Of a stretch of DNA of 64,000 nucleotides, positions 1 through 64,000 are shown one piece after another. Position numbers and translations under genes: made by a program. Origin of the DNA: Herpetosiphon giganteus (GTDB taxonomy: Bacteria > Chloroflexota > Chloroflexia > Chloroflexales > Herpetosiphonaceae); NCBI RefSeq assembly GCF_016907925.1, contig NZ_JAFBCZ010000005.1, positions 1 to 64,000 on the forward strand. The letters run 5' to 3'. The notes beneath the pieces were generated by a model, which was not told where the DNA came from, searched no databases, and saw nothing but the letters and a program-made list of their open reading frames with translations. Position 1 is the first letter of the stretch, and every line of letters starts with the position of its first letter.

Positions 1-77
1 GGTGCTTGATTGGTTCTTGACACCCCGATCATACCGCAGGTTCGCTGATGCGTCATTCCTTAATGCTTAAAAACCTA

Positions 78-140
78 CCCCCGAAAGGGCTGAAAACCCC
101 CTGCGTTTCCCTCCGGCGGAGGGACGGAAGGGTGGCGAAC
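78..140. repeat. Dispersed two-hairpin repeat, copy 1
   Basis: A GC-rich unit with two short inverted repeats (a GGGG..CCCC-like arm and CCCTCCG/CGGAGGG) ending in GACGGAAGGGTGGC. The same unit occurs at 1843-1900 and 18646-18710, always between genes. No coding potential is seen. The rest of bases 1-397 holds this repeat and the hairpin at 218-244; I see no gene there. Confidence 0.75.
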
Positions 141-217
141 CATGGTAAATCTAGCCCTTCGATTCAACAGGTTATCCCTAACGAATGCCAAGTGCATGCA
201 AGAAAGCATTTATAAAC

Positions 218-244
218 GCCCTTTGATCAGCTCGATCAAAGGGC
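218..244. terminator. Perfect 11-bp hairpin upstream of the MFS gene
   Basis: Bases 218-228 (GCCCTTTGATC) pair perfectly with 234-244 around a 5-base loop. No clear T-tract follows on the plus strand and only a weak one on the minus strand. It could be a terminator of a gene to the left of the window or a leader structure of the MFS gene 154 bases downstream. Confidence 0.45.
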
Positions 245-397
245 ATTGGCTTGCTCCACGCCAAAAGGTGTAGGGCTTGGCAAATGACCCATCATCAGCC
301 CGATTCTGGCTACATATCCAAGATACACCTTTTGCGGGCTGCCGATTGTGGCCTGAGCCAACTATAGTGTGGCTAGTTTCAACCACAGGAGCTAGCA

Positions 398-1684
398 ATG
401 CACGATCAATCATCATCACCTTGGCTCGGGCGCTTTCTTAGTATTTGGCTGGGCCAAGTTTGTTCATTAATTGGCAGTCAATTGGTTCAATTCGCGATTA
501 TTTGGAATTTGACCTTACGCACAGGCTCGGCCACCACCTTGGCATTTGCCTCATTGATGGCCATGTTGCCAGCGGTTCTGCTCTCGCCATTTATTGGCAC
601 ATGGGTTGACCGCATGAATCGCCAAGTTATTATGCTGGTAGCCGATGCCTGCTCGATGTTGGTGACGATTGGCTTGGCGTTGCTCTTCTGGCAAGGCTCG
701 GATGCAATTTGGCAGATTTATGTTGCTTTATTGCTACGCTCAGTCTGTGAGCGTTTCCACTCCACCGCGATGGGTGCTTCAACGGTGCTGTTGGTGCCAA
801 AAACCCATTTAGCTCGCGTTCAAGGCATGAACCAAGCCTTGTATGGCGGCATGAATATTGTCGCTGCGCCGTTAGGAGCATGGCTGGTTGCCACATTTCC
901 CTTGCAAGCAGTCTTGTCAATTGACGTAATTACGGCGTTGTTGGCCATTTTGCCCTTGCTGTTTGTGCGGATTCCTCAGCCCCAACGCGATGCCAACCGG
1001 ACTGTCACTTTTTGGCAAGATATGCGCGAAGGCTTTGCCTATGTGATTGGCTGGCGCGGCTTGTTGATTAGCTTAATCATGGTTAGCGTGATCAATTTGG
1101 TTATCACGCCTGTTGGTTCATTGTTGCCGCTCTTGGTGACCAAAATTTTTGGTGGTGGAGCCAGCGAGTTGGGCTGGATGGAAGCAGCGCTCTCGATTGG
1201 GATTATTCTGGGTGGGGTTTTGCTCAGCGTCTGGGGCGGATTCAAGCGCCGCATCGTCACCGCCTTGTTTGGTCTTGTATTGCTTGGGGCATTTACGCTG
1301 TTCCTGGGCATCATGCCAAATTCGTTGATTTGGGGTGCGATTGTGATGAACGGCTTGGTTGGCCTGAGTTTGCCAATCGTCAATGGCTCGTTTGGCGCGA
1401 TGATCCAAGGCGTGATTGCTCCTGAATTGCAGGGTCGGGTCTTTTCCTTGGTGGGAAGTTTTGCTACGGCCATGGCTCCAATTGGCTTATTGCTCGCTGG
1501 GCCAATCGCCGATGCGTTTGGGCTACGGATTTGGTACATTCTTGGTGGGGTTGTCACGGTTGCGATGGGTGTTTTGGGCTTTGGTCTGCGCTCAGTTATG
1601 ACCATGGAAAGCCATCAAACCCAAGAATCTGCGCCAACTATCAATGAGCCAAGCCTCAGCCAAGCCCCAGCCGAAGCGATGTAA
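398..1684 (+). CDS. MFS transporter, macrolide-efflux (MefA/MFS_3) type
   Basis: A 428-residue polytopic membrane protein with about 12 hydrophobic segments. The N-terminal stretch (IWLGQVCSLIGSQLVQFAI) and the loop motif GTWVDRMNRQ after helix 2 are typical of MefA-like exporters, which use proton motive force to expel drugs or other small molecules. The length matches the family. The ATG at 398 is preceded by an AGGAG box. The last about 25 residues are hydrophilic and Pro/Ser/Gln-rich. It stands alone, with intergenic repeats on both sides. The substrate cannot be told from sequence. Confidence 0.85.
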   Translation: MHDQSSSPWLGRFLSIWLGQVCSLIGSQLVQFAIIWNLTLRTGSATTLAFASLMAMLPAVLLSPFIGTWVDRMNRQVIMLVADACSMLVTIGLALLFWQGSDAIWQIYVALLLRSVCERFHSTAMGASTVLLVPKTHLARVQGMNQALYGGMNIVAAPLGAWLVATFPLQAVLSIDVITALLAILPLLFVRIPQPQRDANRTVTFWQDMREGFAYVIGWRGLLISLIMVSVINLVITPVGSLLPLLVTKIFGGGASELGWMEAALSIGIILGGVLLSVWGGFKRRIVTALFGLVLLGAFTLFLGIMPNSLIWGAIVMNGLVGLSLPIVNGSFGAMIQGVIAPELQGRVFSLVGSFATAMAPIGLLLAGPIADAFGLRIWYILGGVVTVAMGVLGFGLRSVMTMESHQTQESAPTINEPSLSQAPAEAM

Positions 1685-1732
1685 ATCTGAGGGATCGGTT
1701 GTTGGGGATTGGGGACTGAAGGATGAGAAACG

Positions 1733-1760
1733 GCAACCACAAAGAGCACGAAGAAGAGCT
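1733..1760. repeat. CGAAG-type dispersed repeat, copy 1
   Basis: AACCACAAAGAGCACGAAG-like short direct repeats in the intergenic region. Related copies lie at 18571-18604, 38650-38681, 63083-63107 and, inverted, 63201-63220. The function is unknown. Confidence 0.6.
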
Positions 1761-1842
1761 AAGGTTAGGTTAACCGAAAGTACGAAGAGTAAGAAGTGTG
1801 GGAGTTATAGAATCACAGCAACAGTCCATTAAGTAAATATTT

Positions 1843-1900
1843 GGGGGTGCAGGGGGCTGAAAACCCCCTGCGTCTCCCGCTGGCGGGACGGAAGGGTGGC
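1843..1900. repeat. Dispersed two-hairpin repeat, copy 2
   Basis: GGGGGTGCAGGGGGCTGAAA followed by CCCCCTGCGTCTCCCGCTGG and GCGGGACGGAAGGGTGGC. It forms two consecutive hairpins (AGGGGG/CCCCCT and CTCCCGC/GCGGGA-like). It ends 5 bases before the convergent end of the next gene, so it may act as a 3' end structure there. Confidence 0.75.
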
Positions 1901-1905
1901 AAAAA

Positions 1906-2388
1906 TTATTTGATCAGCTGCAAATCTTTATCCCGCAAGCCAACCAATGCCATATCCCCAGCTGCATTAACTCGAAACTCAGCATACTTGCCAGCGTTAA
2001 AGCGCTCGCCAGTGCCTTCCTCAAAGAAAAACGATTCGCCTGCAATCTGCACATCATAGCCATTCGAGCGATATTTAAGCCGCTGTTGGTTGGCAGCTAA
2101 GGGTTGCTCACCATATTCAAAATGGCTGAATCTGCCAATGTTCTGCTCATCAAGCGTAATCACCAAGATGCCACGCGGCGAAAAGGCTTGATCATACGAG
2201 CGCGGAAATGTTTCGTAATTCAAGCGCATATAATCGCCTTGCAACAACGAACGTGGATCAACAGGCGCTAATTCGAGATAGACCACCCGACCTGTGCTCG
2301 CTAATTCTTCGCGTTGCACAACGCTATAATTGACCAAACCGAGACATGCAAGCAAGCTAAGAATAATTAATCCAATCCGAATACTCAT
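1906..2388 (-). CDS. GDYXXLXY domain membrane-anchored protein
   Basis: A 160-residue protein with one N-terminal hydrophobic anchor (about residues 4-25) and an outside domain that contains the family signature GDYMRLNYE near residue 51, after PRSLLQ. This family (COG4929-like) is of unknown function and is usually found with DUF4401/DUF2157 membrane proteins, as here. The start ATG overlaps the stop of the upstream DUF4401 gene by 4 bases (ATGA) and has AAGGAAG just upstream, so translation is probably coupled. It is the last gene of the operon. Confidence 0.85.
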   Translation of the reverse strand: MSIRIGLIILSLLACLGLVNYSVVQREELASTGRVVYLELAPVDPRSLLQGDYMRLNYETFPRSYDQAFSPRGILVITLDEQNIGRFSHFEYGEQPLAANQQRLKYRSNGYDVQIAGESFFFEEGTGERFNAGKYAEFRVNAAGDMALVGLRDKDLQLIK

Positions 2389-3449
2389 AACGCTTCCTTT
2401 TGATTTAATTTGAGCACCACAGCGCGAATTGCCAATAACGTTAAGCCACTAGCAAATAAAATAATTGATTTGTAAAGCAACGAGATATTAAGATTGTAAT
2501 AATACAAGCTCAATGCACTAATCAATACCAAGCAGCCAAACCCAAACATCACCCAATAACCGCGCCAATAGCTGAGCACCAGGATCAGTAAAGCAATAAT
2601 GATTGCTGGGGTGTTGAAGCCAATAAAGGCGCTAAATAATAAGCCAATGCCGATCGACCCAAGTTCAATTGGGTTTAACTGATAGGCAAATTCATTTATA
2701 ATCATCCAGATGCTGATGCCTAAGCAGATGATCCCTACCAGCGCTGGCAGCATAAAAAAATTGCTTCGTAGCGCGAGATCATCCCAATCAACATTGGTAA
2801 AGATGCTTGATGCGCCCATAAACAGCAATATGCCATAGCCTATTGGTGCGGCACTTGGCCAAAGCTGATCAGCATGAATTTTTGGGTCGAGCCATAGAAA
2901 GCCCGCAAACATGATAATTAAGCAACTCAACAGCAAATAGATATAATTGAAATTTTCGCTCCAACCACTAAGATCGCCAACAATCACATGGATGGCGCTG
3001 ATAATTGCCAACGTCGAAATCAAGCGTTGAATGAACTCGCGTTGCACTGCAAACAGAACGATTTCGAGCACGATTACGCCAAGCGCCGAGCCAATGTATG
3101 ACCCATCAAGCATCACTACCCAGCCAATAATCGCTAAACTTTGGCCTGCAATGCTGGTTGCGAGCGCAAATTGATGAACGAACGTTGATGAACTTTTGAC
3201 GCGATGCAAGCCAACCGCGACTGTGCACAGAATCAAGCCAACAATTAACGCCCCAACTTCATTAATGATGATGCGGGTAATGACCAAAAAGCCAATAAAC
3301 AGCAAGGCCGCAAACCATGCGCCAATGCCAGCAAAAATTCGCATATACCAAGGATATTCGCTTGGTGGTTGCGCGGCGGGCACAAAGCCTGGTGGATCAA
3401 GCGCAAGGTCGGCAAATAATTGGCGAATACTATAACGTGCTGTGCTCAT
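2385..3449 (-). CDS. DUF4401 domain membrane protein
   Basis: A 354-residue protein with roughly ten hydrophobic segments after a cytosolic N-terminus (STARYSIRQLFADLALDPPG). I chose the ATG at 3449 because it overlaps the upstream stop codon as ATGA and sits behind AAGGAGG inside the upstream gene; a longer frame to 3488 exists but lacks a site. It overlaps the downstream GDYXXLXY gene by 4 bases. The DUF2157-DUF4401-GDYXXLXY trio is conserved in many bacteria; no biochemical role is known to me. A shared membrane complex is an inference. Confidence 0.8.
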   Translation of the reverse strand: MSTARYSIRQLFADLALDPPGFVPAAQPPSEYPWYMRIFAGIGAWFAALLFIGFLVITRIIINEVGALIVGLILCTVAVGLHRVKSSSTFVHQFALATSIAGQSLAIIGWVVMLDGSYIGSALGVIVLEIVLFAVQREFIQRLISTLAIISAIHVIVGDLSGWSENFNYIYLLLSCLIIMFAGFLWLDPKIHADQLWPSAAPIGYGILLFMGASSIFTNVDWDDLALRSNFFMLPALVGIICLGISIWMIINEFAYQLNPIELGSIGIGLLFSAFIGFNTPAIIIALLILVLSYWRGYWVMFGFGCLVLISALSLYYYNLNISLLYKSIILFASGLTLLAIRAVVLKLNQKEAL

Positions 3450-4456
3450 GCCTGGCCTCCTTGCAGTTGCTGCCGTTGACGCACCCAAATAATTGAGCCG
3501 ATTGTTTGGCCCAAAATGATCATGCCTAAAAACAAGAAACTGATTGCAAAATCATCGGAAAGCCATTCGATCAGCCAGCGATCAACAAAAAACCAGACTG
3601 TGCCAATACTGGCCAGGGCGAGTAGCCCATCAAATTTAATAAAATAGTGATAGGCACTCATTGCAGCTATCACCACAACTGCCAAAATATAGGGCAAAAG
3701 CAAGCTGTTGCTTGGTTCGTTTCCATAGCGCCAGAAAAGGAGTTCGCTAAAGTTGAGGCTGATCAGCAGCGTAACCCAGAGTAAGCCTAGCCCAAGCACC
3801 CGATGAAACCAATTCGTTTGCAGCCAAGCAAGCTTGCGTTGACGCAAAAATTCAACCACGGCAAAACTTAATCCATTGAAGCTGAGTAATGGCAATAGCT
3901 CGTTATAATCGCGATAGCTGCCCGTTTGCTCGTAGTAAAGCAGAATTGTGGTGTTCCACAGTCCCCACCAGAGCAGCCACAACGGGGCAAAATTACCAGC
4001 AATTGCAAAGCCAGTGATAACCAAGGCCCAATTCAAAAACAGGGTGTACGCATCGGCTCCGGTTTGGTAGATTTGGCCAAACAGGGCCATCAGCGCGCCA
4101 ACCAAACACGCACTGACGGTCAGCAAAATTTTGCCTTCGATGCGCTCAAGCCCATACCACAAGGCCGCAACCGTGCTGATCAGCAAGCCGCCTTGCACTA
4201 AACCAAGTTTGACAAAGCGATGCATCGTTTGCCAATTAAAGGCAAAGAAGAAAAAGACACCGCAGACGGCCAAGCCCGCCCCAAGTACCAACAACATCAG
4301 ATTCAAAAATTTGACCCAGGCTTGAGCATTGGGCGTAAACCCGCTCAGCTGTAAGGCTCGTTGCCGCAGCGAACGATCAATAATGCCTTGATTGACGTAA
4401 TGTTGAATTGATTCACGGGTAGGGGCTTGATCCAGCGGATCAGGAAGTTCAAGCAT
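3446..4456 (-). CDS. DUF2157 domain membrane protein
   Basis: A 336-residue protein that begins with a soluble segment (LPDPLDQAPTRESIQHYVNQ) and then carries about ten membrane helices, as in the DUF2157 family. The ATG at 4456 follows AAAGG at good spacing; a longer frame from a TTG at 4534 has no site and would add residues unlike the family. It is the first gene of a three-gene, end-overlapping operon. The promoter should lie in 4457-4560. Function is unknown. Confidence 0.8.
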   Translation of the reverse strand: MLELPDPLDQAPTRESIQHYVNQGIIDRSLRQRALQLSGFTPNAQAWVKFLNLMLLVLGAGLAVCGVFFFFAFNWQTMHRFVKLGLVQGGLLISTVAALWYGLERIEGKILLTVSACLVGALMALFGQIYQTGADAYTLFLNWALVITGFAIAGNFAPLWLLWWGLWNTTILLYYEQTGSYRDYNELLPLLSFNGLSFAVVEFLRQRKLAWLQTNWFHRVLGLGLLWVTLLISLNFSELLFWRYGNEPSNSLLLPYILAVVVIAAMSAYHYFIKFDGLLALASIGTVWFFVDRWLIEWLSDDFAISFLFLGMIILGQTIGSIIWVRQRQQLQGGQA

Positions 4457-4569
4457 AGCAGCCTTTCTTTCTATCACTCTACCGAGGTGTTCAGCATATT
4501 CTAGGCCCACAGCGCTACTATCGAATGTAACCAAAGATACAGTTGTGGGATGATTTTAGGAGGCAAAGT

Positions 4570-4599
4570 TTGACTAAAATATATTTAGTAGTTTATAGT
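4570..4599 (+). promoter_or_regulatory. Candidate sigma-70 promoter of the R-M operon
   Basis: TTGACT at 4570-4575 and TATAGT at 4594-4599, spaced by 18 bases, in AT-rich DNA 55 bases upstream of the ATG of the first gene of the restriction-modification operon. Assigned by eye only. Confidence 0.45.
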
Positions 4600-4653
4600 A
4601 AGAGCTTACAAATGGAATGAATATGGCCTAATTACGCTATTCTGGAGGATTAA

Positions 4654-4920
4654 ATGACGTTTGGTACATTTAAGTTAAAGCCAAAGCCAGAGCATTTAGA
4701 AGGTGTTTTGAAGGTTCTTGCTCAAAAAGATTTTGCAAGCCCACACATTATTGCGAGAGAAAGTAATTTATCACTTACCGCCGTAAAATGCGCATTAGCC
4801 CAATTAGAGCAGGAAGATCGATTAATTATTAAACAGCAATTGATTAGTCCAAAACTACAAGTGGCTTTAAAAGATAAATCTAGTGATATAGCTATCTCTA
4901 ACACGTCAGATTCTGAGTAA
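4654..4920 (+). CDS. Small winged-helix-like protein at the head of an R-M operon
   Basis: An 88-residue protein. Residues about 15-66 read as a helix-turn-helix/winged helix: an [11 protein letters not shown] helix, then [18 protein letters not shown] as a turn and recognition-like helix, then a wing ([11 protein letters not shown]). The C-terminal 15 residues are polar. The ATG lies 6 bases after GGAGG. It sits 30 bases before the endonuclease gene and shares its AT-rich composition, so it may be a control protein of the restriction system, although it is not a canonical XRE-type C protein. Function is inferred from position. Confidence 0.6.
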
Positions 4921-4950
4921 GCACGGTTTACTCTTGAAAAGAGGAATGTT

Positions 4951-5988
4951 TTGAACTATCAACGCAGTTTTGAAGATTTAGAGTTCAATGCTATTAAATG
5001 GTGGCCTCAGGAATTATCTGCTACTGTTGCAGAAGCTAGTGTACTGCCTATATTGATCTCATCACAGGATTTATTTATTAGTGCTCTGAAACTGTCAGGA
5101 AATCATCCAGAGCAAATATTTGACGTTATCAGTGCTGCAAAAATACCCATTAATCTATTTTTAAAACATCTTGTTGTTTTAGCTGATTATGGCGGCGAAA
5201 TGATTAAACGTCTAGGTAAAGAATTTCAAGAAATTTTTCCTCAAGATGATTCTACTTTAGAATATTATATGAATTATACCTTCAAAGGGGAACAATATAC
5301 CTATACATTTAAAAATCTTCCAATTAAAGGTCTTGATAATTCAAAATTAGCGATTGATGGAAAAGCAATTGTTGAAAAGAAATCCTTATCAAATTTATAT
5401 TATGATATGATTATGATTTTACTCTATGGCTCAACAACAGAACAATTCAATTTAGCAGGTTTAGAAAAATGCGAAATTGGTACTATCTTAGGTAAAAATG
5501 AGATTATTGATACCTACATTACACAAAAATATTTATACGTTAGTAGAATTACGAATGGAGCAAATACAAATTCCCTTGGTCAAATTGCACAGACATACGT
5601 TTGTGGTATTTTATCCAAATATCTACCTAAAGAATATATCATTACACGTAATGGGAAAATTTTATTAAGTGATTTGGGTAATCAAGATTCTACTAAAACA
5701 TCTTTTGATATTTTAGTAGAGTTAGCGGATAAAAAAGTAGGAATAGAAGTTAGTTTTCAGGTAACGACAAATAGTACAATTGAACGTAAAGCAGGTCAAG
5801 CGCGCGATCGACAAAATCGTATGCATGCTCAAAACTATTGGATTGCCTATGTTATCGATGGGGCTGGTAATTTTGAACGATCGGCAGCAGTTCGAACTAT
5901 TTGCCGTTATAGTGATTGTACTGTAGCTTACTCAGAAGGCGAAATAGCAGTGCTGGCAAAATTTATTCAAGAGAAATTCAATGCTTAA
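4951..5988 (+). CDS. Type II restriction endonuclease, PD-(D/E)XK-like
   Basis: A 345-residue protein starting at a TTG with AAAAGAGG 6 bases upstream. The C-terminal third holds a likely nuclease core: SFDILVELADKKVGIEVSFQ (Asp, then Glu after a short beta hairpin), followed by QVTTNSTIERKAGQARDR, a basic stretch. The usual Lys of the ExK motif is not obvious. It overlaps the cytosine methyltransferase gene by 8 bases, which is the main reason to call it the cognate restriction enzyme. The N-terminal 200 residues have no motif I know and may recognise DNA. Target sequence unknown. AT-rich, so probably acquired horizontally. Confidence 0.7.
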   Translation: MNYQRSFEDLEFNAIKWWPQELSATVAEASVLPILISSQDLFISALKLSGNHPEQIFDVISAAKIPINLFLKHLVVLADYGGEMIKRLGKEFQEIFPQDDSTLEYYMNYTFKGEQYTYTFKNLPIKGLDNSKLAIDGKAIVEKKSLSNLYYDMIMILLYGSTTEQFNLAGLEKCEIGTILGKNEIIDTYITQKYLYVSRITNGANTNSLGQIAQTYVCGILSKYLPKEYIITRNGKILLSDLGNQDSTKTSFDILVELADKKVGIEVSFQVTTNSTIERKAGQARDRQNRMHAQNYWIAYVIDGAGNFERSAAVRTICRYSDCTVAYSEGEIAVLAKFIQEKFNA

Positions 5989-7252
5989 TTTTATCGATTT
6001 ATTCGCTGGTATTGGTGGAATGCGGCTTGGCTTTGAGCAAGCAATGCAAGAATTAGGGATTGATACTAAATGTGTTTTAGCTTCAGAAATTGATAAACAT
6101 GCTCAAACTACCTATGTTATGAATTTTGACGAACAACCTGAAGGTGATATAGCCCAAATTCAAGATTTTCCAAGTTTTGATTTTTTATTAGCAGGCTTTC
6201 CTTGTCAGCCATTTTCTTATGCAGGTAAGCAAAAAGGTTTTGGCGACACGCGTGGCACGCTTTTCTTTGAGATTGAGCGAATATTAAAAGCCTATAGACC
6301 TAAAGGCTTTTTGCTAGAGAATGTGCGCGGATTGACAACCCATGATAAAGGAAGAACTTTTAAAACTATTTTACAAAAACTTCATCAATTAAATTATGGT
6401 GTAACTTATTTGATTTTAAATAGCTCAAATTTTCAGGTTCCTCAAAATCGTCTACGAGTATATATTGTTGGGATTGATCAAGATCAGCCAGTATTGACGA
6501 TTAATTCTCATATTGGAGCTACTGATTCACATAAGTTTAAAAAATTATCAACCCAAGCTAATTTATTTGAAACACAGAAGGTAATGCTAGTAAAAGATAT
6601 TTTAGAAGATAATCCAATTGATAAATATGACTGCTCTACTGATTTTATTAATAAATTATTAAAATTTGTTAATTACCCATCTGATCTCAATGGTAAGAGA
6701 TTAATCGATTATCGTAATGGTAATTCCATTCATTCTTGGGAAATTGGAATTAAAGGCGAATGTAGTTTAGAAGAGATTGAATTTATGAATGCATTAATTG
6801 CAAATCGTAGAAAAAAACAATTTGGCGCTACCCAGGATGGTAAAAAATTAACAATTGAGCAAATTAAAACTTTTTTTGATCATGAGAATCTCGAAACAAT
6901 TATACAATCGCTCATAAGTAAGCGCTATTTGCAAGAGGTTAATGGTCGTTTTAACCCAGTAGCAGGAAATATGTCGTTTGAGGTTTTTAAATTCTTAGAT
7001 CCTGACAGTGTTTCTATTACGTTGGTTAGTAGTGATGCGCATAAAATAGGCGTGGTGCATAAGAATCGTATTCGTCGGATCACCCCACGCGAATGTGCTC
7101 GTTTACAAGGGTTTCCTGATTCCTTTAAACTTCACCCCAAAGATAGCCTAGCCTATCGACAATTCGGTAACTCCGTATCGGTTCCTGTAGTCAAGTCTGT
7201 CATCCTTGATCTATTTAGATCTGCTAATTTAGCTACATTTTTTAGAGCGTAA
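5981..7252 (+). CDS. DNA (cytosine-5-)-methyltransferase
   Basis: A 423-residue enzyme that moves a methyl group from SAM to C5 of cytosine. All main motifs are visible in order: motif I IDLFAGIGGMRLGF, motif IV GFPCQPFSYAGKQKGF with the catalytic Cys, motif VI FLLENVRGL, motif VIII QNRLRVYIVGI, motif IX RRITPRECARLQGFPDSF and motif X YRQFGNSVSVPVV. The variable stretch between VIII and IX (about residues 165-350) is the target recognition domain and is rather long. The ATG lies within the last codons of the endonuclease gene, so the two are coupled. It protects host DNA from that enzyme. Confidence 0.95.
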   Translation: MLNFIDLFAGIGGMRLGFEQAMQELGIDTKCVLASEIDKHAQTTYVMNFDEQPEGDIAQIQDFPSFDFLLAGFPCQPFSYAGKQKGFGDTRGTLFFEIERILKAYRPKGFLLENVRGLTTHDKGRTFKTILQKLHQLNYGVTYLILNSSNFQVPQNRLRVYIVGIDQDQPVLTINSHIGATDSHKFKKLSTQANLFETQKVMLVKDILEDNPIDKYDCSTDFINKLLKFVNYPSDLNGKRLIDYRNGNSIHSWEIGIKGECSLEEIEFMNALIANRRKKQFGATQDGKKLTIEQIKTFFDHENLETIIQSLISKRYLQEVNGRFNPVAGNMSFEVFKFLDPDSVSITLVSSDAHKIGVVHKNRIRRITPRECARLQGFPDSFKLHPKDSLAYRQFGNSVSVPVVKSVILDLFRSANLATFFRA

Positions 7253-7306
7253 AAACATCATAGCCTTATAACCGTTATCATCACTCTTATGGGATTTAGT
7301 ATTTGA

Positions 7307-7344
7307 AGCTCTTGATATAGGCAAAAGATACTATATCAGGAGCT
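7307..7344. terminator. 14-bp hairpin after the methyltransferase gene
   Basis: AGCTCTTGATATAG (7307-7320) pairs with CTATATCAGGAGCT (7331-7344), one G-U pair, with a 10-base loop. It lies 55 bases after the methyltransferase stop. There is no strong T-tract, so it may be a terminator or the right border structure of the AT-rich island. Confidence 0.5.
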
Positions 7345-7435
7345 ATTAAGCGCGTTGCTTATTGGCTTGCCATGGGCTATGATGTGATTACCTCTCCGTG
7401 TACACCAGCACTTGCCATTTTACAGGAGCACCCGC

Positions 7436-8188
7436 ATGTCGAAGATTCTTTCAATCCACTCGTTTCGGGGTGGCACGGGTAAATCAAACACAACTGCTAA
7501 TCTCGCCAGCCTGATTGCTGCTACTGGGCGGCGCGTTGGCGTGATCGATACCGACATCATGTCGCCTGGCATTCACGTGCTCTTTGGCATGGACGATGCC
7601 AGCATGAAATATTCGCTCAACGATTATTTGTGGGGCAAATGCGAAATCAAGCAAGCGGCCTACGATGTTAGCTCCAAGGTCAAGGGCTTGAATGCAGGCC
7701 AAATTTTTCTGATTCCTTCGAGCATTAAGGCTGGCGAAATTGCCCGCGTGCTGCGCGAAGGCTACGATGTGGGCTTGCTCAACGATGGCTTTCATCGCTT
7801 GGTCGAGGAGCTAAATCTCGATGTGTTGTTGATCGATACGCACCCTGGCTTGAATGAAGAAACCTTGCTCTCAATTGCGATCTCCGATGCGTTGATTATT
7901 ATTTTGCGCCCAGACGCGCAAGATTATCAAGGGACTGGGGTGACGGTTGATGTGGCGCATAAATTGGATGTGCCGCAGCTCTTTTTATTGGTCAATAAAG
8001 TGCCAACCTCGTTCAACTTTGCTGAGGTCAAGGCCCGAGTCGAAAAAACCTACAACGCCGAGGTTGCCGCCGTCTTGCCGCACTCCGATGAGATGATGAC
8101 GCTGGCAAGCTCTGGCATTTTTGTGCTGCAATATCCCGACCATCCATTAAGCCAATCGTTACGCGCGGTCGCCAATCGCTTAGTCTAA
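7436..8188 (+). CDS. ParA/MinD-like P-loop ATPase, first of a pair
   Basis: A 250-residue deviant-Walker ATPase. The Walker A is SFRGGTGKSN (residues 9-18): the usual signature Lys of KGGxGK[ST] is Arg here (R11), while the P-loop Lys16 is kept. The A' motif is VGVIDTDIMSPG and Walker B is LDVLLIDTHPG. Such proteins dimerise on ATP and position cargo on membranes or nucleoid. There is no clear C-terminal amphipathic MinD helix. The ATG follows CAGGAG. The paralogue, also 250 residues, starts 24 bases after its stop. The cargo is unknown; the downstream transporter and HAMP receptor are candidates. Confidence 0.8.
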   Translation: MSKILSIHSFRGGTGKSNTTANLASLIAATGRRVGVIDTDIMSPGIHVLFGMDDASMKYSLNDYLWGKCEIKQAAYDVSSKVKGLNAGQIFLIPSSIKAGEIARVLREGYDVGLLNDGFHRLVEELNLDVLLIDTHPGLNEETLLSIAISDALIIILRPDAQDYQGTGVTVDVAHKLDVPQLFLLVNKVPTSFNFAEVKARVEKTYNAEVAAVLPHSDEMMTLASSGIFVLQYPDHPLSQSLRAVANRLV

Positions 8189-8212
8189 TTGTGAAATGAT
8201 GGCGAGGCATCC

Positions 8213-8965
8213 ATGCCCAAGATTATTTCGATCCATTCGTTTCGCCCAGGCACTGGTAAATCGCAATTAACTGCCAATATTGCGACGATTTTGGCGGCAG
8301 CTGGCCAACGGGTCGCAATTATTGATAGCGATGTTAGCTCGCCCTCGATTCAAGCGATTTTTGGCGTGGCTGACAGCGCAATGACCCATAGCCTAAATGA
8401 TTTTCTCTGGGGCAAGTGTGGCATCGAAGCAACCGCCGTTGAGCTTAACCCGAGCATTCGCCATGCACTCAAAGGCCAGCTCTATCTTGTGCCATTTGCC
8501 ACCCGCAACAGCACAATCGATTACGATATTCGCTTGCTTAGCGATAGTTTCGAGTTATTGATCAATACTTTGGGCTTGGATGTGTTGTTGATTGATACCC
8601 AGCCGGGTGTGCAATTTGCCGCCTTGCCTTCAATTGCTTTTTCCGATATTCAGCTGCTTGTGTTGCAATTGCGCGAGCAAGATCTGCAAGGCACTGGCGT
8701 GGTAATCGATATTTCCGAGCAGCTTGGCATTGATGAGATGGTGCTGGTTGTCAACCAAATTCCTGAGCATTATAATTTGCGCGAAGTCCAGCAAAAAATC
8801 GAACAAATTTATCAACGCCCAGTTTTGGCAGCTTTGCCCTACGCCGAATTGTTGGCCGAGTATCAGCCAGCAACCGATACTAACGCCCATATTTTTGTTG
8901 TCGACCATCCCGACCATCCTATCTCCCTACTGTTGACTAATGTGGCTGCAACCCTGACCGCTTAA
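8213..8965 (+). CDS. ParA/MinD-like P-loop ATPase, second of a pair
   Basis: A 250-residue paralogue of the preceding gene (shared blocks ISIHSF, GTGKS, SLNDFLWGKCGIEA, LDVLLIDTQPG, LVVNQIP). The P-loop is further changed: SFRPGTGKSQ, so both the signature Lys (to Arg11) and the first Gly (to Pro12) are altered; Lys16 and Ser17 remain. This could weaken ATP-dependent dimerisation or favour a heterodimer with its neighbour. The ATG at 8213 has GCGAGG upstream. Identical length and close spacing point to a tandem duplication that has since diverged. Confidence 0.8.
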   Translation: MPKIISIHSFRPGTGKSQLTANIATILAAAGQRVAIIDSDVSSPSIQAIFGVADSAMTHSLNDFLWGKCGIEATAVELNPSIRHALKGQLYLVPFATRNSTIDYDIRLLSDSFELLINTLGLDVLLIDTQPGVQFAALPSIAFSDIQLLVLQLREQDLQGTGVVIDISEQLGIDEMVLVVNQIPEHYNLREVQQKIEQIYQRPVLAALPYAELLAEYQPATDTNAHIFVVDHPDHPISLLLTNVAATLTA

Positions 8966-9008
8966 TCGCTGCGGACATTGTTGTACTTGCGCAAAGGATG
9001 CGAGCTAC

Positions 9009-10361
9009 ATGCTAAAACGCTTGGAACAGGGCTTAAAAGTCCAACCGCAAGAATGGCGCTTGGTGCTTGCGCTCATGGGCTTGTTGGCCTTGAATACCTT
9101 GGTGCTCGAACTGGCCGATGTGGTGGCCATGGCGGGCTTTATTAGCAGCCTTGGCACCGAACAACTCCTGTGGCTTTGGCCAGTTGGCATGTTGCTGACG
9201 ATTGTTGCTGCTGGCAGCTATGCGCTGATTGTTGATCGAACTGAGCGGGTCAAATTGATTCAACGCTTATTGGCTGGCTTTGGGGCTTGCTATCTGGGGC
9301 TGTTGGCGCTATTTTGGTTCAAAGCTCCTGCCTGGCTGCTTTATCCAGCCTTATCGATCCTCAACGAACAGCAATATGCCATTTTCCCCTTGGCCTTTTG
9401 GGCCTTAGCCAATGATATTTATGCTACTTCTGAGGCGAAGCGTTTGTTTCCCTTGCTTGGTGCAGGCGCGACCATCGGCAGCCTTTTGGGCAACGGCCTG
9501 GCAGCGCTGATCGCCACATGGCTGGTTGGCAACGACCAAGACAACACGAGTTTGGTTTTGGGCGTATGCGCTGGCTTATGCTTTTTAGCGATTAGCTTCG
9601 TTTGGCTGGTTTTTCGGCGCTATGAATTGCGCGCGCGCCAAAGCAAAAGTGAACGCGAATCGATTCGTGCGACCTTTAATACTGGGTTGGATGTGATTCG
9701 CCATGTGCCATTGTTTCGCTTGCTCGCGCTGGTATTATTTACAACTGGCTTGGCCTTGACGGTGATCGAATTTCACTTTTTGCGCAGCATTGACCAGATT
9801 GTGGCCGCCGATCCGTTGCGCTTTCAGCAACTGTATGGCTTCTACAAATTGGGGTTTGTGCTGGTGCTTTTGTTGTTTCAATGGCTGTTGGCTGGGCGGT
9901 TGCTCAGCAAAACTAGCCCCAAACAGGCCTTTATCGCGCTGCCCATCGTTCTGTTGCTTTGCATTCTGGGAGCTTTGGCGCAACCACTGATTGGCGGGTT
10001 GATTGGCCGTTTTGGGGCGCGTTTGGCCCAAACTGGCTGGGACGAACCCTTGCGCAAATCGGTGCAGAGTATTGTTCCCGACGAGCGGCGCGGGCGTGTC
10101 AGCGTTTTTCTTGATAGCTATTGTTATTCATTCGCGACAATCGTTGGCTGCGGGGCGATCAGCCTCATTTTGTTGCCAAGCTGGCTTGGTGGGCTAGCCG
10201 CTTCGTTGAGCACGCTGCTGTATCTTGGTTTTGCAGTGCTGGCCACGGCTGTTGGCTTGTGGGCCGCTTGGCGCATCCGCCATGTCTACGATAAAAGTCT
10301 GCTGAACTGGCGACTGTCGCGCTCTCGGCGAAGGAGCGTCCTCGATGGCATCGAGTTCTGA
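9009..10361 (+). CDS. Npt1/Npt2 (ADP/ATP translocase)-like transporter
   Basis: A 450-residue membrane protein with about 12 helices. The stretch FWALANDIYATSEAKRLFPL followed by GAGATIGSLLG is the hallmark of the nucleotide transporter (TLC/Npt) and related MFS-like proteins. In intracellular parasites these import ATP or other nucleotides; free-living bacteria have relatives of unknown substrate, often fused or linked to regulatory domains. The ATG follows AAAGGA. It overlaps the following GNAT gene by 17 bases, so the two are co-expressed with the ParA pair upstream. Actual nucleotide transport is not shown. Confidence 0.7.
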   Translation: MLKRLEQGLKVQPQEWRLVLALMGLLALNTLVLELADVVAMAGFISSLGTEQLLWLWPVGMLLTIVAAGSYALIVDRTERVKLIQRLLAGFGACYLGLLALFWFKAPAWLLYPALSILNEQQYAIFPLAFWALANDIYATSEAKRLFPLLGAGATIGSLLGNGLAALIATWLVGNDQDNTSLVLGVCAGLCFLAISFVWLVFRRYELRARQSKSERESIRATFNTGLDVIRHVPLFRLLALVLFTTGLALTVIEFHFLRSIDQIVAADPLRFQQLYGFYKLGFVLVLLLFQWLLAGRLLSKTSPKQAFIALPIVLLLCILGALAQPLIGGLIGRFGARLAQTGWDEPLRKSVQSIVPDERRGRVSVFLDSYCYSFATIVGCGAISLILLPSWLGGLAASLSTLLYLGFAVLATAVGLWAAWRIRHVYDKSLLNWRLSRSRRRSVLDGIEF

Positions 10362-11157
10362 GGCGCGCTTAGCTCAGTTTGGCGAATTAGAGCCATTGTG
10401 GCATAAGTTGCAAGATAGCGTGCGTTGGCCAATGATTCCTCCGCAAGCCAATCGCGATGCGCCCAAGGGCATGCAGCTACGAGCTATTTTGGGATCTGAA
10501 GCCAGCGAAATAGGGCTAGTTCAAGCCTTATTTGCCACGATTTTCCCGCATTTGGCCCATTATGAGCCATTTTTGGCGATGTATGCAGAGCCATTTTCGC
10601 GCAGCCACCCAGCCACGCTCGACCATTTGTGGCTGATTGAGCACAACGGCAAGCCTGTTGGGGTGCGCATGTTCAGCTATCTGTATCGGCGCAATTTTGG
10701 CCACGGCGCATTTATTGGCATCGATCAGCAAGTGCGCGGCACGGGTATTGGCCGTTGGCTGGTGCAAGCAACCCATCAACAATTGGCGCTCGATGCCTTG
10801 TATAGCGGCAACCCTGCGGTTTTGGGCTATAGCGCTGAAGTTACGCGGGTTGAGGATGGGCTGCATGAAGGTGATCGCCAAGAGCGCGAGGCCCGCTTGC
10901 GCTTTCATCTTAATAATGGCGCTGTGCTCCTGCCAGTTGAGTATATCGAGCCGCCAGTGATTAAAAATAGCGATGAGCAGGCAGCGCGCCAATTGATGAT
11001 TGCGCCGCAACCAATGCACTTAGTCTTTTATCCCAGCCAGCAGCAGCCGTTGAAGCTGACGACAATTCAAGCAATTGTGCAAGCGATTTACCATGATATT
11101 TACTATTTAGATCACGATAATCCTTTTGTGCAGCACGCGCTTGCGTCGTTGCGGTGA
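10345..11157 (+). CDS. GNAT-family N-acetyltransferase
   Basis: A 270-residue protein with a GNAT core at about residues 30-180; the acetyl-CoA loop is QQVRGTGIGRWLVQ (R/Q-x-x-G-x-G/A). It would transfer an acyl group from CoA to an unknown amine. The C-terminal about 80 residues are extra relative to a minimal GNAT. The ATG sits behind AAGGAG and lies inside the end of the transporter gene. It is followed 13 bases later by the HAMP receptor gene. The substrate may be a protein partner in this cluster, which is inference. Confidence 0.75.
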   Translation: MASSSEARLAQFGELEPLWHKLQDSVRWPMIPPQANRDAPKGMQLRAILGSEASEIGLVQALFATIFPHLAHYEPFLAMYAEPFSRSHPATLDHLWLIEHNGKPVGVRMFSYLYRRNFGHGAFIGIDQQVRGTGIGRWLVQATHQQLALDALYSGNPAVLGYSAEVTRVEDGLHEGDRQEREARLRFHLNNGAVLLPVEYIEPPVIKNSDEQAARQLMIAPQPMHLVFYPSQQQPLKLTTIQAIVQAIYHDIYYLDHDNPFVQHALASLR

Positions 11158-11170
11158 GGAATAGCATTCT

Positions 11171-12241
11171 ATGACAGCCGTAGCACCCAAAAGCCGTTTT
11201 TTGAGCCTGCGTTGGCGTTTGTTGGCCATTTTTACGCTGTTGTTTTTAAGTGTTTTAACCGGAGTTTTCATCTGGTTTTTGAATTATGCCACCAACAATG
11301 CCCAAGCAGAGCTTGAAGCCGATTTGATGGCGATTGCCAAAACTGCCGCCGCTGGCATCGATGGTGATGAACATAGCGCGCTGTATACCCAAGGCCAAAT
11401 CGATGATCCAACCTATCTCAAAATTAATGCCTATTTGCGCGAAGTCAAAACGATCAATCCCAAGGCTTCGGGTATTTATAGCTTTGTGCAATTGCCCAAC
11501 GAGCCAGAACAAGCGCGCTTTGTGGTGAGCGCGGCGATTCCACCTGGCCAAGCGCCAACCGCCCGCGAACAAGCGTTGGCCAGCGAATCAAGCGCTGGCT
11601 GTACAATTCGGCCCGATACCCGCCCGCTGATTAATGCTGCATTCACGGCGGCTGGCGGTTTTACGCCCGATATGGCGCGTGGCTTGCGCGAACCAAGCAT
11701 CGATCCCAATCCATCGACCGATCAATGGGGCGAATGGATTGCCGGTGCTGCGCCGATTTACAATGCCAAAGGCGAGACGGTTGGCGCGGTTGGGGTTGAT
11801 ATGTGTGTGGCCGAAGTTGCTGCTGTGCGCAATCGAATTAGCCAAACGTTAATTCCAGGCTTTTTGATTGTGACTGCGCTCTTGGCGATTGCGGTTTATT
11901 TGATTGCTCACCGCCTGACGCGCCCGATTATTGGCTTAACTGCGGTTGCCACCCAAATTAGCAATGGCGATTATAGCTCGGAAGTGCCCGAAAGCAGCAG
12001 CGGCTTGCGCGACGAGGTTGCGACGCTTGCCAGCGTCTTTGCCATGATGGTCGATAAAGTGCGCGAACGGGAGAACAAATTGCGCCAACAGGTTGCCGAA
12101 TTGCAAATTATTGTTGATGAGGGCAAGCGCAAGCAGCAAGTTGATGAAATTGTTGATAGCGATTTCTTCCGTAATTTGCAAGAAAAAGCACGGGAAGCCC
12201 GCCAACGTCGCGATCGTCGCCCGCCTGACCAAACGAACTAA
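11171..12241 (+). CDS. HAMP receptor with extracellular sensor, no output domain
   Basis: A 356-residue membrane protein. A transmembrane helix at about 15-38 is followed by an extracellular Cache-like sensor (about 40-222, with IDGDEHSALYTQGQIDDPTY), a second helix (TLIPGFLIVTALLAIAVYLI) and a HAMP domain starting RLTRPIIGLTAVATQISNGD. After HAMP there is only a coiled coil and a charged tail (REARQRRDRRPPDQTN): no kinase, cyclase or methyl-accepting domain. It must signal through another protein. Gene order suggests the ParA-like ATPases or the small winged-helix protein. Confidence 0.8.
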   Translation: MTAVAPKSRFLSLRWRLLAIFTLLFLSVLTGVFIWFLNYATNNAQAELEADLMAIAKTAAAGIDGDEHSALYTQGQIDDPTYLKINAYLREVKTINPKASGIYSFVQLPNEPEQARFVVSAAIPPGQAPTAREQALASESSAGCTIRPDTRPLINAAFTAAGGFTPDMARGLREPSIDPNPSTDQWGEWIAGAAPIYNAKGETVGAVGVDMCVAEVAAVRNRISQTLIPGFLIVTALLAIAVYLIAHRLTRPIIGLTAVATQISNGDYSSEVPESSSGLRDEVATLASVFAMMVDKVRERENKLRQQVAELQIIVDEGKRKQQVDEIVDSDFFRNLQEKAREARQRRDRRPPDQTN

Positions 12242-12270
12242 TTGGAATCAGCGATCACCGTGGAGTGAGT

Positions 12271-12678
12271 ATGGAGCATTCCGACGAAATCCATGCTGGC
12301 CTGAGCATCTTGGAGCTTCAGGATTTGAGCTTGGCCGAACGCAGCCTGATTCGAGCAATTTTGCGCCAGCGCGAGGTTGATGAGGCGAAGCTTGGCGAGG
12401 CACTGGCTGCATTGCCCGATGCGCAAGCCTTCAGCAGCCTTGAAATTCAGCAAGCACTCACAGCGCTGCTTGAACAGCAATATTTGTTGTTGCTTGCTGG
12501 CGAACCACGGCGCTATAAAGTTAATTTACGCGCAAAAGCCAGCAATCTGCCGCGTTCAAACACCTCTGTTTCGCCCAACGATCAGCCTCAGGCTCGGCGC
12601 ACTATCGATGTGCTTTGGGATGCGCTCGATCAAGCAACAGCCCAGAGCGATCTGCCAAGTTTTGACGATCAAGTTTAA
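12271..12678 (+). CDS. Small protein, winged-helix-like, end of the ParA cluster
   Basis: A 135-residue protein with no family I recognise for certain. The centre (SLAERSLIRAILRQREVD, then SSLEIQQALTALLEQQYL and LLAGEPRRYKVNLR) has the helix-helix-wing rhythm of a winged-helix domain; the C-terminal 45 residues are polar and probably disordered. I prefer the ATG at 12271, 5 bases after GGAG, over a GTG two codons upstream that overlaps the binding site. It follows the HAMP gene by 29 bases and is followed by the GC-rich repeat, which likely ends the transcript. Confidence 0.6.
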   Translation: MEHSDEIHAGLSILELQDLSLAERSLIRAILRQREVDEAKLGEALAALPDAQAFSSLEIQQALTALLEQQYLLLLAGEPRRYKVNLRAKASNLPRSNTSVSPNDQPQARRTIDVLWDALDQATAQSDLPSFDDQV

Positions 12679-12679
12679 G

Positions 12680-12878
12680 ATCCCCTCACCCCAACCCCTC
12701 TCCCACGCGGCGGGCGAGGGGCTTTAATATCGTGGTTCTGGCCTGATTCGTTGGTAAAAACGTCGTTTTGAGCCGCTGCTGGAGCATCTCCAGAGCTTAC
12801 GGTGGTTCTTCGGCAATGCGTCGGTAAACACGGCTGCTCCCCCTCGCCCGCGTTCAGTGGGAGAGGGGGTCGGGGGGA
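12680..12878. repeat. GC-rich CCCCTC/GAGGGG dispersed repeat pair
   Basis: Two inverted units: CCCCTCACCCCAACCCCTCT..GGCGAGGGGCTTT at 12681-12725 and GCTCCCCCTCGCCCGCG..GGGAGAGGGGGTCGG at 12836-12878. Each alone folds as a CCCCTC../..GAGGGG hairpin. Relatives occur at 18433-18521, 33954-34221 and 37192-37315, mostly just after stop codons. Confidence 0.7.
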
Positions 12879-12885
12879 ATTAAAT

Positions 12886-13374
12886 CTAATGGGTTTTTTC
12901 TAAGGCTGCTTGGGCCACAAAATGCTCTGGCTTATAGCTGCCAGGGTCGCTTTGGAAGGTAATTGCAAAGCGGTTCCACATATTGATTGTGCTAATTGCC
13001 GTCACCAATTTGACCAATTCGCTTTCGCTAAATGCGCCAAGCAAGCGTTGATAGAATTCGTCGGCAACGTGGTTTTGGGCAATTTGAGTCAGCACTTCGG
13101 TTAATTCAAGCGCCAAGCGTTCGCGCTGATTGTAGTAGGGCGTATCGCGCCATGCATTCAGCCCATAGATGCGTTGCTCGGTTTCGCCAGCGCTGCGGGC
13201 ATCTTTGGTATGCATGTCGAGGCAGTAGCCACAACGATTAATTTGCGAAGCGCGAATTTCAATTAAGTTGACAATCGCTGGCTCTAAGCCGCTGTTGTGC
13301 GCAAGGTCACTCAATTTTAATAACGGTTTAAAGGCTTCAGGAACGGTTGCCATATAATCTAAGCGAGCTGTCAT
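12886..13374 (-). CDS. Carboxymuconolactone decarboxylase / AhpD-like protein
   Basis: A 162-residue helical protein of the AhpD-like family. The active-site motif is NRCGYCLDMHTKDAR (CxxC with a His three residues on), as in thiol peroxidase partners that react with hydroperoxides. ATG 13374 has GAGG upstream (TGTGAGGTTTCTAGCA); a longer frame reaching into the MocR gene is not credible. It lies 79 bases downstream of the MocR gene on the same strand, a pairing often seen in bacteria where the regulator and the AhpD-like gene are linked. The physiological substrate is unknown. Confidence 0.88.
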   Translation of the reverse strand: MTARLDYMATVPEAFKPLLKLSDLAHNSGLEPAIVNLIEIRASQINRCGYCLDMHTKDARSAGETEQRIYGLNAWRDTPYYNQRERLALELTEVLTQIAQNHVADEFYQRLLGAFSESELVKLVTAISTINMWNRFAITFQSDPGSYKPEHFVAQAALEKTH

Positions 13375-13453
13375 TGCTAGAAACCTCACACAAAAGAAAT
13401 TCGATAGCTCTATTCTAGCAATGGCTGTGATTGCTACCAGTGCCAATTGTTGA

Positions 13454-14932
13454 TCAGTTAATGGTACCAGTTTGCAATTGCTGCAAAATCTGGCCAAGCT
13501 GCTCGATTCCAGCCCGCATAACTTCGAAGCTAAAGCCTGCATAGCCAAGCAAAATTCCTTGGCGACTGAGTGGCCGCAACGCAAAATGATTGACGTTCTC
13601 GATCATCAGGCCGCGTTGTGCCGCTAAACTTGTTACCATTTGCGCATTTATGCCTTCTGGGAGCCACGCCGTGCAATACATTCCCGCAGGCGGTGCATTC
13701 ACTTCTAAGCCAAGTTCGCGCAGCAATTGCAGCATATAATCGCGGCGCTGAGCATAGAGTTGGCACATGCGATGAAGATGGCGGCTGAAATGGCCTGCAT
13801 TGATAAATTCGGCCAAGGTAGCTTGATTAATCAATGGCGTATGCACATCGGCCAAGCGCCGCAACAGCGTGAACGGCTCGACCAAATTTGGCGGCATAAC
13901 CAGGTAGCCAATTCGCAAAGCAGGGAACAGCACTTTGCTGAATGTGCCAACGTAGAGTACTCGTTCTGCTTGATCAAGGCTATAGAGCGAGGCAATCGGG
14001 CGGCCAGCGTAACGATATTCGCTATCATAATCATCTTCAAGAATGTAGGCTTGTTGCTGGGCGGCCCACTCCAAAAGCTGCAACCTGCGGCTGAGGCTCA
14101 GCGTGCTGCCAAGCGGAAATTGGTGTGAGGGCGTGACATACACCAAGCGGGCATGGGGCGCAAGCGCAATGCCGCTGGCCACCTGCAAGCCCTCGTGATC
14201 GACTGGCACTGGCACAATGCTCGCCCCAGCCCCCAATAAGACCCCGCGCACGCCCAAATAACCAGGATCTTCCATCCAAACCTGTTCGCCGCGGTTGAGC
14301 AAGCCATGAATGGCTAAATTGAGCGCTGCTTGCGCCCCATTTGTAATCAAAATCTGCTCAGGGCTGCATTGCACTTGGCGGGTTAGTGCAATGTGCTTGG
14401 CGATGGCCTCGCGTAACGGCGCATAGCCTTTGGCATCTTGATAGCCTAGGCTCGCTTTGCCTAAATGACGAATTTGTTGATGTTGCAGCCGTTGCCATAA
14501 GCCGCTCGGGAAATCGGCGATCGCTGGAATGCCCGAGCTGAGTGGTTGGCCGATTAAGCGCGCGCTGGTTGCGTTGTCGGTCATCTGCGGCGCGTAAATT
14601 TGGTCTAAGGCATGGTCAGCTAAGCGATGTTGGGTTTGGCTAGGATTTGCTGGGCTATTTGATTGCAGCGTTGGTAAATCAAGCTCAGGTACGTTGCTCG
14701 ATACAAATGTGCCTTGGCCACTATAACTTTCGAGATAGCCTTCAGCGATTAATTGTTCGTAGGCATTCAGCACCGTATTACGCGAAAGGCTGAGTTGGCT
14801 AGCGAGGCTGCGGCTTGAGGGCAATTGCATGCCGCGCTTAAGCTCGCCAGTTAAAATCGCTTGGCGCAAATGTTGATAGAGTTGTTGATAGAGTGGCTGG
14901 CTATCGACACTTAACAATAATGGCTTGATCAT
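13454..14932 (-). CDS. MocR/PdxR-type GntR regulator with aminotransferase domain
   Basis: A 492-residue fusion. The N-terminal GntR winged helix covers about residues 12-80 (LYQQLYQHLRQAILTGEL, LPSSRSLASQLSLSRNTV); a fold-type I aminotransferase-like domain covers about 130-485. PLP contacts are visible: EDDYDSEYRY and the Schiff-base Lys in VGTFSKVLFPALRIGY. MocR regulators sense PLP or an amine ligand and usually control a neighbouring gene. It is divergent from the small HhH gene at 15083, and the AhpD-like gene follows it. Confidence 0.9.
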   Translation of the reverse strand: MIKPLLLSVDSQPLYQQLYQHLRQAILTGELKRGMQLPSSRSLASQLSLSRNTVLNAYEQLIAEGYLESYSGQGTFVSSNVPELDLPTLQSNSPANPSQTQHRLADHALDQIYAPQMTDNATSARLIGQPLSSGIPAIADFPSGLWQRLQHQQIRHLGKASLGYQDAKGYAPLREAIAKHIALTRQVQCSPEQILITNGAQAALNLAIHGLLNRGEQVWMEDPGYLGVRGVLLGAGASIVPVPVDHEGLQVASGIALAPHARLVYVTPSHQFPLGSTLSLSRRLQLLEWAAQQQAYILEDDYDSEYRYAGRPIASLYSLDQAERVLYVGTFSKVLFPALRIGYLVMPPNLVEPFTLLRRLADVHTPLINQATLAEFINAGHFSRHLHRMCQLYAQRRDYMLQLLRELGLEVNAPPAGMYCTAWLPEGINAQMVTSLAAQRGLMIENVNHFALRPLSRQGILLGYAGFSFEVMRAGIEQLGQILQQLQTGTIN

Positions 14933-15011
14933 ACTTCACTCCACGCAAGAATCTATTGCTAGTATAGCCAAATGTAGCTCAAATATTCGCTTGTTTTTAT
15001 GCAATTGCTAC

Positions 15012-15039
15012 TTGACTTTTTGAAGTAAGCGAGTATACT
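15012..15039 (+). promoter_or_regulatory. Candidate sigma-70 promoter of the small HhH gene
   Basis: TTGACT at 15012-15017 and TATACT at 15034-15039 with 16-base spacing, 44 bases before the ATG at 15083. It lies in the divergent region shared with the MocR gene. Confidence 0.6.
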
Positions 15040-15082
15040 GAAATAGAACATTTGTTTTATTGGCAATGGAGGAACTTGGCCG

Positions 15083-15310
15083 ATGAACGCAGCTGATCAA
15101 CCGAGCGATGACTTTCCAGCTAAGCTGAGCCGACCTGCCTATAGAGCCTTGCTGCATGCTGGCTACACGAGTTTGGCCCAGTTGACTGAAGTGACCACCC
15201 GTGAGCTTGGCAAACTGCATGGCATGGGGCCAAAAGGCATCCACCAGTTGCGCGAGGCGTTGGCCGCCAAGGGCCTAACATTTGCTGATGAAACCAGTGT
15301 TCAGGATTGA
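15083..15310 (+). CDS. Small helix-hairpin-helix protein (RNAP alpha-CTD-like)
   Basis: A 75-residue protein whose residues 12-68 read like the C-terminal domain of RNA polymerase alpha: LSRPAYRALLHAGYTSLAQL, LTEVTTRELGKLHGMGPKG with the HhH GMGPKG hairpin, and IHQLREALAAKGL. It may bind DNA non-specifically or in promoter regions. The ATG has GGAGGAAC upstream. It is divergent from the MocR gene and 29 bases ahead of a VOC gene, so the two may be co-transcribed. Stand-alone alpha-CTD-like proteins occur in several phyla; the role is unclear. Confidence 0.75.
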   Translation: MNAADQPSDDFPAKLSRPAYRALLHAGYTSLAQLTEVTTRELGKLHGMGPKGIHQLREALAAKGLTFADETSVQD

Positions 15311-15339
15311 GTTTGTGTTGAATGTAAGGAGTGACTAAC

Positions 15340-15753
15340 ATGAGTACTCAAGTGTTTATTAATCTCGCAGTGCAAGACCTCCCCAAATCAATTGAATTTT
15401 TCAAAGGCCTCGGCTACGAACAAGATTTGCAATTTAGCGATGAAACTGCTGCCAGCATTGTGATTAGCGAAACGATTTATGTGATGCTGCTGACCCATCC
15501 CAAGTTCAAAGAGTTTATTCCCAAAAATGCTGGGATTAGCGATGCCCGCAGTGCAACCGAAGTGCTGGTTTCGTTGACGATGGACAGCCGCGAAGCCGTC
15601 GACAAAATGTATGACAAGGCGCTTTCGCTTGGTGCTACCAGCTTCAGCGAGCCAATTGAAATGGGTGCAATGTACAGCCGCAGCATTCAAGATTTTGATG
15701 GCCATATTTGGGAATTCTTTTATATGGATATGAACGCTGCGCCACCCCAATAA
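15340..15753 (+). CDS. VOC family (glyoxalase-like) protein
   Basis: A 137-residue protein with the paired beta-alpha-beta modules of the vicinal oxygen chelate superfamily: VFINLAVQDLPKSIEFFKGL at the start and QDFDGHIWEFFYMD at the end with the last metal-ligand-like Glu. The segment YVMLLTHPKFKEF is typical of a widespread subgroup annotated only as glyoxalase/extradiol-dioxygenase-like. I chose the ATG at 15340 behind AAGGAG rather than the GTG 9 bases upstream. Reaction unknown. A palindromic terminator follows at 15824. Confidence 0.88.
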   Translation: MSTQVFINLAVQDLPKSIEFFKGLGYEQDLQFSDETAASIVISETIYVMLLTHPKFKEFIPKNAGISDARSATEVLVSLTMDSREAVDKMYDKALSLGATSFSEPIEMGAMYSRSIQDFDGHIWEFFYMDMNAAPPQ

Positions 15754-15823
15754 CGCTTAGCTGTAATGCTTCATTGTTGCCAATCCAATGAACCAATAAC
15801 GCCCAGCAAATAAGTTACTTTGC

Positions 15824-15851
15824 AACAGCACCATGAATTCATGGTGCTGTT
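15824..15851. terminator. 28-bp perfect palindrome
   Basis: The 28 bases from AACAGCACCATG to CATGGTGCTGTT are self-complementary, centred on GAATTC. TTTG follows on the plus strand. It lies 71 bases after the VOC stop and fits an intrinsic terminator with almost no loop, or a protein-binding palindrome. Confidence 0.65.
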
Positions 15852-15910
15852 TGTATTCCTGCGGTTTTGTTTTACACTTAGCTGGCAATTCAGCGAACGG
15901 TGGAGCTATG

Positions 15911-16372
15911 ATGCAAACGTGGGTTGATGGAACCGTTATGCGTGGCCATGGCGTGGCTTCGGGCCAAGCCAGCGATTCGCCCTATCCAGCAGGCACAATT
16001 GCCATGCAACAGCCCTATTTTGCCGCACTCGGGCTTGATTTGGCGGGCTTGCATTTGGCAACAATTAATCTTGATATTCAGCCAGCCAAGTGGCGTTTAC
16101 TGCAAGCAGATTATACGTTTCGCGCGCTGCGCTGGACTGATCTACACCCGCCAGAAGATTTTTCATTTATCCGCATCCAGCTGCTTTGGCAAGCCCAAAG
16201 CTACGCGGGCTACATCTATTATCCGCATCCAGCAACCAAAATGCAACATTTTCAATCGCCAAGTATGCTGGAATTATTTCTGCCATGGATTGCGACGATC
16301 AGCTATGGAGCGCGGGCACGCTTAATCTATCGAGCTGAGCAAATTCAAATTGAGCCGGCTGCTCTGCTATAA
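15911..16372 (+). CDS. Conserved hypothetical protein, beta-barrel-like
   Basis: A 153-residue soluble protein without a family I can name surely. The beginning (WVDGTVMRGHGVASGQA) and the spaced FFAALGLDLAGL-like and LATINLDI segments resemble in rhythm the DUF120 CTP-dependent riboflavin kinase fold (G-V-sG-Ga.. then GTLN-like), but the catalytic residues are not evident. I use the ATG at 15911, six bases after GGTGGAG; an adjacent ATG at 15908 is equally in frame, and a longer frame starting at 15833 crosses the palindrome and lacks a site. It ends 39 bases before the debranching enzyme gene. Confidence 0.55.
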   Translation: MQTWVDGTVMRGHGVASGQASDSPYPAGTIAMQQPYFAALGLDLAGLHLATINLDIQPAKWRLLQADYTFRALRWTDLHPPEDFSFIRIQLLWQAQSYAGYIYYPHPATKMQHFQSPSMLELFLPWIATISYGARARLIYRAEQIQIEPAALL

Positions 16373-16411
16373 TCGCAGCCAAAGCCGACCATTTTAGCAG
16401 GACATAACACT

Positions 16412-18385
16412 ATGTTTGGACGTGAAATTCTTGGGCATCCCGCTGCCGCCTTGCGCCGCGAGTGGATTGTGACCAATGGCGCTGGAGCTTATGCCATGGG
16501 TTCGCTCTTGGCAAATGCGCCAATTCGTAAATATCATGGCTTGTTGATTGCCGCCTTGGAGCCGCCCTTGGGCCGAACCTTGTTGGTTGGTGGTTTGCAA
16601 GCAAGCGCAGAGTATGGCAGCGAAACCTACGCATTAAGCAGCTTTGAATATAGCGATGGCCGATTAAGCGATGGCTATCGCAACCTTGAAACATGGCACT
16701 TGGATGGCACGATTCCAACTGCGCGCTATGCCTTGGCCGAAGCAGTGCTTAGCCAGCGTATTTGGATGGAAGATGGCGCGAATACAACCTATGTGCTATT
16801 GACCCACGAGCGTGGCAACGCTCCCATAAGCCTTAACCTACGGCCTTTGCTGTGCGAGCGTGATCATCACGATACAACAGTTGAGGCCGATTGGCAGCCA
16901 AGTTTTGGCGAGTTAGCCAATGGTGTGCTGATGACGACTCCTGCTGGAACCACCGTGCGCCTGTTGAGCAGCCATGCAACGTGGCAAAGTGAGTCAGCAA
17001 CCTGGGTCGAAGATATTTACTACCGTGAAGAACTTGAGCGTGGCTACCCCGACACAGCACGTTTGTTGCAGGCTGGCGAATTTAGCGCAACTTTGCAACC
17101 AGGCCAAAGCCTGACTTTGGTCTTTTCGACCGAGGCCGAGCCAAGCACCGATGGGCTTCAAGCTTTGGCGCGTGAGCAAGCCCGCCAAGCCGAACTCTTG
17201 GAGCAAGCGCGGCTCTTGCAAAAAGCTCCCGATTTTATCAAGCAACTGGTATATGCAGCCGATCAATTTATGGTGCGGCGGGCGGTGCAATTACCCGATG
17301 GCAGCACATGGCAAGGCTGGAGCGTGATTGCTGGCTATCCATGGTTCAGCGATTGGGGCCGCGATACGATGATTGCCTTGCCTGGCTTGTTGATGGCAAC
17401 TGGGCGGGCCAATTTGGCGGCTGATGTATTGCGCACGTGGAGCCATTTTTTAAGCCAAGGCATGTTGCCCAATCGCTTTCCTGATGTTGGCGCTGAGCCA
17501 GAATACAACACCGTTGATGCCACGCTCTGGTTTTTTCAAGCGCTGCGCACGGTCTATCAAGCGACTGGCGATATTCAATTGGTTGCCGATTTGTATCCCA
17601 AACTGGTTGAGATTATCGACTGGCATGAACGCGGCACGCGCTACTCGATCAAAGTGGCCGATGATTATCTGTTGACTGCTGGCGAACCCAATGTCCAATT
17701 AACATGGATGGATGCTAAGTTTGAGGATTGGGTGGTTACGCCGCGTGAAGGCAAAGCAGTTGAAATTAACGCCTTGTGGTATAGCGCCTTGCGCACCTTG
17801 GGCGAATTTGCCACCTTGTTGGGCTACGATCGCGATGTTGAGCGCTTTCGGTTGGCTGCTGAACAAGTGGCAACTGGCTACGAACGCTTTTGGTCGGCTG
17901 AACATGGCTATCTCTACGATGTGATTGACGGCCCGCATGGTGCTGACCCGGCGTTGCGTCCCAACCAATTATTCGCGGTTTCGGTTGCGCACTCGCCGCT
18001 TGACGATGCCAAAGCCAAGGCGGTGGTGGATAGTTGCGCGCGCTATCTGGTGACCTCGTATGGCTTGCGCTCGTTAGCTCCGCACGATCAACAATATCTT
18101 GGCCTCTATGGCGGCGATTTAAAAACTCGCGATGCTTCGTATCACCAAGGCATTACGTGGGGCTGGCTGATTGGGCCATTTATTAGCGCGGTGAGCAAAG
18201 TTTATGGGGTCGAGCAAGCGCGGAGCTATTTGCAACCGTTCGCTGATCATCTCCGCGATGCGGGGATTGGCTCGGTGAGCGAGATTTTTGATGGCGATAC
18301 GCCAATTACACCGCGTGGCTGCCCATGGCAGGCTTGGAGCGTAGCCGAGTTGCTGCGCTGTAGTGTTGAGATGAATAGTCGCTAA
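16412..18385 (+). CDS. Glycogen debranching enzyme (amylo-alpha-1,6-glucosidase type)
   Basis: A 657-residue enzyme of the archaeal/bacterial GDE_C type. The N-terminal domain starts EWIVTNGAGAYAMGSL, characteristic of the family, and the (alpha/alpha)6 catalytic barrel of GH133 type contains YPWFSDWGRDTMIALPGLL, LTWMDAKFEDWVVTPREGKA and the late WSVAELLR. It cleaves alpha-1,6 branch points of glycogen in the cytoplasm. The length is normal. An AGGA box precedes the ATG at 16412. The GH13 enzyme at 32257 may act in the same glycogen or maltodextrin turnover. Confidence 0.92.
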   Translation: MFGREILGHPAAALRREWIVTNGAGAYAMGSLLANAPIRKYHGLLIAALEPPLGRTLLVGGLQASAEYGSETYALSSFEYSDGRLSDGYRNLETWHLDGTIPTARYALAEAVLSQRIWMEDGANTTYVLLTHERGNAPISLNLRPLLCERDHHDTTVEADWQPSFGELANGVLMTTPAGTTVRLLSSHATWQSESATWVEDIYYREELERGYPDTARLLQAGEFSATLQPGQSLTLVFSTEAEPSTDGLQALAREQARQAELLEQARLLQKAPDFIKQLVYAADQFMVRRAVQLPDGSTWQGWSVIAGYPWFSDWGRDTMIALPGLLMATGRANLAADVLRTWSHFLSQGMLPNRFPDVGAEPEYNTVDATLWFFQALRTVYQATGDIQLVADLYPKLVEIIDWHERGTRYSIKVADDYLLTAGEPNVQLTWMDAKFEDWVVTPREGKAVEINALWYSALRTLGEFATLLGYDRDVERFRLAAEQVATGYERFWSAEHGYLYDVIDGPHGADPALRPNQLFAVSVAHSPLDDAKAKAVVDSCARYLVTSYGLRSLAPHDQQYLGLYGGDLKTRDASYHQGITWGWLIGPFISAVSKVYGVEQARSYLQPFADHLRDAGIGSVSEIFDGDTPITPRGCPWQAWSVAELLRCSVEMNSR

Positions 18386-18432
18386 GCAAGCGGTTAGGTG
18401 TAAAGGTTCATTGGATTGACAACCAGCGGCAT

Positions 18433-18521
18433 GCCCTCACCCCCAACCCTTCTCCCACTGAACGCGGGCGAGGGGAGTACGGAGTCAGCGGTTCCCCCTC
18501 GCCTCGCGGGCGGGAGAGGGG
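18433..18521. repeat. GC-rich CCCCTC/GAGGGG dispersed repeat pair
   Basis: CCCTCACCCCCAACCCTTCT..GGGCGAGGGG followed by CCCCCTCGCCTCGCGGGCGG..GAGAGGGGG. Two hairpins in tandem, 48 bases after the debranching enzyme stop. The region 18386-18836 contains this repeat and the two repeats below; I see no gene in it. Confidence 0.7.
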
Positions 18522-18570
18522 GCAATCGAAGGTTAACGTAATGAACCTTTACAGTTAGGCATTAGGGCTA

Positions 18571-18604
18571 AGAAACCGCGAAGGGCGCGAAGATCGCGAA
18601 GATT
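18571..18604. repeat. CGAAG-type dispersed repeat, copy 2
   Basis: AGAAACCGCGAAGGGCGCGA followed by AGATCGCGAAGAT: three direct CGCGAAG units spaced about 9-10 bases apart. Same family as 1733-1760 and 63083-63107. Confidence 0.65.
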
Positions 18605-18645
18605 GGGGCGAAGTAAGCTTAATAATAATCCACAACGCAACTATT

Positions 18646-18710
18646 AGGGGGTGCAGGGGGATGAAAACCTCCTGCGTTTCCCTCCGGCGGAGGGACGGAA
18701 GGGTGGCGAA
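18646..18710. repeat. Dispersed two-hairpin repeat, copy 3
   Basis: Nearly the same unit as copies 1 and 2: GGGGGTGCAGGGGGATGAAA, then CCTCCTGCGTTTCCCTCCGG and CGGAGGGACGGAAGGGTGGC. The second hairpin (CCCTCCG/CGGAGGG) is perfect. A TATAAT-like box at 18795-18800, downstream of it, probably belongs to the next gene. Confidence 0.75.
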
Positions 18711-18836
18711 GGAGCTATTTTTTGCTCCAAGCGAACCTGAATTCAGGCTTGCTATGGCCCAAAAAACCACTATATAGAGCGAGCCGGGCTATGCTATAAT
18801 GCAGCCTGTTGCCACTGCCTGTAGGAGACCCAACCA

Positions 18837-19988
18837 ATGACGCACTACTACCCTGATGGTGCTGCCCCGGTCGTCATGCATACGGTTGCACGCATCGAAC
18901 GCCAACTGCCAGTTGAAGGAGAAGTGCTGGTGCGGGTTGGCAGTCGGGTGGAGCCAGATGATATCGTGTTGCGGGCGCAATATCCACTTGATCCACAAAT
19001 TATTAATATTGCGCGCGATCTTGGCGTATTGCCGACCCAAGTCTATTCGAAAATGAAAAAAGAAGAGGGCAATAAAGTCGCCAAGGGTGAAGTGTTGGCG
19101 CGGGCTGGGTTAATTGCTGGCTCTTCCGTGTTGGCTCCGGTTGCTGGTACAATAACAACGATTGATCGCAGCACAGGCTATGTCACCCTCACTCCTAATC
19201 CACTACCAATCGAACTTAAAGCGCAAGTTCGCGGGATTGTGATGGAAGTGCCTGATTCGCGCACGGTGATTATCGAAACGCCAGCCTCGTATGTACAAGG
19301 CATTTTTGGCCTTGGCGGCGAGCGTTTTGGGGTGCTGCGCTTGTTGGTGACAGATCCCAAAGAGCAAGTTGATATTAGCTCGATTGATGCCCGTTCGGCC
19401 TATGCAATTTTGATTGGCGGCGCGAGCATCACGGCAGCAGCCTTGCGCAGAGCAATCGATGAGCAAGTGCGTGGCGTGATTGTTGGTGGCATCGAAGAAC
19501 ACGAATTGCGTGATTTCCTTGGCGATGATGGCTTTGATGCTTGGCGCACAGGCTATAATACATGGCGCTTGCCAGCCCCGCCCTACAATCGTGATCCCGG
19601 CCTAACCTTAATGATCACCGAAGGTTTTGGGGTGCATCCCATGAACGAAGCGTTGTTCAAAACGCTATCGTTGTATGATCAACAAGAGGCCTTGATCGAA
19701 GGCGTTACCCAACTCCGTAGCCCTCAACGCCGCCCACGGGTGGTGATTCCACTCTCGCGGGTACGCAATATTGAGCAAGCAGCTGTCATTAAAGCAAGTT
19801 TGGCGGTTGGCAGTCCAGCGCGGATTGTGGCTGGCCCCCATCGCGGCACGGTTGGCACTGTGCGCAGTTTCCCTGCCTTGCCCCAACTCTTGCCTTCTGG
19901 TGTTCGTTCGCATGTCGTTGAAATAACCCTTAGTGATGGGAAGCAAACGCTGCTACCGGCAGCAGCACTTGAACCCCTGTCACCCTGA
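18837..19988 (+). CDS. Conserved protein with lipoyl-like barrel and KOW-like end
   Basis: A 383-residue soluble protein I do not recognise as a named enzyme. The first 110 residues have the repeated beta pattern of a barrel-sandwich domain (GEVLVRVGSRVEPDDIVLRA, KGEVLARAGLIAGSSVLAPV), like biotin/lipoyl or RnfC N-terminal folds. The middle (IGGASITAAALRRAIDEQVR, IVGGIEEHELRDFLG) looks Rossmann-like. Near residue 335, GSPARIVAGPHRGTVGTV resembles a KOW motif that binds RNA or ribosomal proteins. A GGAG box precedes the ATG. The gene is followed 38 bases later by a hybrid kinase gene. Confidence 0.55.
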   Translation: MTHYYPDGAAPVVMHTVARIERQLPVEGEVLVRVGSRVEPDDIVLRAQYPLDPQIINIARDLGVLPTQVYSKMKKEEGNKVAKGEVLARAGLIAGSSVLAPVAGTITTIDRSTGYVTLTPNPLPIELKAQVRGIVMEVPDSRTVIIETPASYVQGIFGLGGERFGVLRLLVTDPKEQVDISSIDARSAYAILIGGASITAAALRRAIDEQVRGVIVGGIEEHELRDFLGDDGFDAWRTGYNTWRLPAPPYNRDPGLTLMITEGFGVHPMNEALFKTLSLYDQQEALIEGVTQLRSPQRRPRVVIPLSRVRNIEQAAVIKASLAVGSPARIVAGPHRGTVGTVRSFPALPQLLPSGVRSHVVEITLSDGKQTLLPAAALEPLSP

Positions 19989-20026
19989 TCCTACCAAGCT
20001 AGGTTGATCGAGGAGTGTAGTTGGCC

Positions 20027-21655
20027 ATGACCGAACGCCAACCCAACGAAGCCTCTGAGTATAGTCGTGCTCCGACTATTCTTGTTGTTGATGATGATAC
20101 GACGATTTGCCGCTATTGCTCGAAAGCGCTGCGCAATGTCGGCTATCAGGTTGTTGATACAACGTCGGGCTTGGTCGCGCTAGATTATATGCGCCATCAA
20201 GTGTTCGATTTGTTGTTGACCGATATTAAAATGCCTGAGATGAGCGGCCTTGAGTTGGCTCGGCAGGCGCGGGCCTTAAATCCAGGCTTGGCCGTGATTA
20301 TCATGACTGGCCAAACTACCTTGGAAACGCTGCGCGAGGCGGTGCAACAGGGTGTAACCAGCTATCTTAGCAAGCCCTTTGAGATTGAAGAAATGCGCTT
20401 GACGGTGGCGCAAGTGCTGCATCAACGAGCAACGGTGCTGCAAAAGGTTAAGCTTGAAGCAATTGTGCATCAACTTGAATTAAGCAGTGCCTTTAATCGC
20501 ACGCTTTCGCTGAGCGAGTTGTGCGGCGAGATTGTGCGGGTTACCAATAGCGAAATTGGCTGTCAATTTGGCTACTTCTTGTTGCAACAGCCTGAGGAAG
20601 CGCCACGCTTGCTGATGGGCCAAGCCAATCATCCCCAATTAAATGAGGCTGGTTGGCAGTTATTGCAAGAAACCTATCACCAGCAACAGCCAATTCAAAC
20701 CACGCTCAATTTGGCGAATATTGACCATAATGTCATTACGTTTCCTTTGCGGGTTGGCGGGGCGATGATCGGCAGCGCTTTGTTTGATTATACTGAAGCC
20801 TTGCCCAGCGCCCAAATCGAAGGCATGATGCTGTTGCTGAATCAAGCAGCATCTGCCTTGAATAATGCCCAACTTTTTACGCGGGTGCAAGAGGCCAACG
20901 GGCGTTTGCAAGAGCTTGATCGGCTAAAAAGCGAGTTTATTTCGATCACCTCGCACGAGTTGCGCACGCCGCTGGCGGTGGTGCTTGGCTATGGCATCGT
21001 GATTCAAGAACGCAGCGAGCAGCCAATTCGTACCTATCTTGATCGCTTGGTCGAGAGTGCTCAGCGCATGAAGGAAATTATCGACGATATGACGCACCTG
21101 CGGCGCTTGGATACGCGCCAAACCGAGTTGCAGGTTGAGCCAATTGTGCTTGATGAATTGCTCTATGAAGTTATCGAGCAAATGCAAGGGCTGGCCCAAA
21201 AGAAAGCCCAAACGATCTCATTGGCCACGCCGCCCGATGCACTCTGTACCTTGTATGCAGATCGGGCCAAAATTGCCTTGGTGTTGATGAGTTTGCTCTC
21301 AAACGCCATGAAATTTACCCCAGCAGAAGGCATTATTACGTTGCGGGCTTGGTGCGAAACGGTGCAAGCTGTGCCCTATGAACACAACTATTTCAAAGGC
21401 ACGCTGCAACCTGGGCCATGGGTTTTTGTCAGCATCAGCGATTCGGGCATTGGCATTCCTGAATCGCAGTTGCAACGAATTTTTGATCGGTTTTACCAAG
21501 TAGCCCAATCACTCACCCGTGAGTATGGGGGTACTGGGGTAGGTTTAGCCCTTGTGCAAGGCTTGGTTGCATTGCATAATGGTCATGTTTGGGTTCAAAG
21601 CGAAGAAGGTCGCGGCAGTACGTTCACGGTTGCACTGCCACAGCGGGGGCTTTAG
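20027..21655 (+). CDS. Hybrid response regulator / histidine kinase
   Basis: A 542-residue cytosolic protein. REC domain at residues 17-135 with acidic VVDDD and phospho-acceptor D66 in LLLTDIKMP; a GAF-like sensory region at about 145-285; HisKA with FISITSHELRTPLAVVLG; then HATPase_c with SLLSNAMKFTPAEG (N box), DSGIGIPESQ and YGGTGVGLAL (G boxes). It has no membrane segment, so it senses an internal cue or is phosphorylated by another kinase. The ATG at 20027 lies 11 bases after AGGAG; a TTG two codons earlier is the alternative. It is followed 20 bases later by the REC-Roadblock gene. Confidence 0.9.
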   Translation: MTERQPNEASEYSRAPTILVVDDDTTICRYCSKALRNVGYQVVDTTSGLVALDYMRHQVFDLLLTDIKMPEMSGLELARQARALNPGLAVIIMTGQTTLETLREAVQQGVTSYLSKPFEIEEMRLTVAQVLHQRATVLQKVKLEAIVHQLELSSAFNRTLSLSELCGEIVRVTNSEIGCQFGYFLLQQPEEAPRLLMGQANHPQLNEAGWQLLQETYHQQQPIQTTLNLANIDHNVITFPLRVGGAMIGSALFDYTEALPSAQIEGMMLLLNQAASALNNAQLFTRVQEANGRLQELDRLKSEFISITSHELRTPLAVVLGYGIVIQERSEQPIRTYLDRLVESAQRMKEIIDDMTHLRRLDTRQTELQVEPIVLDELLYEVIEQMQGLAQKKAQTISLATPPDALCTLYADRAKIALVLMSLLSNAMKFTPAEGIITLRAWCETVQAVPYEHNYFKGTLQPGPWVFVSISDSGIGIPESQLQRIFDRFYQVAQSLTREYGGTGVGLALVQGLVALHNGHVWVQSEEGRGSTFTVALPQRGL

Positions 21656-21675
21656 CCTCACAAGTAGGAGTTTGT

Positions 21676-22914
21676 ATGGGCTACAGGGTCTTTGTGGTAG
21701 CTGGTGATAATACGGTGCTTCAATCGCTGAGTACGGCTGTCACAGGCGAAATTGAGCTTTCGATGCTGCAATCGTCCAACGAGGCATTGTGGGAATTGCA
21801 GCAAATTGCCCCCGATGTCTTGATTGCCGATTATGATTTGCCCGGGTTTAGTGGCTTAGATTTGGCTGATCTTGTGCCAAATTTTGCGCCCGACACGCGG
21901 GTGATTTTGGTCGCTCGTTCGGCTAACCCTGAGGTTGCCGAGCAAGCAGCGCAGCGCGGCGTATTTCGGTTCATTGACCGCAATTTGACGGCAGTTTTGG
22001 TGCTTGATGCTTTAGATGAAGCATTGCAAGCAGCGCCGCCGCCACGTCCGGTCGAGCCAGAACCAGTCTACGAACCAGAGCCAGAGCCAGAACCACAGCC
22101 TCAAGCTCCTTCGCGCTTTGCCCCACCGCCAAGCGTTTCCAAAGCGCCTGCGCCTGCCAAAATGGGTGGCCCGCCACCAGTTTCTAAAGCGCCAACTCCG
22201 GTAGCACGCACAACTGCGCCAGCACCAGCCCCATCCAGCATCAGCAAAGGGCCGCCACCAGTCAGCCCGCGCCCAACTGCACCACCTCAGCGCTCGCGCA
22301 CTGCGCCTCCGCCGGTGAGTGCGCGCCCAGCGCCAGCGACGCGTTCAGCGCCACCACCAGTTAGCCCACGGCCTACGGCCCAACAACCAACGCGGCCAGC
22401 AACAACTCCGGCGCGCCCTGCTGCCCCAACCCAGCAAACGCCGCCGCCAGCTCAGCAAACGCCGCCACCAGCAACTAATGCTGATGATGTGTTTGGCTCG
22501 AAGTTGCGCAGCGGTGGTTCGTTGGTCTTGACTGCTGAAACCTTGGCTCCTTTGGTGGCGAAACTCAAGGATCTTGGGGTGCAGCTCGGCGCTCAATCAA
22601 CCATTTTGACCGACCGCTGGGGCGTGCCTTTGGTTGAAGAAGGCCACACCTCGCTGCCATTGCCGCCATTTTTGCCCTTGTTGGCCACCAGCTTTTCGAC
22701 AATGGTCGATTATACCCGCCAACTGCATAACGATCCTGGCAGCGGCCTGTATATGCACGAAGGCGACATCTACGATTTTTATATTTTTGATGTTGGCAAG
22801 CAATTTTTGTTGGTTATGGTCTTCGATAAAACCATCGCCGCCCCCAAACTGGGCACGGTTTGGTTGTATGCCAAACGTGCTGTGCGCGAGTTGGCCGACG
22901 AGCTTGAGGGCTAA
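21676..22914 (+). CDS. REC domain - Pro-rich linker - Roadblock/LC7-like protein
   Basis: A 412-residue protein. Residues 1-120 form a receiver-like domain with D52 in VLIADYDLPG; the usual acidic pair is reduced (VVAGDN). Residues about 125-290 are a long Pro/Ala/Thr linker containing repeated PPPVS and APPPV units. Residues about 300-412 (SLVLTAETLAPLVAKLKDLG, STILTDRWGVPLVEEG, FLLVMVFDKTIAAPKLGTVW) fit a Roadblock/LC7 dimer domain, a known partner of small Ras-like GTPases such as MglA. ATG 21676 follows TAGGAG. The layout suggests a link from phosphorelay to a GTPase switch; no GTPase gene lies in this window. Confidence 0.72.
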   Translation: MGYRVFVVAGDNTVLQSLSTAVTGEIELSMLQSSNEALWELQQIAPDVLIADYDLPGFSGLDLADLVPNFAPDTRVILVARSANPEVAEQAAQRGVFRFIDRNLTAVLVLDALDEALQAAPPPRPVEPEPVYEPEPEPEPQPQAPSRFAPPPSVSKAPAPAKMGGPPPVSKAPTPVARTTAPAPAPSSISKGPPPVSPRPTAPPQRSRTAPPPVSARPAPATRSAPPPVSPRPTAQQPTRPATTPARPAAPTQQTPPPAQQTPPPATNADDVFGSKLRSGGSLVLTAETLAPLVAKLKDLGVQLGAQSTILTDRWGVPLVEEGHTSLPLPPFLPLLATSFSTMVDYTRQLHNDPGSGLYMHEGDIYDFYIFDVGKQFLLVMVFDKTIAAPKLGTVWLYAKRAVRELADELEG

Positions 22915-22926
22915 TTCTCCAATGAG

Positions 22927-22969
22927 CGAAGCTGTGTAGCCAAGCCTCAGCAACTACACAGCTTCGTTT
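22927..22969 (+). terminator. Intrinsic terminator after the REC-Roadblock gene
   Basis: CGAAGCTGTGTAG (22927-22939) pairs perfectly with CTACACAGCTTCG (22954-22966), 14-base loop, followed by TTT. It starts 13 bases after the stop codon. Confidence 0.7.
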
Positions 22970-23103
22970 GGGTTCATCTTTCACGCCTATTCTCACCCTT
23001 CTGTTGATTGCCTACATCCCACTTGCCATCGTATTCTAGGCCTAGCTAATCCGCACTTGCGACAATGAAGTCTCTGCATCTTTTGTGTTGTGAGGTATCC
23101 ACC

Positions 23104-24267
23104 ATGACGACCCACGCAGCTACCGGTGCATCGCAGATTGAGCACAGCTATAACGCTGGTTTTGCCGCCGCCGAGCAAGCTTGCTCGCAGCTGGCCCCCC
23201 ATTCGCCCACCTGTTTAATCGCTTTTACCACCGATACTTACGATCAAGCAGCTGTTGTGCAAGGAATTCGCGCTGCCAGCAAGCAAGCACCATTAATTGG
23301 TTGCTGCGCAGGCGGCATTATTAGCAATGCTGGCACCTACACCAACGGCGTGGTGGTGCTGGCGCTCACATCCGATGCCCTGAAACTCGATTTAGGCTTA
23401 GTGGCTGGCGTAAAAGCCGATCCCAGCAAGGTTGCCGATCAATTGGCCGATCAATTAGAGGATGCCTTGGATCAGGCAGCTGGTTCGCAGGCTGCGCTTG
23501 TACTAGTCGATGGTTTGGCCGGAACCTTGACCGATTTTGTGCAACATGCCACTGCCGCGTTTGGCCCGCTCTGCCCGATGGTTGGCGGCGGCGCTGGCGA
23601 TAGTTTCCAGTTCAAGCAGACCTATCAATTTGTCAACGATCAGGTGATTAGCGATGGAGCTGCGGTTGGGGTTTTGCAATCGCCCACGCCCATGGGAATC
23701 GGGGTGCAACATGGCTGGGAGCCAGCGGCCCGCGGCTTAGTTGTCACCCGTAGCGAGGGCACAATCATCTATGAGCTTGATGGCCGACCTGCCTTTGCGG
23801 TCTACCAAGAGCTATTTCCCGATTTAACCGTCGAGAATTTTGGCCGCTTTGTGATTGACCACCCCATTGGCTTGCCCCAAATTAATGGCGAGTTTTTGAT
23901 TCGCGATCCATTGCGCACGCATCCCGATGGCTCGATTGAATGCATTGCCAGCGTACCCAAAAACGTGGTTGCCCACATTATGCATGGCTCGCCCGAAACC
24001 TTGTTTAATGCAGCTCAACTGGCCACCAAACGCGCTTTAGCTGCGATTGAAGGGCCGCCAGCAGCCTTAATTATTTTCGATTGTGTTTCGCGCTTGGCAA
24101 TGCTTGGCGACGAGGCTGCAACCGAAGTTCAACGCATTCGCGAGGTCGCAGGTTTAGATGTGCCAGTGGTTGGGATGTTTAGTTTTGGCGAAATTGCTGC
24201 TGCGGAAACTGGCGGCGCATTATTCCACAATAAAACCGTTGTTGTGTACGCTATTGGTCAGGCCTGA
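23104..24267 (+). CDS. FIST domain sensory protein
   Basis: A 387-residue protein with the FIST_N domain (about 10-215: FTTDTYDQAAVVQGIR, PLIGCCAGGIISNAGTYTNG, LVDGLAGTLTDFV, PMVGGGAGDSF) and FIST_C (about 225-375, ending in PVVGMFSFGEIA). FIST proteins are thought to bind small ligands such as amino acids and sit in signalling pathways. ATG 23104 follows GAGG at the spacing common here. It lies between the REC-Roadblock gene and a GAF-STAS gene (21-base gap), so it is likely an input to the STAS protein. Confidence 0.9.
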   Translation: MTTHAATGASQIEHSYNAGFAAAEQACSQLAPHSPTCLIAFTTDTYDQAAVVQGIRAASKQAPLIGCCAGGIISNAGTYTNGVVVLALTSDALKLDLGLVAGVKADPSKVADQLADQLEDALDQAAGSQAALVLVDGLAGTLTDFVQHATAAFGPLCPMVGGGAGDSFQFKQTYQFVNDQVISDGAAVGVLQSPTPMGIGVQHGWEPAARGLVVTRSEGTIIYELDGRPAFAVYQELFPDLTVENFGRFVIDHPIGLPQINGEFLIRDPLRTHPDGSIECIASVPKNVVAHIMHGSPETLFNAAQLATKRALAAIEGPPAALIIFDCVSRLAMLGDEAATEVQRIREVAGLDVPVVGMFSFGEIAAAETGGALFHNKTVVVYAIGQA

Positions 24268-24288
24268 CCATTGAACGGATGACGTTGT

Positions 24289-25266
24289 ATGCTCAATCGT
24301 GAAATCGAACTAGCCATTCTCTATGAAATATCGTCGCTGCCTTTAACGTTAACAACGATTGAGGCCACGTTGGATGTTGCCCTCGATAAAGTAACCAGAT
24401 TATTTGCCTGCGAAGTGGCGATTTGCTATCTGCTCGAAGCGCCATTGCAATTGGTAGCCAAGGCGGCGCGTGGCGTGCGGCTCAAACGAGTATTGGCCAC
24501 GATTGAGCTAACAGAGCCAGCCCAACTTGGCACCTATAGCCAAGCATGGCAGGCAGGCGAAGCGCTGCCATGGCCAATTGATCCCTTGCAAGGCCAATAC
24601 CCGATGCAAGCAGCCATGGGCCTGCCAATTTGGAATGAAGGCGAATTGTTGGGTTGGATCTACGCTGGACGCTTGAAAGGCCAGACATTTAGCACCGTCG
24701 AGGTCTCGTTATTCAATATTTTTGCCAACCGCATTGGCAGCGCGTTGGCGATTACGCTTGGGCGTTTGCGCGATCAGCAACAGCAGCGTGATTTGGCCCA
24801 AGCCAATGCCCAGCTTGAGCAAACCCTCAGCCGATTAACCGATGTTTATCAACAGCAAGAGCAATTACTGCAAACCATTCGCGAGCTTTCTGCGCCATTG
24901 CTGCAAATTGCCGATGCAGTGATGCTGTTGCCGCTGATTGGCACGGTTGATCAAGAGCGAGCCAGCCAAATAACTGCCAACGTCTTGCAAACAATCAGCC
25001 AACAGCATGCGACGGTTTGTATTATTGATATTACGGGAATTGCGGCGCTGGATTATACTGCCGCCAATAGCCTATTGCAGCTGGCTCAATCGGCGCGCTT
25101 GCTCGGAACCCAAATTATTCTCTGTGGAATTTCGCCAGATGTGGCCCAAATTTTGGTCTCGTTGAGCATGGATTTAGCTGGAACGCGCACAACCAACGAT
25201 TTGCAGCATGCCTTGCGTTTAGCCTTTCACTTGGCTGGGTCGCGTGATTATAAACTGTTTGCTTAA
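24289..25266 (+). CDS. GAF-STAS regulator (RsbR-like)
   Basis: A 325-residue protein: an N-terminal GAF domain (about 15-165), a Gln-rich coiled coil (about 165-200), and a C-terminal STAS domain (about 208-315) with VCIIDITGIAALDYTAANSL. In RsbR-like partner-switch proteins this loop carries the phosphorylated Ser/Thr; here the D-[IL]-TG motif is kept, while the DT found in the PAS-STAS paralogues of this window reads DYT. It is probably co-transcribed with the FIST gene. No RsbT-type kinase or PP2C phosphatase gene is in the window. Confidence 0.85.
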   Translation: MLNREIELAILYEISSLPLTLTTIEATLDVALDKVTRLFACEVAICYLLEAPLQLVAKAARGVRLKRVLATIELTEPAQLGTYSQAWQAGEALPWPIDPLQGQYPMQAAMGLPIWNEGELLGWIYAGRLKGQTFSTVEVSLFNIFANRIGSALAITLGRLRDQQQQRDLAQANAQLEQTLSRLTDVYQQQEQLLQTIRELSAPLLQIADAVMLLPLIGTVDQERASQITANVLQTISQQHATVCIIDITGIAALDYTAANSLLQLAQSARLLGTQIILCGISPDVAQILVSLSMDLAGTRTTNDLQHALRLAFHLAGSRDYKLFA

Positions 25267-25329
25267 CCAACAAATGGGTGAACTCAACCCATTGAGTGCA
25301 CCCATGTTTGTCTCCCGACTTAATTAGGC

Positions 25330-25746
25330 CTAATCTGGCTCCCAGACACCTTCGCCATCCATTACCCGTTGTAATTGTTCTGGAAACCGATCGTGACGTA
25401 AAGGTTTGCCAATAAACCCATCGAACCCCGCAGCGCGTACTTTGGCAACGTCTTCTGCCGTGTTATCAGCACTGACTGCAACCACGATTGCATTCAGTAA
25501 TTTTGGATGAACCCGAATCTTTTCGAGAATGCTATATCCGTCATCACCAGGCAAATTTAAATCAAGCAAGACTAAATTAATTGGTGGAACGTCATTTTTT
25601 GCCATAAATGCGAAAAGCTGCTTTCCTGATGGCCGAACATTACAATAGCGCACGCGTGGGTCATCATTGAGCATTTCGGTAATAATCCACATGTTGTCGG
25701 CGTTATCTTCGACAACCATAACAAACGCTTTTTGAATTGGGGGCAT
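25330..25746 (-). CDS. Single-domain response regulator, CheY-like
   Basis: A 138-residue receiver domain without an output. The acidic pair is in VVEDNADN, the phospho-acceptor is D62 in LVLLDLNLPGDDG, and the Lys is in GFIGKPLRHDRF. ATG 25746 follows AAAGGATG. It is convergent with the GAF-STAS gene and separated from it by 63 bases. It probably relays phosphate within a kinase network such as the hybrid kinase at 20027, which is inference. The 253 bases upstream (25747-25999) are AT-rich and hold no gene I can support. Confidence 0.88.
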   Translation of the reverse strand: MPPIQKAFVMVVEDNADNMWIITEMLNDDPRVRYCNVRPSGKQLFAFMAKNDVPPINLVLLDLNLPGDDGYSILEKIRVHPKLLNAIVVAVSADNTAEDVAKVRAAGFDGFIGKPLRHDRFPEQLQRVMDGEGVWEPD

Positions 25747-25999
25747 CGCTGCATCCTTTCTGTGGTATATGGAGCGCGATAATGGCGTAGCGATCTCACT
25801 CTATTGTATGCGACACTTGAAAAAAGTACAACTAGCAGCGTTACGACAGCCCTACGAATCCATCTAGGCCATGAACTTCAATTAACGCATACATTCAGTT
25901 ATTTTAAGTAGTTTTTAATAAATTTTGCTTGTAGCTGGCTAGCTTAGCCACTAAGCAGCCCACTCAATCGTTTAATAATTATTAATGTAATCTAATAGG

Positions 26000-26272
26000 A
26001 TGTGTATATTATTTGTTGGTTTAATCCACCATTGCGGCTTTGTATTTACTCATCCTATTGGTATAGGGAGAAATAATAATCTAGTGTCACGCTACTTTAC
26101 CCATTACTGGACAAACAAAACTTGGGATGCTGCTGCATCAATTGAACAACAGCAACTGCTCGACCATATCGCGAGTAACCTATTTTGTAAGCGCGGAATT
26201 CAGTCTGGCGACTATGTGTATGTTGTGACGGTGAAAGAGCGACTACCACAGCCCATTTTAAGCCCTTTCTAG
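26000..26272 (+). pseudogene. Short, probably truncated reading frame
   Basis: An open frame of 90 codons from an ATG at 26000, or 63 codons from a GTG at 26084 preceded by AGGGA. The part SRYFTHYWTNKTWD..GDYVYVVTVKE looks like the start of a larger domain in which a beta strand follows VTVK, but it runs straight into RLPQPILSPF and a stop. It ends 16 bases before a predicted nuclease gene, in AT-rich DNA. Most likely a gene remnant; a genuine small partner of the nuclease is possible. Confidence 0.4.
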
Positions 26273-26288
26273 CGCTAAGGAGGTATCT

Positions 26289-27083
26289 GTGCCTACACAA
26301 AAATCTAATCAAGTGTCAGTACAGCAATCAGAATCATCATTATTGAATTATCATAAATCAATTTATCTTGAATTTGAGAGCACTAAAGATCGGATTCGCT
26401 CATTATTGGGGCATCAAAAGCATTGGCTTAGCGATGGCGAACATAAAGAAGCAATCCTGCGCAAAATTTTGCGCCAACATGTGCCAGAAATTATGCGGAT
26501 TGGGACGGGCTTTGTGAGTTTCCCCAACGGTAATGGCTCAAATCAACAAGATATTTTAATTACTGATATTCGTAAACCAACCTTATTTAAAGATCATGAT
26601 CTGACGATTGTTACGCCTGATGCGGTTCGCGCAATAATTGAAGTGAAAACTAGTCAAAATAAGGCTCAATTGCAAAATACACTGACTAAAATGGCTGATA
26701 ATATTGCAAATATTCGCGCTAGCAGGGAACATGATACACGCTGTTTTGCTGGGTTATTTATCTATGAAGCGCCTCAAATTAAGCTAAACATAATCCTTGA
26801 GGTGTTACATAAGGTTGTTGCAGGAGATTACAATCGGGTTATTGATTTTGTTGCTTTTGGCGCATCTACCTTTATTCAATTTTCCTATACGCAATTTCGA
26901 TCTGCAATGATGGAGGCCAATACATGGTATCGCTATGAGATCGAAAACCTTGCACCTGCCTATTTTATTAGCCATCTTGCATGGCATTTAACTGAGCAAC
27001 GTTCGCAAATGAGTCGGCTAGCCTATTTTCCATTAGGTGAATCAATTAGGCAGAATATTAAACAGCATTTACTGCTTTCGTAA
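26289..27083 (+). CDS. Predicted PD-(D/E)XK-type nuclease (DUF6602-like)
   Basis: A 264-residue protein. YHKSIYLEFESTKDRIRSLL and GEHKEAILRKILRQHVPE are followed by QQDILITD and DAVRAIIEVKTSQNK: an Asp after a beta strand and an ExK, the layout of PD-(D/E)XK nucleases, with Glu in GEHKE as a possible extra ligand. The pattern matches the DUF6602 family as I remember it. The GTG start is well supported: AAGGAGG lies 5 bases upstream. AT-rich codon use differs from its neighbours, so transfer is likely. A defence role is inference. Confidence 0.65.
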   Translation: MPTQKSNQVSVQQSESSLLNYHKSIYLEFESTKDRIRSLLGHQKHWLSDGEHKEAILRKILRQHVPEIMRIGTGFVSFPNGNGSNQQDILITDIRKPTLFKDHDLTIVTPDAVRAIIEVKTSQNKAQLQNTLTKMADNIANIRASREHDTRCFAGLFIYEAPQIKLNIILEVLHKVVAGDYNRVIDFVAFGASTFIQFSYTQFRSAMMEANTWYRYEIENLAPAYFISHLAWHLTEQRSQMSRLAYFPLGESIRQNIKQHLLLS

Positions 27084-27133
27084 CACAACAAAATATTCTC
27101 GATAGTTTTTTAGTGGTACAGAAAGGAGATTTA

Positions 27134-27892
27134 ATGCAACTTGCATATATCCCAAGTTTGCTGCGCCAGCGCGCGATTTACGATTTGCCACTTGGGCCAG
27201 CGCGCTTCGAGGCTTATCTTGCAAGTATGACCAATCAAAAACGCGATGGGCTTGAGTGGCCGTTTGCACCGCTCAACCCAATGGGTAAAGCCCATGTGCC
27301 AGTGCATTACGATGCCCTCTTGGCCTTCGATGCTGAAGCAATTGCCCAACAAACAATGAGCGAGCTGCAAACCGAGTTGCCAGCGCTTGATTGTTCAATC
27401 CGTGTAACGTTGGTTGTGGTTGATGATGCATTGGGTGGCTGGACGCAGCCTAACTTCACCGATTGGGCCTATCGCTTTAGCCCAATCCTGAGTGCGAAAA
27501 GTAATTGGCTGCCAGTCTATAGTTGGACGAGCGTTGTGCCAACGCCAGAATTGGTTCGCCAAGCAATTCGCGCGGCAATCTATCGTGCTGGCTATCGTTT
27601 GGTGCATGGCGAGGCCCAAACCTTGGGCGCAATGCTGCATCAAGAGGGTGCGGTTACACGCTTTGCGGGCCAAGTTTTGCCGCATTATCACGAGGATGAA
27701 TTAGCTGCGATGGCCGAACGTATCGCAGAATATCTCAATTCACACGATCAACCGACCCAATTTGCAGCGTTTTATGGCGATGAAATTGCTATAGCGGTCG
27801 GGTATCCAAGTTTAGGGCTGCCAGCCTATGCTGGGCTTGTGGTGGCAACTAAGGCAACTGCGGTTGATCCCATCAGCTTATTAACTGCTTGA
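27134..27892 (+). CDS. Hypothetical protein
   Basis: A 252-residue soluble protein that I do not recognise. It starts QLAYIPSLLRQRAIYDLPLG and has a run of alternating beta/alpha segments (VTLVVVDDALGGW, WLPVYSWTSVVPTPELVRQA) and a His-rich piece LPHYHEDELAAM that could bind metal. No signal peptide or membrane helix. The ATG at 27134 lies 6 bases after AAAGGAG. Composition is back to the local norm after the AT-rich patch. A lipoprotein gene follows 65 bases later. Confidence 0.6.
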   Translation: MQLAYIPSLLRQRAIYDLPLGPARFEAYLASMTNQKRDGLEWPFAPLNPMGKAHVPVHYDALLAFDAEAIAQQTMSELQTELPALDCSIRVTLVVVDDALGGWTQPNFTDWAYRFSPILSAKSNWLPVYSWTSVVPTPELVRQAIRAAIYRAGYRLVHGEAQTLGAMLHQEGAVTRFAGQVLPHYHEDELAAMAERIAEYLNSHDQPTQFAAFYGDEIAIAVGYPSLGLPAYAGLVVATKATAVDPISLLTA

Positions 27893-27957
27893 CACGCCTG
27901 CTATGCTTGCGATTGTGGAAATTTTTCCTAGCGATAGGGCCTGTGAGGAAACGCTGT

Positions 27958-28446
27958 ATGAAACAAGTTCGTCGTTTGGCATCGAGTCTGATGTTGTTGT
28001 TGGTAATGGGTCTTTTAGTGGCTTGTGGTGGCTCGCCAGCAGAAACCCCCGAAGTGCGTTCAGAAAACTTTCTCAAAGATTTTGTGGCTGGGATGAATGA
28101 TCCTGCTTTAGGTGAAGCTGCAAAACAAGAAGAAATTGCTACGAAGCTTGCCAGCTATTTTGCACCCGATCAACGCGCGACCCAAAAAGCTGCCTTGCTT
28201 GAACAACTGCAACAAATGGCTCCCATGGGTGGCCAAATTGAAGCCAAGCTCGAAAATGTCAAGTTTGAAAAAGTTTCTGAATCAGGCGATACCGCTGTTG
28301 TCAAGATTAGCGGTGGCACCATGGTCATGACGGTTGCGGACGAATCTACCTCAGTCGACTTAGCCGATGGTGGCATTGCCCCAGGTTCAAGTAGCAATGA
28401 ATCAACCTTGAAAAAAGTTGATAATGTTTGGTACATCGTTCCCTAA
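27958..28446 (+). CDS. Lipoprotein of unknown function
   Basis: A 162-residue secreted lipoprotein. The signal peptide is KQVRRLASSLMLLLVMGLL with the lipobox LVAC just before CGGSPAETPE. The mature part has a short helical segment (SENFLKDFVAGMNDPALGEA) and then beta strands (AKLENVKFEKVSESGDTAVV, TLKKVDNVWYIVP) as in DUF4878/NTF2-like lipoproteins, though that assignment is weak. The ATG follows GAGGA. A strong hairpin terminator follows at 28473. Confidence 0.75.
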   Translation: MKQVRRLASSLMLLLVMGLLVACGGSPAETPEVRSENFLKDFVAGMNDPALGEAAKQEEIATKLASYFAPDQRATQKAALLEQLQQMAPMGGQIEAKLENVKFEKVSESGDTAVVKISGGTMVMTVADESTSVDLADGGIAPGSSSNESTLKKVDNVWYIVP

Positions 28447-28472
28447 GTAGCTCAAACTATGCGCAGATAGGC

Positions 28473-28509
28473 CAACGCCCCGCGTGATCAATTGATCGGC
28501 GGGGCGTTG
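28473..28509. terminator. Hairpin terminator between convergent genes
   Basis: CAACGCCCCGC (28473-28483) pairs with GCGGGGCGTTG (28499-28509); the inner GATCAATTGATC can extend it. It serves the lipoprotein gene on the plus strand and perhaps the WXG100 gene on the minus strand. Confidence 0.75.
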
Positions 28510-28532
28510 ACTAATTAAAAAAAGAACGAGAT

Positions 28533-29834
28533 TTAGTGGTTTAACATGTTCAAGGCATCTTTGCGTTCGCTGACGAAGCGGTTTTTCAGGCCTTGGATAA
28601 CGCCAGTATCGCTGGTGTTTTTGAAGTAGGCTAAGCGACCGTTTGGCAGCGTTTTGCTGCGTTCGGTATAAATCGCATTAATAATTTGCGATTCGCTCAT
28701 TTGACTGATATTTTGGCCTTTGAGTGCGTTGGTGATAACGCTTGCGCCTGGGCCATGTTGGACTGATGTTGACCAAACAACATCGCGCAAGGCTGGTGAG
28801 TATTTGCTCACATCGAGGCCTGCGGCATTGAGTTTGTTAACTTGGGGTTGATAGTGGGTGTTTTCAATATACTGATGTTGGGCAGCTTTAAAGCCTTCTG
28901 GATCGCGAGCAGCGATTTGTTTCCATTTGGCGGTAAATTCTGCACTACCTGGGCGCAAGCCCTTGAATTCTTCAGCATATTGTTGGCCAGCTGGGTTGCG
29001 CAAAAATTCAGCGACCCGTCCGCCATTGACGGCAACCAGTTTGCCATCTTTTTTGATCATGGTTTGGCTGGTCATTTGGTATGAACCGTATGATGCTCCA
29101 CCAAGGTCGCCCTTGCCCGATGAAACGGTGCCTGGGCCACGTCCGCCGGTTTCGTATTTTTCGGAAAGTTTGCCAATGCTTGAGCCGCTGGCTGCTGCAC
29201 TTGAGCTGCCACCGCCGCCGCCAGAAGCTTTAGCGCCGCCTGCTGGTTGAGCTGAGGCACTAGCAGTACCACCGCCACCACCACCGCCACCACCGCCGCC
29301 ACCACCGCCACCGCCACCGGAAGCTTTAGCGCCGCCTGCTGGTTGGGCTGAGGCACTAGCAGTACCGCCGCCACCACTACCGCCGCCACCGCCGCCACCG
29401 CCACCACTGCCGCCAGCCATAACGCCAGCACCAGCGCTTGCATTGGTTGTTGCTGTTTCAGCAGCACCACCACTTGCAGCACCACCACCAGAAGCGCCAG
29501 CGCCTTGGGTGCTTGCTGAACCGCCACCGGTGAGGTCGCCTTTAAACAGACCTGAGGCTTCTTGCTCGGCTTGTTGCATAACCTTTTTGATTTCTAAGGT
29601 TGTGCCTTGAGCCACTTGGAACGCGTTGATCAAGCGTTGGACTGCTGGCAACAGATCGGCTTGCATTTCGTTTTGAAAGGCAACCGAGGCATCGCCAACC
29701 CAGGTTGAACGTAAGTTTTCAATGGTTTGTTTGAGCGTGCTTTGTAATGCCGTAACGCTTTCAGCATTTTTGCTTAGGCGTTGGGCAACTTGGTCAAGTA
29801 CTTCATAATCAGCTTGAACGATTGGTGCGGCCAT
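28533..29834 (-). CDS. WXG100 protein fused to a lysozyme-like hydrolase
   Basis: A 433-residue three-part protein. Residues 1-98 are a WXG100 domain (helical hairpin with W45-V-G47 in STWVGDASVAF), the export module of type VII secretion. Residues about 101-218 are Gly/Ser/Ala low complexity with two copies of TASASAQPAGGAKASGGG. Residues about 220-433 resemble phage-type and VgrG-linked peptidoglycan hydrolases: LSEKYETGGRGPGTVSSG, GGASYGSYQM and DVVWSTSVQHGPGA; E225 or E228 is a candidate acid. The GGAGG site fixes the start. Probably exported to cut peptidoglycan of self or prey. A ribosomal-type signal peptide is absent. Confidence 0.8.
   Translation of the reverse strand: MAAPIVQADYEVLDQVAQRLSKNAESVTALQSTLKQTIENLRSTWVGDASVAFQNEMQADLLPAVQRLINAFQVAQGTTLEIKKVMQQAEQEASGLFKGDLTGGGSASTQGAGASGGGAASGGAAETATTNASAGAGVMAGGSGGGGGGGGGSGGGGTASASAQPAGGAKASGGGGGGGGGGGGGGGGGTASASAQPAGGAKASGGGGGSSSAAASGSSIGKLSEKYETGGRGPGTVSSGKGDLGGASYGSYQMTSQTMIKKDGKLVAVNGGRVAEFLRNPAGQQYAEEFKGLRPGSAEFTAKWKQIAARDPEGFKAAQHQYIENTHYQPQVNKLNAAGLDVSKYSPALRDVVWSTSVQHGPGASVITNALKGQNISQMSESQIINAIYTERSKTLPNGRLAYFKNTSDTGVIQGLKNRFVSERKDALNMLNH
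29224..29366. repeat. Internal duplication in the WXG100-lysozyme gene
   Basis: A 47-base unit at 29224-29270 recurs at 29320-29366 with one difference, separated by a CCACCG tract that codes for poly-glycine. Length variation by slippage or recombination is likely here. Confidence 0.85.
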
Positions 29835-30009
29835 GAATCCTCCAACACTCGCGTGCTAAAAGATGGAAATAGCCCTCGACGGTAGGCTATCGCCAGAAAT
29901 CTTAACCGTATCCTGCTCTGGGGAATCATGGTAGTGTGTTGGTTGCTATACCACGACTGCCTTATAATGACATAAAAGGGCGATTTGTGTCAAATGGCTT
30001 TTAAAATAG

Positions 30010-30675
30010 CTAGATAGCTTCGTTTTGGAACCAATGCGGCTGTGGTTGATAGATTTGGCCAGTATTTTGCCGCCGTGTGCCACTCAGGGCCAATGAATCG
30101 GCTACAATCAAACGCCATGGCGCAGCAACCGTATGCGGATCGCTGTTAATTCCAATCCGTGGGGTTTGGATAATTGCACTATCAGCCAACGTTGGGCCTT
30201 GTTCAACCCACAACCCAGCCGCACTTGAACAGACATCAACGCCATCAAGTCGCTTGTCGATAGCCATGGCGCGACAGAGCATGCCCGGCCCGCTGGCAAT
30301 CCGCAATGGTTTCGCCAGATCTTTTTGGGCAAGTTCGGCCATGGTTGCAATCCCCGCCACTGGCTCAACCGCCCGAATCAACACCGCCGCGCCTTCATCG
30401 AGCGCTTGGGTTACCACATTTAAGCAATGATAGATGCCATAAATAATGTAGACATAACTAATGCCACCCAATGCGAACATTGAACGGGCGCGGGGGGTGT
30501 TGCGGCGGTGGGCATGGCACGAAGGATCATCAGGCGTATAGGCTTCGGTTTCAACAATTCGCCCACGTAATTCTTCGCCACTGGCCAAGCGCCGTACCAG
30601 CGTACAGCCCAAAAGCTCACGCGCAACCAGCAACGAATGGCGTTGATAAAAATCAGCACTCAAGATCTGCGACAT
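30010..30675 (-). CDS. DNA-3-methyladenine glycosylase (Mpg/AAG family)
   Basis: A 221-residue base-excision enzyme that removes alkylated purines such as 3-methyladenine. Family motifs: LLVARELLGCTLVRR, GRIVETEAYTPDDPSCHAH (general base region with Glu), YVYIIYGIYHCLNVVT, EGAAVLIRAVEP and SGPGMLCRAMAIDKRLDG. The length is typical. It is the last of three minus-strand genes (sigma factor, small membrane protein, this gene); a 57-base gap separates it from the membrane protein gene. Confidence 0.95.
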   Translation of the reverse strand: MSQILSADFYQRHSLLVARELLGCTLVRRLASGEELRGRIVETEAYTPDDPSCHAHRRNTPRARSMFALGGISYVYIIYGIYHCLNVVTQALDEGAAVLIRAVEPVAGIATMAELAQKDLAKPLRIASGPGMLCRAMAIDKRLDGVDVCSSAAGLWVEQGPTLADSAIIQTPRIGINSDPHTVAAPWRLIVADSLALSGTRRQNTGQIYQPQPHWFQNEAI

Positions 30676-30732
30676 ACAACGTACCTATTCTCTAGCTCAA
30701 TTGTGCTGATAAGTATAGCTGATTTTGGGAGG

Positions 30733-31110
30733 TTAGGTGGTGCTAAGCCATGTCAAGCCAGCAATAATTAAAAATACCAGCCACGAGGGATGTTTGGCGC
30801 GTGAGCCAATCAAGGCCACGCCAAAACAGAGCAAAAAGGCAATTGAACTGGTGCGCAGCAGTGTGATGTGGCTTGCTGCAAGGTTGGTTTGCTGGGCGCA
30901 ATCAAAAAAGAGCCATGCCATTGCCAAGCCTAAAATGCTGGTGATGTGCCAGGTAAAGCGTAGCGTCGGCAAGCGCGATTGCAGTAGTTTATTGGGAGTT
31001 GTTTGGATTTGGCGCGCTAATGGACGCAAGATTAAGCGCTCGCCCATAACGCTGTGGGCTACGGCCATCAGCACGGTGAGGAATCCTGCGACCATTAAAG
31101 AGCTGTTCAT
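30733..31110 (-). CDS. Small four-helix membrane protein
   Basis: A 125-residue protein with four hydrophobic segments (residues about 5-22, 50-68, 82-102, 108-123) and a polar loop with GERLILRPLARQ. No family recognised. It starts 13 bases after the sigma factor stop with no strong binding site, so it probably depends on coupled translation. It could be a membrane partner of the sigma factor, but it lacks an obvious cytosolic anti-sigma domain. Confidence 0.6.
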   Translation of the reverse strand: MNSSLMVAGFLTVLMAVAHSVMGERLILRPLARQIQTTPNKLLQSRLPTLRFTWHITSILGLAMAWLFFDCAQQTNLAASHITLLRTSSIAFLLCFGVALIGSRAKHPSWLVFLIIAGLTWLSTT

Positions 31111-31123
31111 CGATTAAGCTCGC

Positions 31124-32035
31124 TTACTGCGATAAATGGGTGCGCAACACTTGCAATGCGCCAGCCTCAATTTGTTGAATGCGCTGCCGCGTGCGCCCGA
31201 CAACTGCGCCAACTTCAGAGAGCGAACGACTTTTGCCATCGTTCAGACCATAGCGCAGGGTCAATACCTCTTGCTCTTGCTCAGAAAGTTGGTTGAGCAT
31301 AGCCCGTGTATATTGGGCATCGATGCTGGTCAGCAAACATTCAAGCTCATCTTCCCAATCTTCGTCGGGCAAACTATCGCCAAGCAACATATCGGTTTCT
31401 TCATTTTTTGGGGTTGCCAGCGAAATTGGCACTTGTGCGATGCTGAGTAAATCGCAAATTTTCTCTTCTGGCACGCCCAAGGCGGTGCTAATTTCGTGGG
31501 CGCTTGGCTCGCGGCCAAGGGCTTGCAGCAATTTGGTTTCAACCCGCCGCACTTTGATCAACAGTTCCCAGCGATGGACGGGCAAGCGAATCAGACGGCC
31601 TTGATTGGCCAACGAACGGGTAATCGCTTGGCGAATCCACCAGGTTGCATAGGTCGAGAAGCGCACGCCTTTGGTGGCATCGAAACGCTCAATCGCATTC
31701 ATGAGGCCAATATTGCCCTCTTGGATTAAATCTTGGAAGGGCAGGCCAAAGCCGCGATAGCGTTTGGCAATGCTGACGACTAAGCGCAAATTAGCGCGCA
31801 CCAGTTGTTCGTGGGCAGGCTCGCGAAGCTTGCTGACGCATTGCTCAAAAAGGGCGCAACTTGGGCAGCGTTCAATCCGACAAGCTGCTGATGGTTGGGC
31901 TTGACGAGCCACGTGAACAATCTGGGTTAGCTTTTGCTCCTCTTCTGCTGCTAGGAGTGGAGTTTCAGCAATTTCATTAAGATAACGTTGCAGCCCGTCG
32001 TCAAGGGCTGGTTCGTTGCTGGCGTGCAACATCAT
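31124..32035 (-). CDS. Group-2 sigma-70 factor with a four-Cys cluster
   Basis: A 303-residue sigma factor. Region 1.2 is DDGLQRYLNEIAETPLL; region 2 contains LRLVVSIAKRYRGFGLPFQD and RFDATKGVRFSTYATWWIRQ; region 3 is LIRLPVHRWELL; region 4 has EQEVLTLRYGLNDG and LSEVGAVVGRTRQRIQQIEA. Between regions 1.2 and 2.1 lies CRIERCPSCALFEQC (Cys 52, 57, 60, 66), a C-x4-C-x2-C-x5-C cluster that could bind zinc or an iron-sulfur cluster and make promoter choice redox sensitive. The ATG 32035 is preceded by AGGAG; a longer frame exists but lacks a site. Group 1 is unlikely since region 1.1 is absent. Confidence 0.92.
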   Translation of the reverse strand: MMLHASNEPALDDGLQRYLNEIAETPLLAAEEEQKLTQIVHVARQAQPSAACRIERCPSCALFEQCVSKLREPAHEQLVRANLRLVVSIAKRYRGFGLPFQDLIQEGNIGLMNAIERFDATKGVRFSTYATWWIRQAITRSLANQGRLIRLPVHRWELLIKVRRVETKLLQALGREPSAHEISTALGVPEEKICDLLSIAQVPISLATPKNEETDMLLGDSLPDEDWEDELECLLTSIDAQYTRAMLNQLSEQEQEVLTLRYGLNDGKSRSLSEVGAVVGRTRQRIQQIEAGALQVLRTHLSQ

Positions 32036-32256
32036 TGGTTCACTCCTATTAAATCGATGCTGTGGCGGGCGTATAGCTAGTCTAACTATCATCAAGCTGC
32101 TTGGCATCAGGTCGCGACCTGATCTTAGGCCAGCAAATTGGAATTAATTGATTGCCTGGTTGTGGTTTTGTGGCATAGCCTCTGCTATAGATGGGGTTCA
32201 GAAATATAAGCTAGAGTATTAGCTAGCTCCTTAGGTAGCCAATGAGGTTCACATTT

Positions 32257-33939
32257 ATGCATAGCGAAGCCAATGCTGACGCTTCACCAACTGTTGCTAG
32301 TTTGCCCGATGGGGTTTGGATGGGTGCGCACGATCAAGGGAATGGCAAGGTTGCCTTTGCCCTGTATGCACCGTGGAAGCAGAGCGTCCACCTGATTGGC
32401 TCGTTTAACGATTGGGACCAAACCGCCGACCCGTTAAGTATCTCGGATCGTGGCGTTTGGTGGATTATCAAAGAGAATTTAACGCCTGGCGAACATGCCT
32501 ATCAATTTGTCGTCGATGGCGAAACGATCATCGGCGATCCCTATGCCCGTGAATTGCGCTGGGCTGGCGGCGATCAACCGCAAGCAATTATCCACGTTGG
32601 CGAGCCAGCCTACGAATGGCACGATGCTGATTTTGGCATTCGTCCACTCAATGAATTGGTGATTTACGAAATTCACGTTGGCGATTTTAGCGAGGCTGGA
32701 ACATTCAAAGCGGTCACTGAGCGCATTCCGTATTTGCAGGATTTAGGCGTGAATGCGCTTGAACTGATGCCGTTGTTTGAGTTTCCAGGCGACCGTTCGT
32801 GGGGCTACAATCCCGCCTACTTTTTCGCGCCTGAATCAACCTATGGCACGCCCGCCGATTTGCGCGAACTGATCGATACGGCGCACCAACATGGCATTGG
32901 CGTGATTTTGGATGTGGTGTTTAATCATGTCGATCACTCAAGCCCAATTAATTATTTGTATCCTTACGATCAAAGCCCGTTCTTCAGCAGCGATGGCAAC
33001 CCGTGGGGCTTCCCCGATTTGAACCACTGGAACGAAGCAGTCAAGCAATTGATGAGCGATGTGCAGCAATATTGGCTGAGCGATATGCATGTCGATGGGT
33101 TTCGCTACGATCATGCAGAAGGCATTGGCTTCGATGGCGAGAACGGGGTTTCGTTCTTGGGCTGGCAAGCACGCCAAGTCAAGCAGCATGTCTATTTGAT
33201 TGCCGAAAATCTCAAAGATTACACTGGTATGGTGCTCAACACCGATATGGATTCGTCGTGGCATCGCTCGTTCCATTCGCAAATGTTTGCTAACTTGCGC
33301 GAGGGCGATTTCGAAGGCAATCAATATGGCAATGTTGAAGCAACGATGGGCATTATTGATTTTCGTAATGCTGGCTATAGCGATAATGCGCAAGCGATCA
33401 ATTATCTTGAATCGCATGACGAGCAGCGGATTATTTACGAAGCCCAAACCAATGGCAATATTAGCCGCGAAACTGCCTACTTGAAATCGCGCTTGGGTGC
33501 GATTGTGCTGTTTACTGCTGCTGGCGTGCCAATGCTCTACCATGGCCAAGAATTTGGCATGGATACCGAACGCACAATTGATAAGAACGTGCTGAAGTGG
33601 GAGCTTTTGGAAACGCCCGAAGGCAGCGATTTGCACGCATTTTATCGGGGCATGATCCAATTGCGCACCTCATCGAAGGCCTTGGTTGGCAACAATATTC
33701 AGCCAATTGCAGTCGATGCAGAGCGCAAGTTGTTGGCCTACTACCGCTGGGCCGATGATGGCAGCGAGCATGTGATTGTGGTGGTCAATTTTGGCATTAC
33801 CCTGCAATACCTCGATGTGCATTTCCCAGTTGGTGGTTTGTGGCACGAATGGGTCTATAACTACGATCGCGAAACGCCAGAAGGCGTTGCCACAATCGAA
33901 GTGCCTGGCTCTGGTGGCAAGGTCTTTGTATTGCGCTAG
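32257..33939 (+). CDS. GH13 alpha-glucan enzyme with CBM48 domain
   Basis: A 560-residue enzyme. An N-terminal CBM48/isoamylase-N domain (about 20-110: VAFALYAPWKQSVHLIGSFN) precedes the GH13 TIM barrel: VIYEIHVGDFS, DVVFNHVD, nucleophile Asp285 in DGFRYDHAEG, acid Glu317 in LIAENL and the third Asp388 in LESHDEQ; the C-terminal beta domain starts near 470. It resembles branching enzymes and trehalohydrolases, and I cannot choose between hydrolase and branching activity. I chose the ATG at 32257 (GAGG nine bases upstream) over one five codons earlier. Confidence 0.85.
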   Translation: MHSEANADASPTVASLPDGVWMGAHDQGNGKVAFALYAPWKQSVHLIGSFNDWDQTADPLSISDRGVWWIIKENLTPGEHAYQFVVDGETIIGDPYARELRWAGGDQPQAIIHVGEPAYEWHDADFGIRPLNELVIYEIHVGDFSEAGTFKAVTERIPYLQDLGVNALELMPLFEFPGDRSWGYNPAYFFAPESTYGTPADLRELIDTAHQHGIGVILDVVFNHVDHSSPINYLYPYDQSPFFSSDGNPWGFPDLNHWNEAVKQLMSDVQQYWLSDMHVDGFRYDHAEGIGFDGENGVSFLGWQARQVKQHVYLIAENLKDYTGMVLNTDMDSSWHRSFHSQMFANLREGDFEGNQYGNVEATMGIIDFRNAGYSDNAQAINYLESHDEQRIIYEAQTNGNISRETAYLKSRLGAIVLFTAAGVPMLYHGQEFGMDTERTIDKNVLKWELLETPEGSDLHAFYRGMIQLRTSSKALVGNNIQPIAVDAERKLLAYYRWADDGSEHVIVVVNFGITLQYLDVHFPVGGLWHEWVYNYDRETPEGVATIEVPGSGGKVFVLR

Positions 33940-33953
33940 AAAAAGAGCTGTTC

Positions 33954-34221
33954 CCTCACCCCCCAGCCCCCTCTCCCACGAAAACGCGGGCGAGGGGGAG
34001 CACCCGTTTTCACCACCAAATCATGCAACAACCACCGCGTTAAAGCCCCTCGCCCGCACACGGGTGAGGGGATCTTACCAACCGACCCTTGAAAGCCAAC
34101 CCCCTCTCCCACGAAAACGCGGGCGAGGGGGAGCACCCGTTTTCACCACCAAATCATGCAACAACCACCGCGTTAAAGCCCCTCGCCCGCACACGGGAGA
34201 GGAGTTGGGGTGAGGGGATCA
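33954..34221. repeat. GC-rich repeat block with a 98-bp exact-looking duplication
   Basis: A cluster of CCCCTCTCCCACG..CGGGCGAGGGGGAG units. Bases 33967-34064 recur at 34100-34197 (offset 133), without differences that I can find, including the non-palindromic middle. The block directly follows the GH13 stop. The whole stretch 33940-34289 has no gene. Confidence 0.8.
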
Positions 34222-34289
34222 TAAACAACCGACTCTTGGAAGCACCTCCTCTTCGTTTGACTTAATTCAGTTATGCTAGAACGAATGTG

Positions 34290-34317
34290 TTGATTTTGGG
34301 CTGCAATCTGCTATACT
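34290..34317 (+). promoter_or_regulatory. Candidate sigma-70 promoter of the AraC-type gene
   Basis: TTGATT at 34290-34295 and TATACT at 34312-34317, 16-base spacing, ending 19 bases before the ATG at 34337. Confidence 0.5.
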
Positions 34318-34336
34318 AACTATATTTGGGAGGCTT

Positions 34337-34756
34337 ATGCACGTTCTTGTACCGTCAACAACGCAGCTCGTTTGGCAATCGCGCCAATATATCGATGGAG
34401 CGTATGCAGCCCCATTAGAATTGCCTGACATCGCCGAGCAGATTGGCTTTTCGCACTATCATTTTTTACGCCTCTTTCAGCGCAACTTTGAAATTACCCC
34501 GCACCAATATTTAATTCAACGCCGCCTTGAACGCGCTCGCGATTTGCTGATTAACAGCAATTTATCGGTGACTGAGGTTTGCTTTGCAGTTGGGTTTCAA
34601 AGCCTTGGCTCGTTTAGTAGCCTCTTTCAACGCAGCACTGGCCATGCGCCGAGCCACTATCGCCGCCGCCATTTTCAAGGCATGAGCCTGCCGCGCCATT
34701 TTATCCCTGGCTGCTATCGCACGATTTTTGGGCTTGGTTTGCAACGCGTCAACTAG
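34337..34756 (+). CDS. AraC-family regulator, DNA-binding domain only
   Basis: A 139-residue protein made almost only of the AraC double helix-turn-helix: ELPDIAEQIGFSHYHFLRLF as the first HTH and SVTEVCFAVGFQSLGSFSSL as the second, with the family end ..HAPSHYRRRH. No ligand-binding domain, so it may resemble MarA/SoxS-type short activators or respond through abundance. GGGAGG lies before the ATG. The VOC gene 84 bases downstream on the same strand is a likely target. Confidence 0.92.
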   Translation: MHVLVPSTTQLVWQSRQYIDGAYAAPLELPDIAEQIGFSHYHFLRLFQRNFEITPHQYLIQRRLERARDLLINSNLSVTEVCFAVGFQSLGSFSSLFQRSTGHAPSHYRRRHFQGMSLPRHFIPGCYRTIFGLGLQRVN

Positions 34757-34840
34757 CTGCGCAATTTTCAAGAAGTTTTCTGCTGCTGCTTCCTGTATAC
34801 TCAGGTTATGAACGAATGTTCGAATGTGTTAGGAGCAACA

Positions 34841-35254
34841 ATGATTACCAAACTTTCGCATGCCACCATTTACGTGCTTGACCATGATTTGGCCTATGAT
34901 TTTTACGTAAATAAATTAGGTTTTGATGTGCGTATGGATATGAAGTTGGATAATGGTTTTCGCTGGTTGACGGTTGGCCCCAAAAACCAGCCTGAGCTTG
35001 ATATTGTGCTGTTTGAAGTCAAAGAGGGCGGCACGATGATGAGCAATGAAATTGTGGCTCAAATGCGCGACTTATTACACACTGGCGTGGTTGGGCCGGG
35101 CGTTTTCCAAACTGACGATTGCGATGCGAGCTATAACGAATTCAAAGAGCGCGGCGTTGAATTTGTGGCTCCACCACAAGATCAATTTTATGGCATCGAA
35201 GCCACCTTCAAAGATCCGTTTGGCAATATTTTCAGCCTAACCCAGCCCAAATAG
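34841..35254 (+). CDS. VOC family (glyoxalase/bleomycin-resistance-like) protein
   Basis: A 137-residue protein with two beta-alpha-beta(3) modules: KLSHATIYVLDHDLAYDFYV with the first His ligand, PGVFQTDDCDASYNEFKERG, and the closing KDPFGNIFSLTQ. It belongs to the large VOC superfamily, where metal-dependent isomerases, dioxygenases and drug-binding proteins share one fold; the reaction here is unknown. ATG 34841 has TTAGGAG upstream; an earlier ATG at 34808 lacks a site. The link with an AraC-type gene is common for this subgroup. Confidence 0.88.
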   Translation: MITKLSHATIYVLDHDLAYDFYVNKLGFDVRMDMKLDNGFRWLTVGPKNQPELDIVLFEVKEGGTMMSNEIVAQMRDLLHTGVVGPGVFQTDDCDASYNEFKERGVEFVAPPQDQFYGIEATFKDPFGNIFSLTQPK

Positions 35255-35255
35255 C

Positions 35256-35831
35256 CTAAACGATTTGCTTGCGCCAATCGGCGACGAACTGGCGTTGGAG
35301 ATCGTTGCTGGGCGATGGATAACGCTCATCACGGGAGCCTTGGCGTAACGCAGCAATGTGAGCCAAGGCTTCTGCATATTCCCAGCCATGGTGCACCAAC
35401 AAACAGCCAAGCACCGTGCCAGTACGGCCCAAGCCACCCCAGCAATGCACATACACGGTTTGTTGCTGGTCGAGTGCAACAATAATCCGCGCCAGAATCG
35501 CCTGCATCTGCGCGATTGATGGAATCTGCATATCGGGAATCGGCGCATGGTAGCGAACCGGCACTGGTTGCGTATTCAACTGCCCTTGGTTGAATGCAGC
35601 CAGATAATCGCCAAGCTCATGGGTTTCGTCCTGCTCAGTCAGGTCAATAAAAAGGCTGATATTTGCTGCACTGAAGCGTTGCAAGCGCACATGCAATGGT
35701 TCTTGATCCTGCAACATTGGATGTTCGCCAGCAAGTAAGCGACCTGGCAGCACCCAATAAGCAGCTGAAATTGGTACAGCAGGCGTGTTTTCGGATTTGG
35801 CTAGGCTTAGGCGTGGATGTTTCGTTGCCAT
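35256..35831 (-). CDS. Dual-specificity-type protein phosphatase
   Basis: A 191-residue protein-tyrosine/dual-specificity phosphatase fold. The P-loop is VYVHCWGGLGRTGTVLG (HC-x5-R), and the general acid is probably within YHAPIPDMQIP. N-terminal motif VLPGRLLAGEHPM and loop SLFIDLTEQDE are typical of bacterial cyclin-dependent-kinase-inhibitor-3-like phosphatases. ATG 35831 follows GAGGAG. It starts 13 bases after the XRE regulator gene, so the two form an operon. It is convergent with the VOC gene, with no spacer to speak of. Substrate unknown. Confidence 0.85.
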   Translation of the reverse strand: MATKHPRLSLAKSENTPAVPISAAYWVLPGRLLAGEHPMLQDQEPLHVRLQRFSAANISLFIDLTEQDETHELGDYLAAFNQGQLNTQPVPVRYHAPIPDMQIPSIAQMQAILARIIVALDQQQTVYVHCWGGLGRTGTVLGCLLVHHGWEYAEALAHIAALRQGSRDERYPSPSNDLQRQFVADWRKQIV

Positions 35832-35844
35832 TAATTGCTCCTCG

Positions 35845-36648
35845 TTAGCTGGTTTTGGCGGCATGGAGTTGGCGCAGCAGTTCGGCGCTGGCAGCATTGG
35901 CGGGAAAAAAAGCCTCGATCGCCAATTCAGAAACCGTTACATCGATTGGCGTGCCAAAAACCATAGTTGTGCTGAAAAAGCTGAGCACGCCGTGTGGGGT
36001 GCTCAACGCAAAGGGCAAGGCAATATCCATGGTTTCGTGGTAGGCCGGAATCGGCGTGGAATGCGCTTGGTTGGTGGGATAAGCCGCCAATTCTTGGTAG
36101 AGTTCGCTCAACGAGGCATCAGCGGTTAGCTCGATTTGATGGCGTAAACGAGCCAATAAATGGGCTTTCCAGGCCGCCAAATTGACGATTTGCGGCGCTA
36201 AGCCCTGAGGATGTAAGCTCAAGCGCAGCACATTAACTGGCGGAGTTAACAATTCGCTTGCCACCCCTGCCAGAAAATAATCAATACAATTATTGGCCAT
36301 AACCATCTGCCAATGGCGATTAATCGCAATCGCCGGATATGGCTCGTGGCCGTGTAAAACATGCTGAATTGCCTCACGTGCAGGATCTAAATCATCATCA
36401 TCAAGCGAGCGCTCACTGAATAACGGCGCAAAGCCTGCCGCCACCAACAGCACATTTTGCTCGCGCAGCGGCACTTCGAGGTGTTCGGCCAAGTGCAACA
36501 GCATATCTCGGCTTGGCTGCGAGCGCCCAGTTTCCAAAAAACTCAAGTGTTTGGTCGAAATATTGGCATCGCTGGCCAGATCAAGCTGGCTCAGATGGCG
36601 ACGCTGCCGCCACGTACGGATGAGTGAACCAATTGCTGCTTGTTTCAT
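35845..36648 (-). CDS. XRE-type regulator with MmyB-like sensor domain
   Basis: A 267-residue transcription factor. HTH_31/XRE domain at residues 8-65 (IRTWRQRRHLSQLDLASDAN, ISTKHLSFLETGRSQPS); MmyB-like PAS-fold domain at about 100-260 (PYPAIAINRHWQMVMANN, PPVNVLRLSLHPQGLAPQI), which in MmyB binds a fatty acid-like ligand. The start lacks a strong site. It is upstream of the phosphatase gene and divergent from the small membrane protein gene at 36789, either of which it may control. Confidence 0.9.
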   Translation of the reverse strand: MKQAAIGSLIRTWRQRRHLSQLDLASDANISTKHLSFLETGRSQPSRDMLLHLAEHLEVPLREQNVLLVAAGFAPLFSERSLDDDDLDPAREAIQHVLHGHEPYPAIAINRHWQMVMANNCIDYFLAGVASELLTPPVNVLRLSLHPQGLAPQIVNLAAWKAHLLARLRHQIELTADASLSELYQELAAYPTNQAHSTPIPAYHETMDIALPFALSTPHGVLSFFSTTMVFGTPIDVTVSELAIEAFFPANAASAELLRQLHAAKTS

Positions 36649-36788
36649 AGCCGCATCTTAGCACAAATTGGGTAGTTGCCACGATTACCTCTGAGGTAAT
36701 TGTGCCAACAACTATCAGCGCCTATGCTGCAACTAGGTTTTGAAACCTGACACTGTTGGGATATGAGTTTCTGCTAAGGAGTGATGCT

Positions 36789-37187
36789 ATGCGTTGGTTA
36801 CAACACCCTCAATTATTACGCTATGCGATTCGATTTGATGGCGTAAGCGCTGGAACCTTGATGCTCGGCTTGCTTGGCCTGAATCAACCGCTCGCTCAGT
36901 TTTTTGGCTTGCCAAGCAGCTTTTTATGGTATGTCGGCTTGGGCTTGATTCCTTGGGTGACGTGGTTGGTTTGGTTATCGTTTCGCCCAACGATTAGCCG
37001 TGCGGCAGCGTGGTTTGTGGTGGTGGTCAATGGATTGTGGCTGGCTGAAAGCATTTGGCTGATTGTTGGGCCAACCTTCGAGCCAACCGTTTGGGGCTAT
37101 GGCTTCTTGATTGCGCAAGCCATTTTGGTGGCCCTGATTACCGAGACCGAGATTATTGCGCTGCGCCGCAAGCTGGTTAATGCCTAA
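36789..37187 (+). CDS. Small four-helix membrane protein
   Basis: A 132-residue protein with four hydrophobic segments and short loops (RWLQHPQLLRYAIRFDGVSA, then TLMLGLLGL; LGLIPWVTWLVWLSF; AAWFVVVVNGLWLAESIWLI; YGFLIAQAILVALI). No known family by eye; SPW/DoxX-like integral proteins are similar in layout. ATG 36789 follows AAGGAG. It is divergent from the XRE regulator (140-base spacer) and is followed 4 bases later by a GC-rich repeat. Confidence 0.7.
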   Translation: MRWLQHPQLLRYAIRFDGVSAGTLMLGLLGLNQPLAQFFGLPSSFLWYVGLGLIPWVTWLVWLSFRPTISRAAAWFVVVVNGLWLAESIWLIVGPTFEPTVWGYGFLIAQAILVALITETEIIALRRKLVNA

Positions 37188-37191
37188 GCAA

Positions 37192-37315
37192 AAGCCCCTC
37201 ACCCTAACCCCTCTCCCGTCCAACGGGCGAGGGGCTTTTGTGTGTGGTTCGTTCGCATTCATCAGTAAAAACGGGTGCTCCCAATCTCTCGTGGCGCGGG
37301 CGAGGGGGTGAGGGA
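37192..37315. repeat. GC-rich CCCCTC/GAGGGG dispersed repeat pair
   Basis: AAAGCCCCTCACCCTAACCC..GGGCGAGGGGCTTTT (37192-37239) forms a strong hairpin followed by TTTT, and an inverted second unit ends GGCGCGGGCGAGGGGGTGAG at 37315. It fills the space between convergent genes and could terminate both. Confidence 0.75.
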
Positions 37316-37318
37316 ATG

Positions 37319-38446
37319 TTAATTGCCAGCGATTTCCAACATACGTTCCAAGGCCAAGCGGGCTTTTTGTTTGATCGCGGTTGGCACAGCAATTTGATTA
37401 ACCACCTTGCCCTCGACCAAATTCTCTAAAACCCAGCACAATTCCTCGGGATCGATCCGATACATGGTTGAGCAAAGACAGGCAAATGGCGAAACCGAGA
37501 CAATCGTTTTATCGGGATTATTGCTTTGCAAACGATTGACAAGGTTGATTTCGGTTCCGACTGCCCACATACTGCCTGCTGGAGCTTCGTTGATCGTTTT
37601 GATGATATAGGCAGTTGAGCCAACATAATCGGCTTCGTTGGTCACACCCAAGGTGCATTCTGGGTGCACAATCACATTAATTTCGGGGTGTTTTTCGCGC
37701 CATGCTTTGATATAGGCTGGGCGGAATTGCGCATGCACTGAGCAGTGACCAGCCCAAAGCAAGACTTCGGCCTCGCGAATTGCCTCTGGCGTATGCCCAC
37801 CATAGCGCAAATTGGGATTCCAGACCAACATTTTATCGAGCGGAATGCCAAGTTTGGCAAAAGCTGTATAGCGGCCAAGGTGCTGGTCGGGCAGGAACAG
37901 CATTTTGGGGCGCAAGCTTTTGGCCCAACGCACAATTGGCTCGGCGTTGGATGAGGTGCAGCATGCGCCGCCATGTTCGCCAACAAAGGCCTTGACGGCG
38001 GCAGTTGAATTGACATAGGTAATTGGCATGACCTGAGCTTCTGCATCGCCCAAAATTTCGTCAAGCTCCTCCCAAACTTCTTCAAGTTGTTCGATGTCGG
38101 CCATATCGGCCATCGAACAGCCAGCAGTATGGTCGGGCAGAATCACGGTTTGGTCGTCGCGCCCAAGAATATCGGCGCTTTCGGCCATGAAGTGAACGCC
38201 ACAAAAGACGATATATTCGGCGGCAGCTTTGCGGGCATCAACCGAAAGCCCGTAGGAATCGCCGCTCAAATCGGCATGCTTAACCACATCATCACGTTGA
38301 TAGTGATGGCCCAGAATGACCAACCGCTCGCCCAATTTGGCCTTAGCCTTAGCAATCCGTTGATCCAATTCTGCGATTGATAGCCCTGCATAGTCCTCGG
38401 CACGTTCGTGTGCCACACCAATTGCTTCGGCTGCGATGACGGCCAT
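37319..38446 (-). CDS. nadA: Quinolinate synthase
   Basis: A 375-residue [4Fe-4S] enzyme of NAD biosynthesis that condenses iminoaspartate with DHAP to quinolinate. Motifs: VILGHHYQRDDVVKHADLSG, DSYGLSVDARKA, YIVFCGVHFMAESADIL, ILPDHTAGCSMADM, GGACCTSSNAEPIVRWA, FLPDQHLGRYTA and VHPECT. The cluster Cys are those in FCGVHF, the CC of GGACCTSS, and CLCS near the C-terminus. AATGGAGGGTCATC precedes the ATG. No nadB or nadC is adjacent. Three palindromes upstream suggest NAD-linked repression. Confidence 0.97.
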   Translation of the reverse strand: MAVIAAEAIGVAHERAEDYAGLSIAELDQRIAKAKAKLGERLVILGHHYQRDDVVKHADLSGDSYGLSVDARKAAAEYIVFCGVHFMAESADILGRDDQTVILPDHTAGCSMADMADIEQLEEVWEELDEILGDAEAQVMPITYVNSTAAVKAFVGEHGGACCTSSNAEPIVRWAKSLRPKMLFLPDQHLGRYTAFAKLGIPLDKMLVWNPNLRYGGHTPEAIREAEVLLWAGHCSVHAQFRPAYIKAWREKHPEINVIVHPECTLGVTNEADYVGSTAYIIKTINEAPAGSMWAVGTEINLVNRLQSNNPDKTIVSVSPFACLCSTMYRIDPEELCWVLENLVEGKVVNQIAVPTAIKQKARLALERMLEIAGN

Positions 38447-38476
38447 GATGACCCTCCATTGGGTTAATATGCGATT

Positions 38477-38580
38477 AGTGTCATTTTGACACTATAAATC
38501 GTGAGAAAAAGAGCGGGACGCAGCAAACGCCCCTAATATTGTCATTCTAACACAATGATCAGTAGTGTCAAGATGACAAT
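38477..38580. promoter_or_regulatory. Three TGTCA-N3-TGACA operators upstream of nadA
   Basis: Site 1 AGTGTCATTTTGACACT (38477-38493) is a perfect palindrome; site 2 ATTGTCATTCTAACACA (38538-38554) is degenerate; site 3 AGTGTCAAGATGACAAT (38564-38580) matches strongly. Centres are 61 and 26 bases apart. The GTC-N5-GAC core resembles operators of NAD-metabolism repressors such as NrtR as I recall them. The regulator gene is not in this window. Confidence 0.7.
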
Positions 38581-38649
38581 TTCAAATGAGGGAGCAGAGG
38601 CTAGGGTTCAGCGGCCAGTCTGGTAGCTAAATATAGGATCATGCATTTT

Positions 38650-38681
38650 TAACTACGAAGGATACGAAGCGCACGAAGCTG
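38650..38681. repeat. CGAAG-type dispersed repeat, copy 3
   Basis: AACTACGAAGGATACGAAGC followed by GCACGAAGCT: three direct ACGAAG units. It is just downstream of the gene ending at 38694. Confidence 0.6.
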
Positions 38682-38693
38682 GGTTAATCAACT

Positions 38694-39122
38694 TTACTTG
38701 TTTTGGGCTGGCCTTGGTTCGATGATTAATGGCTGTAAACGTGGCCAGCAATGCCAAGCAATGGCAATTGCTGCAAGGCATTCGAGGCTGCTGGCGATTG
38801 CGATTGCTGCCGACCACGGCCAAATACTGGCCCAAACTAGCACTGCCAGCGCGCTATGCAACAAACCGCTGGCCAACCAAACCAACCATGGCGAGCCACG
38901 CCAGCCATGGGCATCAAGCCGTGGCAAAATCCAAAAAGCCACCCCAAAAATGAGGTTGAGCAACCAGCCCACCAGCATGGCGTGAATGTGGGCCGTGCGC
39001 CAATACCAAATCCAAGGCAAAAACCCAATTGCCTTGCTGACCAACATAATGCCGCCAACGCTGCCACCAATCACCAAATAGAGCAAGCTGGCGCGAATGC
39101 TGAAGATACTAAATTTTGGCAT
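38694..39122 (-). CDS. Small membrane protein with NnrS/cbb3-like signature (1)
   Basis: A 142-residue protein with about four transmembrane helices. It holds AHIHAMLVGWLLNLIFGVAF followed by LP (H45, H47, Gly52-Trp53, Gly60-Val61, Leu66-Pro67), the same signature repeated three times in the 419-residue protein at 42904 and once in the neighbour at 39138. This H-x4-GW-x6-GV-x4-LP pattern recalls NnrS and heme-copper oxidase subunit I segments, where His may bind heme. It is last of a three-gene operon headed by the DUF542 gene and is 15 bases from its neighbour. Role in NO or nitrite metabolism is inferred. Confidence 0.6.
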   Translation of the reverse strand: MPKFSIFSIRASLLYLVIGGSVGGIMLVSKAIGFLPWIWYWRTAHIHAMLVGWLLNLIFGVAFWILPRLDAHGWRGSPWLVWLASGLLHSALAVLVWASIWPWSAAIAIASSLECLAAIAIAWHCWPRLQPLIIEPRPAQNK

Positions 39123-39137
39123 GATTGCACCTCTGCA

Positions 39138-39575
39138 CTATTTGGCTTTGCTCACTTTGGCTTTGACTCGTGGCCAAAGCATCAACAACACTAACCACAA
39201 GGCGGCGACTTGCAGGCAGGCCGCGCCGACAACCGTCCATTTGACGAGGCCGCTTGGTGCCCATTGCAACATTGGTTCAACAATACTGCGCAGCCCAAGC
39301 CCAAGGTTGAACGTAGCATAGGCGGCCCATGCTACTTTTTCGTTGCCTCGTGGCTGCTCGCGGGTATGCACCGGAAACAGCCAAATCGCCACACCAACGA
39401 TTAATTGAGTGACCCAGCCAACCATCAAGGCGTGATAAAACACAATTTGTAAAGCCGCCAAGGGATTGGTTTTCAGCGCCCAAAGCTGGCTGGTGAGCAT
39501 GGCGATGCCAATCGCGAAGGCCAAGACCAGCCAGACAAATGCGGTGCGAATATAGTAACGAGCAAGGGTTGGCAT
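39138..39575 (-). CDS. Small membrane protein with NnrS/cbb3-like signature (2)
   Basis: A 145-residue protein with four membrane segments, a paralogue of the preceding entry (both begin MPxxx..IR and have ..HALMVGWVTQLIVGVAIW then LFP). Residues H48, Gly53-Trp54, Gly61-Val62 and Pro68 fit the shared signature. It starts 20 bases after the DUF542 gene stop. A RGNEK loop and a basic tail (RVKAKVSKAK) put the C-terminus inside. Function unknown; the cluster points to nitrosative or nitrite metabolism. Confidence 0.6.
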   Translation of the reverse strand: MPTLARYYIRTAFVWLVLAFAIGIAMLTSQLWALKTNPLAALQIVFYHALMVGWVTQLIVGVAIWLFPVHTREQPRGNEKVAWAAYATFNLGLGLRSIVEPMLQWAPSGLVKWTVVGAACLQVAALWLVLLMLWPRVKAKVSKAK

Positions 39576-39595
39576 GGTCTTGGCTCCTTTGCAAA

Positions 39596-39814
39596 CTAGG
39601 CTTCTTTGGCCAGAATCGCGCGTAGATCGGCTACGATTGGCGCAAGCTCGACGTTATGGGCTTGGGCTGCTTGGCTGAGGCTTAGGCCGCCACCGCAACA
39701 TAAATCAAAGCCATGCTGACGTAAAACGGCCATCACATCGGGGTTCGCATCGGCCAAACTGGCTAAAGTCGTTTCGGCGATCACATCGGGCGTTAAGCTT
39801 GTTGCTTGCATCAT
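39596..39814 (-). CDS. DUF542 / ScdA N-terminal domain protein
   Basis: A 72-residue stand-alone version of the N-terminal domain of ScdA/YtfE (RIC) iron-sulfur repair proteins. The motif ANPDVMAVLRQHGFDLCCGG matches the family signature P-x3-VL..G-x-D-x-C-CGG; the two Cys are probably functional in NO or iron handling. The ATG 39814 follows AAGGAG; an upstream frame runs into the divergent region and is not used. A CRP-type site lies 58 bases upstream. It heads the minus-strand operon and is divergent from nirK. Confidence 0.85.
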   Translation of the reverse strand: MMQATSLTPDVIAETTLASLADANPDVMAVLRQHGFDLCCGGGLSLSQAAQAHNVELAPIVADLRAILAKEA

Positions 39815-39871
39815 ATTGCTCCTTGCAAAAATAAAGCTGAGCCTACGATAGCCGATCGCTGGCTGCCCAGC

Positions 39872-39887
39872 AGCGACTTTTCTCACA
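39872..39887 (-). promoter_or_regulatory. CRP-type site upstream of the DUF542 gene
   Basis: On the minus strand TGTGA-GAAAAG-TCGCT. It forms a 10-bp inverted repeat with the nirK site at 39908 (GACTTTTCTC / GAGAAAAGTC). Confidence 0.6.
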
Positions 39888-39907
39888 AGCGGCCTATCTT
39901 CAGACCA

Positions 39908-39923
39908 TGCGAGAAAAGTCACA
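39908..39923 (+). promoter_or_regulatory. CRP-type site upstream of nirK
   Basis: TGCGA-GAAAAG-TCACA, close to the CRP consensus TGTGA-N6-TCACA, 131 bases before the nirK ATG. Confidence 0.6.
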
Positions 39924-40053
39924 GCCAAGGCGTTGTGGTGGTTCTAAGCTAGCGCTATGTAATTACAACGGCTGGCCCAATCCAAATTGCATATCGATCA
40001 CTGGCGATTCCCAGCATCGATTGATGGTTCGCTTTCAAGCAAGGAGCGTCGCA

Positions 40054-41442
40054 ATGAACCGCCGATCATTCACTATGGTAGTGATTTTTAGCCTGTTATT
40101 AACCAGTATTGCCGCCTGTGGCGACCAAGTAAGTCGCACGTATTCGCTCTCACCAACTGCTTCACATAGTCCAGAAAGCCAAGCGGTGAGCCAGCAAACG
40201 AGTCCACAAACCAGCCAAGTAGTGCTCGAAATTCATTCATTTGAAATGGGCTTCAAGCCCCAGAATCTAACCGTGCCAAGTGCTGGCCTCTATACGATCA
40301 AATTAGTCAACGATGGCGTGATTCCCCACGACATAACCTTGCCTGACGGCACCAAAATTAGTGCCAATAGCAAGGAAACGGTGACTGCCGACGTGACGGT
40401 TCCCGCCGAAGGTCTGAGCTTTATTTGCGCCGTGCCTGGCCACGAAGCCGCTGGCATGAAAGGCACGATTCAGGTTGCCTCGGCTAATGCTGCCGTCACG
40501 CCAACCATGATGGACGACCATAGCGGGCCAGCGCCAGAGAGCGATATTGCCGCCGATGAGTCGGCTCCAGAATATATGTTGTACGATGCCAAAGCTCCAG
40601 CTGTGCTCGAAGGCACCGTCCACGAGATTGATTTGGTGGTTGAAGAAAAAGATATGACCGTGGCTCCTGGCTATGTGCAGCATGTGTGGACGTTTGGGGG
40701 AACCGTGCCCGGCCCCGTCATTCGGGTCAAAGTTGGCGATACCGTGCGGATTCATCTGAAAAACCCAAGCTCGAACGAAGTGCCACACTCGATCGACTTC
40801 CACTCTAGCGAGGTTGCTTGGAACGACGAAATGACCTCGATCAATGTTGGCGAAGATAAAGTTTACGAGTGGAAAGCCAATTATGCTGGGGTTTGGATGT
40901 ATCACTGTGGCACAACTCCAGCGCTGCATCACATTGCCAATGGGATGTATGGGATGGTGATTGTTGAACCCAAGGAAGGCTTGCCCGCAGTTGATCACGA
41001 AGTTGCCTTGGTGCAAAGCGAATGGTATCTCGGCCCGCAAGGCGATTTGGTGAGCCTCGAAAAAGCTGCTTCGGCAGCGCCAGCGCCTGAGTACGTTGTG
41101 TTCAACGGCGTTGCCAACCAATACAAAGATCATCCAATCGAAGTCAAAACTGGTGGCAGTGTGCGGGTGTTTGTGCTGAATGCAGGCCCAAGTATCGATA
41201 GCTCATTCCACGTGGTTGGCACAATTTTCAACACCGTGATCAAAGAAGGAGTCCAATTACGGCCTGAAACTGCCAATGGCTATGGCTCGCAGGCTGTCGA
41301 TTTAGCCCCAGCCCAAGGCGCAATTGTCGAATTTCGTACCGCTGAAGATGGCTTGTATCCAATCGTGACCCACGCTTTCAACTTTGTGGGCCGAGGAGCC
41401 TTAGGCCTCTTCCAAGCAGGCGATGGCGACCCCAAAAACTAA
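40054..41442 (+). CDS. nirK: Copper nitrite reductase with N-terminal cupredoxin
   Basis: A 462-residue lipoprotein that reduces nitrite to NO outside the membrane. A Tat-like NRRSFTM start and a lipobox SIAAC22 precede a single cupredoxin domain (about 57-141; ligands H92, C125, H130, M135), then the two-domain NirK core. All copper residues of the known enzymes are in place: H245 and H250 with catalytic D248 in HSIDFH; H284-C285, H293 and M298 in HCGTTPALHHIANGM; catalytic H386 in SSFHVVG and H440. ATG 40054 follows AAGGAG. The extra cupredoxin likely passes electrons to the type 1 copper. Confidence 0.93.
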   Translation: MNRRSFTMVVIFSLLLTSIAACGDQVSRTYSLSPTASHSPESQAVSQQTSPQTSQVVLEIHSFEMGFKPQNLTVPSAGLYTIKLVNDGVIPHDITLPDGTKISANSKETVTADVTVPAEGLSFICAVPGHEAAGMKGTIQVASANAAVTPTMMDDHSGPAPESDIAADESAPEYMLYDAKAPAVLEGTVHEIDLVVEEKDMTVAPGYVQHVWTFGGTVPGPVIRVKVGDTVRIHLKNPSSNEVPHSIDFHSSEVAWNDEMTSINVGEDKVYEWKANYAGVWMYHCGTTPALHHIANGMYGMVIVEPKEGLPAVDHEVALVQSEWYLGPQGDLVSLEKAASAAPAPEYVVFNGVANQYKDHPIEVKTGGSVRVFVLNAGPSIDSSFHVVGTIFNTVIKEGVQLRPETANGYGSQAVDLAPAQGAIVEFRTAEDGLYPIVTHAFNFVGRGALGLFQAGDGDPKN

Positions 41443-41458
41443 ACGAGCATCAATTGAG

Positions 41459-41490
41459 CTGGCAGCGCGGGTTTTGGCTCGCGCTGCCAG
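41459..41490. terminator. 11-bp hairpin between nirK and the ferredoxin gene
   Basis: CTGGCAGCGCG (41459-41469) pairs with CGCGCTGCCAG (41480-41490), 10-base loop. It sits 16 bases after the nirK stop and 19 bases before the ferredoxin start. There is no T-tract, so it may stabilise or attenuate the nirK transcript. Confidence 0.6.
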
Positions 41491-41509
41491 CGAACGATCG
41501 GAGTTGATG

Positions 41510-41764
41510 ATGTTTTTGCCAGTGATCAATTTGCAACGCTGTGTTGCCTGTGGAGTTTGTGAAACTGTTTGCCCAACCAACGCGGTGACGCTTGAGCAAC
41601 AGCAAGCAATTTTGAGCAAGCCCGAAGCCTGCACCTTCTGCGATCGTTGCGAAGCTGCCTGCCCAACTGAGGCAATCAGTCGTTCGTTTGCAATTCGTTT
41701 TGCGCCAAGCAGCCAGCCATTGACTAAAGCTCAGCTTGGGCAGCTAAACCTTGGGGATCGATAA
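41510..41764 (+). CDS. 2x[4Fe-4S] ferredoxin
   Basis: An 84-residue ferredoxin with two CxxCxxCxxxCP motifs: CVACGVCETVCPTNA and CTFCDRCEAACPTEA. It is a probable electron carrier for the nitrite/NO genes around it. I use the ATG at 41510 (CGGAG six bases upstream; a second ATG at 41507 is possible) because the hairpin separates it from nirK; a longer frame starting inside nirK at 41423 has no site. Its 3' end overlaps the convergent CRP-type gene by 41 bases. Confidence 0.88.
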   Translation: MFLPVINLQRCVACGVCETVCPTNAVTLEQQQAILSKPEACTFCDRCEAACPTEAISRSFAIRFAPSSQPLTKAQLGQLNLGDR

Positions 41765-42392
41765 TTTCGATCATGCCGCGATCAAGCCGAATCAAGCCTT
41801 GAGCATCAAAAGCCTTGAGCGCCCGCCCAACCATCTCGCGTACTGAGCCAATGTGAGCCGCCATTTCGGCCTGAGTGAGTGGCGCTAACTGCGGGTTGTG
41901 TTCGGCTAGGCTGGCCTGTTGCAACAACAAACGCGCTAAGCGCCCGTTGACTGTATGCAGCGCCAAATTTTCAATCAAGCCAACCAAACTATGCAAACGA
42001 TTGGCAAACTCGCCCAAGATCGCCAAGGCTAATTCAGGATATTGTTGGGCAACTTGGCGAATATGCTCACGTGGAATTGCTAATAATTGGCTGCTGACTA
42101 GGGCTTCGCTGGTGGCGGGGCAGCGCGGCTCACGAAACATCGGCACCGTATTAAAATGATCATTGGCCTCGACCAAGTGTAAAATATGCTCTCGGCCTTC
42201 GATTGAATGGCGCACAACCTTGATGCGCCCGCTATACAGCAAATACATAGCGCTGGCTGGCTCACCCTCAAGCGTGATAATGCTGCCACGTTCGACGGTT
42301 TGTTCATAGGCATGGCTGCTCAACGCAGCAATAATTGGTGGCGATAGATCGCGGGTGAAACTGACATGGGCAAATAAGGCATTTCGATCCAT
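41724..42392 (-). CDS. CRP/FNR-family regulator with CRP-type recognition helix
   Basis: A 222-residue regulator: cyclic-nucleotide-binding-like beta barrel (about 15-125: GSIITLEGEPASAMYLLYSG), dimer helix and an HTH (about 165-205: LTQAEMAAHIGSVREMVGRA). The recognition helix VREMVGR matches CRP's RETVGR rather than FNR's ESxSR, so TGTGA half-sites are expected, and such sites are present here. Only one Cys (in EPRCPATS) occurs, so no FNR-like iron-sulfur cluster; the signal could be heme-NO or a small molecule. AACGAGGA precedes the ATG. It is divergent from the cupin gene. Confidence 0.92.
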   Translation of the reverse strand: MDRNALFAHVSFTRDLSPPIIAALSSHAYEQTVERGSIITLEGEPASAMYLLYSGRIKVVRHSIEGREHILHLVEANDHFNTVPMFREPRCPATSEALVSSQLLAIPREHIRQVAQQYPELALAILGEFANRLHSLVGLIENLALHTVNGRLARLLLQQASLAEHNPQLAPLTQAEMAAHIGSVREMVGRALKAFDAQGLIRLDRGMIEIIDPQGLAAQAEL

Positions 42393-42409
42393 CTGTAGTA
42401 TCCTCGTTG

Positions 42410-42425
42410 CACTAGAACGCTCACA
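42410..42425 (-). promoter_or_regulatory. Weaker CRP-type site in the regulator/cupin divergent region
   Basis: Minus strand TGTGA-GCGTTC-TAGTG; the TGTGA half is perfect and the other half is poor. Possible autoregulation. Confidence 0.35.
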
Positions 42426-42448
42426 TCATAGTACAAGGAATTTGCCCA

Positions 42449-42832
42449 ATGCATGCATTACTTTCGCAATTGATTGTTGGTACGTTTGCGCCGCTGGATT
42501 TGGCTCAACTGCGCAGCCAAACCGAAATTGACGGGCCGTTGTGGAGCTACACGACCGAGCAATTGAACCTTAATTTGCTGCGTTTTCGGCTTGGCGATGG
42601 CATTCCCAAGCATCAAAATAACGAAGTTGATGTGTTGCTGTTGGTGCTTGAAGGCACAGGAATGTTGGAGATCGATCAGGTGCAGCAGCCGATTGGCGCT
42701 GGCTCGATTATCTGTATCCCGCGGGGTGCTGCCCGTTCAATTCAAGCCACCAGTAGCGAATTGATTTATTTCAGCTGTCATCAACGCCGAGCTGGCCTGT
42801 TTCCAACGGTCACTAAGCATAACGCCATGTGA
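42449..42832 (+). CDS. Cupin domain protein
   Basis: A 127-residue single-domain cupin. The beta-strand pattern LNLLRFRLGDGIPKHQNNEV, VLEGTGMLEIDQVQQPIGAG and SIICIPRGAARSIQ matches cupin motifs 1 and 2, although motif 1 has a single His (HQNNEVD) so metal binding is uncertain. Its place between the CRP-type regulator and the NnrS-like gene suggests a link with the nitrite/NO module. The site AAGGA precedes the ATG. The stop codon falls within the next gene's CRP-type site. Confidence 0.8.
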   Translation: MHALLSQLIVGTFAPLDLAQLRSQTEIDGPLWSYTTEQLNLNLLRFRLGDGIPKHQNNEVDVLLLVLEGTGMLEIDQVQQPIGAGSIICIPRGAARSIQATSSELIYFSCHQRRAGLFPTVTKHNAM

Positions 42833-42843
42833 GAAATATCGCT
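42828..42843 (+). promoter_or_regulatory. CRP-type site upstream of the NnrS-like gene
   Basis: TGTGA-GAAATA-TCGCT, nearly the same as the DUF542 site (14 of 16 bases). It lies 60 bases before the ATG at 42904. Confidence 0.6.
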
Positions 42844-42903
42844 GCGCTAAATACGCTTTCTGCATAAACTAGCCTTAGATTTGCTCGTTTATGGAGAATT
42901 TGT

Positions 42904-44163
42904 ATGGCGCGGCATAGTAAATTATTTTGGCTTAGTGGTCTCGCAGCGTTGTTGCTGGCTACGCTTGTGCATTTGGCTTTGACGGCTGCTGGCCCGCAGC
43001 GCTGGGATGCTTGGGTGCATCTGCTGCTCTATGGCTGGATCAGCTGTAGTATTTTTGCGGTTAATTATCATACAACTCCGGTATTTAGTGGCCGCAACTT
43101 CCCCAAACCAGCCTGGCTTGAATTGCACTGGTTGGTTTGGAGCTTGGGCGTGGTGTTGGCCAGTAGCGGCCTCGTGTGGTATAGCCAACTGAGCTATCGG
43201 CTTGGCTTGGGCTTGGAGTGGCTGGGCAGTTGGTTGTTTATGGCGAATATTCTCCAACTCTTGCGCAGCCCCAAATTGCGCCCAAGCATGCCTGCTTCGC
43301 CACAGCAACAACAGATCGATCGGCTCTCGACCCTCGCGACCAAAACCTCTGGCGCAAGTTTACTGCTGGCCCTGAGCTTAATTCTTGCCCGTGAATTTGG
43401 CTTAATTCATGCCCGCTGGCTGTTGAGCGCCGAGCATTTGCTGACCCTTGGCTGGATGATGTTGATGATTATCGGGGTTGGCTGTCATGTATTGCCGCGT
43501 TGGTCGGGCCAAGCGCCGCGCAATCCAGGCTGGTTGCGGGTGGGCTTGGGCTTGCATCACGTTGGCTTGCTGAGCATTGTGCTTGGCTTGGGCTTTGATC
43601 TGCCAGCCTTGTTTGCGCTTGGCGCGAGCTTGGTTTTGTGTGCGCTTTGTTGCTGTGTGTGGTTGTTGATTCCAGCCTTAGCAACCGTCACCGCCAAGCA
43701 AGCAAATCAATTGAGCATCGTGCAACCGCGCCGCATTGGGCCTTTGACTATGTGGTGCATTCGAGCTGCGGTTTTCTATTTGGCGGTTGGCATCGGCTTT
43801 GGGATTAGCTTTGCCTTTGATCGGGCTTTGGGCGCGCAACTTCGTCCAATCCATGTTGAATCGAATTTAGCTGGCTTTGCGACGATTTTAATTTATGGCA
43901 TGGCCTATTTTATGCTGCCGCGCTTTATGGGGCGGCCATTGGGCCTCGCCGGAGTTGCCAATTGGCAAGTCGTTTTGGCAATTAGCGCGGTCTTGCTGAT
44001 TGATCTTGGTTGGGCTGGTTTGGTGGCGGGCGTGGCATTGGCACGTTGGTTGCTGGTGTTTGGCGCAAGCCTGCATGGCTTGGCGGCCCTGCTGTTTAGC
44101 CTGAGCATGCTGGCGACGATCTATCAGCCAGCGCAGGTGCGACGTTTGGCGCATAAATCTTAA
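42904..44163 (+). CDS. NnrS/cbb3-oxidase-I-like polytopic membrane protein
   Basis: A 419-residue protein with about 12 transmembrane helices. It contains three copies of the signature H-x4-G[WF]-x6-G[VM]: HLLLYGWISCSIFAVNYHTT from residue 39, HLLTLGWMMLMIIGVGCHVL from 178 and HVESNLAGFATILIYGMAYF from 317, the last two ending in LPR. NnrS proteins protect denitrifiers from NO; cbb3 subunit I is a structural relative. The CRP-type site and neighbours nirK and DUF542 support an NO-related role. GGAGAA precedes the ATG. Confidence 0.72.
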   Translation: MARHSKLFWLSGLAALLLATLVHLALTAAGPQRWDAWVHLLLYGWISCSIFAVNYHTTPVFSGRNFPKPAWLELHWLVWSLGVVLASSGLVWYSQLSYRLGLGLEWLGSWLFMANILQLLRSPKLRPSMPASPQQQQIDRLSTLATKTSGASLLLALSLILAREFGLIHARWLLSAEHLLTLGWMMLMIIGVGCHVLPRWSGQAPRNPGWLRVGLGLHHVGLLSIVLGLGFDLPALFALGASLVLCALCCCVWLLIPALATVTAKQANQLSIVQPRRIGPLTMWCIRAAVFYLAVGIGFGISFAFDRALGAQLRPIHVESNLAGFATILIYGMAYFMLPRFMGRPLGLAGVANWQVVLAISAVLLIDLGWAGLVAGVALARWLLVFGASLHGLAALLFSLSMLATIYQPAQVRRLAHKS

Positions 44164-44275
44164 TCTAGCCTTTAATTCAGGGGCTGCGATTGTGGGGTAT
44201 AGTGGGGCTGTGATGAATTGAGGGCGGTGCAATCAGGTTTTCTGTGCATTGGCCCACATCGAGAAGGATTCTGCG

Positions 44276-45415
44276 ATGGCAGCCCCAATTGTGCAAATTG
44301 ATTATGATCGAATGCAGCAGATTAGCCTGCGGTTTCAGCGTTTGGCTGAGCGGGTTAGCTGGTTGCGCCAGCAATTGGAGCAGGTTGCTGAGCGCTTGAT
44401 TGCTGGCGCATGGCAGGGCGCGGCGGTAGTAAAATTTGCCAACGAATATCAGACCCAGCTTGTGCCTGCCATCCAGCGTTTAAGCACCGTTTTGCGCACC
44501 GCTCAACAGCTGAGCCTTGAAGTAAGCGGCCTGATGCATACTGCCGAGGACGAAGCAGCGCGTTTGTTTCGCACGCAGCTTGTGCTCAACCAAACCACTG
44601 ATCAAACGACCTATCTTGAAATTAGCGAAATGCGCCGCGTTGAAGGCCAATTGTATGTGGCTGGCGGCGCTGATATGCGCCAAGGTATTCATCCCAGCGA
44701 TGCTGATCAAGGCCAGATTGGCGATTGTTTTGTGGTGGCTTCGCTGGCGGCAATTGCCCAACACAACCCCGATGTGATTCGCAACGCGATTGAAGATAAC
44801 GGCGATGGCACTTACACCGTCACTTTTTACCAGCGCGAATCGAATAATCGTTTCAATCGCTTGAATAATTGGCTCGATAATGGCTATGATCAAGTCAAAA
44901 TTACGGTTACTGCTGAGTTTCCAGTGCTGGCCGATGGCACGCAGCCCTATATTTACGAAAATCAAGAAATGCTCAATGGCAAACGTGAATTGTGGCCAGC
45001 AATTATGGAAAAAGCCTATGGCCAATTTTTGAGCCAAAGCAGCGATCCAATTGAGCTGTATAGCACGCTCAATCGGGGTGGCAACCCCGCCGATGTTTTA
45101 GAGGCGATTACTGGCCAGCCGAGCGTGCTTGCTGATCCGCAAACCTATAGTATGCGCCAGCTCGCCGAGCTACATAACAGCAACCAAGCGATTATTTTTG
45201 GCACCCACGAGCCTGAAAATCCCTTAGTAAATCAAGCGGCCTTCGTCAATAAACACTTGCAACCCAAACATGCCTACTATGTGAGCCACGTTGATCAACA
45301 GCGCAATCGGGTTAGCTTGCGCAATCCATGGTCGTGGAACGAACCTCCAATCATTGTGAATTATGCTGATCTTGATCAGGTGTTTAATTCGGTGGTGACC
45401 AATCCAATTGATTAA
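44276..45415 (+). CDS. WXG100 protein fused to a calpain-like cysteine protease
   Basis: A 379-residue protein. Residues 1-100 are a WXG100 domain with W46-Q-G48; the first ten residues AAPIVQIDYD nearly equal those of the WXG100-lysozyme protein. From about 125 a C2-family calpain domain follows: DADQGQIGDCFVVASLAAIA with Cys151, ELWPAIMEKAYGQFL, HAYYVSHVD with His332 and VSLRNPWSW with Asn350, the full C-H-N triad. Calpain-like Cys proteases here would cut proteins outside the cell after type VII-like export. ATG 44276 follows AAGGA. The lipoprotein gene comes 14 bases later. Confidence 0.87.
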   Translation: MAAPIVQIDYDRMQQISLRFQRLAERVSWLRQQLEQVAERLIAGAWQGAAVVKFANEYQTQLVPAIQRLSTVLRTAQQLSLEVSGLMHTAEDEAARLFRTQLVLNQTTDQTTYLEISEMRRVEGQLYVAGGADMRQGIHPSDADQGQIGDCFVVASLAAIAQHNPDVIRNAIEDNGDGTYTVTFYQRESNNRFNRLNNWLDNGYDQVKITVTAEFPVLADGTQPYIYENQEMLNGKRELWPAIMEKAYGQFLSQSSDPIELYSTLNRGGNPADVLEAITGQPSVLADPQTYSMRQLAELHNSNQAIIFGTHEPENPLVNQAAFVNKHLQPKHAYYVSHVDQQRNRVSLRNPWSWNEPPIIVNYADLDQVFNSVVTNPID

Positions 45416-45429
45416 TTGGAGTACGCTGC

Positions 45430-46098
45430 ATGCGTTTTTGCTGGCTATTGAGTCTGTTTATGGTATTGATGGTTGGTTGTCAAAGTGCCCAAGACCCGCT
45501 TGCCGACCAAGAAGAGGAACCCTCCACGATGCTAAATCTTGATCAAGCGACGCTTGTGACCTTACGCGAAGGCACCGATTTCCAAATCTCAGGCCTGAAC
45601 CTTGGGGTTTTGCAAATTTTATATAGTTCAACTGAGCCAAAACAACCAATTGGCGTGCGGATTCGCTTTTTAACCACGCCAGCGATCTTTAATTATCATA
45701 GCGAACTCTGGCTTGATCAAACAATTAATGTCGCCAATTATCAAGTGCAATTGCTGGCGATTGAGCAACAATCAATTCAGGTAGCAATTCGTTTGACCGC
45801 TGAGCAAGCGCCAAACTTGCCAATTGCCTCTTTAACTGATGAACAACTTTTGATTGCGCCGCCCAAGACGAGCGTTGGCGATGGCTATTTAACGATTACG
45901 CTTGGTGAATATTATCCGGCCAGCGCTGGCCAAGCAGCGCGCGTTGAATTAAGTTTTTGGGTTAGCAGCAGCGTGCCAGCGCTTGAGCTAGCAGCAACAC
46001 TTGGGCAAGTTATCGAATACGAAGGCTATCGCGTGCGGGTGTTGTGGCTGCCGAATGCAGCCTATCCAATGGTTGCGCTTGGCTTGCAGCCTGAATAA
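45430..46098 (+). CDS. Lipoprotein next to the WXG100-calpain gene
   Basis: A 222-residue lipoprotein. Signal peptide RFCWLLSLFMVLMVG with lipobox MVGC then QSAQDPLADQEEEPS. The mature protein is rich in beta strands, with two similar halves (VTLREGTDFQISGLNLGVLQ and ISVGDGYLTITL-like; YRVRVLWLPNAAYPM matching YQVQLLAIEQQSIQV). No family known to me. It is 14 bases downstream of the calpain fusion, so they are surely co-translated; a role as an immunity or inhibitor protein on the cell surface is a reasonable guess. Confidence 0.7.
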   Translation: MRFCWLLSLFMVLMVGCQSAQDPLADQEEEPSTMLNLDQATLVTLREGTDFQISGLNLGVLQILYSSTEPKQPIGVRIRFLTTPAIFNYHSELWLDQTINVANYQVQLLAIEQQSIQVAIRLTAEQAPNLPIASLTDEQLLIAPPKTSVGDGYLTITLGEYYPASAGQAARVELSFWVSSSVPALELAATLGQVIEYEGYRVRVLWLPNAAYPMVALGLQPE

Positions 46099-46193
46099 AT
46101 TTGTTCAATCCCCGAGAGAGCGAATTCTGACGGCCAGCTAGAAATATGCTACAATAAGCGCTGATGTTTAAATTTGAGGTGACATAATCCACG

Positions 46194-48374
46194 ATGGCAC
46201 GCACTACTCGCGCTATTCCACAACGTACACTTTCTGCTGAAGATCGGGCTACATTTGAGCGGATGGCTGAGAGTATCCGTTCGTTGGTTGGAGTACATAT
46301 TAATCAACAGCCTGGGCGTTTCATGTTGGATACGCGGATTATGCTCGATTTGGTGCGTTTTCCGGTGATGCGGCCAACGGGCGGGCGGGTAACGTGGGGC
46401 GGCTATTTTACCTATTCGCCGACCTATGCCTCATTAACCCCAGAACAACGCTGGAATTATATTGCATGGTTGGCGGGCGACGAGAGTTGCGCAATCCAAC
46501 TGTTTCGCATTATGCGGCTGTATGCCTTATGCGCCGAATTAACCACAACGCGCCGCGATGAGGCGATTACGGCCATGCGCCAGTTGTACGATTCAAGCGC
46601 CAACGATGCGGTGGCCCAAAGCTCAATTGGCAATGTTTTGACCTTGGCCTATGCCGCTTCGCAAGCAGATTTATTAGGCGAGTGGTTGACCATTTTTACT
46701 CCCTCAAATGCAATTCCCGCCGATGTGTTGATTCGCTGTTTTGCCTTGGCCTCGATCGAAGCCAGTGGCCCGTTGCTTTTTGATATTGCTTCACGTTGTA
46801 ATTTCAAGCTTGGCCGTGGTTTAGGCGGCAAACGCGCTGCGATCGAACAAGCTATGCGCGATATTGCTGATCGTTGGGGCGAGCGCCATCAGACCACCGT
46901 TATTCGCACCATGGTTGAGCAAACGCCAACCATGCCGGTTGCACTGAACTATAGCGATACCTTGGTGATGTGGGTTGCCCGTGCCTTGGAGCTTTCGCAA
47001 GGGGTCTTTTTATTCGATCGCTCCGATGCCGCTAGCTTTATTCGCGGTTTAGCCGCAGCTGCCCAAGAGCAAGTGCGCTCCAACAAAAAAGGCAGCACGC
47101 CGCTCGATGGCCTCGAATTGCTCGATGGCATTCTCAAGGGCGATGGTGGTGTGGTTCAATTCGATCTCTCTGGCTCTGCTGAATATGTGATGACCGAGGA
47201 AGAAGAGGAGATCTTAGAGCAAAAGTTGAATCGCATTCAAAAAGTGCCTGGGGTTAAAGTCGTCAAAAACGAATGGGATGTTTTTTCCTATTGGAGTGGC
47301 CGCCAAAATACCTCGCCCGATGCGGTGTTGATTCGCAGTTTGCCGATTAAGCAACCAAGCTCGCCCGAACCATGGAATGCCCCAACGCCGCCAACCTATG
47401 CCGTCGCTTCCTATAAAACCTTAACTCCAGAGCAACGCTGGTGGTATTTGGATTGGCTGGCAGGCGAGGATGTCAAGCCCTTGGAGGCTTTTTGGTCGGT
47501 GCGTTTCAAAGGCTTAGAGGCAGCATTTAGCCGTTTGACTCCCCAAAAAGCCCAAGAACAAACCGATTCGTGGTTTGATGAGCGCGATCCGCGCTTGCTC
47601 AAGCACAACATTGTAGGCATGCTCGAAACCATTTTCGATCAGACCAACGATGAATCGTTGATGCGAGCTGGCCTCGATCTGCTGATGCCGTTGTATAGTG
47701 ATTTTGGTGATGTTGAACGAGCAAATGCTGCCTTCAACCGCACGCCGATGAACCCCGATCAAGCCACGCGCTTGCTCGAATTGTTGTGGAATGCAGGTGG
47801 CGTGGTTGATGGCCGCGGCTTGTTGTATGTGGCTCGGGTTGGCGGTTTCAACCATACGCCCTTGACCCGCGAGTGCTTCGACCAAATTGCCGAACGCGCC
47901 GAGCAATTGCTCAGCGAATGGGAAATGGATAATGGCCCGCTCAGCGATTTGCCAATTGTGAATTTCAGCTACACCCGCTCCAAGCGACGGGTGGTGAGTG
48001 CGGTCAGCGTTGCTGCCGATGTGGCGCGTCAAGCCCAAGAAGAAATTAAGGCGCAACGCCGCTCAGCTCCACGCACCGCCCGTATGAGCGCCGAGGAAAT
48101 CGAAGCCGAACAAGCAGAGTTGGCCGAACTGCCAACCAACGCTGGCGATGGCCCAGCCGAGGCAATCTATGTGCAATTGGCCAGCGACCCGCAGTTGGTC
48201 GAACTCTATTTGACCTATGGAGCCGACGCACTCGATCAAGGGCGGCCAACCGAAGCGGTAGCCTTTTTGCGCCGTGCAGCCGAGCTTGATCCACGCAGCC
48301 ATGCCAGTTTATTGTTGCCCTTAGCGCGTTTACGCTTAAGCGAAGCCGCTCACGACCAGAAGCCAAATCAGTAG
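46194..48374 (+). CDS. TerB-N-like repeat protein with TPR end
   Basis: A 726-residue protein built of two related halves. Each holds the TerB-N-like motif: YASLTPEQRWNYIAWLAGDE near residue 77 and YKTLTPEQRWWYLDWLAGED near residue 406. The C-terminal about 60 residues (QLVELYLTYGADALDQGRPT, EAVAFLRRAAELDPRS) form a TPR. A basic linker sits at about 610-640. TerB-N domains occur in proteins linked to tellurite resistance and nucleic-acid processing. GAGGTGACAT precedes the ATG. The SNF2-type helicase gene begins 17 bases after its stop. Confidence 0.65.
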   Translation: MARTTRAIPQRTLSAEDRATFERMAESIRSLVGVHINQQPGRFMLDTRIMLDLVRFPVMRPTGGRVTWGGYFTYSPTYASLTPEQRWNYIAWLAGDESCAIQLFRIMRLYALCAELTTTRRDEAITAMRQLYDSSANDAVAQSSIGNVLTLAYAASQADLLGEWLTIFTPSNAIPADVLIRCFALASIEASGPLLFDIASRCNFKLGRGLGGKRAAIEQAMRDIADRWGERHQTTVIRTMVEQTPTMPVALNYSDTLVMWVARALELSQGVFLFDRSDAASFIRGLAAAAQEQVRSNKKGSTPLDGLELLDGILKGDGGVVQFDLSGSAEYVMTEEEEEILEQKLNRIQKVPGVKVVKNEWDVFSYWSGRQNTSPDAVLIRSLPIKQPSSPEPWNAPTPPTYAVASYKTLTPEQRWWYLDWLAGEDVKPLEAFWSVRFKGLEAAFSRLTPQKAQEQTDSWFDERDPRLLKHNIVGMLETIFDQTNDESLMRAGLDLLMPLYSDFGDVERANAAFNRTPMNPDQATRLLELLWNAGGVVDGRGLLYVARVGGFNHTPLTRECFDQIAERAEQLLSEWEMDNGPLSDLPIVNFSYTRSKRRVVSAVSVAADVARQAQEEIKAQRRSAPRTARMSAEEIEAEQAELAELPTNAGDGPAEAIYVQLASDPQLVELYLTYGADALDQGRPTEAVAFLRRAAELDPRSHASLLLPLARLRLSEAAHDQKPNQ

Positions 48375-48391
48375 AAAATAGGTTCATATCA

Positions 48392-50401
48392 ATGGAAGAA
48401 TTACGCCGCCAGCGCTATCTTGAGATTTTGGCGAGCTTGCCTGAGCCAGCCTTTGAGCTAGCGCAACTTGTGCAAGCACTGCCTGAGATTGATCAGCCTG
48501 AAATTGAAGCAGATGTATTGCATTTGGGCTTTGAAGTAGATGAATATTTGATCCGCGCCGATTTTGAAGCAGCATTAACGCCCAATACTCGGGCAACTCG
48601 CCCGCAGATTCCGGTGGCTGCGCCGCCGCGCTTGCAAGCCTTGCCGCCAATTTTGAATGAATTGCGTTTTCGACCGCCAACCGATGGCGAACGCGCGCGC
48701 TTGCTGAGTGGCCACGTTACGCCAGCTGATCGTTGGGCTGTGCGCGAACAAGCTGAACATTATACGCTCAAAGGTGGCTTCGATCACTTGCTTTCGCTCG
48801 AATACGCCGCGATTGATGCCAAGGAATATCAATTGCGCGCTGTGCGACGCGTTTTGGGCGAAATGCATGGCAACGCAATTTTGGCCGATGAAGTTGGTTT
48901 GGGGAAAACCATCGAAGCTGGCTTGATCATCAAAGAATATCACTTGCGCGAAATGATTCGCACATGTTTGATTTTGACTCCAGCACCGCTTTCTGAGCAA
49001 TGGCTCGAAGAAATGCACGATAAGTTTGGCATGAATTTTCATCGTTTAGGCGATGATACTGATATTGCCCAATATCCGTTGGTCGTTGGCTCAATTGATC
49101 GCGCCAAGGGTGCCTATCGTAAAGCTTTGACCGATCGAACGTGGGATATGTTGGTGATTGATGAATGTCATATGCTCAAAAATCACCGAACTGGGCGCTA
49201 TAAATTTGTTTTCAACTTAAATCGTAAACATTGTTTATTGCTCTCAGCAACTCCAGTTCAAAATGAGCTGCGCGAATTGTATAACTTGATTACGGTTGCG
49301 CGACCTGGCCACCTCAAAGGGCCTCGTCAATTCCAAAAATTATTTATGGAAGATCGTCGCCATGCACGTAATGTTGATCATTTGCGGGCGTTGCTTAACG
49401 AAGTGATGATTCGTAATCGGCGTTCAAATACCCTCACCGAATTACCACCACGCTTAATTCATCATCATGAAATTGAATTAACCGATGATGAGCACGATTT
49501 TCACGATGCAATGGTGCGATTTTGCAAACATATCTATCAACGCTATGTTGAAGGCGAAATTGTATTGCAAAGTATCGATGGCAAAGTCGTTGTTTCAAAA
49601 TTGGTTTTAGTGCTCATGACGTTGCTCAAAGAAATGACTTCTAGTCCGCGCGCTGTTGGCCATACGTTACGTGGCGCAATGACCGCACGCTTGGGCAAAA
49701 TGGATGGTGCTGATAGCGGCGAATTGGATCGCTTACTTAAAATCGTTGATGAGATGCAGATTCCATCCAAAGCTCGCACTTTATTGAAAATTGTCAAAAA
49801 CGATGATAGCAAAATTATCGTGTATACCGAGTTTGTGGCAACCTTGGAATTCCTGCGCGATTTCTTGGCTGATCACGGAGTCGAATCGGTGCTCTTTCAC
49901 GGTGGCCTGAGCGGCATGCAAAAACGCAGTGCGGTCGAGCGTTTCCGCGATGGCAAAGCCCAAGTCTTTTTATCAACCGAGAGTGGCGGTCAAGGGCTTA
50001 ACTTACAATTCTGTCATCGCTTGGTTAATTACGACTTGCCATGGAATCCAATGCGGATTGAGCAACGGATTGGGCGGGTGCATCGCTATGGTCAAGAACG
50101 GCCTGTTGAAATTTATACCTTGATTTTACGCGGCACAATCGAAGAATATATTCTGCACGTGCTGACTGGTAAAATCGATATGTTCCAAACCGTGATTGGC
50201 GAAATTGATGCAATGCTTTCGTTTATGCACGAACAACAAAGCCTTGAAGTGCGCATAACCGATATTATTTTACATTCGAAGAGCTTTGATGAAATTCGTG
50301 CCCAAATGGAATTGCTTGGCGAAGAATTACGCAAAGCCAACGATACGCTCAACGAAGCCGAAAAAACCAATGCCGCCTTGTTGGATAGTGTATTGGGATG
50401 A
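48392..50401 (+). CDS. SNF2/RapA-type superfamily 2 helicase
   Basis: A 669-residue ATPase. Motifs: I ADEVGLGKTIEAGLIIKEY, Ia ILTPAPLSEQW, II VIDECHMLKN (DECH instead of DEAH), III LLLSATPVQN, V VFLSTESGGQGLNLQFC and VI RIEQRIGRVHRYGQERP. RapA-like proteins move along DNA and remodel protein-DNA complexes such as stalled RNA polymerase. The N-terminal about 100 residues are unlike RapA. It is coupled to the TerB-N-like gene, so the two may act together in DNA maintenance or defence; that is inference. The C-terminus is a coiled coil. Confidence 0.88.
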   Translation: MEELRRQRYLEILASLPEPAFELAQLVQALPEIDQPEIEADVLHLGFEVDEYLIRADFEAALTPNTRATRPQIPVAAPPRLQALPPILNELRFRPPTDGERARLLSGHVTPADRWAVREQAEHYTLKGGFDHLLSLEYAAIDAKEYQLRAVRRVLGEMHGNAILADEVGLGKTIEAGLIIKEYHLREMIRTCLILTPAPLSEQWLEEMHDKFGMNFHRLGDDTDIAQYPLVVGSIDRAKGAYRKALTDRTWDMLVIDECHMLKNHRTGRYKFVFNLNRKHCLLLSATPVQNELRELYNLITVARPGHLKGPRQFQKLFMEDRRHARNVDHLRALLNEVMIRNRRSNTLTELPPRLIHHHEIELTDDEHDFHDAMVRFCKHIYQRYVEGEIVLQSIDGKVVVSKLVLVLMTLLKEMTSSPRAVGHTLRGAMTARLGKMDGADSGELDRLLKIVDEMQIPSKARTLLKIVKNDDSKIIVYTEFVATLEFLRDFLADHGVESVLFHGGLSGMQKRSAVERFRDGKAQVFLSTESGGQGLNLQFCHRLVNYDLPWNPMRIEQRIGRVHRYGQERPVEIYTLILRGTIEEYILHVLTGKIDMFQTVIGEIDAMLSFMHEQQSLEVRITDIILHSKSFDEIRAQMELLGEELRKANDTLNEAEKTNAALLDSVLG

Positions 50402-50540
50402 TAGAACATAGAACATAGAATGAATCTGCTTAAATTATAAATATTCTTTACTCTATTTAATAATTATGCTATGCATAGTGATTATAAATTATTGATGAAG
50501 TATAATTAAATTTATGCTCTATGCTCTATGCTCTATGTTC
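50402..50540. repeat. Inverted 7-bp tandem repeats flanking an AT-rich core
   Basis: AGAACATAGAACATAGAAT just after the helicase stop and ATGCTCTATGCTCTATGCTC then TATGTTC at 50513-50540, roughly inverted copies of 7-base units (ATAGAAC / GCTCTAT). The core is AT-rich. It lies between the helicase gene and ribE; it could be a terminator, a slippage array or a small mobile element footprint. Confidence 0.6.
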
Positions 50541-50559
50541 TTACTAAAGGGAATATACA

Positions 50560-51171
50560 ATGTTTACAGGTATTATCGAAGAAATTGGCACAATTCTGGT
50601 GGCGAATACGGGCCTTGAGCGCGATAATAGCTTGCGCATCGGCTGTAATGTGGCAACCAGCGATGCCCAATTGGGCGATAGCATTGCAGTCAATGGCGTT
50701 TGTTTAACCGTAACTGCCTTTGAAGCCGATTGGTTTGAGGTTGGTTTAGCACCTGAAACCTTGCGCCGCACCAATTTGGGCCAACTCAAGGTTGGTAGCG
50801 CAGTTAATTTAGAGCGCGCGTTGGCCGCTGGGCGACGGATGGGCGGCCATTATGTGCAAGGCCACGTCGATGGTACTGGCGAAATTATCGCCATCGAGCC
50901 AGAGGGCGAATCCAAGGCAATTACGATTCGGGTTGCGCCAAGTTTGATGCGCTATATCGTCGAAAAAGGCTTTATTGCAGTTGATGGCACGAGCTTGACG
51001 ATTACCCGCACCACTGACGATAGTTTTGGCTTGGCGATTATTGCCCACACCCAAGCTTGGGCGATTATTGGCCAGCAGCAGGTTGGCGATACGGTCAATA
51101 TCGAAGTTGATATTTTGGCCAAGTATGTTGAAAATATCGTGCGCTTTGATCGCAAAATGCTTGCAGAATAA
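50560..51171 (+). CDS. ribE: Riboflavin synthase, alpha chain
   Basis: A 203-residue enzyme that converts two 6,7-dimethyl-8-ribityllumazine into riboflavin plus a pyrimidine. Two lumazine-synthase-like barrels are visible, each with its MFTGIIEE / VNGVCLTV and VDGTSLTIT signatures; GGHYVQGHVDGTGEI is the core of the second. The length is typical. AAAGGGAA precedes the ATG. Next in line are a methyltransferase gene and ribBA; ribD and ribH are not here. I looked for an FMN riboswitch upstream and saw none. Confidence 0.95.
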   Translation: MFTGIIEEIGTILVANTGLERDNSLRIGCNVATSDAQLGDSIAVNGVCLTVTAFEADWFEVGLAPETLRRTNLGQLKVGSAVNLERALAAGRRMGGHYVQGHVDGTGEIIAIEPEGESKAITIRVAPSLMRYIVEKGFIAVDGTSLTITRTTDDSFGLAIIAHTQAWAIIGQQQVGDTVNIEVDILAKYVENIVRFDRKMLAE

Positions 51172-51199
51172 GCGCCGTTTGCCTAGATGGAATAAATGA

Positions 51200-51946
51200 A
51201 TGATGTACAACGATTATGCCCGTTACTATGATGACGGGCAGCTCCATTTTAGCGTCTTGATGTTTGATTATTTGCAGCGTGTGCTGGAATTGCACCCAGT
51301 GCCTGGCCATTCGATGATCGATTTGGCGTGTGGCACGGGCACGTTGGCCTTGATGCATGCCGATTTGGGCTGGGATGTATTGGGCATTGATGCCTCGCGC
51401 GAGATGCTGCGCGTTGCCCAACGCAAGGCTCGTGGCGATGTTACTCAGCAACGCTCAATTCGCTTTCGCCGCGCCGATATGCGCGATTGGCAGGTCAGCC
51501 AGCCAGTGCAATTAGTCACCTGTTTTTATGATAGCCTGAATTATTTGCTTGAAGCAAGCGATTTGAATGCTACTTTTGGCTGTGTGGCGGCAGCGCTGGA
51601 GCCTGGTGGGCGCTGGATTTTCGATATTAACACGCCCTATTTTTTGGAGCATGTTTGGCAACCAGTCGAAATCGACGAGCGCGATGGCTACGTGCATATT
51701 ATGCATTCACAATTCGAGCCAGAACGCTGCATCTCGTGGTTGCAATTAACTGGTTTTGCTCAGCGCGATGATGGCTTGTTTGAACGATTTAGCGAGCAGC
51801 ATGCTGAACGCGGCTATAGCCAAGCCACATTAGAGCAACTTTTACGGGCAAACGGGTTTACAATAGAGGCCGTGTACGATTGTTTCGTGCTGACCGAACC
51901 AACCCCAATCAGCCATCGCTGGCTTTGGGTCTGTACCAAACAATGA
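51200..51946 (+). CDS. Class I SAM-dependent methyltransferase
   Basis: A 248-residue methyltransferase of the Rossmann type: motif I MIDLACGTGTLALMHADLG, motif II GIDASREMLRVAQ, motif III RRADMRDW, motif IV LVTCFYDSLNYL and GGRWIFDINTPYFLE. The N-terminal YNDYARYYDD resembles small-molecule MTases of the UbiE/CmoB group. It sits between ribE and ribBA and is probably co-transcribed. The substrate is unknown, and no obvious role in riboflavin biosynthesis follows from the sequence. Confidence 0.85.
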   Translation: MMYNDYARYYDDGQLHFSVLMFDYLQRVLELHPVPGHSMIDLACGTGTLALMHADLGWDVLGIDASREMLRVAQRKARGDVTQQRSIRFRRADMRDWQVSQPVQLVTCFYDSLNYLLEASDLNATFGCVAAALEPGGRWIFDINTPYFLEHVWQPVEIDERDGYVHIMHSQFEPERCISWLQLTGFAQRDDGLFERFSEQHAERGYSQATLEQLLRANGFTIEAVYDCFVLTEPTPISHRWLWVCTKQ

Positions 51947-51976
51947 GTGTTTGATTGTCGCATAAGGAGTCAAGCT

Positions 51977-53206
51977 ATGCCGTTGGCAAGCATCGAAGAA
52001 GCACTGCAAGATTATGCAGCCGGAAAAATGGTGATCATCGTCGACGATGAAGATCGCGAAAACGAGGGTGATCTGGCATGTGCTGCCCAGTTTGTTACGC
52101 CACAGGCAATTAATTTTATGGCCAAAGAAGGCCGTGGGCTGATCTGTTTGGCCATCACTGGTCAGCGCCTCGACGAGTTGGAAATTCCTATGATGGTGAC
52201 CTCGAATAATTCCAAATTTGGTACGAATTTCACCGTTTCAATCGAAGCAGCGCAAGGCGTAACCACGGGCATTTCAGCCTATGATCGAGCGCATACCATC
52301 CAAACCGTGATTAATCCCAACTCCAAGCCAAGCGATATTTCGCGGCCTGGCCATGTGTTTCCGTTGCGCGCTGCCGAGGGCGGCGTATTGCGGCGGGTTG
52401 GCCAAACCGAAGCCTCGGTTGATTTGGCCCGCTTGGCTGGTTTGTATCCAGCAGGGGTTATCTGCGAAATTATGAATGACGATGGCACGATGGCGCGCAT
52501 GCCCGACCTCACCGTCTTTGGCGAAAAGCATGATCTGAAAATTATTAGCGTCGAGCAATTGATTCGCTATCGCCGCGAACGTGAATTTTTGGTGACGCGT
52601 ACCGCCGAGGCTCGCTTGCCAACGGCCTATGGCGAATTTCAAATTATCTCCTACGAAAGCAAAATCGATACACCTGACCAACAAGCCAAAGAAGCCGTGG
52701 CCTTGATTATGGGCGATATTTCAACCGACGAGCCTGTGCTGGTGCGCGTTCACTCAGAATGTTTAACCGGCGATGCCTTTGGCTCGTTGCGCTGCGATTG
52801 TGGCCCGCAACTGGAAAAAGCTATGCAACGCATTGCCCAAGAAGGCCGTGGCGTATTGCTCTATTTGCGCCAAGAAGGTCGTGGCATTGGCCTGACCAAC
52901 AAAATTCGTGCCTATATGCTGCAAGATCAAGGCTTAGATACGGTTGAGGCCAACGAACGCTTGGGCTTCCCTGCTGATTTACGCGATTATGGCTTGGGCG
53001 CTCAAATGTTGGCCGATTTGGGCTTGCGCGATTTACGTTTGTTAACCAATAATCCCAAAAAGATTATTGGCTTTGAAGGCTATGGCTTGCACGTTGTCGA
53101 ACAGCTTTCCCTAGAAACCGACCCAAATAGCGAAAACCAAGCTTATTTGCGTACCAAGCGCGAACGCATGGGCCATACCTTGTCGAATTTGAATTCAGCG
53201 GAATAA
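51977..53206 (+). CDS. ribBA: RibBA: DHBP synthase / GTP cyclohydrolase II
   Basis: A 409-residue bifunctional riboflavin enzyme. The N-terminal DHBP synthase half contains [16 protein letters not shown] with the acidic catalytic cluster and [12 protein letters not shown]; the C-terminal GTP cyclohydrolase II half has [20 protein letters not shown] with three Zn Cys, [18 protein letters not shown] and [15 protein letters not shown]. It makes two precursors of riboflavin, ribulose-phosphate-derived DHBP and the pyrimidine. AAGGAG precedes the ATG at 51977; a longer frame is not needed. It converges with radC with one base between stops. Confidence 0.97.
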
Positions 53207-53207
53207 C

Positions 53208-53903
53208 TTACAACCAAGCCAAGCGCCGTTCGCGCATACTGACCCAGCGTGCTTGACCGATCACCAAATGGTCAAGCACGTCAATATCGAGCAATTGCCC
53301 AGCCTGAATCAATTGTTTGGTCACCAAAATATCGTCGGGCGAGGGCGTTGGGTCGCCGCTTGGGTGATTATGCACAACGATAATTGCCGCCGCATTCAGC
53401 CGAATCGGCTCGCGAAACACCTCGGCAATGCGCACGCTGGCGCTATTCAACGAGCCAATTGTCACGTTTTCGATTTTCAGCACATGGTTTTTGGTGTTGA
53501 GAATGACAACTCGCAGATGCTCCTTATCCAAATGGCTCATCTCAACTTGCAGCAAGCCCACCACATCGGCTGGTGATGTAATTTGCAGCGGCTGGTTGGG
53601 TGCTGCCAGCAGCAAACGCCGCCCAATTTCTAGCGCGGCTTTGATATGGGCTGCTTTAGCCTCGCCCATTCCACGTACTCGACATAAATCGCTGAACTCG
53701 ATCTTTTGCAGGCCATGCCAACCGCCATGTTCGCGCAGCAATAATTGCGCAAGTTGAATCACATTCATGCCTTGCACGCCCACTCGCAGCAAAATCGCCA
53801 AAATCTCAGCATCAGACAATGCTTGCGGCCCAAAGTCGCGCAGGCGTTCGCGTGGCTGTTCACTGGATGGTAATTCCTTAATTGAGATAAAATAGTTGCT
53901 CAT
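53208..53903 (-). CDS. radC: RadC-family JAB/MPN protein
   Basis: A 231-residue protein. An N-terminal UPF0758-type domain with LPSSEQPRERLRDFGPQALS and a HhH (LCRVRGMGEAKAAHIKAAL) precedes the JAMM domain with HNHPSGDPTPSPDD (two His, Ser, Asp), as in zinc isopeptidase-like folds. Despite its name, a repair role is not established in most bacteria. It is divergent from a sensor kinase gene and convergent with ribBA. Confidence 0.93.
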   Translation of the reverse strand: MSNYFISIKELPSSEQPRERLRDFGPQALSDAEILAILLRVGVQGMNVIQLAQLLLREHGGWHGLQKIEFSDLCRVRGMGEAKAAHIKAALEIGRRLLLAAPNQPLQITSPADVVGLLQVEMSHLDKEHLRVVILNTKNHVLKIENVTIGSLNSASVRIAEVFREPIRLNAAAIIVVHNHPSGDPTPSPDDILVTKQLIQAGQLLDIDVLDHLVIGQARWVSMRERRLAWL

Positions 53904-54009
53904 ACTATCGAACTCGCACTAAAATGGTTGGTAGTGGAGAGCCACAACGGTGGCAAATTTGGCATGCTTGGCTATGAATTTGGCAAAATTGGCCAAAAAG
54001 GTGTTGATA

Positions 54010-55152
54010 ATGAGCAATGATCCAGCGGTGTTGGCGCGCCGAAACCATGAATTGACGATTTTGAATCAGGTTGCCGAGGCCCTTAACCGGAGCAATCAGC
54101 TTGATCAGGCGTTACAAACCGTTTTGGAATTGGTGACAGAGTTGCTTGGTTTGCACACGGGTTGGGTTTGGCTGCTGCGCGATGATCAAACGACCCATTA
54201 TTTGGCGGCGGCTTACCATTTGCCTCCGGTGTTGTGCCACCCCCAAGCCTTGGAAGATGATTGTTATTGTTTGGAGCGTTTTCGTGACGATAATTTGGAA
54301 CGCGCGGCCAATATCAGCGTGATTCGTTGTAGTCGTTTACGCCATGTGCCGCAAGGCACTGCTGAGGTACGCTTCCATTCGTCGATTCCCTTGATGGCCC
54401 ATGGCCGCAAACTAGGGGTTTTTAATGTGGCCAGCCCCGATTGGTGCGAATTGAGCGCCGATGATTTGCGCTTATTGCACACCGTCGGCGATTTGCTGAG
54501 CATGGCGATTGAGCGCACCCGTTTGTTTGAACGCTCGCTGAGCTTAGGTGCGGTCGAGGAGCGCAACCGAATTGCCCGCGAAATCCATGATACCTTGGCC
54601 CAAGGCCTGACTGCGGTTTTGTTGCAACTCGAAACCGCCGATGCTCTGCTCGAGGTTGGTGCAACTGAACGGGGCCGCGCGAAAATTCATCAAGCCCTGC
54701 AATGGACGCGCTATAATCTTGATGAGGCACGGCGTTCGGTGCTTGATCTGCGGGCCGCGCCCTTGGAAGGCCGGAGTTTGGTCGAGGCATTGGCAACTTT
54801 GAACCACGAACATGATCCATTTAGCTTTGAATTGCAAACAATTGGTGGCTTGCAGCCGTTGCCCTTACGAATTGAGGTTGGTTTGTTGCGAATTGTGCAA
54901 GAAGCCTTGAATAATGTGCGCCAGCACGCCCACGCCAGCCAGGTGGTGGTCGAATATCATGCTACGCCAAGCCAGATTGAAATTTGCGTGCATGACAATG
55001 GCTGTGGTTTCGACCCAACCCTTGCCAAACCCCAGCATTTTGGCTTAATTGGTATGAATGAACGCACCCGCTTGCTTGGCGGCAGCCTTGAAATCAAAAG
55101 CACCCTTGGCGCTGGTACCGAGGTTTGTATTGCCGTGCCATTAGGGAGTTAA
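54010..55152 (+). CDS. GAF histidine kinase with four Cys in the sensor (HisKA_3)
   Basis: A 380-residue cytosolic kinase. GAF domain at about 15-170 with Cys76, Cys85, Cys87 and Cys107 (LCHPQALEDDCYCLERF, VIRCSRL), a set that may bind an iron-sulfur cluster as in redox-sensing GAF kinases. HisKA_3 contains EERNRIAREIHDTLAQGL with His193, then HATPase_c (EALNNVRQHAHAS, DNGCGFDP). The ATG at 54010 follows AAGGTG at a suitable distance. It is 4 bases from its response regulator gene. Oxygen, NO or redox sensing is inferred. Confidence 0.87.
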   Translation: MSNDPAVLARRNHELTILNQVAEALNRSNQLDQALQTVLELVTELLGLHTGWVWLLRDDQTTHYLAAAYHLPPVLCHPQALEDDCYCLERFRDDNLERAANISVIRCSRLRHVPQGTAEVRFHSSIPLMAHGRKLGVFNVASPDWCELSADDLRLLHTVGDLLSMAIERTRLFERSLSLGAVEERNRIAREIHDTLAQGLTAVLLQLETADALLEVGATERGRAKIHQALQWTRYNLDEARRSVLDLRAAPLEGRSLVEALATLNHEHDPFSFELQTIGGLQPLPLRIEVGLLRIVQEALNNVRQHAHASQVVVEYHATPSQIEICVHDNGCGFDPTLAKPQHFGLIGMNERTRLLGGSLEIKSTLGAGTEVCIAVPLGS

Positions 55153-55156
55153 ATCC

Positions 55157-55777
55157 ATGATTCGAATGCTTGTTGTTGACGATCATCCGGTGGTGCGCGA
55201 GGGCTTGGTTGCTATTTTGAGCACCCAAGCCGATTTTGCGGTGATTGGCGAGGCCAGCGATGGCCGTCAAGCCTTGGCATTGTGCCAGCAACTTCAGCCC
55301 GATTTGCTGCTGCTTGACCTTGAATTGCCAGAATTAGATGGCGTTGCGGTGCTCGAACAGCTCGATTTAGCGGCATCTGAGCTACGAGTTTTAGTCTTTA
55401 CTGCGTTTGATACTGACGAGCGGATTATTGGGGCGGTGCGGGCTGGCGCACAGGGCTATTTGCTTAAAGGTGCGCCGCGCGACGAATTATTTGCCGCAAT
55501 TCGTTTGATTCATGCTGGTGGCTCTACTTTGCACCCGTTGATTGCCTCGAAATTGTTGCGCCAAGTGCAGCGCGATACCAGCTTGGTTGAATTAACTCCG
55601 CGTGAGCACGAAGTTTTGCAAGAATTAGCCCAAGGCTTTGCTAATAAACAGATTGCCTATACATTGAATATTACTGAACGCACGGTTAAGTTTCATCTTA
55701 ACAGCATTTTTCAAAAGCTTGGCGCACATAATCGTACCGAAGCGGTATCGATTGCCTATGAACGCCAATTAATTTAG
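55157..55777 (+). CDS. NarL/LuxR-type response regulator
   Basis: A 206-residue regulator: receiver domain with phospho-acceptor D54 in LLLLDLELPELDG and switch residues in LVFTAFD; LuxR HTH at about 142-200 (LTPREHEVLQELAQGFANKQ, ITERTVKFHLNSIFQKL). It is the cognate partner of the GAF kinase, 4 bases downstream. TTAGGGAG precedes the ATG. Targets are unknown; by analogy with NarL-type pairs, redox or respiratory genes are possible, and the nirK module is in the same window but has CRP-type sites instead. Confidence 0.93.
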   Translation: MIRMLVVDDHPVVREGLVAILSTQADFAVIGEASDGRQALALCQQLQPDLLLLDLELPELDGVAVLEQLDLAASELRVLVFTAFDTDERIIGAVRAGAQGYLLKGAPRDELFAAIRLIHAGGSTLHPLIASKLLRQVQRDTSLVELTPREHEVLQELAQGFANKQIAYTLNITERTVKFHLNSIFQKLGAHNRTEAVSIAYERQLI

Positions 55778-55794
55778 CTAGGTTGATATTTGTT

Positions 55795-56412
55795 ATGACT
55801 CCAACTCGTTATCAAATTCCTGCCAACGAGCATGAATTTGAACAAGATATTAAACACTCGCGCTTTATTGCTACGGTGGTGCATGCACCAACCTTGGCTG
55901 AAGCTAAACAAGCAATTTCCACAATTGCCGCGCGTTATCCCGATGCAAACCACAATTGTTGGGCGTTTCAGATTGGGCTTGGCCCACACGCTGAAATTGG
56001 CTCGTCGGACGATGGTGAGCCTGCTGGCACAGCTGGCCGCCCGATGTTGCAAGTCTTACAGGGCAGTGGCATTGGCGATATTGCAGCAGTCGTAACCCGT
56101 TATTTTGGCGGCATCAAATTAGGCACTGGCGGCTTGGTACGCGCTTATAGCGGAACCTTGCAAAAAGCGCTCAACGATTTACCAACCAAAGAACAAGTTA
56201 TTCGCCGCACTGGCATGGTCACAATTAATTATAATCAATATGAAGTATTGCGCCGTTTGCTCAATACATTTGATCCGGTGATTGAAAGTGAAGATTTTGC
56301 CAGCGATATTACCTTGATGCTGGCATTGCCTCAAGATCGCTGGCAAGAATGTGCTGTGGCTATTCGTGAATTAACCTATGCTGAAAGCGAATTAATTGCC
56401 CTCGATGATTAA
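55795..56412 (+). CDS. YigZ/IMPACT family protein (UPF0029)
   Basis: A 205-residue protein with the UPF0029 N-terminal fold: IKHSRFIATVVHAPT, HNCWAFQIGLG, SDDGEPAGTAGRPML and AAVVTRYFGGIKLGTGGLVR, followed by a YigZ C-terminal ferredoxin-like domain (about 135-200). IMPACT proteins bind translation factors or ribosomes in eukaryotes; the bacterial role is unclear. ATG 55795, 17 bases after the response regulator stop. It ends overlapping the convergent GNAT gene by 4 bases. Confidence 0.92.
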   Translation: MTPTRYQIPANEHEFEQDIKHSRFIATVVHAPTLAEAKQAISTIAARYPDANHNCWAFQIGLGPHAEIGSSDDGEPAGTAGRPMLQVLQGSGIGDIAAVVTRYFGGIKLGTGGLVRAYSGTLQKALNDLPTKEQVIRRTGMVTINYNQYEVLRRLLNTFDPVIESEDFASDITLMLALPQDRWQECAVAIRELTYAESELIALDD

Positions 56413-56966
56413 ATAATCGGCGTTGTGTGATCCATTTCAAAGTGAATATTTTGAAATTCGCCTTGATCTGGCCGATCGTCGTAGATTTCGCTGGTTGGCA
56501 GTGAGCGCCAAAAATGCTCGGCTCCGGCAATCGCTGGGTTGGTATGCAGATAAATTGTACGATATGTACCTTCATTGAGAATCCAATCGCGGGTTAAGCT
56601 CACCAAGCGGCGTGCTAAGCCCGCTCGACGATGATCTGAAGCAACATAAACCCGCACGAGTTGAGCGGTTTCGGCGGTGCTATAGCGTTCAACCAGCCAT
56701 TCGGGCTTGTAAGGCGCTTTGGGGCCACTAGTGCGCACCGCGCAGGTGCCGACGACCTCGCCAGTTGCCTTAACGACCGCCACAAACAGCACTTGGCGTG
56801 GATTTGCCAGATAGGCTCCGGCTAAATTATCAACGTCAGCATGCCATTTGGCAACGTAGCCAATGCCAAAATCGTGCTCAAAGGTGTGTAACATTAGCTG
56901 GCGTGCTCCCGCCAAATCAGCGGTCGTTGCTTCGCGCAGCATATAGATTCCATGATCAAGGCTCAT
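56409..56966 (-). CDS. GNAT-family N-acetyltransferase
   Basis: A 185-residue acetyltransferase with a compact GNAT fold: YMLREATTADLAGARQLM at the start, FVAVVKATGEVVGTCAVRTS as strands 2-4, and VRVYVASDHRRAGLARRL as the acetyl-CoA loop (R-R-x-G-x-A). The acceptor is unknown. A TGAGGTATT site precedes the ATG at 56966. It converges with the IMPACT-family gene; the tRNA-Leu gene starts 98 bases upstream on the other strand. Confidence 0.87.
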   Translation of the reverse strand: MSLDHGIYMLREATTADLAGARQLMLHTFEHDFGIGYVAKWHADVDNLAGAYLANPRQVLFVAVVKATGEVVGTCAVRTSGPKAPYKPEWLVERYSTAETAQLVRVYVASDHRRAGLARRLVSLTRDWILNEGTYRTIYLHTNPAIAGAEHFWRSLPTSEIYDDRPDQGEFQNIHFEMDHTTPII

Positions 56967-57023
56967 ACCAATACCTCATATGGTTAAATTACTGATATAT
57001 TATATCAATAAACGGAAACTAAT

Positions 57024-57052
57024 TTGCCAAAAAATCTAATATGCGCTATAAT
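57024..57052 (+). promoter_or_regulatory. Sigma-70 promoter of tRNA-Leu
   Basis: TTGCCA at 57024-57029 and TATAAT at 57047-57052, 17-base spacing, 12 bases before the tRNA start. Confidence 0.75.
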
Positions 57053-57064
57053 CTTGCTCGTTGC

Positions 57065-57150
57065 GCCGAGGTGGCGGAATGGCAGACGCTGAGGTCTTAA
57101 ACATCTCTCCTCGCAAGGGGGTGCGGGTTCGACTCCCGCCCTCGGCACCA
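57065..57150 (+). tRNA. tRNA-Leu(UAA)
   Basis: An 86-base cloverleaf with acceptor stem GCCGAGG (57065-57071) / CCTCGGC (57140-57146), an encoded CCA end, and a long class II variable arm. The anticodon stem GAGGT/ATCTC (one G-U pair) encloses the loop CTTAAAC, giving anticodon TAA. T arm GCGGG-TTCGACT-CCCGC is intact. Confidence 0.96.
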
Positions 57151-57154
57151 ACCA

Positions 57155-57187
57155 CAGGCTTGTTGATCGCACAGATCAGCGGGCCTG
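57155..57187 (+). terminator. Hairpin after tRNA-Leu
   Basis: CAGGCTTGTTGATC (57155-57168) pairs with GATCAGCGGGCCTG (57174-57187) with minor mismatches, followed by CTGTTATTT. A likely intrinsic terminator. Confidence 0.6.
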
Positions 57188-57259
57188 CTGTTATTTAATC
57201 AATTAAAAAAGCTAGCTTTTGGTATACTAACAACGACGTTTTTTAGCTGAGGAACTGCT

Positions 57260-58315
57260 ATGCGCCGTTGGATTTGGCTCTTACTACTTGCTGGTTTATT
57301 GCCTCGCGCCGCCGCTGCCCATAATTTATGCTTCGTCGAAGTTAACAACCCCTATTGTTTGGAAGAACCGTTCAGTGATTATTGGGATGATAACGGCGGC
57401 TTGCCAGTTTTTGGCTACCCAATTACCTTTGCCAAAGCCGAACCCAACCCAGATACTGGGATGAGTTATCATACCCAATGGCTCGAACGCAATCGCTTTG
57501 AAGTGCACCCAGAAAATGCGGGCACGGCCTATGAAGTGCTCTTGGGCTTGTTGGGCAAAGAACGCTTGCAGCAGCTTGGGCGTGAGGTTGCAGCCCGTGA
57601 AACTGGCCCAGTTGAAGGGTGTTTGTGGTTTGAAGAAACTGGCCATAACGTCTGCGATCAAAGCAATGGGCTTGGTTTCAAAAGCTATTGGCAATCGCAT
57701 GGCTTGAAGATTGATGGTTTGGATAATTATGCCCGTTCGTTGCAACTCTTTGGTTTGCCCTTGACCGGAGTGAATCTTGAAACCAACGCCAATGGCGATA
57801 CGGTGCAAACCCAATGGTTTGAGCGGGCGCGGCTCGAATGGCACCCCAGTAATCCTGACGAATTTAAAGTTTTGTTGGGTTTGTTGGGCAAAGAAGTTTT
57901 GGACAACAGAGGCGTGATTCCGCAGCCACAGCCGCAGCCGCCAGTAACGCCAACGCCTGCGCCGATTGTTACCCCAACGCCTGCACCACCGCCACCATCA
58001 TTTAATAATTGCCAAGCCGACCCAACCGTGGCCAGCAATTATCCTGTGAAAATTGTGAGCGTCAATAAAAAGACTGAAACGGTGGTGCTGCAAAATGTAA
58101 GCAATGCTCCAGTGGCGATTGATGGCTGGAGAATTTGCAGCATTCGCGGCAACCAATTGCATGCAACATTGAGTGGTAGCCTTGCTGCTGGCGAAACCCG
58201 CCCAATTAATTCGACTGCAACTGGCTCAATTTGGAATGACAAAGATAATGATAATGCTTCGTTGTATGATGCAGAAGGCCGCTTGATTTCATTCTTGCAA
58301 GATCCTGCTAAATAA
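57260..58315 (+). CDS. Secreted protein with Chloroflexi-type repeats and lamin-tail domain
   Basis: A 351-residue exported protein. Signal peptide RRWIWLLLLAGLLPRAAAAH, then two repeats of a Trp/Tyr-rich module (FSDYWDDNGGLPVFGYPITF, YHTQWLERNRFEVHP; and FKSYWQSHGLKI, VQTQWFERARLEWHP), each ending LLGLLGKE. A Pro/Thr linker (about 228-250) leads to a C-terminal lamin-tail-like domain (about 262-350: VKIVSVNKKTETVVLQNVSN, IDGWRICSIRG). Extracellular binding is likely; no catalytic site is seen. A TATACT box at 57223-57228 lies upstream. Confidence 0.75.
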   Translation: MRRWIWLLLLAGLLPRAAAAHNLCFVEVNNPYCLEEPFSDYWDDNGGLPVFGYPITFAKAEPNPDTGMSYHTQWLERNRFEVHPENAGTAYEVLLGLLGKERLQQLGREVAARETGPVEGCLWFEETGHNVCDQSNGLGFKSYWQSHGLKIDGLDNYARSLQLFGLPLTGVNLETNANGDTVQTQWFERARLEWHPSNPDEFKVLLGLLGKEVLDNRGVIPQPQPQPPVTPTPAPIVTPTPAPPPPSFNNCQADPTVASNYPVKIVSVNKKTETVVLQNVSNAPVAIDGWRICSIRGNQLHATLSGSLAAGETRPINSTATGSIWNDKDNDNASLYDAEGRLISFLQDPAK

Positions 58316-58320
58316 CAAAA

Positions 58321-58349
58321 ATGGGCGCTAGGTTTTGCCTAGCGCCCAT
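58321..58349. terminator. Bidirectional terminator hairpin
   Basis: ATGGGCGCTAGG pairs perfectly with CCTAGCGCCCAT around TTTTG. On the minus strand TTTTTG follows, so it also ends the acpS transcript. Confidence 0.85.
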
Positions 58350-58363
58350 TGATTCTATTTGAG

Positions 58364-58747
58364 CTAGCCCATGCCTACCACAAACGCGATTGCTTGCTCG
58401 CCGCTGTGTGAAAGGCTGACCGACCAATGACGAATGCCGAGTTCTTCGGAGCGTTGTTGGGCTGCGCCGTGGAGCCGCAACATCGGCTTGCCTTGGGGAT
58501 CGTTGGCTACTTCAATCTCGCGCCATGCAACCGAACAAGCGGGGTGGCCGATGCCCTTTAATCCAACGCCAAGGGCTTTGGCGGCAGCTTCCTTGGCTGC
58601 CCAGCGCGCCGCGAGCGATTGAGCACTATCGCGACAACGCAACCATTCTGCTTCGGTCCACACGCGGCGGGCAAAACGCTGGCCCCAACGCGAAACTGCC
58701 TGATTAATCCGATCGATCTCAATTAAATCAACACCTGTTACCAACAT
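58364..58747 (-). CDS. acpS: Holo-[acyl-carrier-protein] synthase
   Basis: A 127-residue phosphopantetheinyl transferase that adds the 4'-phosphopantetheine arm of CoA to apo-ACP. Motifs GVDLIEIDRI (Mg-binding Asp) and LAARWAAKEAAAKALGVG (Glu and Lys of the active site) are intact, and the end HWSVSLSHSGEQAIAFVVG is typical. AAGTAAAAGCGT precedes the ATG. The dcd gene lies 80 bases upstream on the same strand. Confidence 0.95.
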   Translation of the reverse strand: MLVTGVDLIEIDRINQAVSRWGQRFARRVWTEAEWLRCRDSAQSLAARWAAKEAAAKALGVGLKGIGHPACSVAWREIEVANDPQGKPMLRLHGAAQQRSEELGIRHWSVSLSHSGEQAIAFVVGMG

Positions 58748-58827
58748 ACGCTTTTACTTCCTTGCTACCACGAACATGGTGGTTGCTTGTATTGTAGGCT
58801 GATTTATTAAAATGGCCAAATTAATAA

Positions 58828-59382
58828 TTAAATTCGGGGCAAGGTTACGCCTGTTTGGCCTTGATACTTGCCCGAACGATCATCATAGGCCACGTCTGGC
58901 AACTCGTCGCCCTCGAAAAACAGCACTTGGGCGATGCCTTCGTTGGCGTAAATTTTGGCTGGCAATGGCGTTGTGTTGCTAATTTCAATCGTCACATAGC
59001 CTTCCCAGCCTGGCTCGAAGGGCGTTACATTCGCGATCAGACCACATCTTGCATAGGTCGATTTGCCGACGCACACACATAGCACATTGCGCGGAATGCG
59101 GAAGTATTCGATCGTGCGGCAGAGCACAAACGAGTTTGGTGGAATGATACAGACATCAGCTTTGACATCGACGAATGAACGTGGATCGAAGTTTTTGGGG
59201 TCGATCACCGCTGAATTGACGTTGGTGAAAATTTTAAATTCATCAGCGATCCGAATATCATAGCCATACGACGACAAGCCGTATGAGACGACTCCGCCGC
59301 GCACTTGGCCATCGATAAATGGCTCGATCATGCCATGTTCTTGGGCCATGCGCTTAATCCAGCGATCAGCTTTGATTGACAT
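58828..59382 (-). CDS. dcd: dCTP deaminase
   Basis: A 184-residue nucleotide enzyme that deaminates dCTP to dUTP (or, if bifunctional, on to dUMP). Signature: [20 protein letters not shown] at the substrate loop, [40 protein letters not shown] with Ser-Arg, and [20 protein letters not shown]. The length is normal. AAGGAG precedes the ATG at 59382. It lies between acpS and the REC-RodZ-like gene, all on the minus strand. Confidence 0.96.
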
Positions 59383-59391
59383 ATAAACTCC

Positions 59392-60426
59392 TTAAGGTGT
59401 CGCCGTTGGCGCATTTGGATCAAGGGTTGGGCTTGGTTCTGGCGTTGCTGTTGGCGTTGAGCTTGGGGTTGCCGTCGGCGTGAGCGTTGGGGTTAATGTT
59501 GGAGTTGCCGTTGGCGTTGGCGTGAGTGTTGGCGTGGCGGTTGGGTCGCTGAACATCGCCCGCACATTGGTTGTGACGTTGCGGGTTTCTTCAGGGAAGA
59601 GTAGGGCAATTGCGCCTGAACCCAAGCCACAGGTTAACAGCGCCACGAGGCTCAAAACTAACGGCCACGAAATTCGGCGTTGATAACGCACTGGCTGACC
59701 GCCCAAATTGCGCAGGGTTTCAACATCGCTATGGTGCAATCGCCGAAACTCGGCCAAGGCCTGAGCTGGATCTTCGCTTAAAAATTGGGCATAGCGTTGC
59801 ACAATTTCTTCGGCGGCGCTGCCACGCGGCAACAGGGCATATTTTTCTTCTTCGATTGCCTGAATATAGTACATTTGGATTTTGGTATCCAAATTGGCTT
59901 GGACGAGCGAGATATTGCGCTGCTTGCGGGCTTGGCGCAGGCGCTGACCAAGCGGAATATTCAAGGCAGGCGCTTCGACCGCAACCACTGGTTCAGGCTC
60001 AGGGGTTTCGATTACAGGCTCGGCTGCCAGTTTGGGCGCACGGGTATCGGCGCGTTGCAAGGCTGGTGGCGGGGCTTGGCGCAAGCGAATCGCAATCCGC
60101 GCCAGCAATTCTTCGGTGCGATAAGGCTTGGTAATATAATCGGTTGCACCAGCCCGCAAGCCACGAGCAATATCCTCGGCGCTGCTGCGATGCGACATCA
60201 CCATGACTCGCAAGCCCAAGCTTACCAGTTCATCAAGCAAGGCCCAGCCTTGTTCGCGGCCCAGCTCAAGATCGAGCAAAATCAGGTCGGGCTGTTGGGT
60301 GCGAGCAACTTCGCGGGCGCTGGTTTCAGTCCACTCGCGCATTACCCGATAACTAGCCATCTCTAAAGTGCGAGCGAGCGTGGCCGAAAACGCCCGATCT
60401 TCATCAAGCAACAAAATGAAGGTCAA
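59392..60426 (-). CDS. REC domain fused to a RodZ-like HTH and membrane anchor
   Basis: A 344-residue protein with an unusual order: receiver domain (about 1-112; LLLDEDRAF acidic residues, D-acceptor in LILLDLELG, Lys in YITKPYRTEELL), Pro/Glu linker, RodZ/HTH_25-type domain (about 160-230: LGQRLRQARKQRNISLVQAN, IEEEKYALLPRG), a transmembrane helix (about 268-290) and an extracellular Thr/Pro tail made of repeated TPTATPTLTPT units. The TTG at 60426 has TAGGA upstream; a longer frame starts at 60447. It may link phosphorelay signals with cell shape. Confidence 0.8.
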   Translation of the reverse strand: MTFILLLDEDRAFSATLARTLEMASYRVMREWTETSAREVARTQQPDLILLDLELGREQGWALLDELVSLGLRVMVMSHRSSAEDIARGLRAGATDYITKPYRTEELLARIAIRLRQAPPPALQRADTRAPKLAAEPVIETPEPEPVVAVEAPALNIPLGQRLRQARKQRNISLVQANLDTKIQMYYIQAIEEEKYALLPRGSAAEEIVQRYAQFLSEDPAQALAEFRRLHHSDVETLRNLGGQPVRYQRRISWPLVLSLVALLTCGLGSGAIALLFPEETRNVTTNVRAMFSDPTATPTLTPTPTATPTLTPTLTPTATPSSTPTATPEPSPTLDPNAPTATP

Positions 60427-60502
60427 AACCAGAATTCCTATCCACAAGCCAATGCCAAGGCATAGCCAGATTGAACGAAGATAATGCAGCGATTATAGCA
60501 CG

Positions 60503-61357
60503 TTAGATCGACTCGATCGTCAAGTTTTGGCGTTCGAGGGCAGCCATTAAGCCACTTTGCAAATCGGCGCGGGTGGCGATGCTATCCAAGCGAATGCCCA
60601 ATTGCACAATCGTTTGGGCAATTTCGTTGCTAATCCCAACCACAATGGTTTCGGTGCCAAGCAACTTAAGTGCGTTGATGGCCTGCAAAATGTAGTTGGC
60701 CACGGCGGTATCAACCACAGGCACGCCCGTCAAATCTAAGATTACGGTGTCGGCGTTGTTGCGCGAGCTGGCTTGCAGCAAGGCGGTGATAATTTGATCA
60801 GCTTGAACGGGATCGATGCCGCCAACCAAGGGCAAGACCAAAATGCCTGGCAAAATCGGCACGACCGGCACCGCCCGCGCAGCAATTTCGGCTTTGAGCA
60901 AGGAATCTTGCTGGCTCATCCGGGCAATTTCGTCGCGGCGGGCGCTAATTTGGGTTTCAAGCTCCATTGCTTCGCTGACATCGTGGAAATAGCCCACGAC
61001 ATATTCTGGCGGCTGGGCATCGCCCAACGGTTTGAGCGTAAACCGTGCAGCTAAGTGGCGATTGCTTGGCTGGCCATGGGCATCGACAATCACATAATCT
61101 AAAGTTGGCAAAAGGACTTTCTCGCCAGCAAAGGCGCGTTTGATGTCGGCCTGAACCTCGGGATCGGCCAGCGAAGGATCATCAAATAAATTGTAATTGC
61201 CCTGAAGCTCCAACATTTCTGCTGGGCTGAGATTGAAAATCCGCCGTAATGCAGTGTTGGTATAGACCGCCTTGCCAGTGCTGTCGTAAATTGCTGAACC
61301 GATTGACATAACCGACCAAGCGCTACTACGAATGAGTGTATTTAAGCTAGAAGCCAT
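60503..61357 (-). CDS. PAS-STAS regulator (RsbR-like), second of a tandem pair
   Basis: A 284-residue protein: PAS-like domain (about 17-135: SAIYDSTGKAVYTNTALRRI), coiled coil (about 135-165), STAS domain (about 165-280) opening ILPGILVLPLVGGIDPVQAD with the phospho-loop VILDLTGVPVVDTAVANYIL; the Thr in DLTG or DT is the probable phosphorylation site. STAS proteins of this class bind RsbT-type kinases in stressosomes. ATG 61357 follows GAGGTGCACCC. It starts 9 bases after its paralogue. Confidence 0.88.
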   Translation of the reverse strand: MASSLNTLIRSSAWSVMSIGSAIYDSTGKAVYTNTALRRIFNLSPAEMLELQGNYNLFDDPSLADPEVQADIKRAFAGEKVLLPTLDYVIVDAHGQPSNRHLAARFTLKPLGDAQPPEYVVGYFHDVSEAMELETQISARRDEIARMSQQDSLLKAEIAARAVPVVPILPGILVLPLVGGIDPVQADQIITALLQASSRNNADTVILDLTGVPVVDTAVANYILQAINALKLLGTETIVVGISNEIAQTIVQLGIRLDSIATRADLQSGLMAALERQNLTIESI

Positions 61358-61366
61358 GGGTGCACC

Positions 61367-62227
61367 TCACGAACGAGCACGAATAACTTGGCCTTGCCGA
61401 CGGAGCGCAGTTTGCAAGCCACTTTGCAAATCAGCGCGGGTGGTAATATCTTCGAGCCGCAAGCCCAATTGAACGAGGGTTTGGGCAATTTCAGGGCTGA
61501 TGCCAACGACAATTGTATCGGTGCCAAGCAACTTGAGGGCTTTGATTGCTTGCAGCAGATAATTAGCAACTGCGGTATCGACGACCGGAATTCCCGTTAC
61601 ATCGAGTAATAATGTGTCGGCGCTATGCTCCGAGGCAGCTTCCAACAAACAATTCAGCACATATTCGGCGCGGCGTGAATCGACTGCGCCAACCAGCGGT
61701 AGCACCAAAATGCCAGGCAACACCGGCACAACCGGAGCCGAGCGGGCCTCGATTTCGGCGCGCATCGCTTCTTGTTGCTGCTCAGCCAGCTGAATTTCGT
61801 GCTTGCGCGTATCGAGTTCGCGGCGCATCATGACTTGCGCAGTAATATCGGTAAAGAACGCCACAATATACTCGCCAGTTTTTTCCTCGACGCGCAAGGG
61901 AGCCAGATTGAGCCGCGCCACGATATGCTTACCAGATGGCCGCGCATGGACGTTCAGCAACTCATAATCTAGCTCGCTAATGCGCGATTTTTTGCCCTCG
62001 AAGGCCGAGGTAATGGCATTTTTGGTCAGTGGCGCTTGGAGCGAAGGGTCACGATGCAGATTATAATGTTGTTGCGCTTGGGTGGCTTCTTCGGGCAGAT
62101 ATTGCAATAACTCCATTCCCGCAAGGTTGAGTAATTCGGCGCGCCCGCTGCGGTGATAAATCAGCGAGGCAATCGGAGCGTGAATCCAGCCATGGCTCAT
62201 TTGTTGAATAAGTGTTTCTGGCAACAT
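61367..62227 (-). CDS. PAS-STAS regulator (RsbR-like), first of a tandem pair
   Basis: A 286-residue paralogue of the following gene with the same plan: PAS-like (about 18-130: ASLIYHRSGRAELLNLAGME), coiled coil and STAS (VLPGILVLPLVGAVDSRRAE, LLLDVTGIPVVDTAVANYLL). The STAS halves are very similar, while the PAS halves have diverged, so the two probably sense different inputs but join one complex. ATG 62227 follows TTGAGGGTCGCAT. The operon is divergent from a methyltransferase gene. Confidence 0.88.
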   Translation of the reverse strand: MLPETLIQQMSHGWIHAPIASLIYHRSGRAELLNLAGMELLQYLPEEATQAQQHYNLHRDPSLQAPLTKNAITSAFEGKKSRISELDYELLNVHARPSGKHIVARLNLAPLRVEEKTGEYIVAFFTDITAQVMMRRELDTRKHEIQLAEQQQEAMRAEIEARSAPVVPVLPGILVLPLVGAVDSRRAEYVLNCLLEAASEHSADTLLLDVTGIPVVDTAVANYLLQAIKALKLLGTDTIVVGISPEIAQTLVQLGLRLEDITTRADLQSGLQTALRRQGQVIRARS

Positions 62228-62277
62228 ATGCGACCCTCAATCACTGGCATTGTTTGTAAATTATAAGCGAGGTGGCA

Positions 62278-63036
62278 ATGGATGAACAGCGGATGTGGTG
62301 GGAAGAATTGTTTCAAATTCACGAGTTTGCAACTTATGCTGACGTTGCCGCCAGCTTGACCAATAATGAAGTTGATTTTTTGGAAACGGTGTTGAATTTA
62401 ACTCCCGAGATGCGGATTTTGGATTTGGCCTGTGGCAATGGTCGGCATCTGTTGGGTTTGGCGCGGCGTGGCTATCACATTGATGGCGTTGAATTAGCTA
62501 CGCCATTAGTTGATCAGCTTAGCGCCCAAATTACTGCTGAACAATTGCCCGCGCGGGTGATTGCTGGCGATATGCGTCAACTTGACGATTTGGGCATGTA
62601 TGATGTGATCTTGATTATGAATAGCTCATTGGGCTTTTTCAGCGATTTTGAACATCAACAATTGCTCAATGATCTGGCTGATCATCTTGTGCCCCAAGGT
62701 CGATTGGTGCTGCAATGCATCAATCCCTATCAAATTAGCAGCTATATGCAACACTATCGGCGCGGCTGGCATCAGGTGGGGCCAGGCTATGTGTTGCGCG
62801 AATCGCACTTTAACCCTATTACTGGCACGATTGAAACCGCCTATCGTTATATTGAGCCAAACGGCGGCGAGGCTGTGCATCCAGGCGAACGGATTCGTTT
62901 ATATACCTTTCCTGAGTGGCAGCACTATTTACAACGGGCTGGTTTGCGGGTGCAAGCAGTGTTTGGCGATGCGGTGCTGCCAATCGTCGCCTTCGATGAA
63001 GCGAGCCAGTGGCAAATTTTGATGGCGATGAAGTAG
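62278..63036 (+). CDS. Class I SAM-dependent methyltransferase
   Basis: A 252-residue methyltransferase: motif I ILDLACGNGRHLLGLARRGY, motif II DGVELATPLVDQL, motif III ARVIAGDMRQL, motif IV YDVILIMNSSLGFF; DLADHLVPQGRLVLQCINPY after it. The C-terminal part (PGERIRLYTFPEWQHYLQRA) caps the active site. Substrate not identifiable. ATG 62278 follows GCGAGG; a GTG two codons upstream overlaps that site. It is divergent from the PAS-STAS pair. Confidence 0.87.
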   Translation: MDEQRMWWEELFQIHEFATYADVAASLTNNEVDFLETVLNLTPEMRILDLACGNGRHLLGLARRGYHIDGVELATPLVDQLSAQITAEQLPARVIAGDMRQLDDLGMYDVILIMNSSLGFFSDFEHQQLLNDLADHLVPQGRLVLQCINPYQISSYMQHYRRGWHQVGPGYVLRESHFNPITGTIETAYRYIEPNGGEAVHPGERIRLYTFPEWQHYLQRAGLRVQAVFGDAVLPIVAFDEASQWQILMAMK

Positions 63037-63041
63037 GGGCG

Positions 63042-63262
63042 AGGGATTAGGGGTCAGGGGTCAGATTATAAGGCCATATTTTTAACCACGAAGGGCACGA
63101 AGATGGAGTTTTGACCATAGTTGTTATGTTTAGCAATTCTGACCCCTAGCCCCTGAACTCTGACATCAACAACCCTATAGAACCATTAAATTTAAATTGA
63201 CCTTCGTGATCTTCGCGGTTAATTCTTCCTGACCCCTAGCCCCTGAATCCTGAACCCTGACC
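63042..63262. repeat. Composite repeat with inverted AGGGGTCAGGGGT arms and CGAAG units
   Basis: GATTAGGGGTCAGGGGTCAG (63046-63065) is the inverse of CTGACCCCTAGCCCCTGA at 63138-63156 and again at 63229-63245. Between the arms, TTAACCACGAAGGGCACGAA (63082-63101) is inverted relative to CCTTCGTGATCTTCGCGGTT (63201-63220). The whole gap 63037-63323 is filled by this structure; I see no gene in it. Confidence 0.75.
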
Positions 63263-63323
63263 GCAAAAATTCGATTAAAATACCAACATTGAAGCATTCA
63301 TTCTTCGCAGCAAAGGAGCAGCG

Positions 63324-64000
63324 ATGATTGCCCTGATTGTCCATGGTGGGGCTTGGAACATGCCCGATGATCAAATTGATGCCCACAAACAGGGCTGTTT
63401 GGCGGCGCTTGATGCTGGTTGGGCTGTCTTGGCGCAAGGCGGCACTGCGCTTGATGCAGTTGAAGCTGCGATTCGGGTGCTCGAAGATGACCCAACATTT
63501 GATGCTGGGGTGGGTTCGTTTCTGAATGCGATTGGCGAAGTTGAATTGGATGCAGGGATTATGGATGGCGCGAGTATGCGGGCTGGCTCGGTTGCCGCAG
63601 TCCAACGCGTACGCCATCCGATTAGCGTTGCCCGCCAAGTGCTCGAAAGCGATTATGTGTTGATTGTTGGCAATGGTGCTGAGCAATTTGCGATTGAGCA
63701 TGGTGCTGAGTTGTGCGATCCTGCTGAGTTGGTGGTGGAGCGCGAACGCCAACGCTGGCAGGAACAACAATCAAACCCCAACTACAAAGGCCGCGATGCC
63801 TTTCATTCTGCGCACGATACGGTTGGCGCGGTGGCGCTTGATAGCTTTGGCACGATTGCGGCTGCAACGTCAACCGGCGGAATTCCCAACAAATTGCCCG
63901 GGCGGGTCGGCGATTCGCCGTTGGTTGGTAGTGGCTTGTATGCAGATAATGAAACTGGCGGTTGCTCGACCACAGGCTGGGGCGAATCGATTATGAAAGT
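63324..64000 (+). CDS. Isoaspartyl peptidase / L-asparaginase type 2, N-terminal part
   Basis: The first 225 residues of an Ntn-hydrolase that cleaves beta-aspartyl peptides and asparagine; the gene runs off the right edge. It begins IALIVHGGAWNMPDDQID, and ALDAVEAAIRVLEDDPTFDA and VGSFLNAIGEVELDAGIMDG are family hallmarks. The autocatalytic nucleophile is Thr166 in HDTVGAVALDSFG, followed by ATSTGGIPNKLPGRVGDSPL and GSGLYADN. AAAGGAG precedes the ATG at 63324. Confidence 0.95.
   Translation, partial: MIALIVHGGAWNMPDDQIDAHKQGCLAALDAGWAVLAQGGTALDAVEAAIRVLEDDPTFDAGVGSFLNAIGEVELDAGIMDGASMRAGSVAAVQRVRHPISVARQVLESDYVLIVGNGAEQFAIEHGAELCDPAELVVERERQRWQEQQSNPNYKGRDAFHSAHDTVGAVALDSFGTIAAATSTGGIPNKLPGRVGDSPLVGSGLYADNETGGCSTTGWGESIMK

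Follow-up and report, generated by a model that had tools for sequence, protein, structure and literature searches.

What does Herpetosiphon giganteus do with a protein that joins a WXG100 module to a calpain-type protease domain, and why is its gene followed at once by one for a lipoprotein? The locus lies in a 64,000-nucleotide stretch of this Chloroflexota bacterium, referred to here as the window (positions 1 to 64,000 of contig NZ_JAFBCZ010000005.1, assembly GCF_016907925.1). The reading that we favour, and consider likely from sequence comparison and modelling, is that this WXG100-C2 protein is a protease effector exported by a type VII secretion system (T7SS) and held in check by a lipoprotein immunity protein. 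The WXG100 hairpin would address the protein to the EssC-like machine of Herpetosiphon, which would export the protease; the calpain-fold domain would then cleave protein outside the cytoplasm of the producer, at the surface of cells nearby or of prey, while the lipoprotein would neutralize the protease at the producer's own membrane by binding and inhibiting it. The features concerned are as follows.

44276..45415, + strand: WXG100-calpain (C2) fusion gene, 379 aa, an open frame with an ATG start
44291..44560, + strand: WXG100 module, residues 6-95 (PF06013, TIGR03930, EsxA superposition)
44681..45337, + strand: Peptidase_C2 (calpain CysPc) domain, residues 136-354 (PF00648, calpain superposition, dN/dS)
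44699..44701, + strand: Asp142, equivalent of calpain-2 Asp96 in calcium site 1 (profile alignment to calpain chains)
44708..44728, + strand: oxyanion-hole Gln145 (44708-44710) and nucleophile Cys151 (44726-44728), invariant in 24 homologues
44987-44989, + strand: Glu238, site 1 partner of Asp142 (profile alignment to calpain chains)
45269..45271, + strand: catalytic His332, invariant in 24 homologues
45323..45331, + strand: catalytic Asn350, then Pro-Trp352, invariant in 24 homologues
45430..46098, + strand: lipoprotein gene, 222 aa, lipobox LMVGC17, proposed immunity protein, 14 nt past the protease stop, with a ribosome site (ggag) at 45418-45421

The first-pass annotation had read positions 44276-45415 as a WXG100 module fused to a calpain-family protease with an intact triad of Cys151, His332 and Asn350, and both points stand: the coordinates of the reading frame agree, both domains score above curated cut-offs, and the three residues lie at those positions. 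A TTG at 44249 is a possible alternative start upstream; the ATG at 44276 is preceded by a good ribosome site, gagaagga at 44261-44268. The N-terminal module matches PF06013 with 30.4 bits (cut-off 27.3) and TIGR03930 with 46.4 (cut-off 44.85), carries the WxG turn as W46-Q-G48 (44411-44419) and, in the predicted model, forms a two-helix hairpin, the three features that define the WXG100 superfamily. Within it W46, G48, E91 and E93 are invariant, and where a YxxxD/E export motif would be expected, residues 87-91 read by eye as [M/L]xxxE, with Met or Leu replacing Tyr. The C-terminal domain scores 65.7 bits against PF00648 (curated cut-off 23.8). Q145, C151, H332, N350 and W352 show no substitution in the 24 homologues, which come from several phyla, and the catalytic residues are likewise constant in all ten Herpetosiphon proteins. 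Profile match, Cys-His-Asn triad with oxyanion Gln, and the protease-core fold of the AlphaFold model together place the domain in peptidase family C2, and the protein is probably an active protease. A Pfam match to T7-like gp12 at residues 164-208 reached 20 bits, below its cut-off of 22, and was judged a chance overlap within the C2 domain. The protease shows no signal peptide on inspection by eye, and we therefore do not favour Sec as its export route.

Whether the WXG domain has the hairpin fold, and whether the C-terminal domain superposes on calpain, were structural checks proposed at first pass, and the model bears out both. Built from 24 sequences, it has a mean pLDDT of 81, with much of the C2 domain in the 80s-90s and low-confidence stretches at residues 98-112, 131-135 and 191-200. 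In it, the N-terminal region forms a single long helical hairpin (helices 10-45 and 49-99), which superposes on EsxA (3zbh) with Z 10.3 over 90 residues at 1.9 Å. The C-terminal part fits calpain cores with Z 21 at 2.8-3.0 Å, about 230 residues being aligned within 102-379. The best superpositions are on inhibitor-bound cores; the calcium-free m-calpains 1kfu and 1df0 score 14-15. The better fit to inhibitor-bound than to calcium-free calpains is a weak hint, AlphaFold having been trained on solved structures. Behind the calpains, the solved folds that come next include staphopain, which superposes on the model with Z 10.8.

The suggestion that calcium would activate the protease outside the cell fares less well. 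In profile alignments with solved calpains, Asp142 and Glu238 align with both acidic ligands of calcium site 1, the placing of Glu175 opposite Glu238 depending on the calpain numbering adopted. Asp96 and Glu175 are the acidic site 1 ligands listed for rat calpain-2 (PMC4631099). The aspartate is retained in 23 of 24 homologues and the glutamate in 18 of 24, and each in 10 of 10 Herpetosiphon proteins. Calcium site 2 is absent, as the chain stops 27 residues past Trp352 without the site 2 loops; E356 varies among paralogues; and a Pfam profile scan found no EF-hand domain in the protein. Most bacterial calpain homologues are predicted to be calcium-independent (PMC4631099). With the acidic pair, the part of site 1 that the alignment covers, kept and with site 2 and the EF-hand missing, the suggestion is weak overall; calcium activation is, from sequence, possible and not indicated.

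The first-pass annotation also knew of no standard annotation for calpain domains on a WXG100 carrier, but the fusion is on record. In 2015 Rawlings listed WXG100 domains in calpain homologues, three from Herpetosiphon aurantiacus and a single one from Segniliparus, and the reviewer L. Aravind suggested in the same paper that WXG100-calpains are likely to be T7SS toxins (PMC4631099). The genome of H. aurantiacus DSM 785 (CP000875.1) contains a syntenic orthologue (76% identical) as well as two other WXG100-C2 genes, a number that agrees with the three proteins of the Rawlings list; because of that listing and these genes, we count the fusion as already catalogued. The architecture of the H. 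aurantiacus and Segniliparus rugosus proteins is identical to that found here (PMC4631099). Rawlings gives the domains by name and proposes export, and an operon, a lipoprotein or a partner gene go unmentioned in that paper (PMC4631099). What is new here is the constant lipoprotein partner gene, together with natural loci where one of the two has been lost. The C2 family occurs in 10 of 400 Chloroflexota genomes, including all six Herpetosiphon genomes searched.

An export machine is encoded on the same contig as the WXG100-C2 gene, at 232-249 kb. This T7SS locus contains an EssC/EccC-like ATPase and four small genes, two of which match WXG100 models. Genes for an FHA protein and a VWA-FHA protein lie there as well, along with two WXG100-headed genes. 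The ATPase (2,946 aa, C5:236932-245772) exceeds the EssC, EccCa and EccCb cut-offs of NCBIfam together and adjoins small WXG100 genes, a combination that a genome with T7SS effectors is expected to encode. It has seven FtsK/SpoIIIE stretches; the usual length and FtsK/SpoIIIE number of EssC/EccC proteins are about half of this.

The WXG100-C2 protein is one of a series. There are 18 WXG100 matches in the genome. About 16 stand at the head of longer proteins of 330-470 aa, among which C-terminal domains of at least six kinds occur: C2, VgrG3-type, Ntox44, PGAP1-like hydrolase, DUF6973, glutamine deamidase (twice) and a weak CHAP. By an eye tally of these roughly 16 genes, a lipoprotein gene is immediately next in seven and is the second gene in three more, and two have no evident partner. 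The gene after the Ntox44 gene encodes a membrane protein and that after the C20 gene a protein without a signal, neighbours that would fit other sites of action.

Several of these loci have features of their own. A second WXG100-headed protein in the window (28533-29834, - strand, 433 aa) has a low-complexity Gly/Ser/Ala linker and a C-terminus that resembles T6SS VgrG3 (PF21277, 213.7 bits), with a weak GH46 match; given that VgrG3-like domain, it is probably an effector that cleaves cell wall or sugars. Convergent to it runs a lipoprotein gene (27889-28446, + strand). Behind each of the two glutamine deamidase genes (L053 206-3097 and L054 2280-5662) stand three or four related lipoproteins in tandem, with a common C-terminal motif of the pattern AVKxHxRQLGKL. 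Proteins of 261-272 aa that form one family, at about 20% identity, adjoin several WXG100-headed genes (L050 7792-8589, L052 2665-3477 and 5657-6475, L048 787-1572). By eye the family resembles EspG chaperones, a claim that we dropped, as none of the scanned Pfam and NCBIfam models for EspG families matched and a PDB profile search returned no EspG chain.

The lipoprotein gene follows the WXG100-C2 gene directly, after gaps of 5-23 nt, in all ten Herpetosiphon loci (the window locus, four orthologues and five paralogues), although loci of the same genus are not independent and the independent cases amount to about four lipoprotein families. The products measure 217-222 aa in the orthologue group and 126-128 aa at four paralogues, and one paralogue locus of H. 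llansteffanensis has a tandem pair of 144 and 122 aa. The arrangement recurs in an Anaerolineales MAG (L059), where a small WXG100 gene is followed by a WXG-like-C2 gene and, after 11 nt, by a lipoprotein. Lipobox reading frames are rare otherwise, at 14 of 151 in the sampled loci, some of which are bounded by contig ends, and most of the 14 adjoin WXG100-headed genes. Profile comparison detected no homology among the three Herpetosiphon lipoprotein families beside C2 genes, and none of the lipoprotein families matched Pfam or PDB profiles above threshold. A single fold for all lipoprotein partners was considered and rejected, HHalign comparisons of the Herpetosiphon families with the others being not significant; the AlphaFold model of the lipoprotein (pLDDT 36, from two sequences) is too poor to use.

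Natural losses bear on what the lipoprotein may do. In one genome (G005, contig C146), only a C-terminal remnant of the protease remains, a 109-codon reading frame, with an intact lipoprotein beside it. Intact 128-aa lipoproteins without a protease occur on contig C15 of the H. giganteus genome and C43 of G005. At another G005 locus (C92), a further WXG100-headed gene is followed by three lipoproteins, one distantly related to the 222-aa family, and counterparts of all three stand on C13 of the H. giganteus genome without a WXG100-headed gene. A second genome, G004, has no stretch matching window positions 44205-45589, a clean deletion that takes out the protease gene entirely and cuts away the beginning of the lipoprotein gene; the lipoprotein remnant carries two in-frame stops, decay that is weaker evidence than the orphans because the lipoprotein's own start went first. 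It is typical of immunity that partner genes occur in tandem, and that strains without the toxin carry them (PMC10765036). The Herpetosiphon genes show two marks of polymorphic toxins, namely a common export head with varied C-termini, and partner genes that are adjacent, orphan and tandem.

The same observations have to be set against other uses of the protein. If exported, the module could work in scavenging, where the lipoprotein would be its receptor or anchor. Against the favoured reading stand also the lack of detectable homology among the three lipoprotein families, the two WXG100-headed genes with no evident partner and the inexact match to the YxxxD/E motif. The protein might also be a digestive protease of a wolf-pack predator, secreted through the T7SS or by another route, with a lipoprotein that merely guards or tethers it and no competition with kin, a reading that we hold to be unlikely. 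Several C2 homologues do come from predatory groups, Lysobacter and Archangium, for example, belonging to groups known for predation. Herpetosiphon, too, has been described as a wolf-pack predator, one with secreted hydrolases (PMC6210107). Yet digestion accounts less well than immunity to other strains for the orphan lipoproteins and for the protease remnant with its intact lipoprotein, and the pairing of paralogous proteases with unrelated lipoprotein types fits polymorphic toxins.

The pattern of divergence bears on readings without a toxin. Between species, dN/dS is 0.05-0.12 for the C2 part, which is under strong purifying selection, 0.17-0.31 for the WXG100 module and 0.13-0.17 for the lipoprotein; identity is 80-96% for C2, 65-89% for the WXG100 module and lipoprotein, and 87-99% for the flanking genes. 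A non-toxic housekeeping or signalling protease, with WXG100 as a dimerization hairpin, the cell's own surface proteins processed in or on the cell, and the lipoprotein as substrate or cofactor, would explain the constraint on C2 and the conservation of the same flanking genes around it in four other Herpetosiphon genomes. We nevertheless think it quite improbable, as the gene is cleanly deleted in G004, the WXG100-C2 paralogues are patchy across Herpetosiphon species, and the WXG100 module and lipoprotein diverge faster than the flanking genes. That the domain is an inactive relic with a calpain fold is hardly to be believed: no bacterial calpain has been securely characterized biochemically (PMC4631099), which leaves room for the idea, but the catalytic residues are invariant in the ten Herpetosiphon proteins and the 24 homologues, dN/dS is low, and inhibitor-bound calpain cores give the best superposition.

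The exported effector with lipoprotein immunity that we prefer has relatives among known systems. The LXG/WXG toxins of type VIIb secretion (TelC-TipC, EsaD-EsaG, TspA-TsaI) resemble it in having an N-terminal helical export domain and a variable C-terminal enzyme, and in having an adjacent partner gene with tandem and orphan copies elsewhere (PMC10765036). Unlike these, the system described here belongs to Chloroflexota, ends in a calpain-type protease and has lipoprotein partners. Eukaryotic calpains share the CysPc fold, the Gln-Cys-His-Asn set and the acidic pair of calcium site 1, whereas the Herpetosiphon protein is without EF-hand, C2-like domain and calcium site 2 and has an N-terminal WXG100 module; its partner is not detectably related to any solved protein. 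Staphopain and staphostatin, whose genes are paired, offer a further parallel as a papain-fold bacterial protease with a dedicated inhibitor, the role that we propose for the lipoprotein. Staphopain differs in peptidase family and secretion route, and staphostatin is cytoplasmic, whereas the partner here has a lipobox.

Pairing extends to C2 genes elsewhere. In 14 of 25 C2 loci outside Herpetosiphon, the next gene, starting no more than 80 nt from the stop, is one for a small or an exported protein, with starts as chosen by script. A 119-124 aa protein without a signal follows the Myxococcota C2 genes (Archangium and others; L060, L062, L063, L065, L068, L075) and is homologous to the lipoprotein after a Microbacterium C2 gene (L079 5654-6502; HHalign 93%, raw score 47, against a maximum of 18 in 100 column shuffles); the Lysobacter/Luteimonas partner is likewise homologous to that of a Rhodospirillales MAG (HHalign 85%). 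In Microbacterium sp. MAH-37 the C2 protein (L079 4233-5657) has an N-terminal helical region resembling a T7SS-type head, and the lipoprotein gene overlaps the C2 stop by 4 nt. That distant taxa conserve the pairing suggests that a dedicated partner often accompanies a bacterial calpain; we found no published statement to this effect in the open-licence literature. A bolder version, to which we give somewhat less than an even chance, is that bacterial calpains generally have an inhibitor in the next gene, a counterpart of calpastatin drawn from unrelated small exported proteins, and that in Herpetosiphon such a pair serves as a T7SS weapon, with immunity conferred by the lipoprotein.

We found no experimental study of type VII secretion in Chloroflexota in the open-licence literature, and the Herpetosiphon genome papers that we found do not mention WXG100 proteins. 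If the favoured reading is true, type VII secretion in this phylum would bring a calpain-type protease into play between bacteria, the partner lipoproteins would inhibit calpain-fold proteases while differing from calpastatin, and the WXG100-C2 protein would be a candidate molecular weapon for Herpetosiphon predation.
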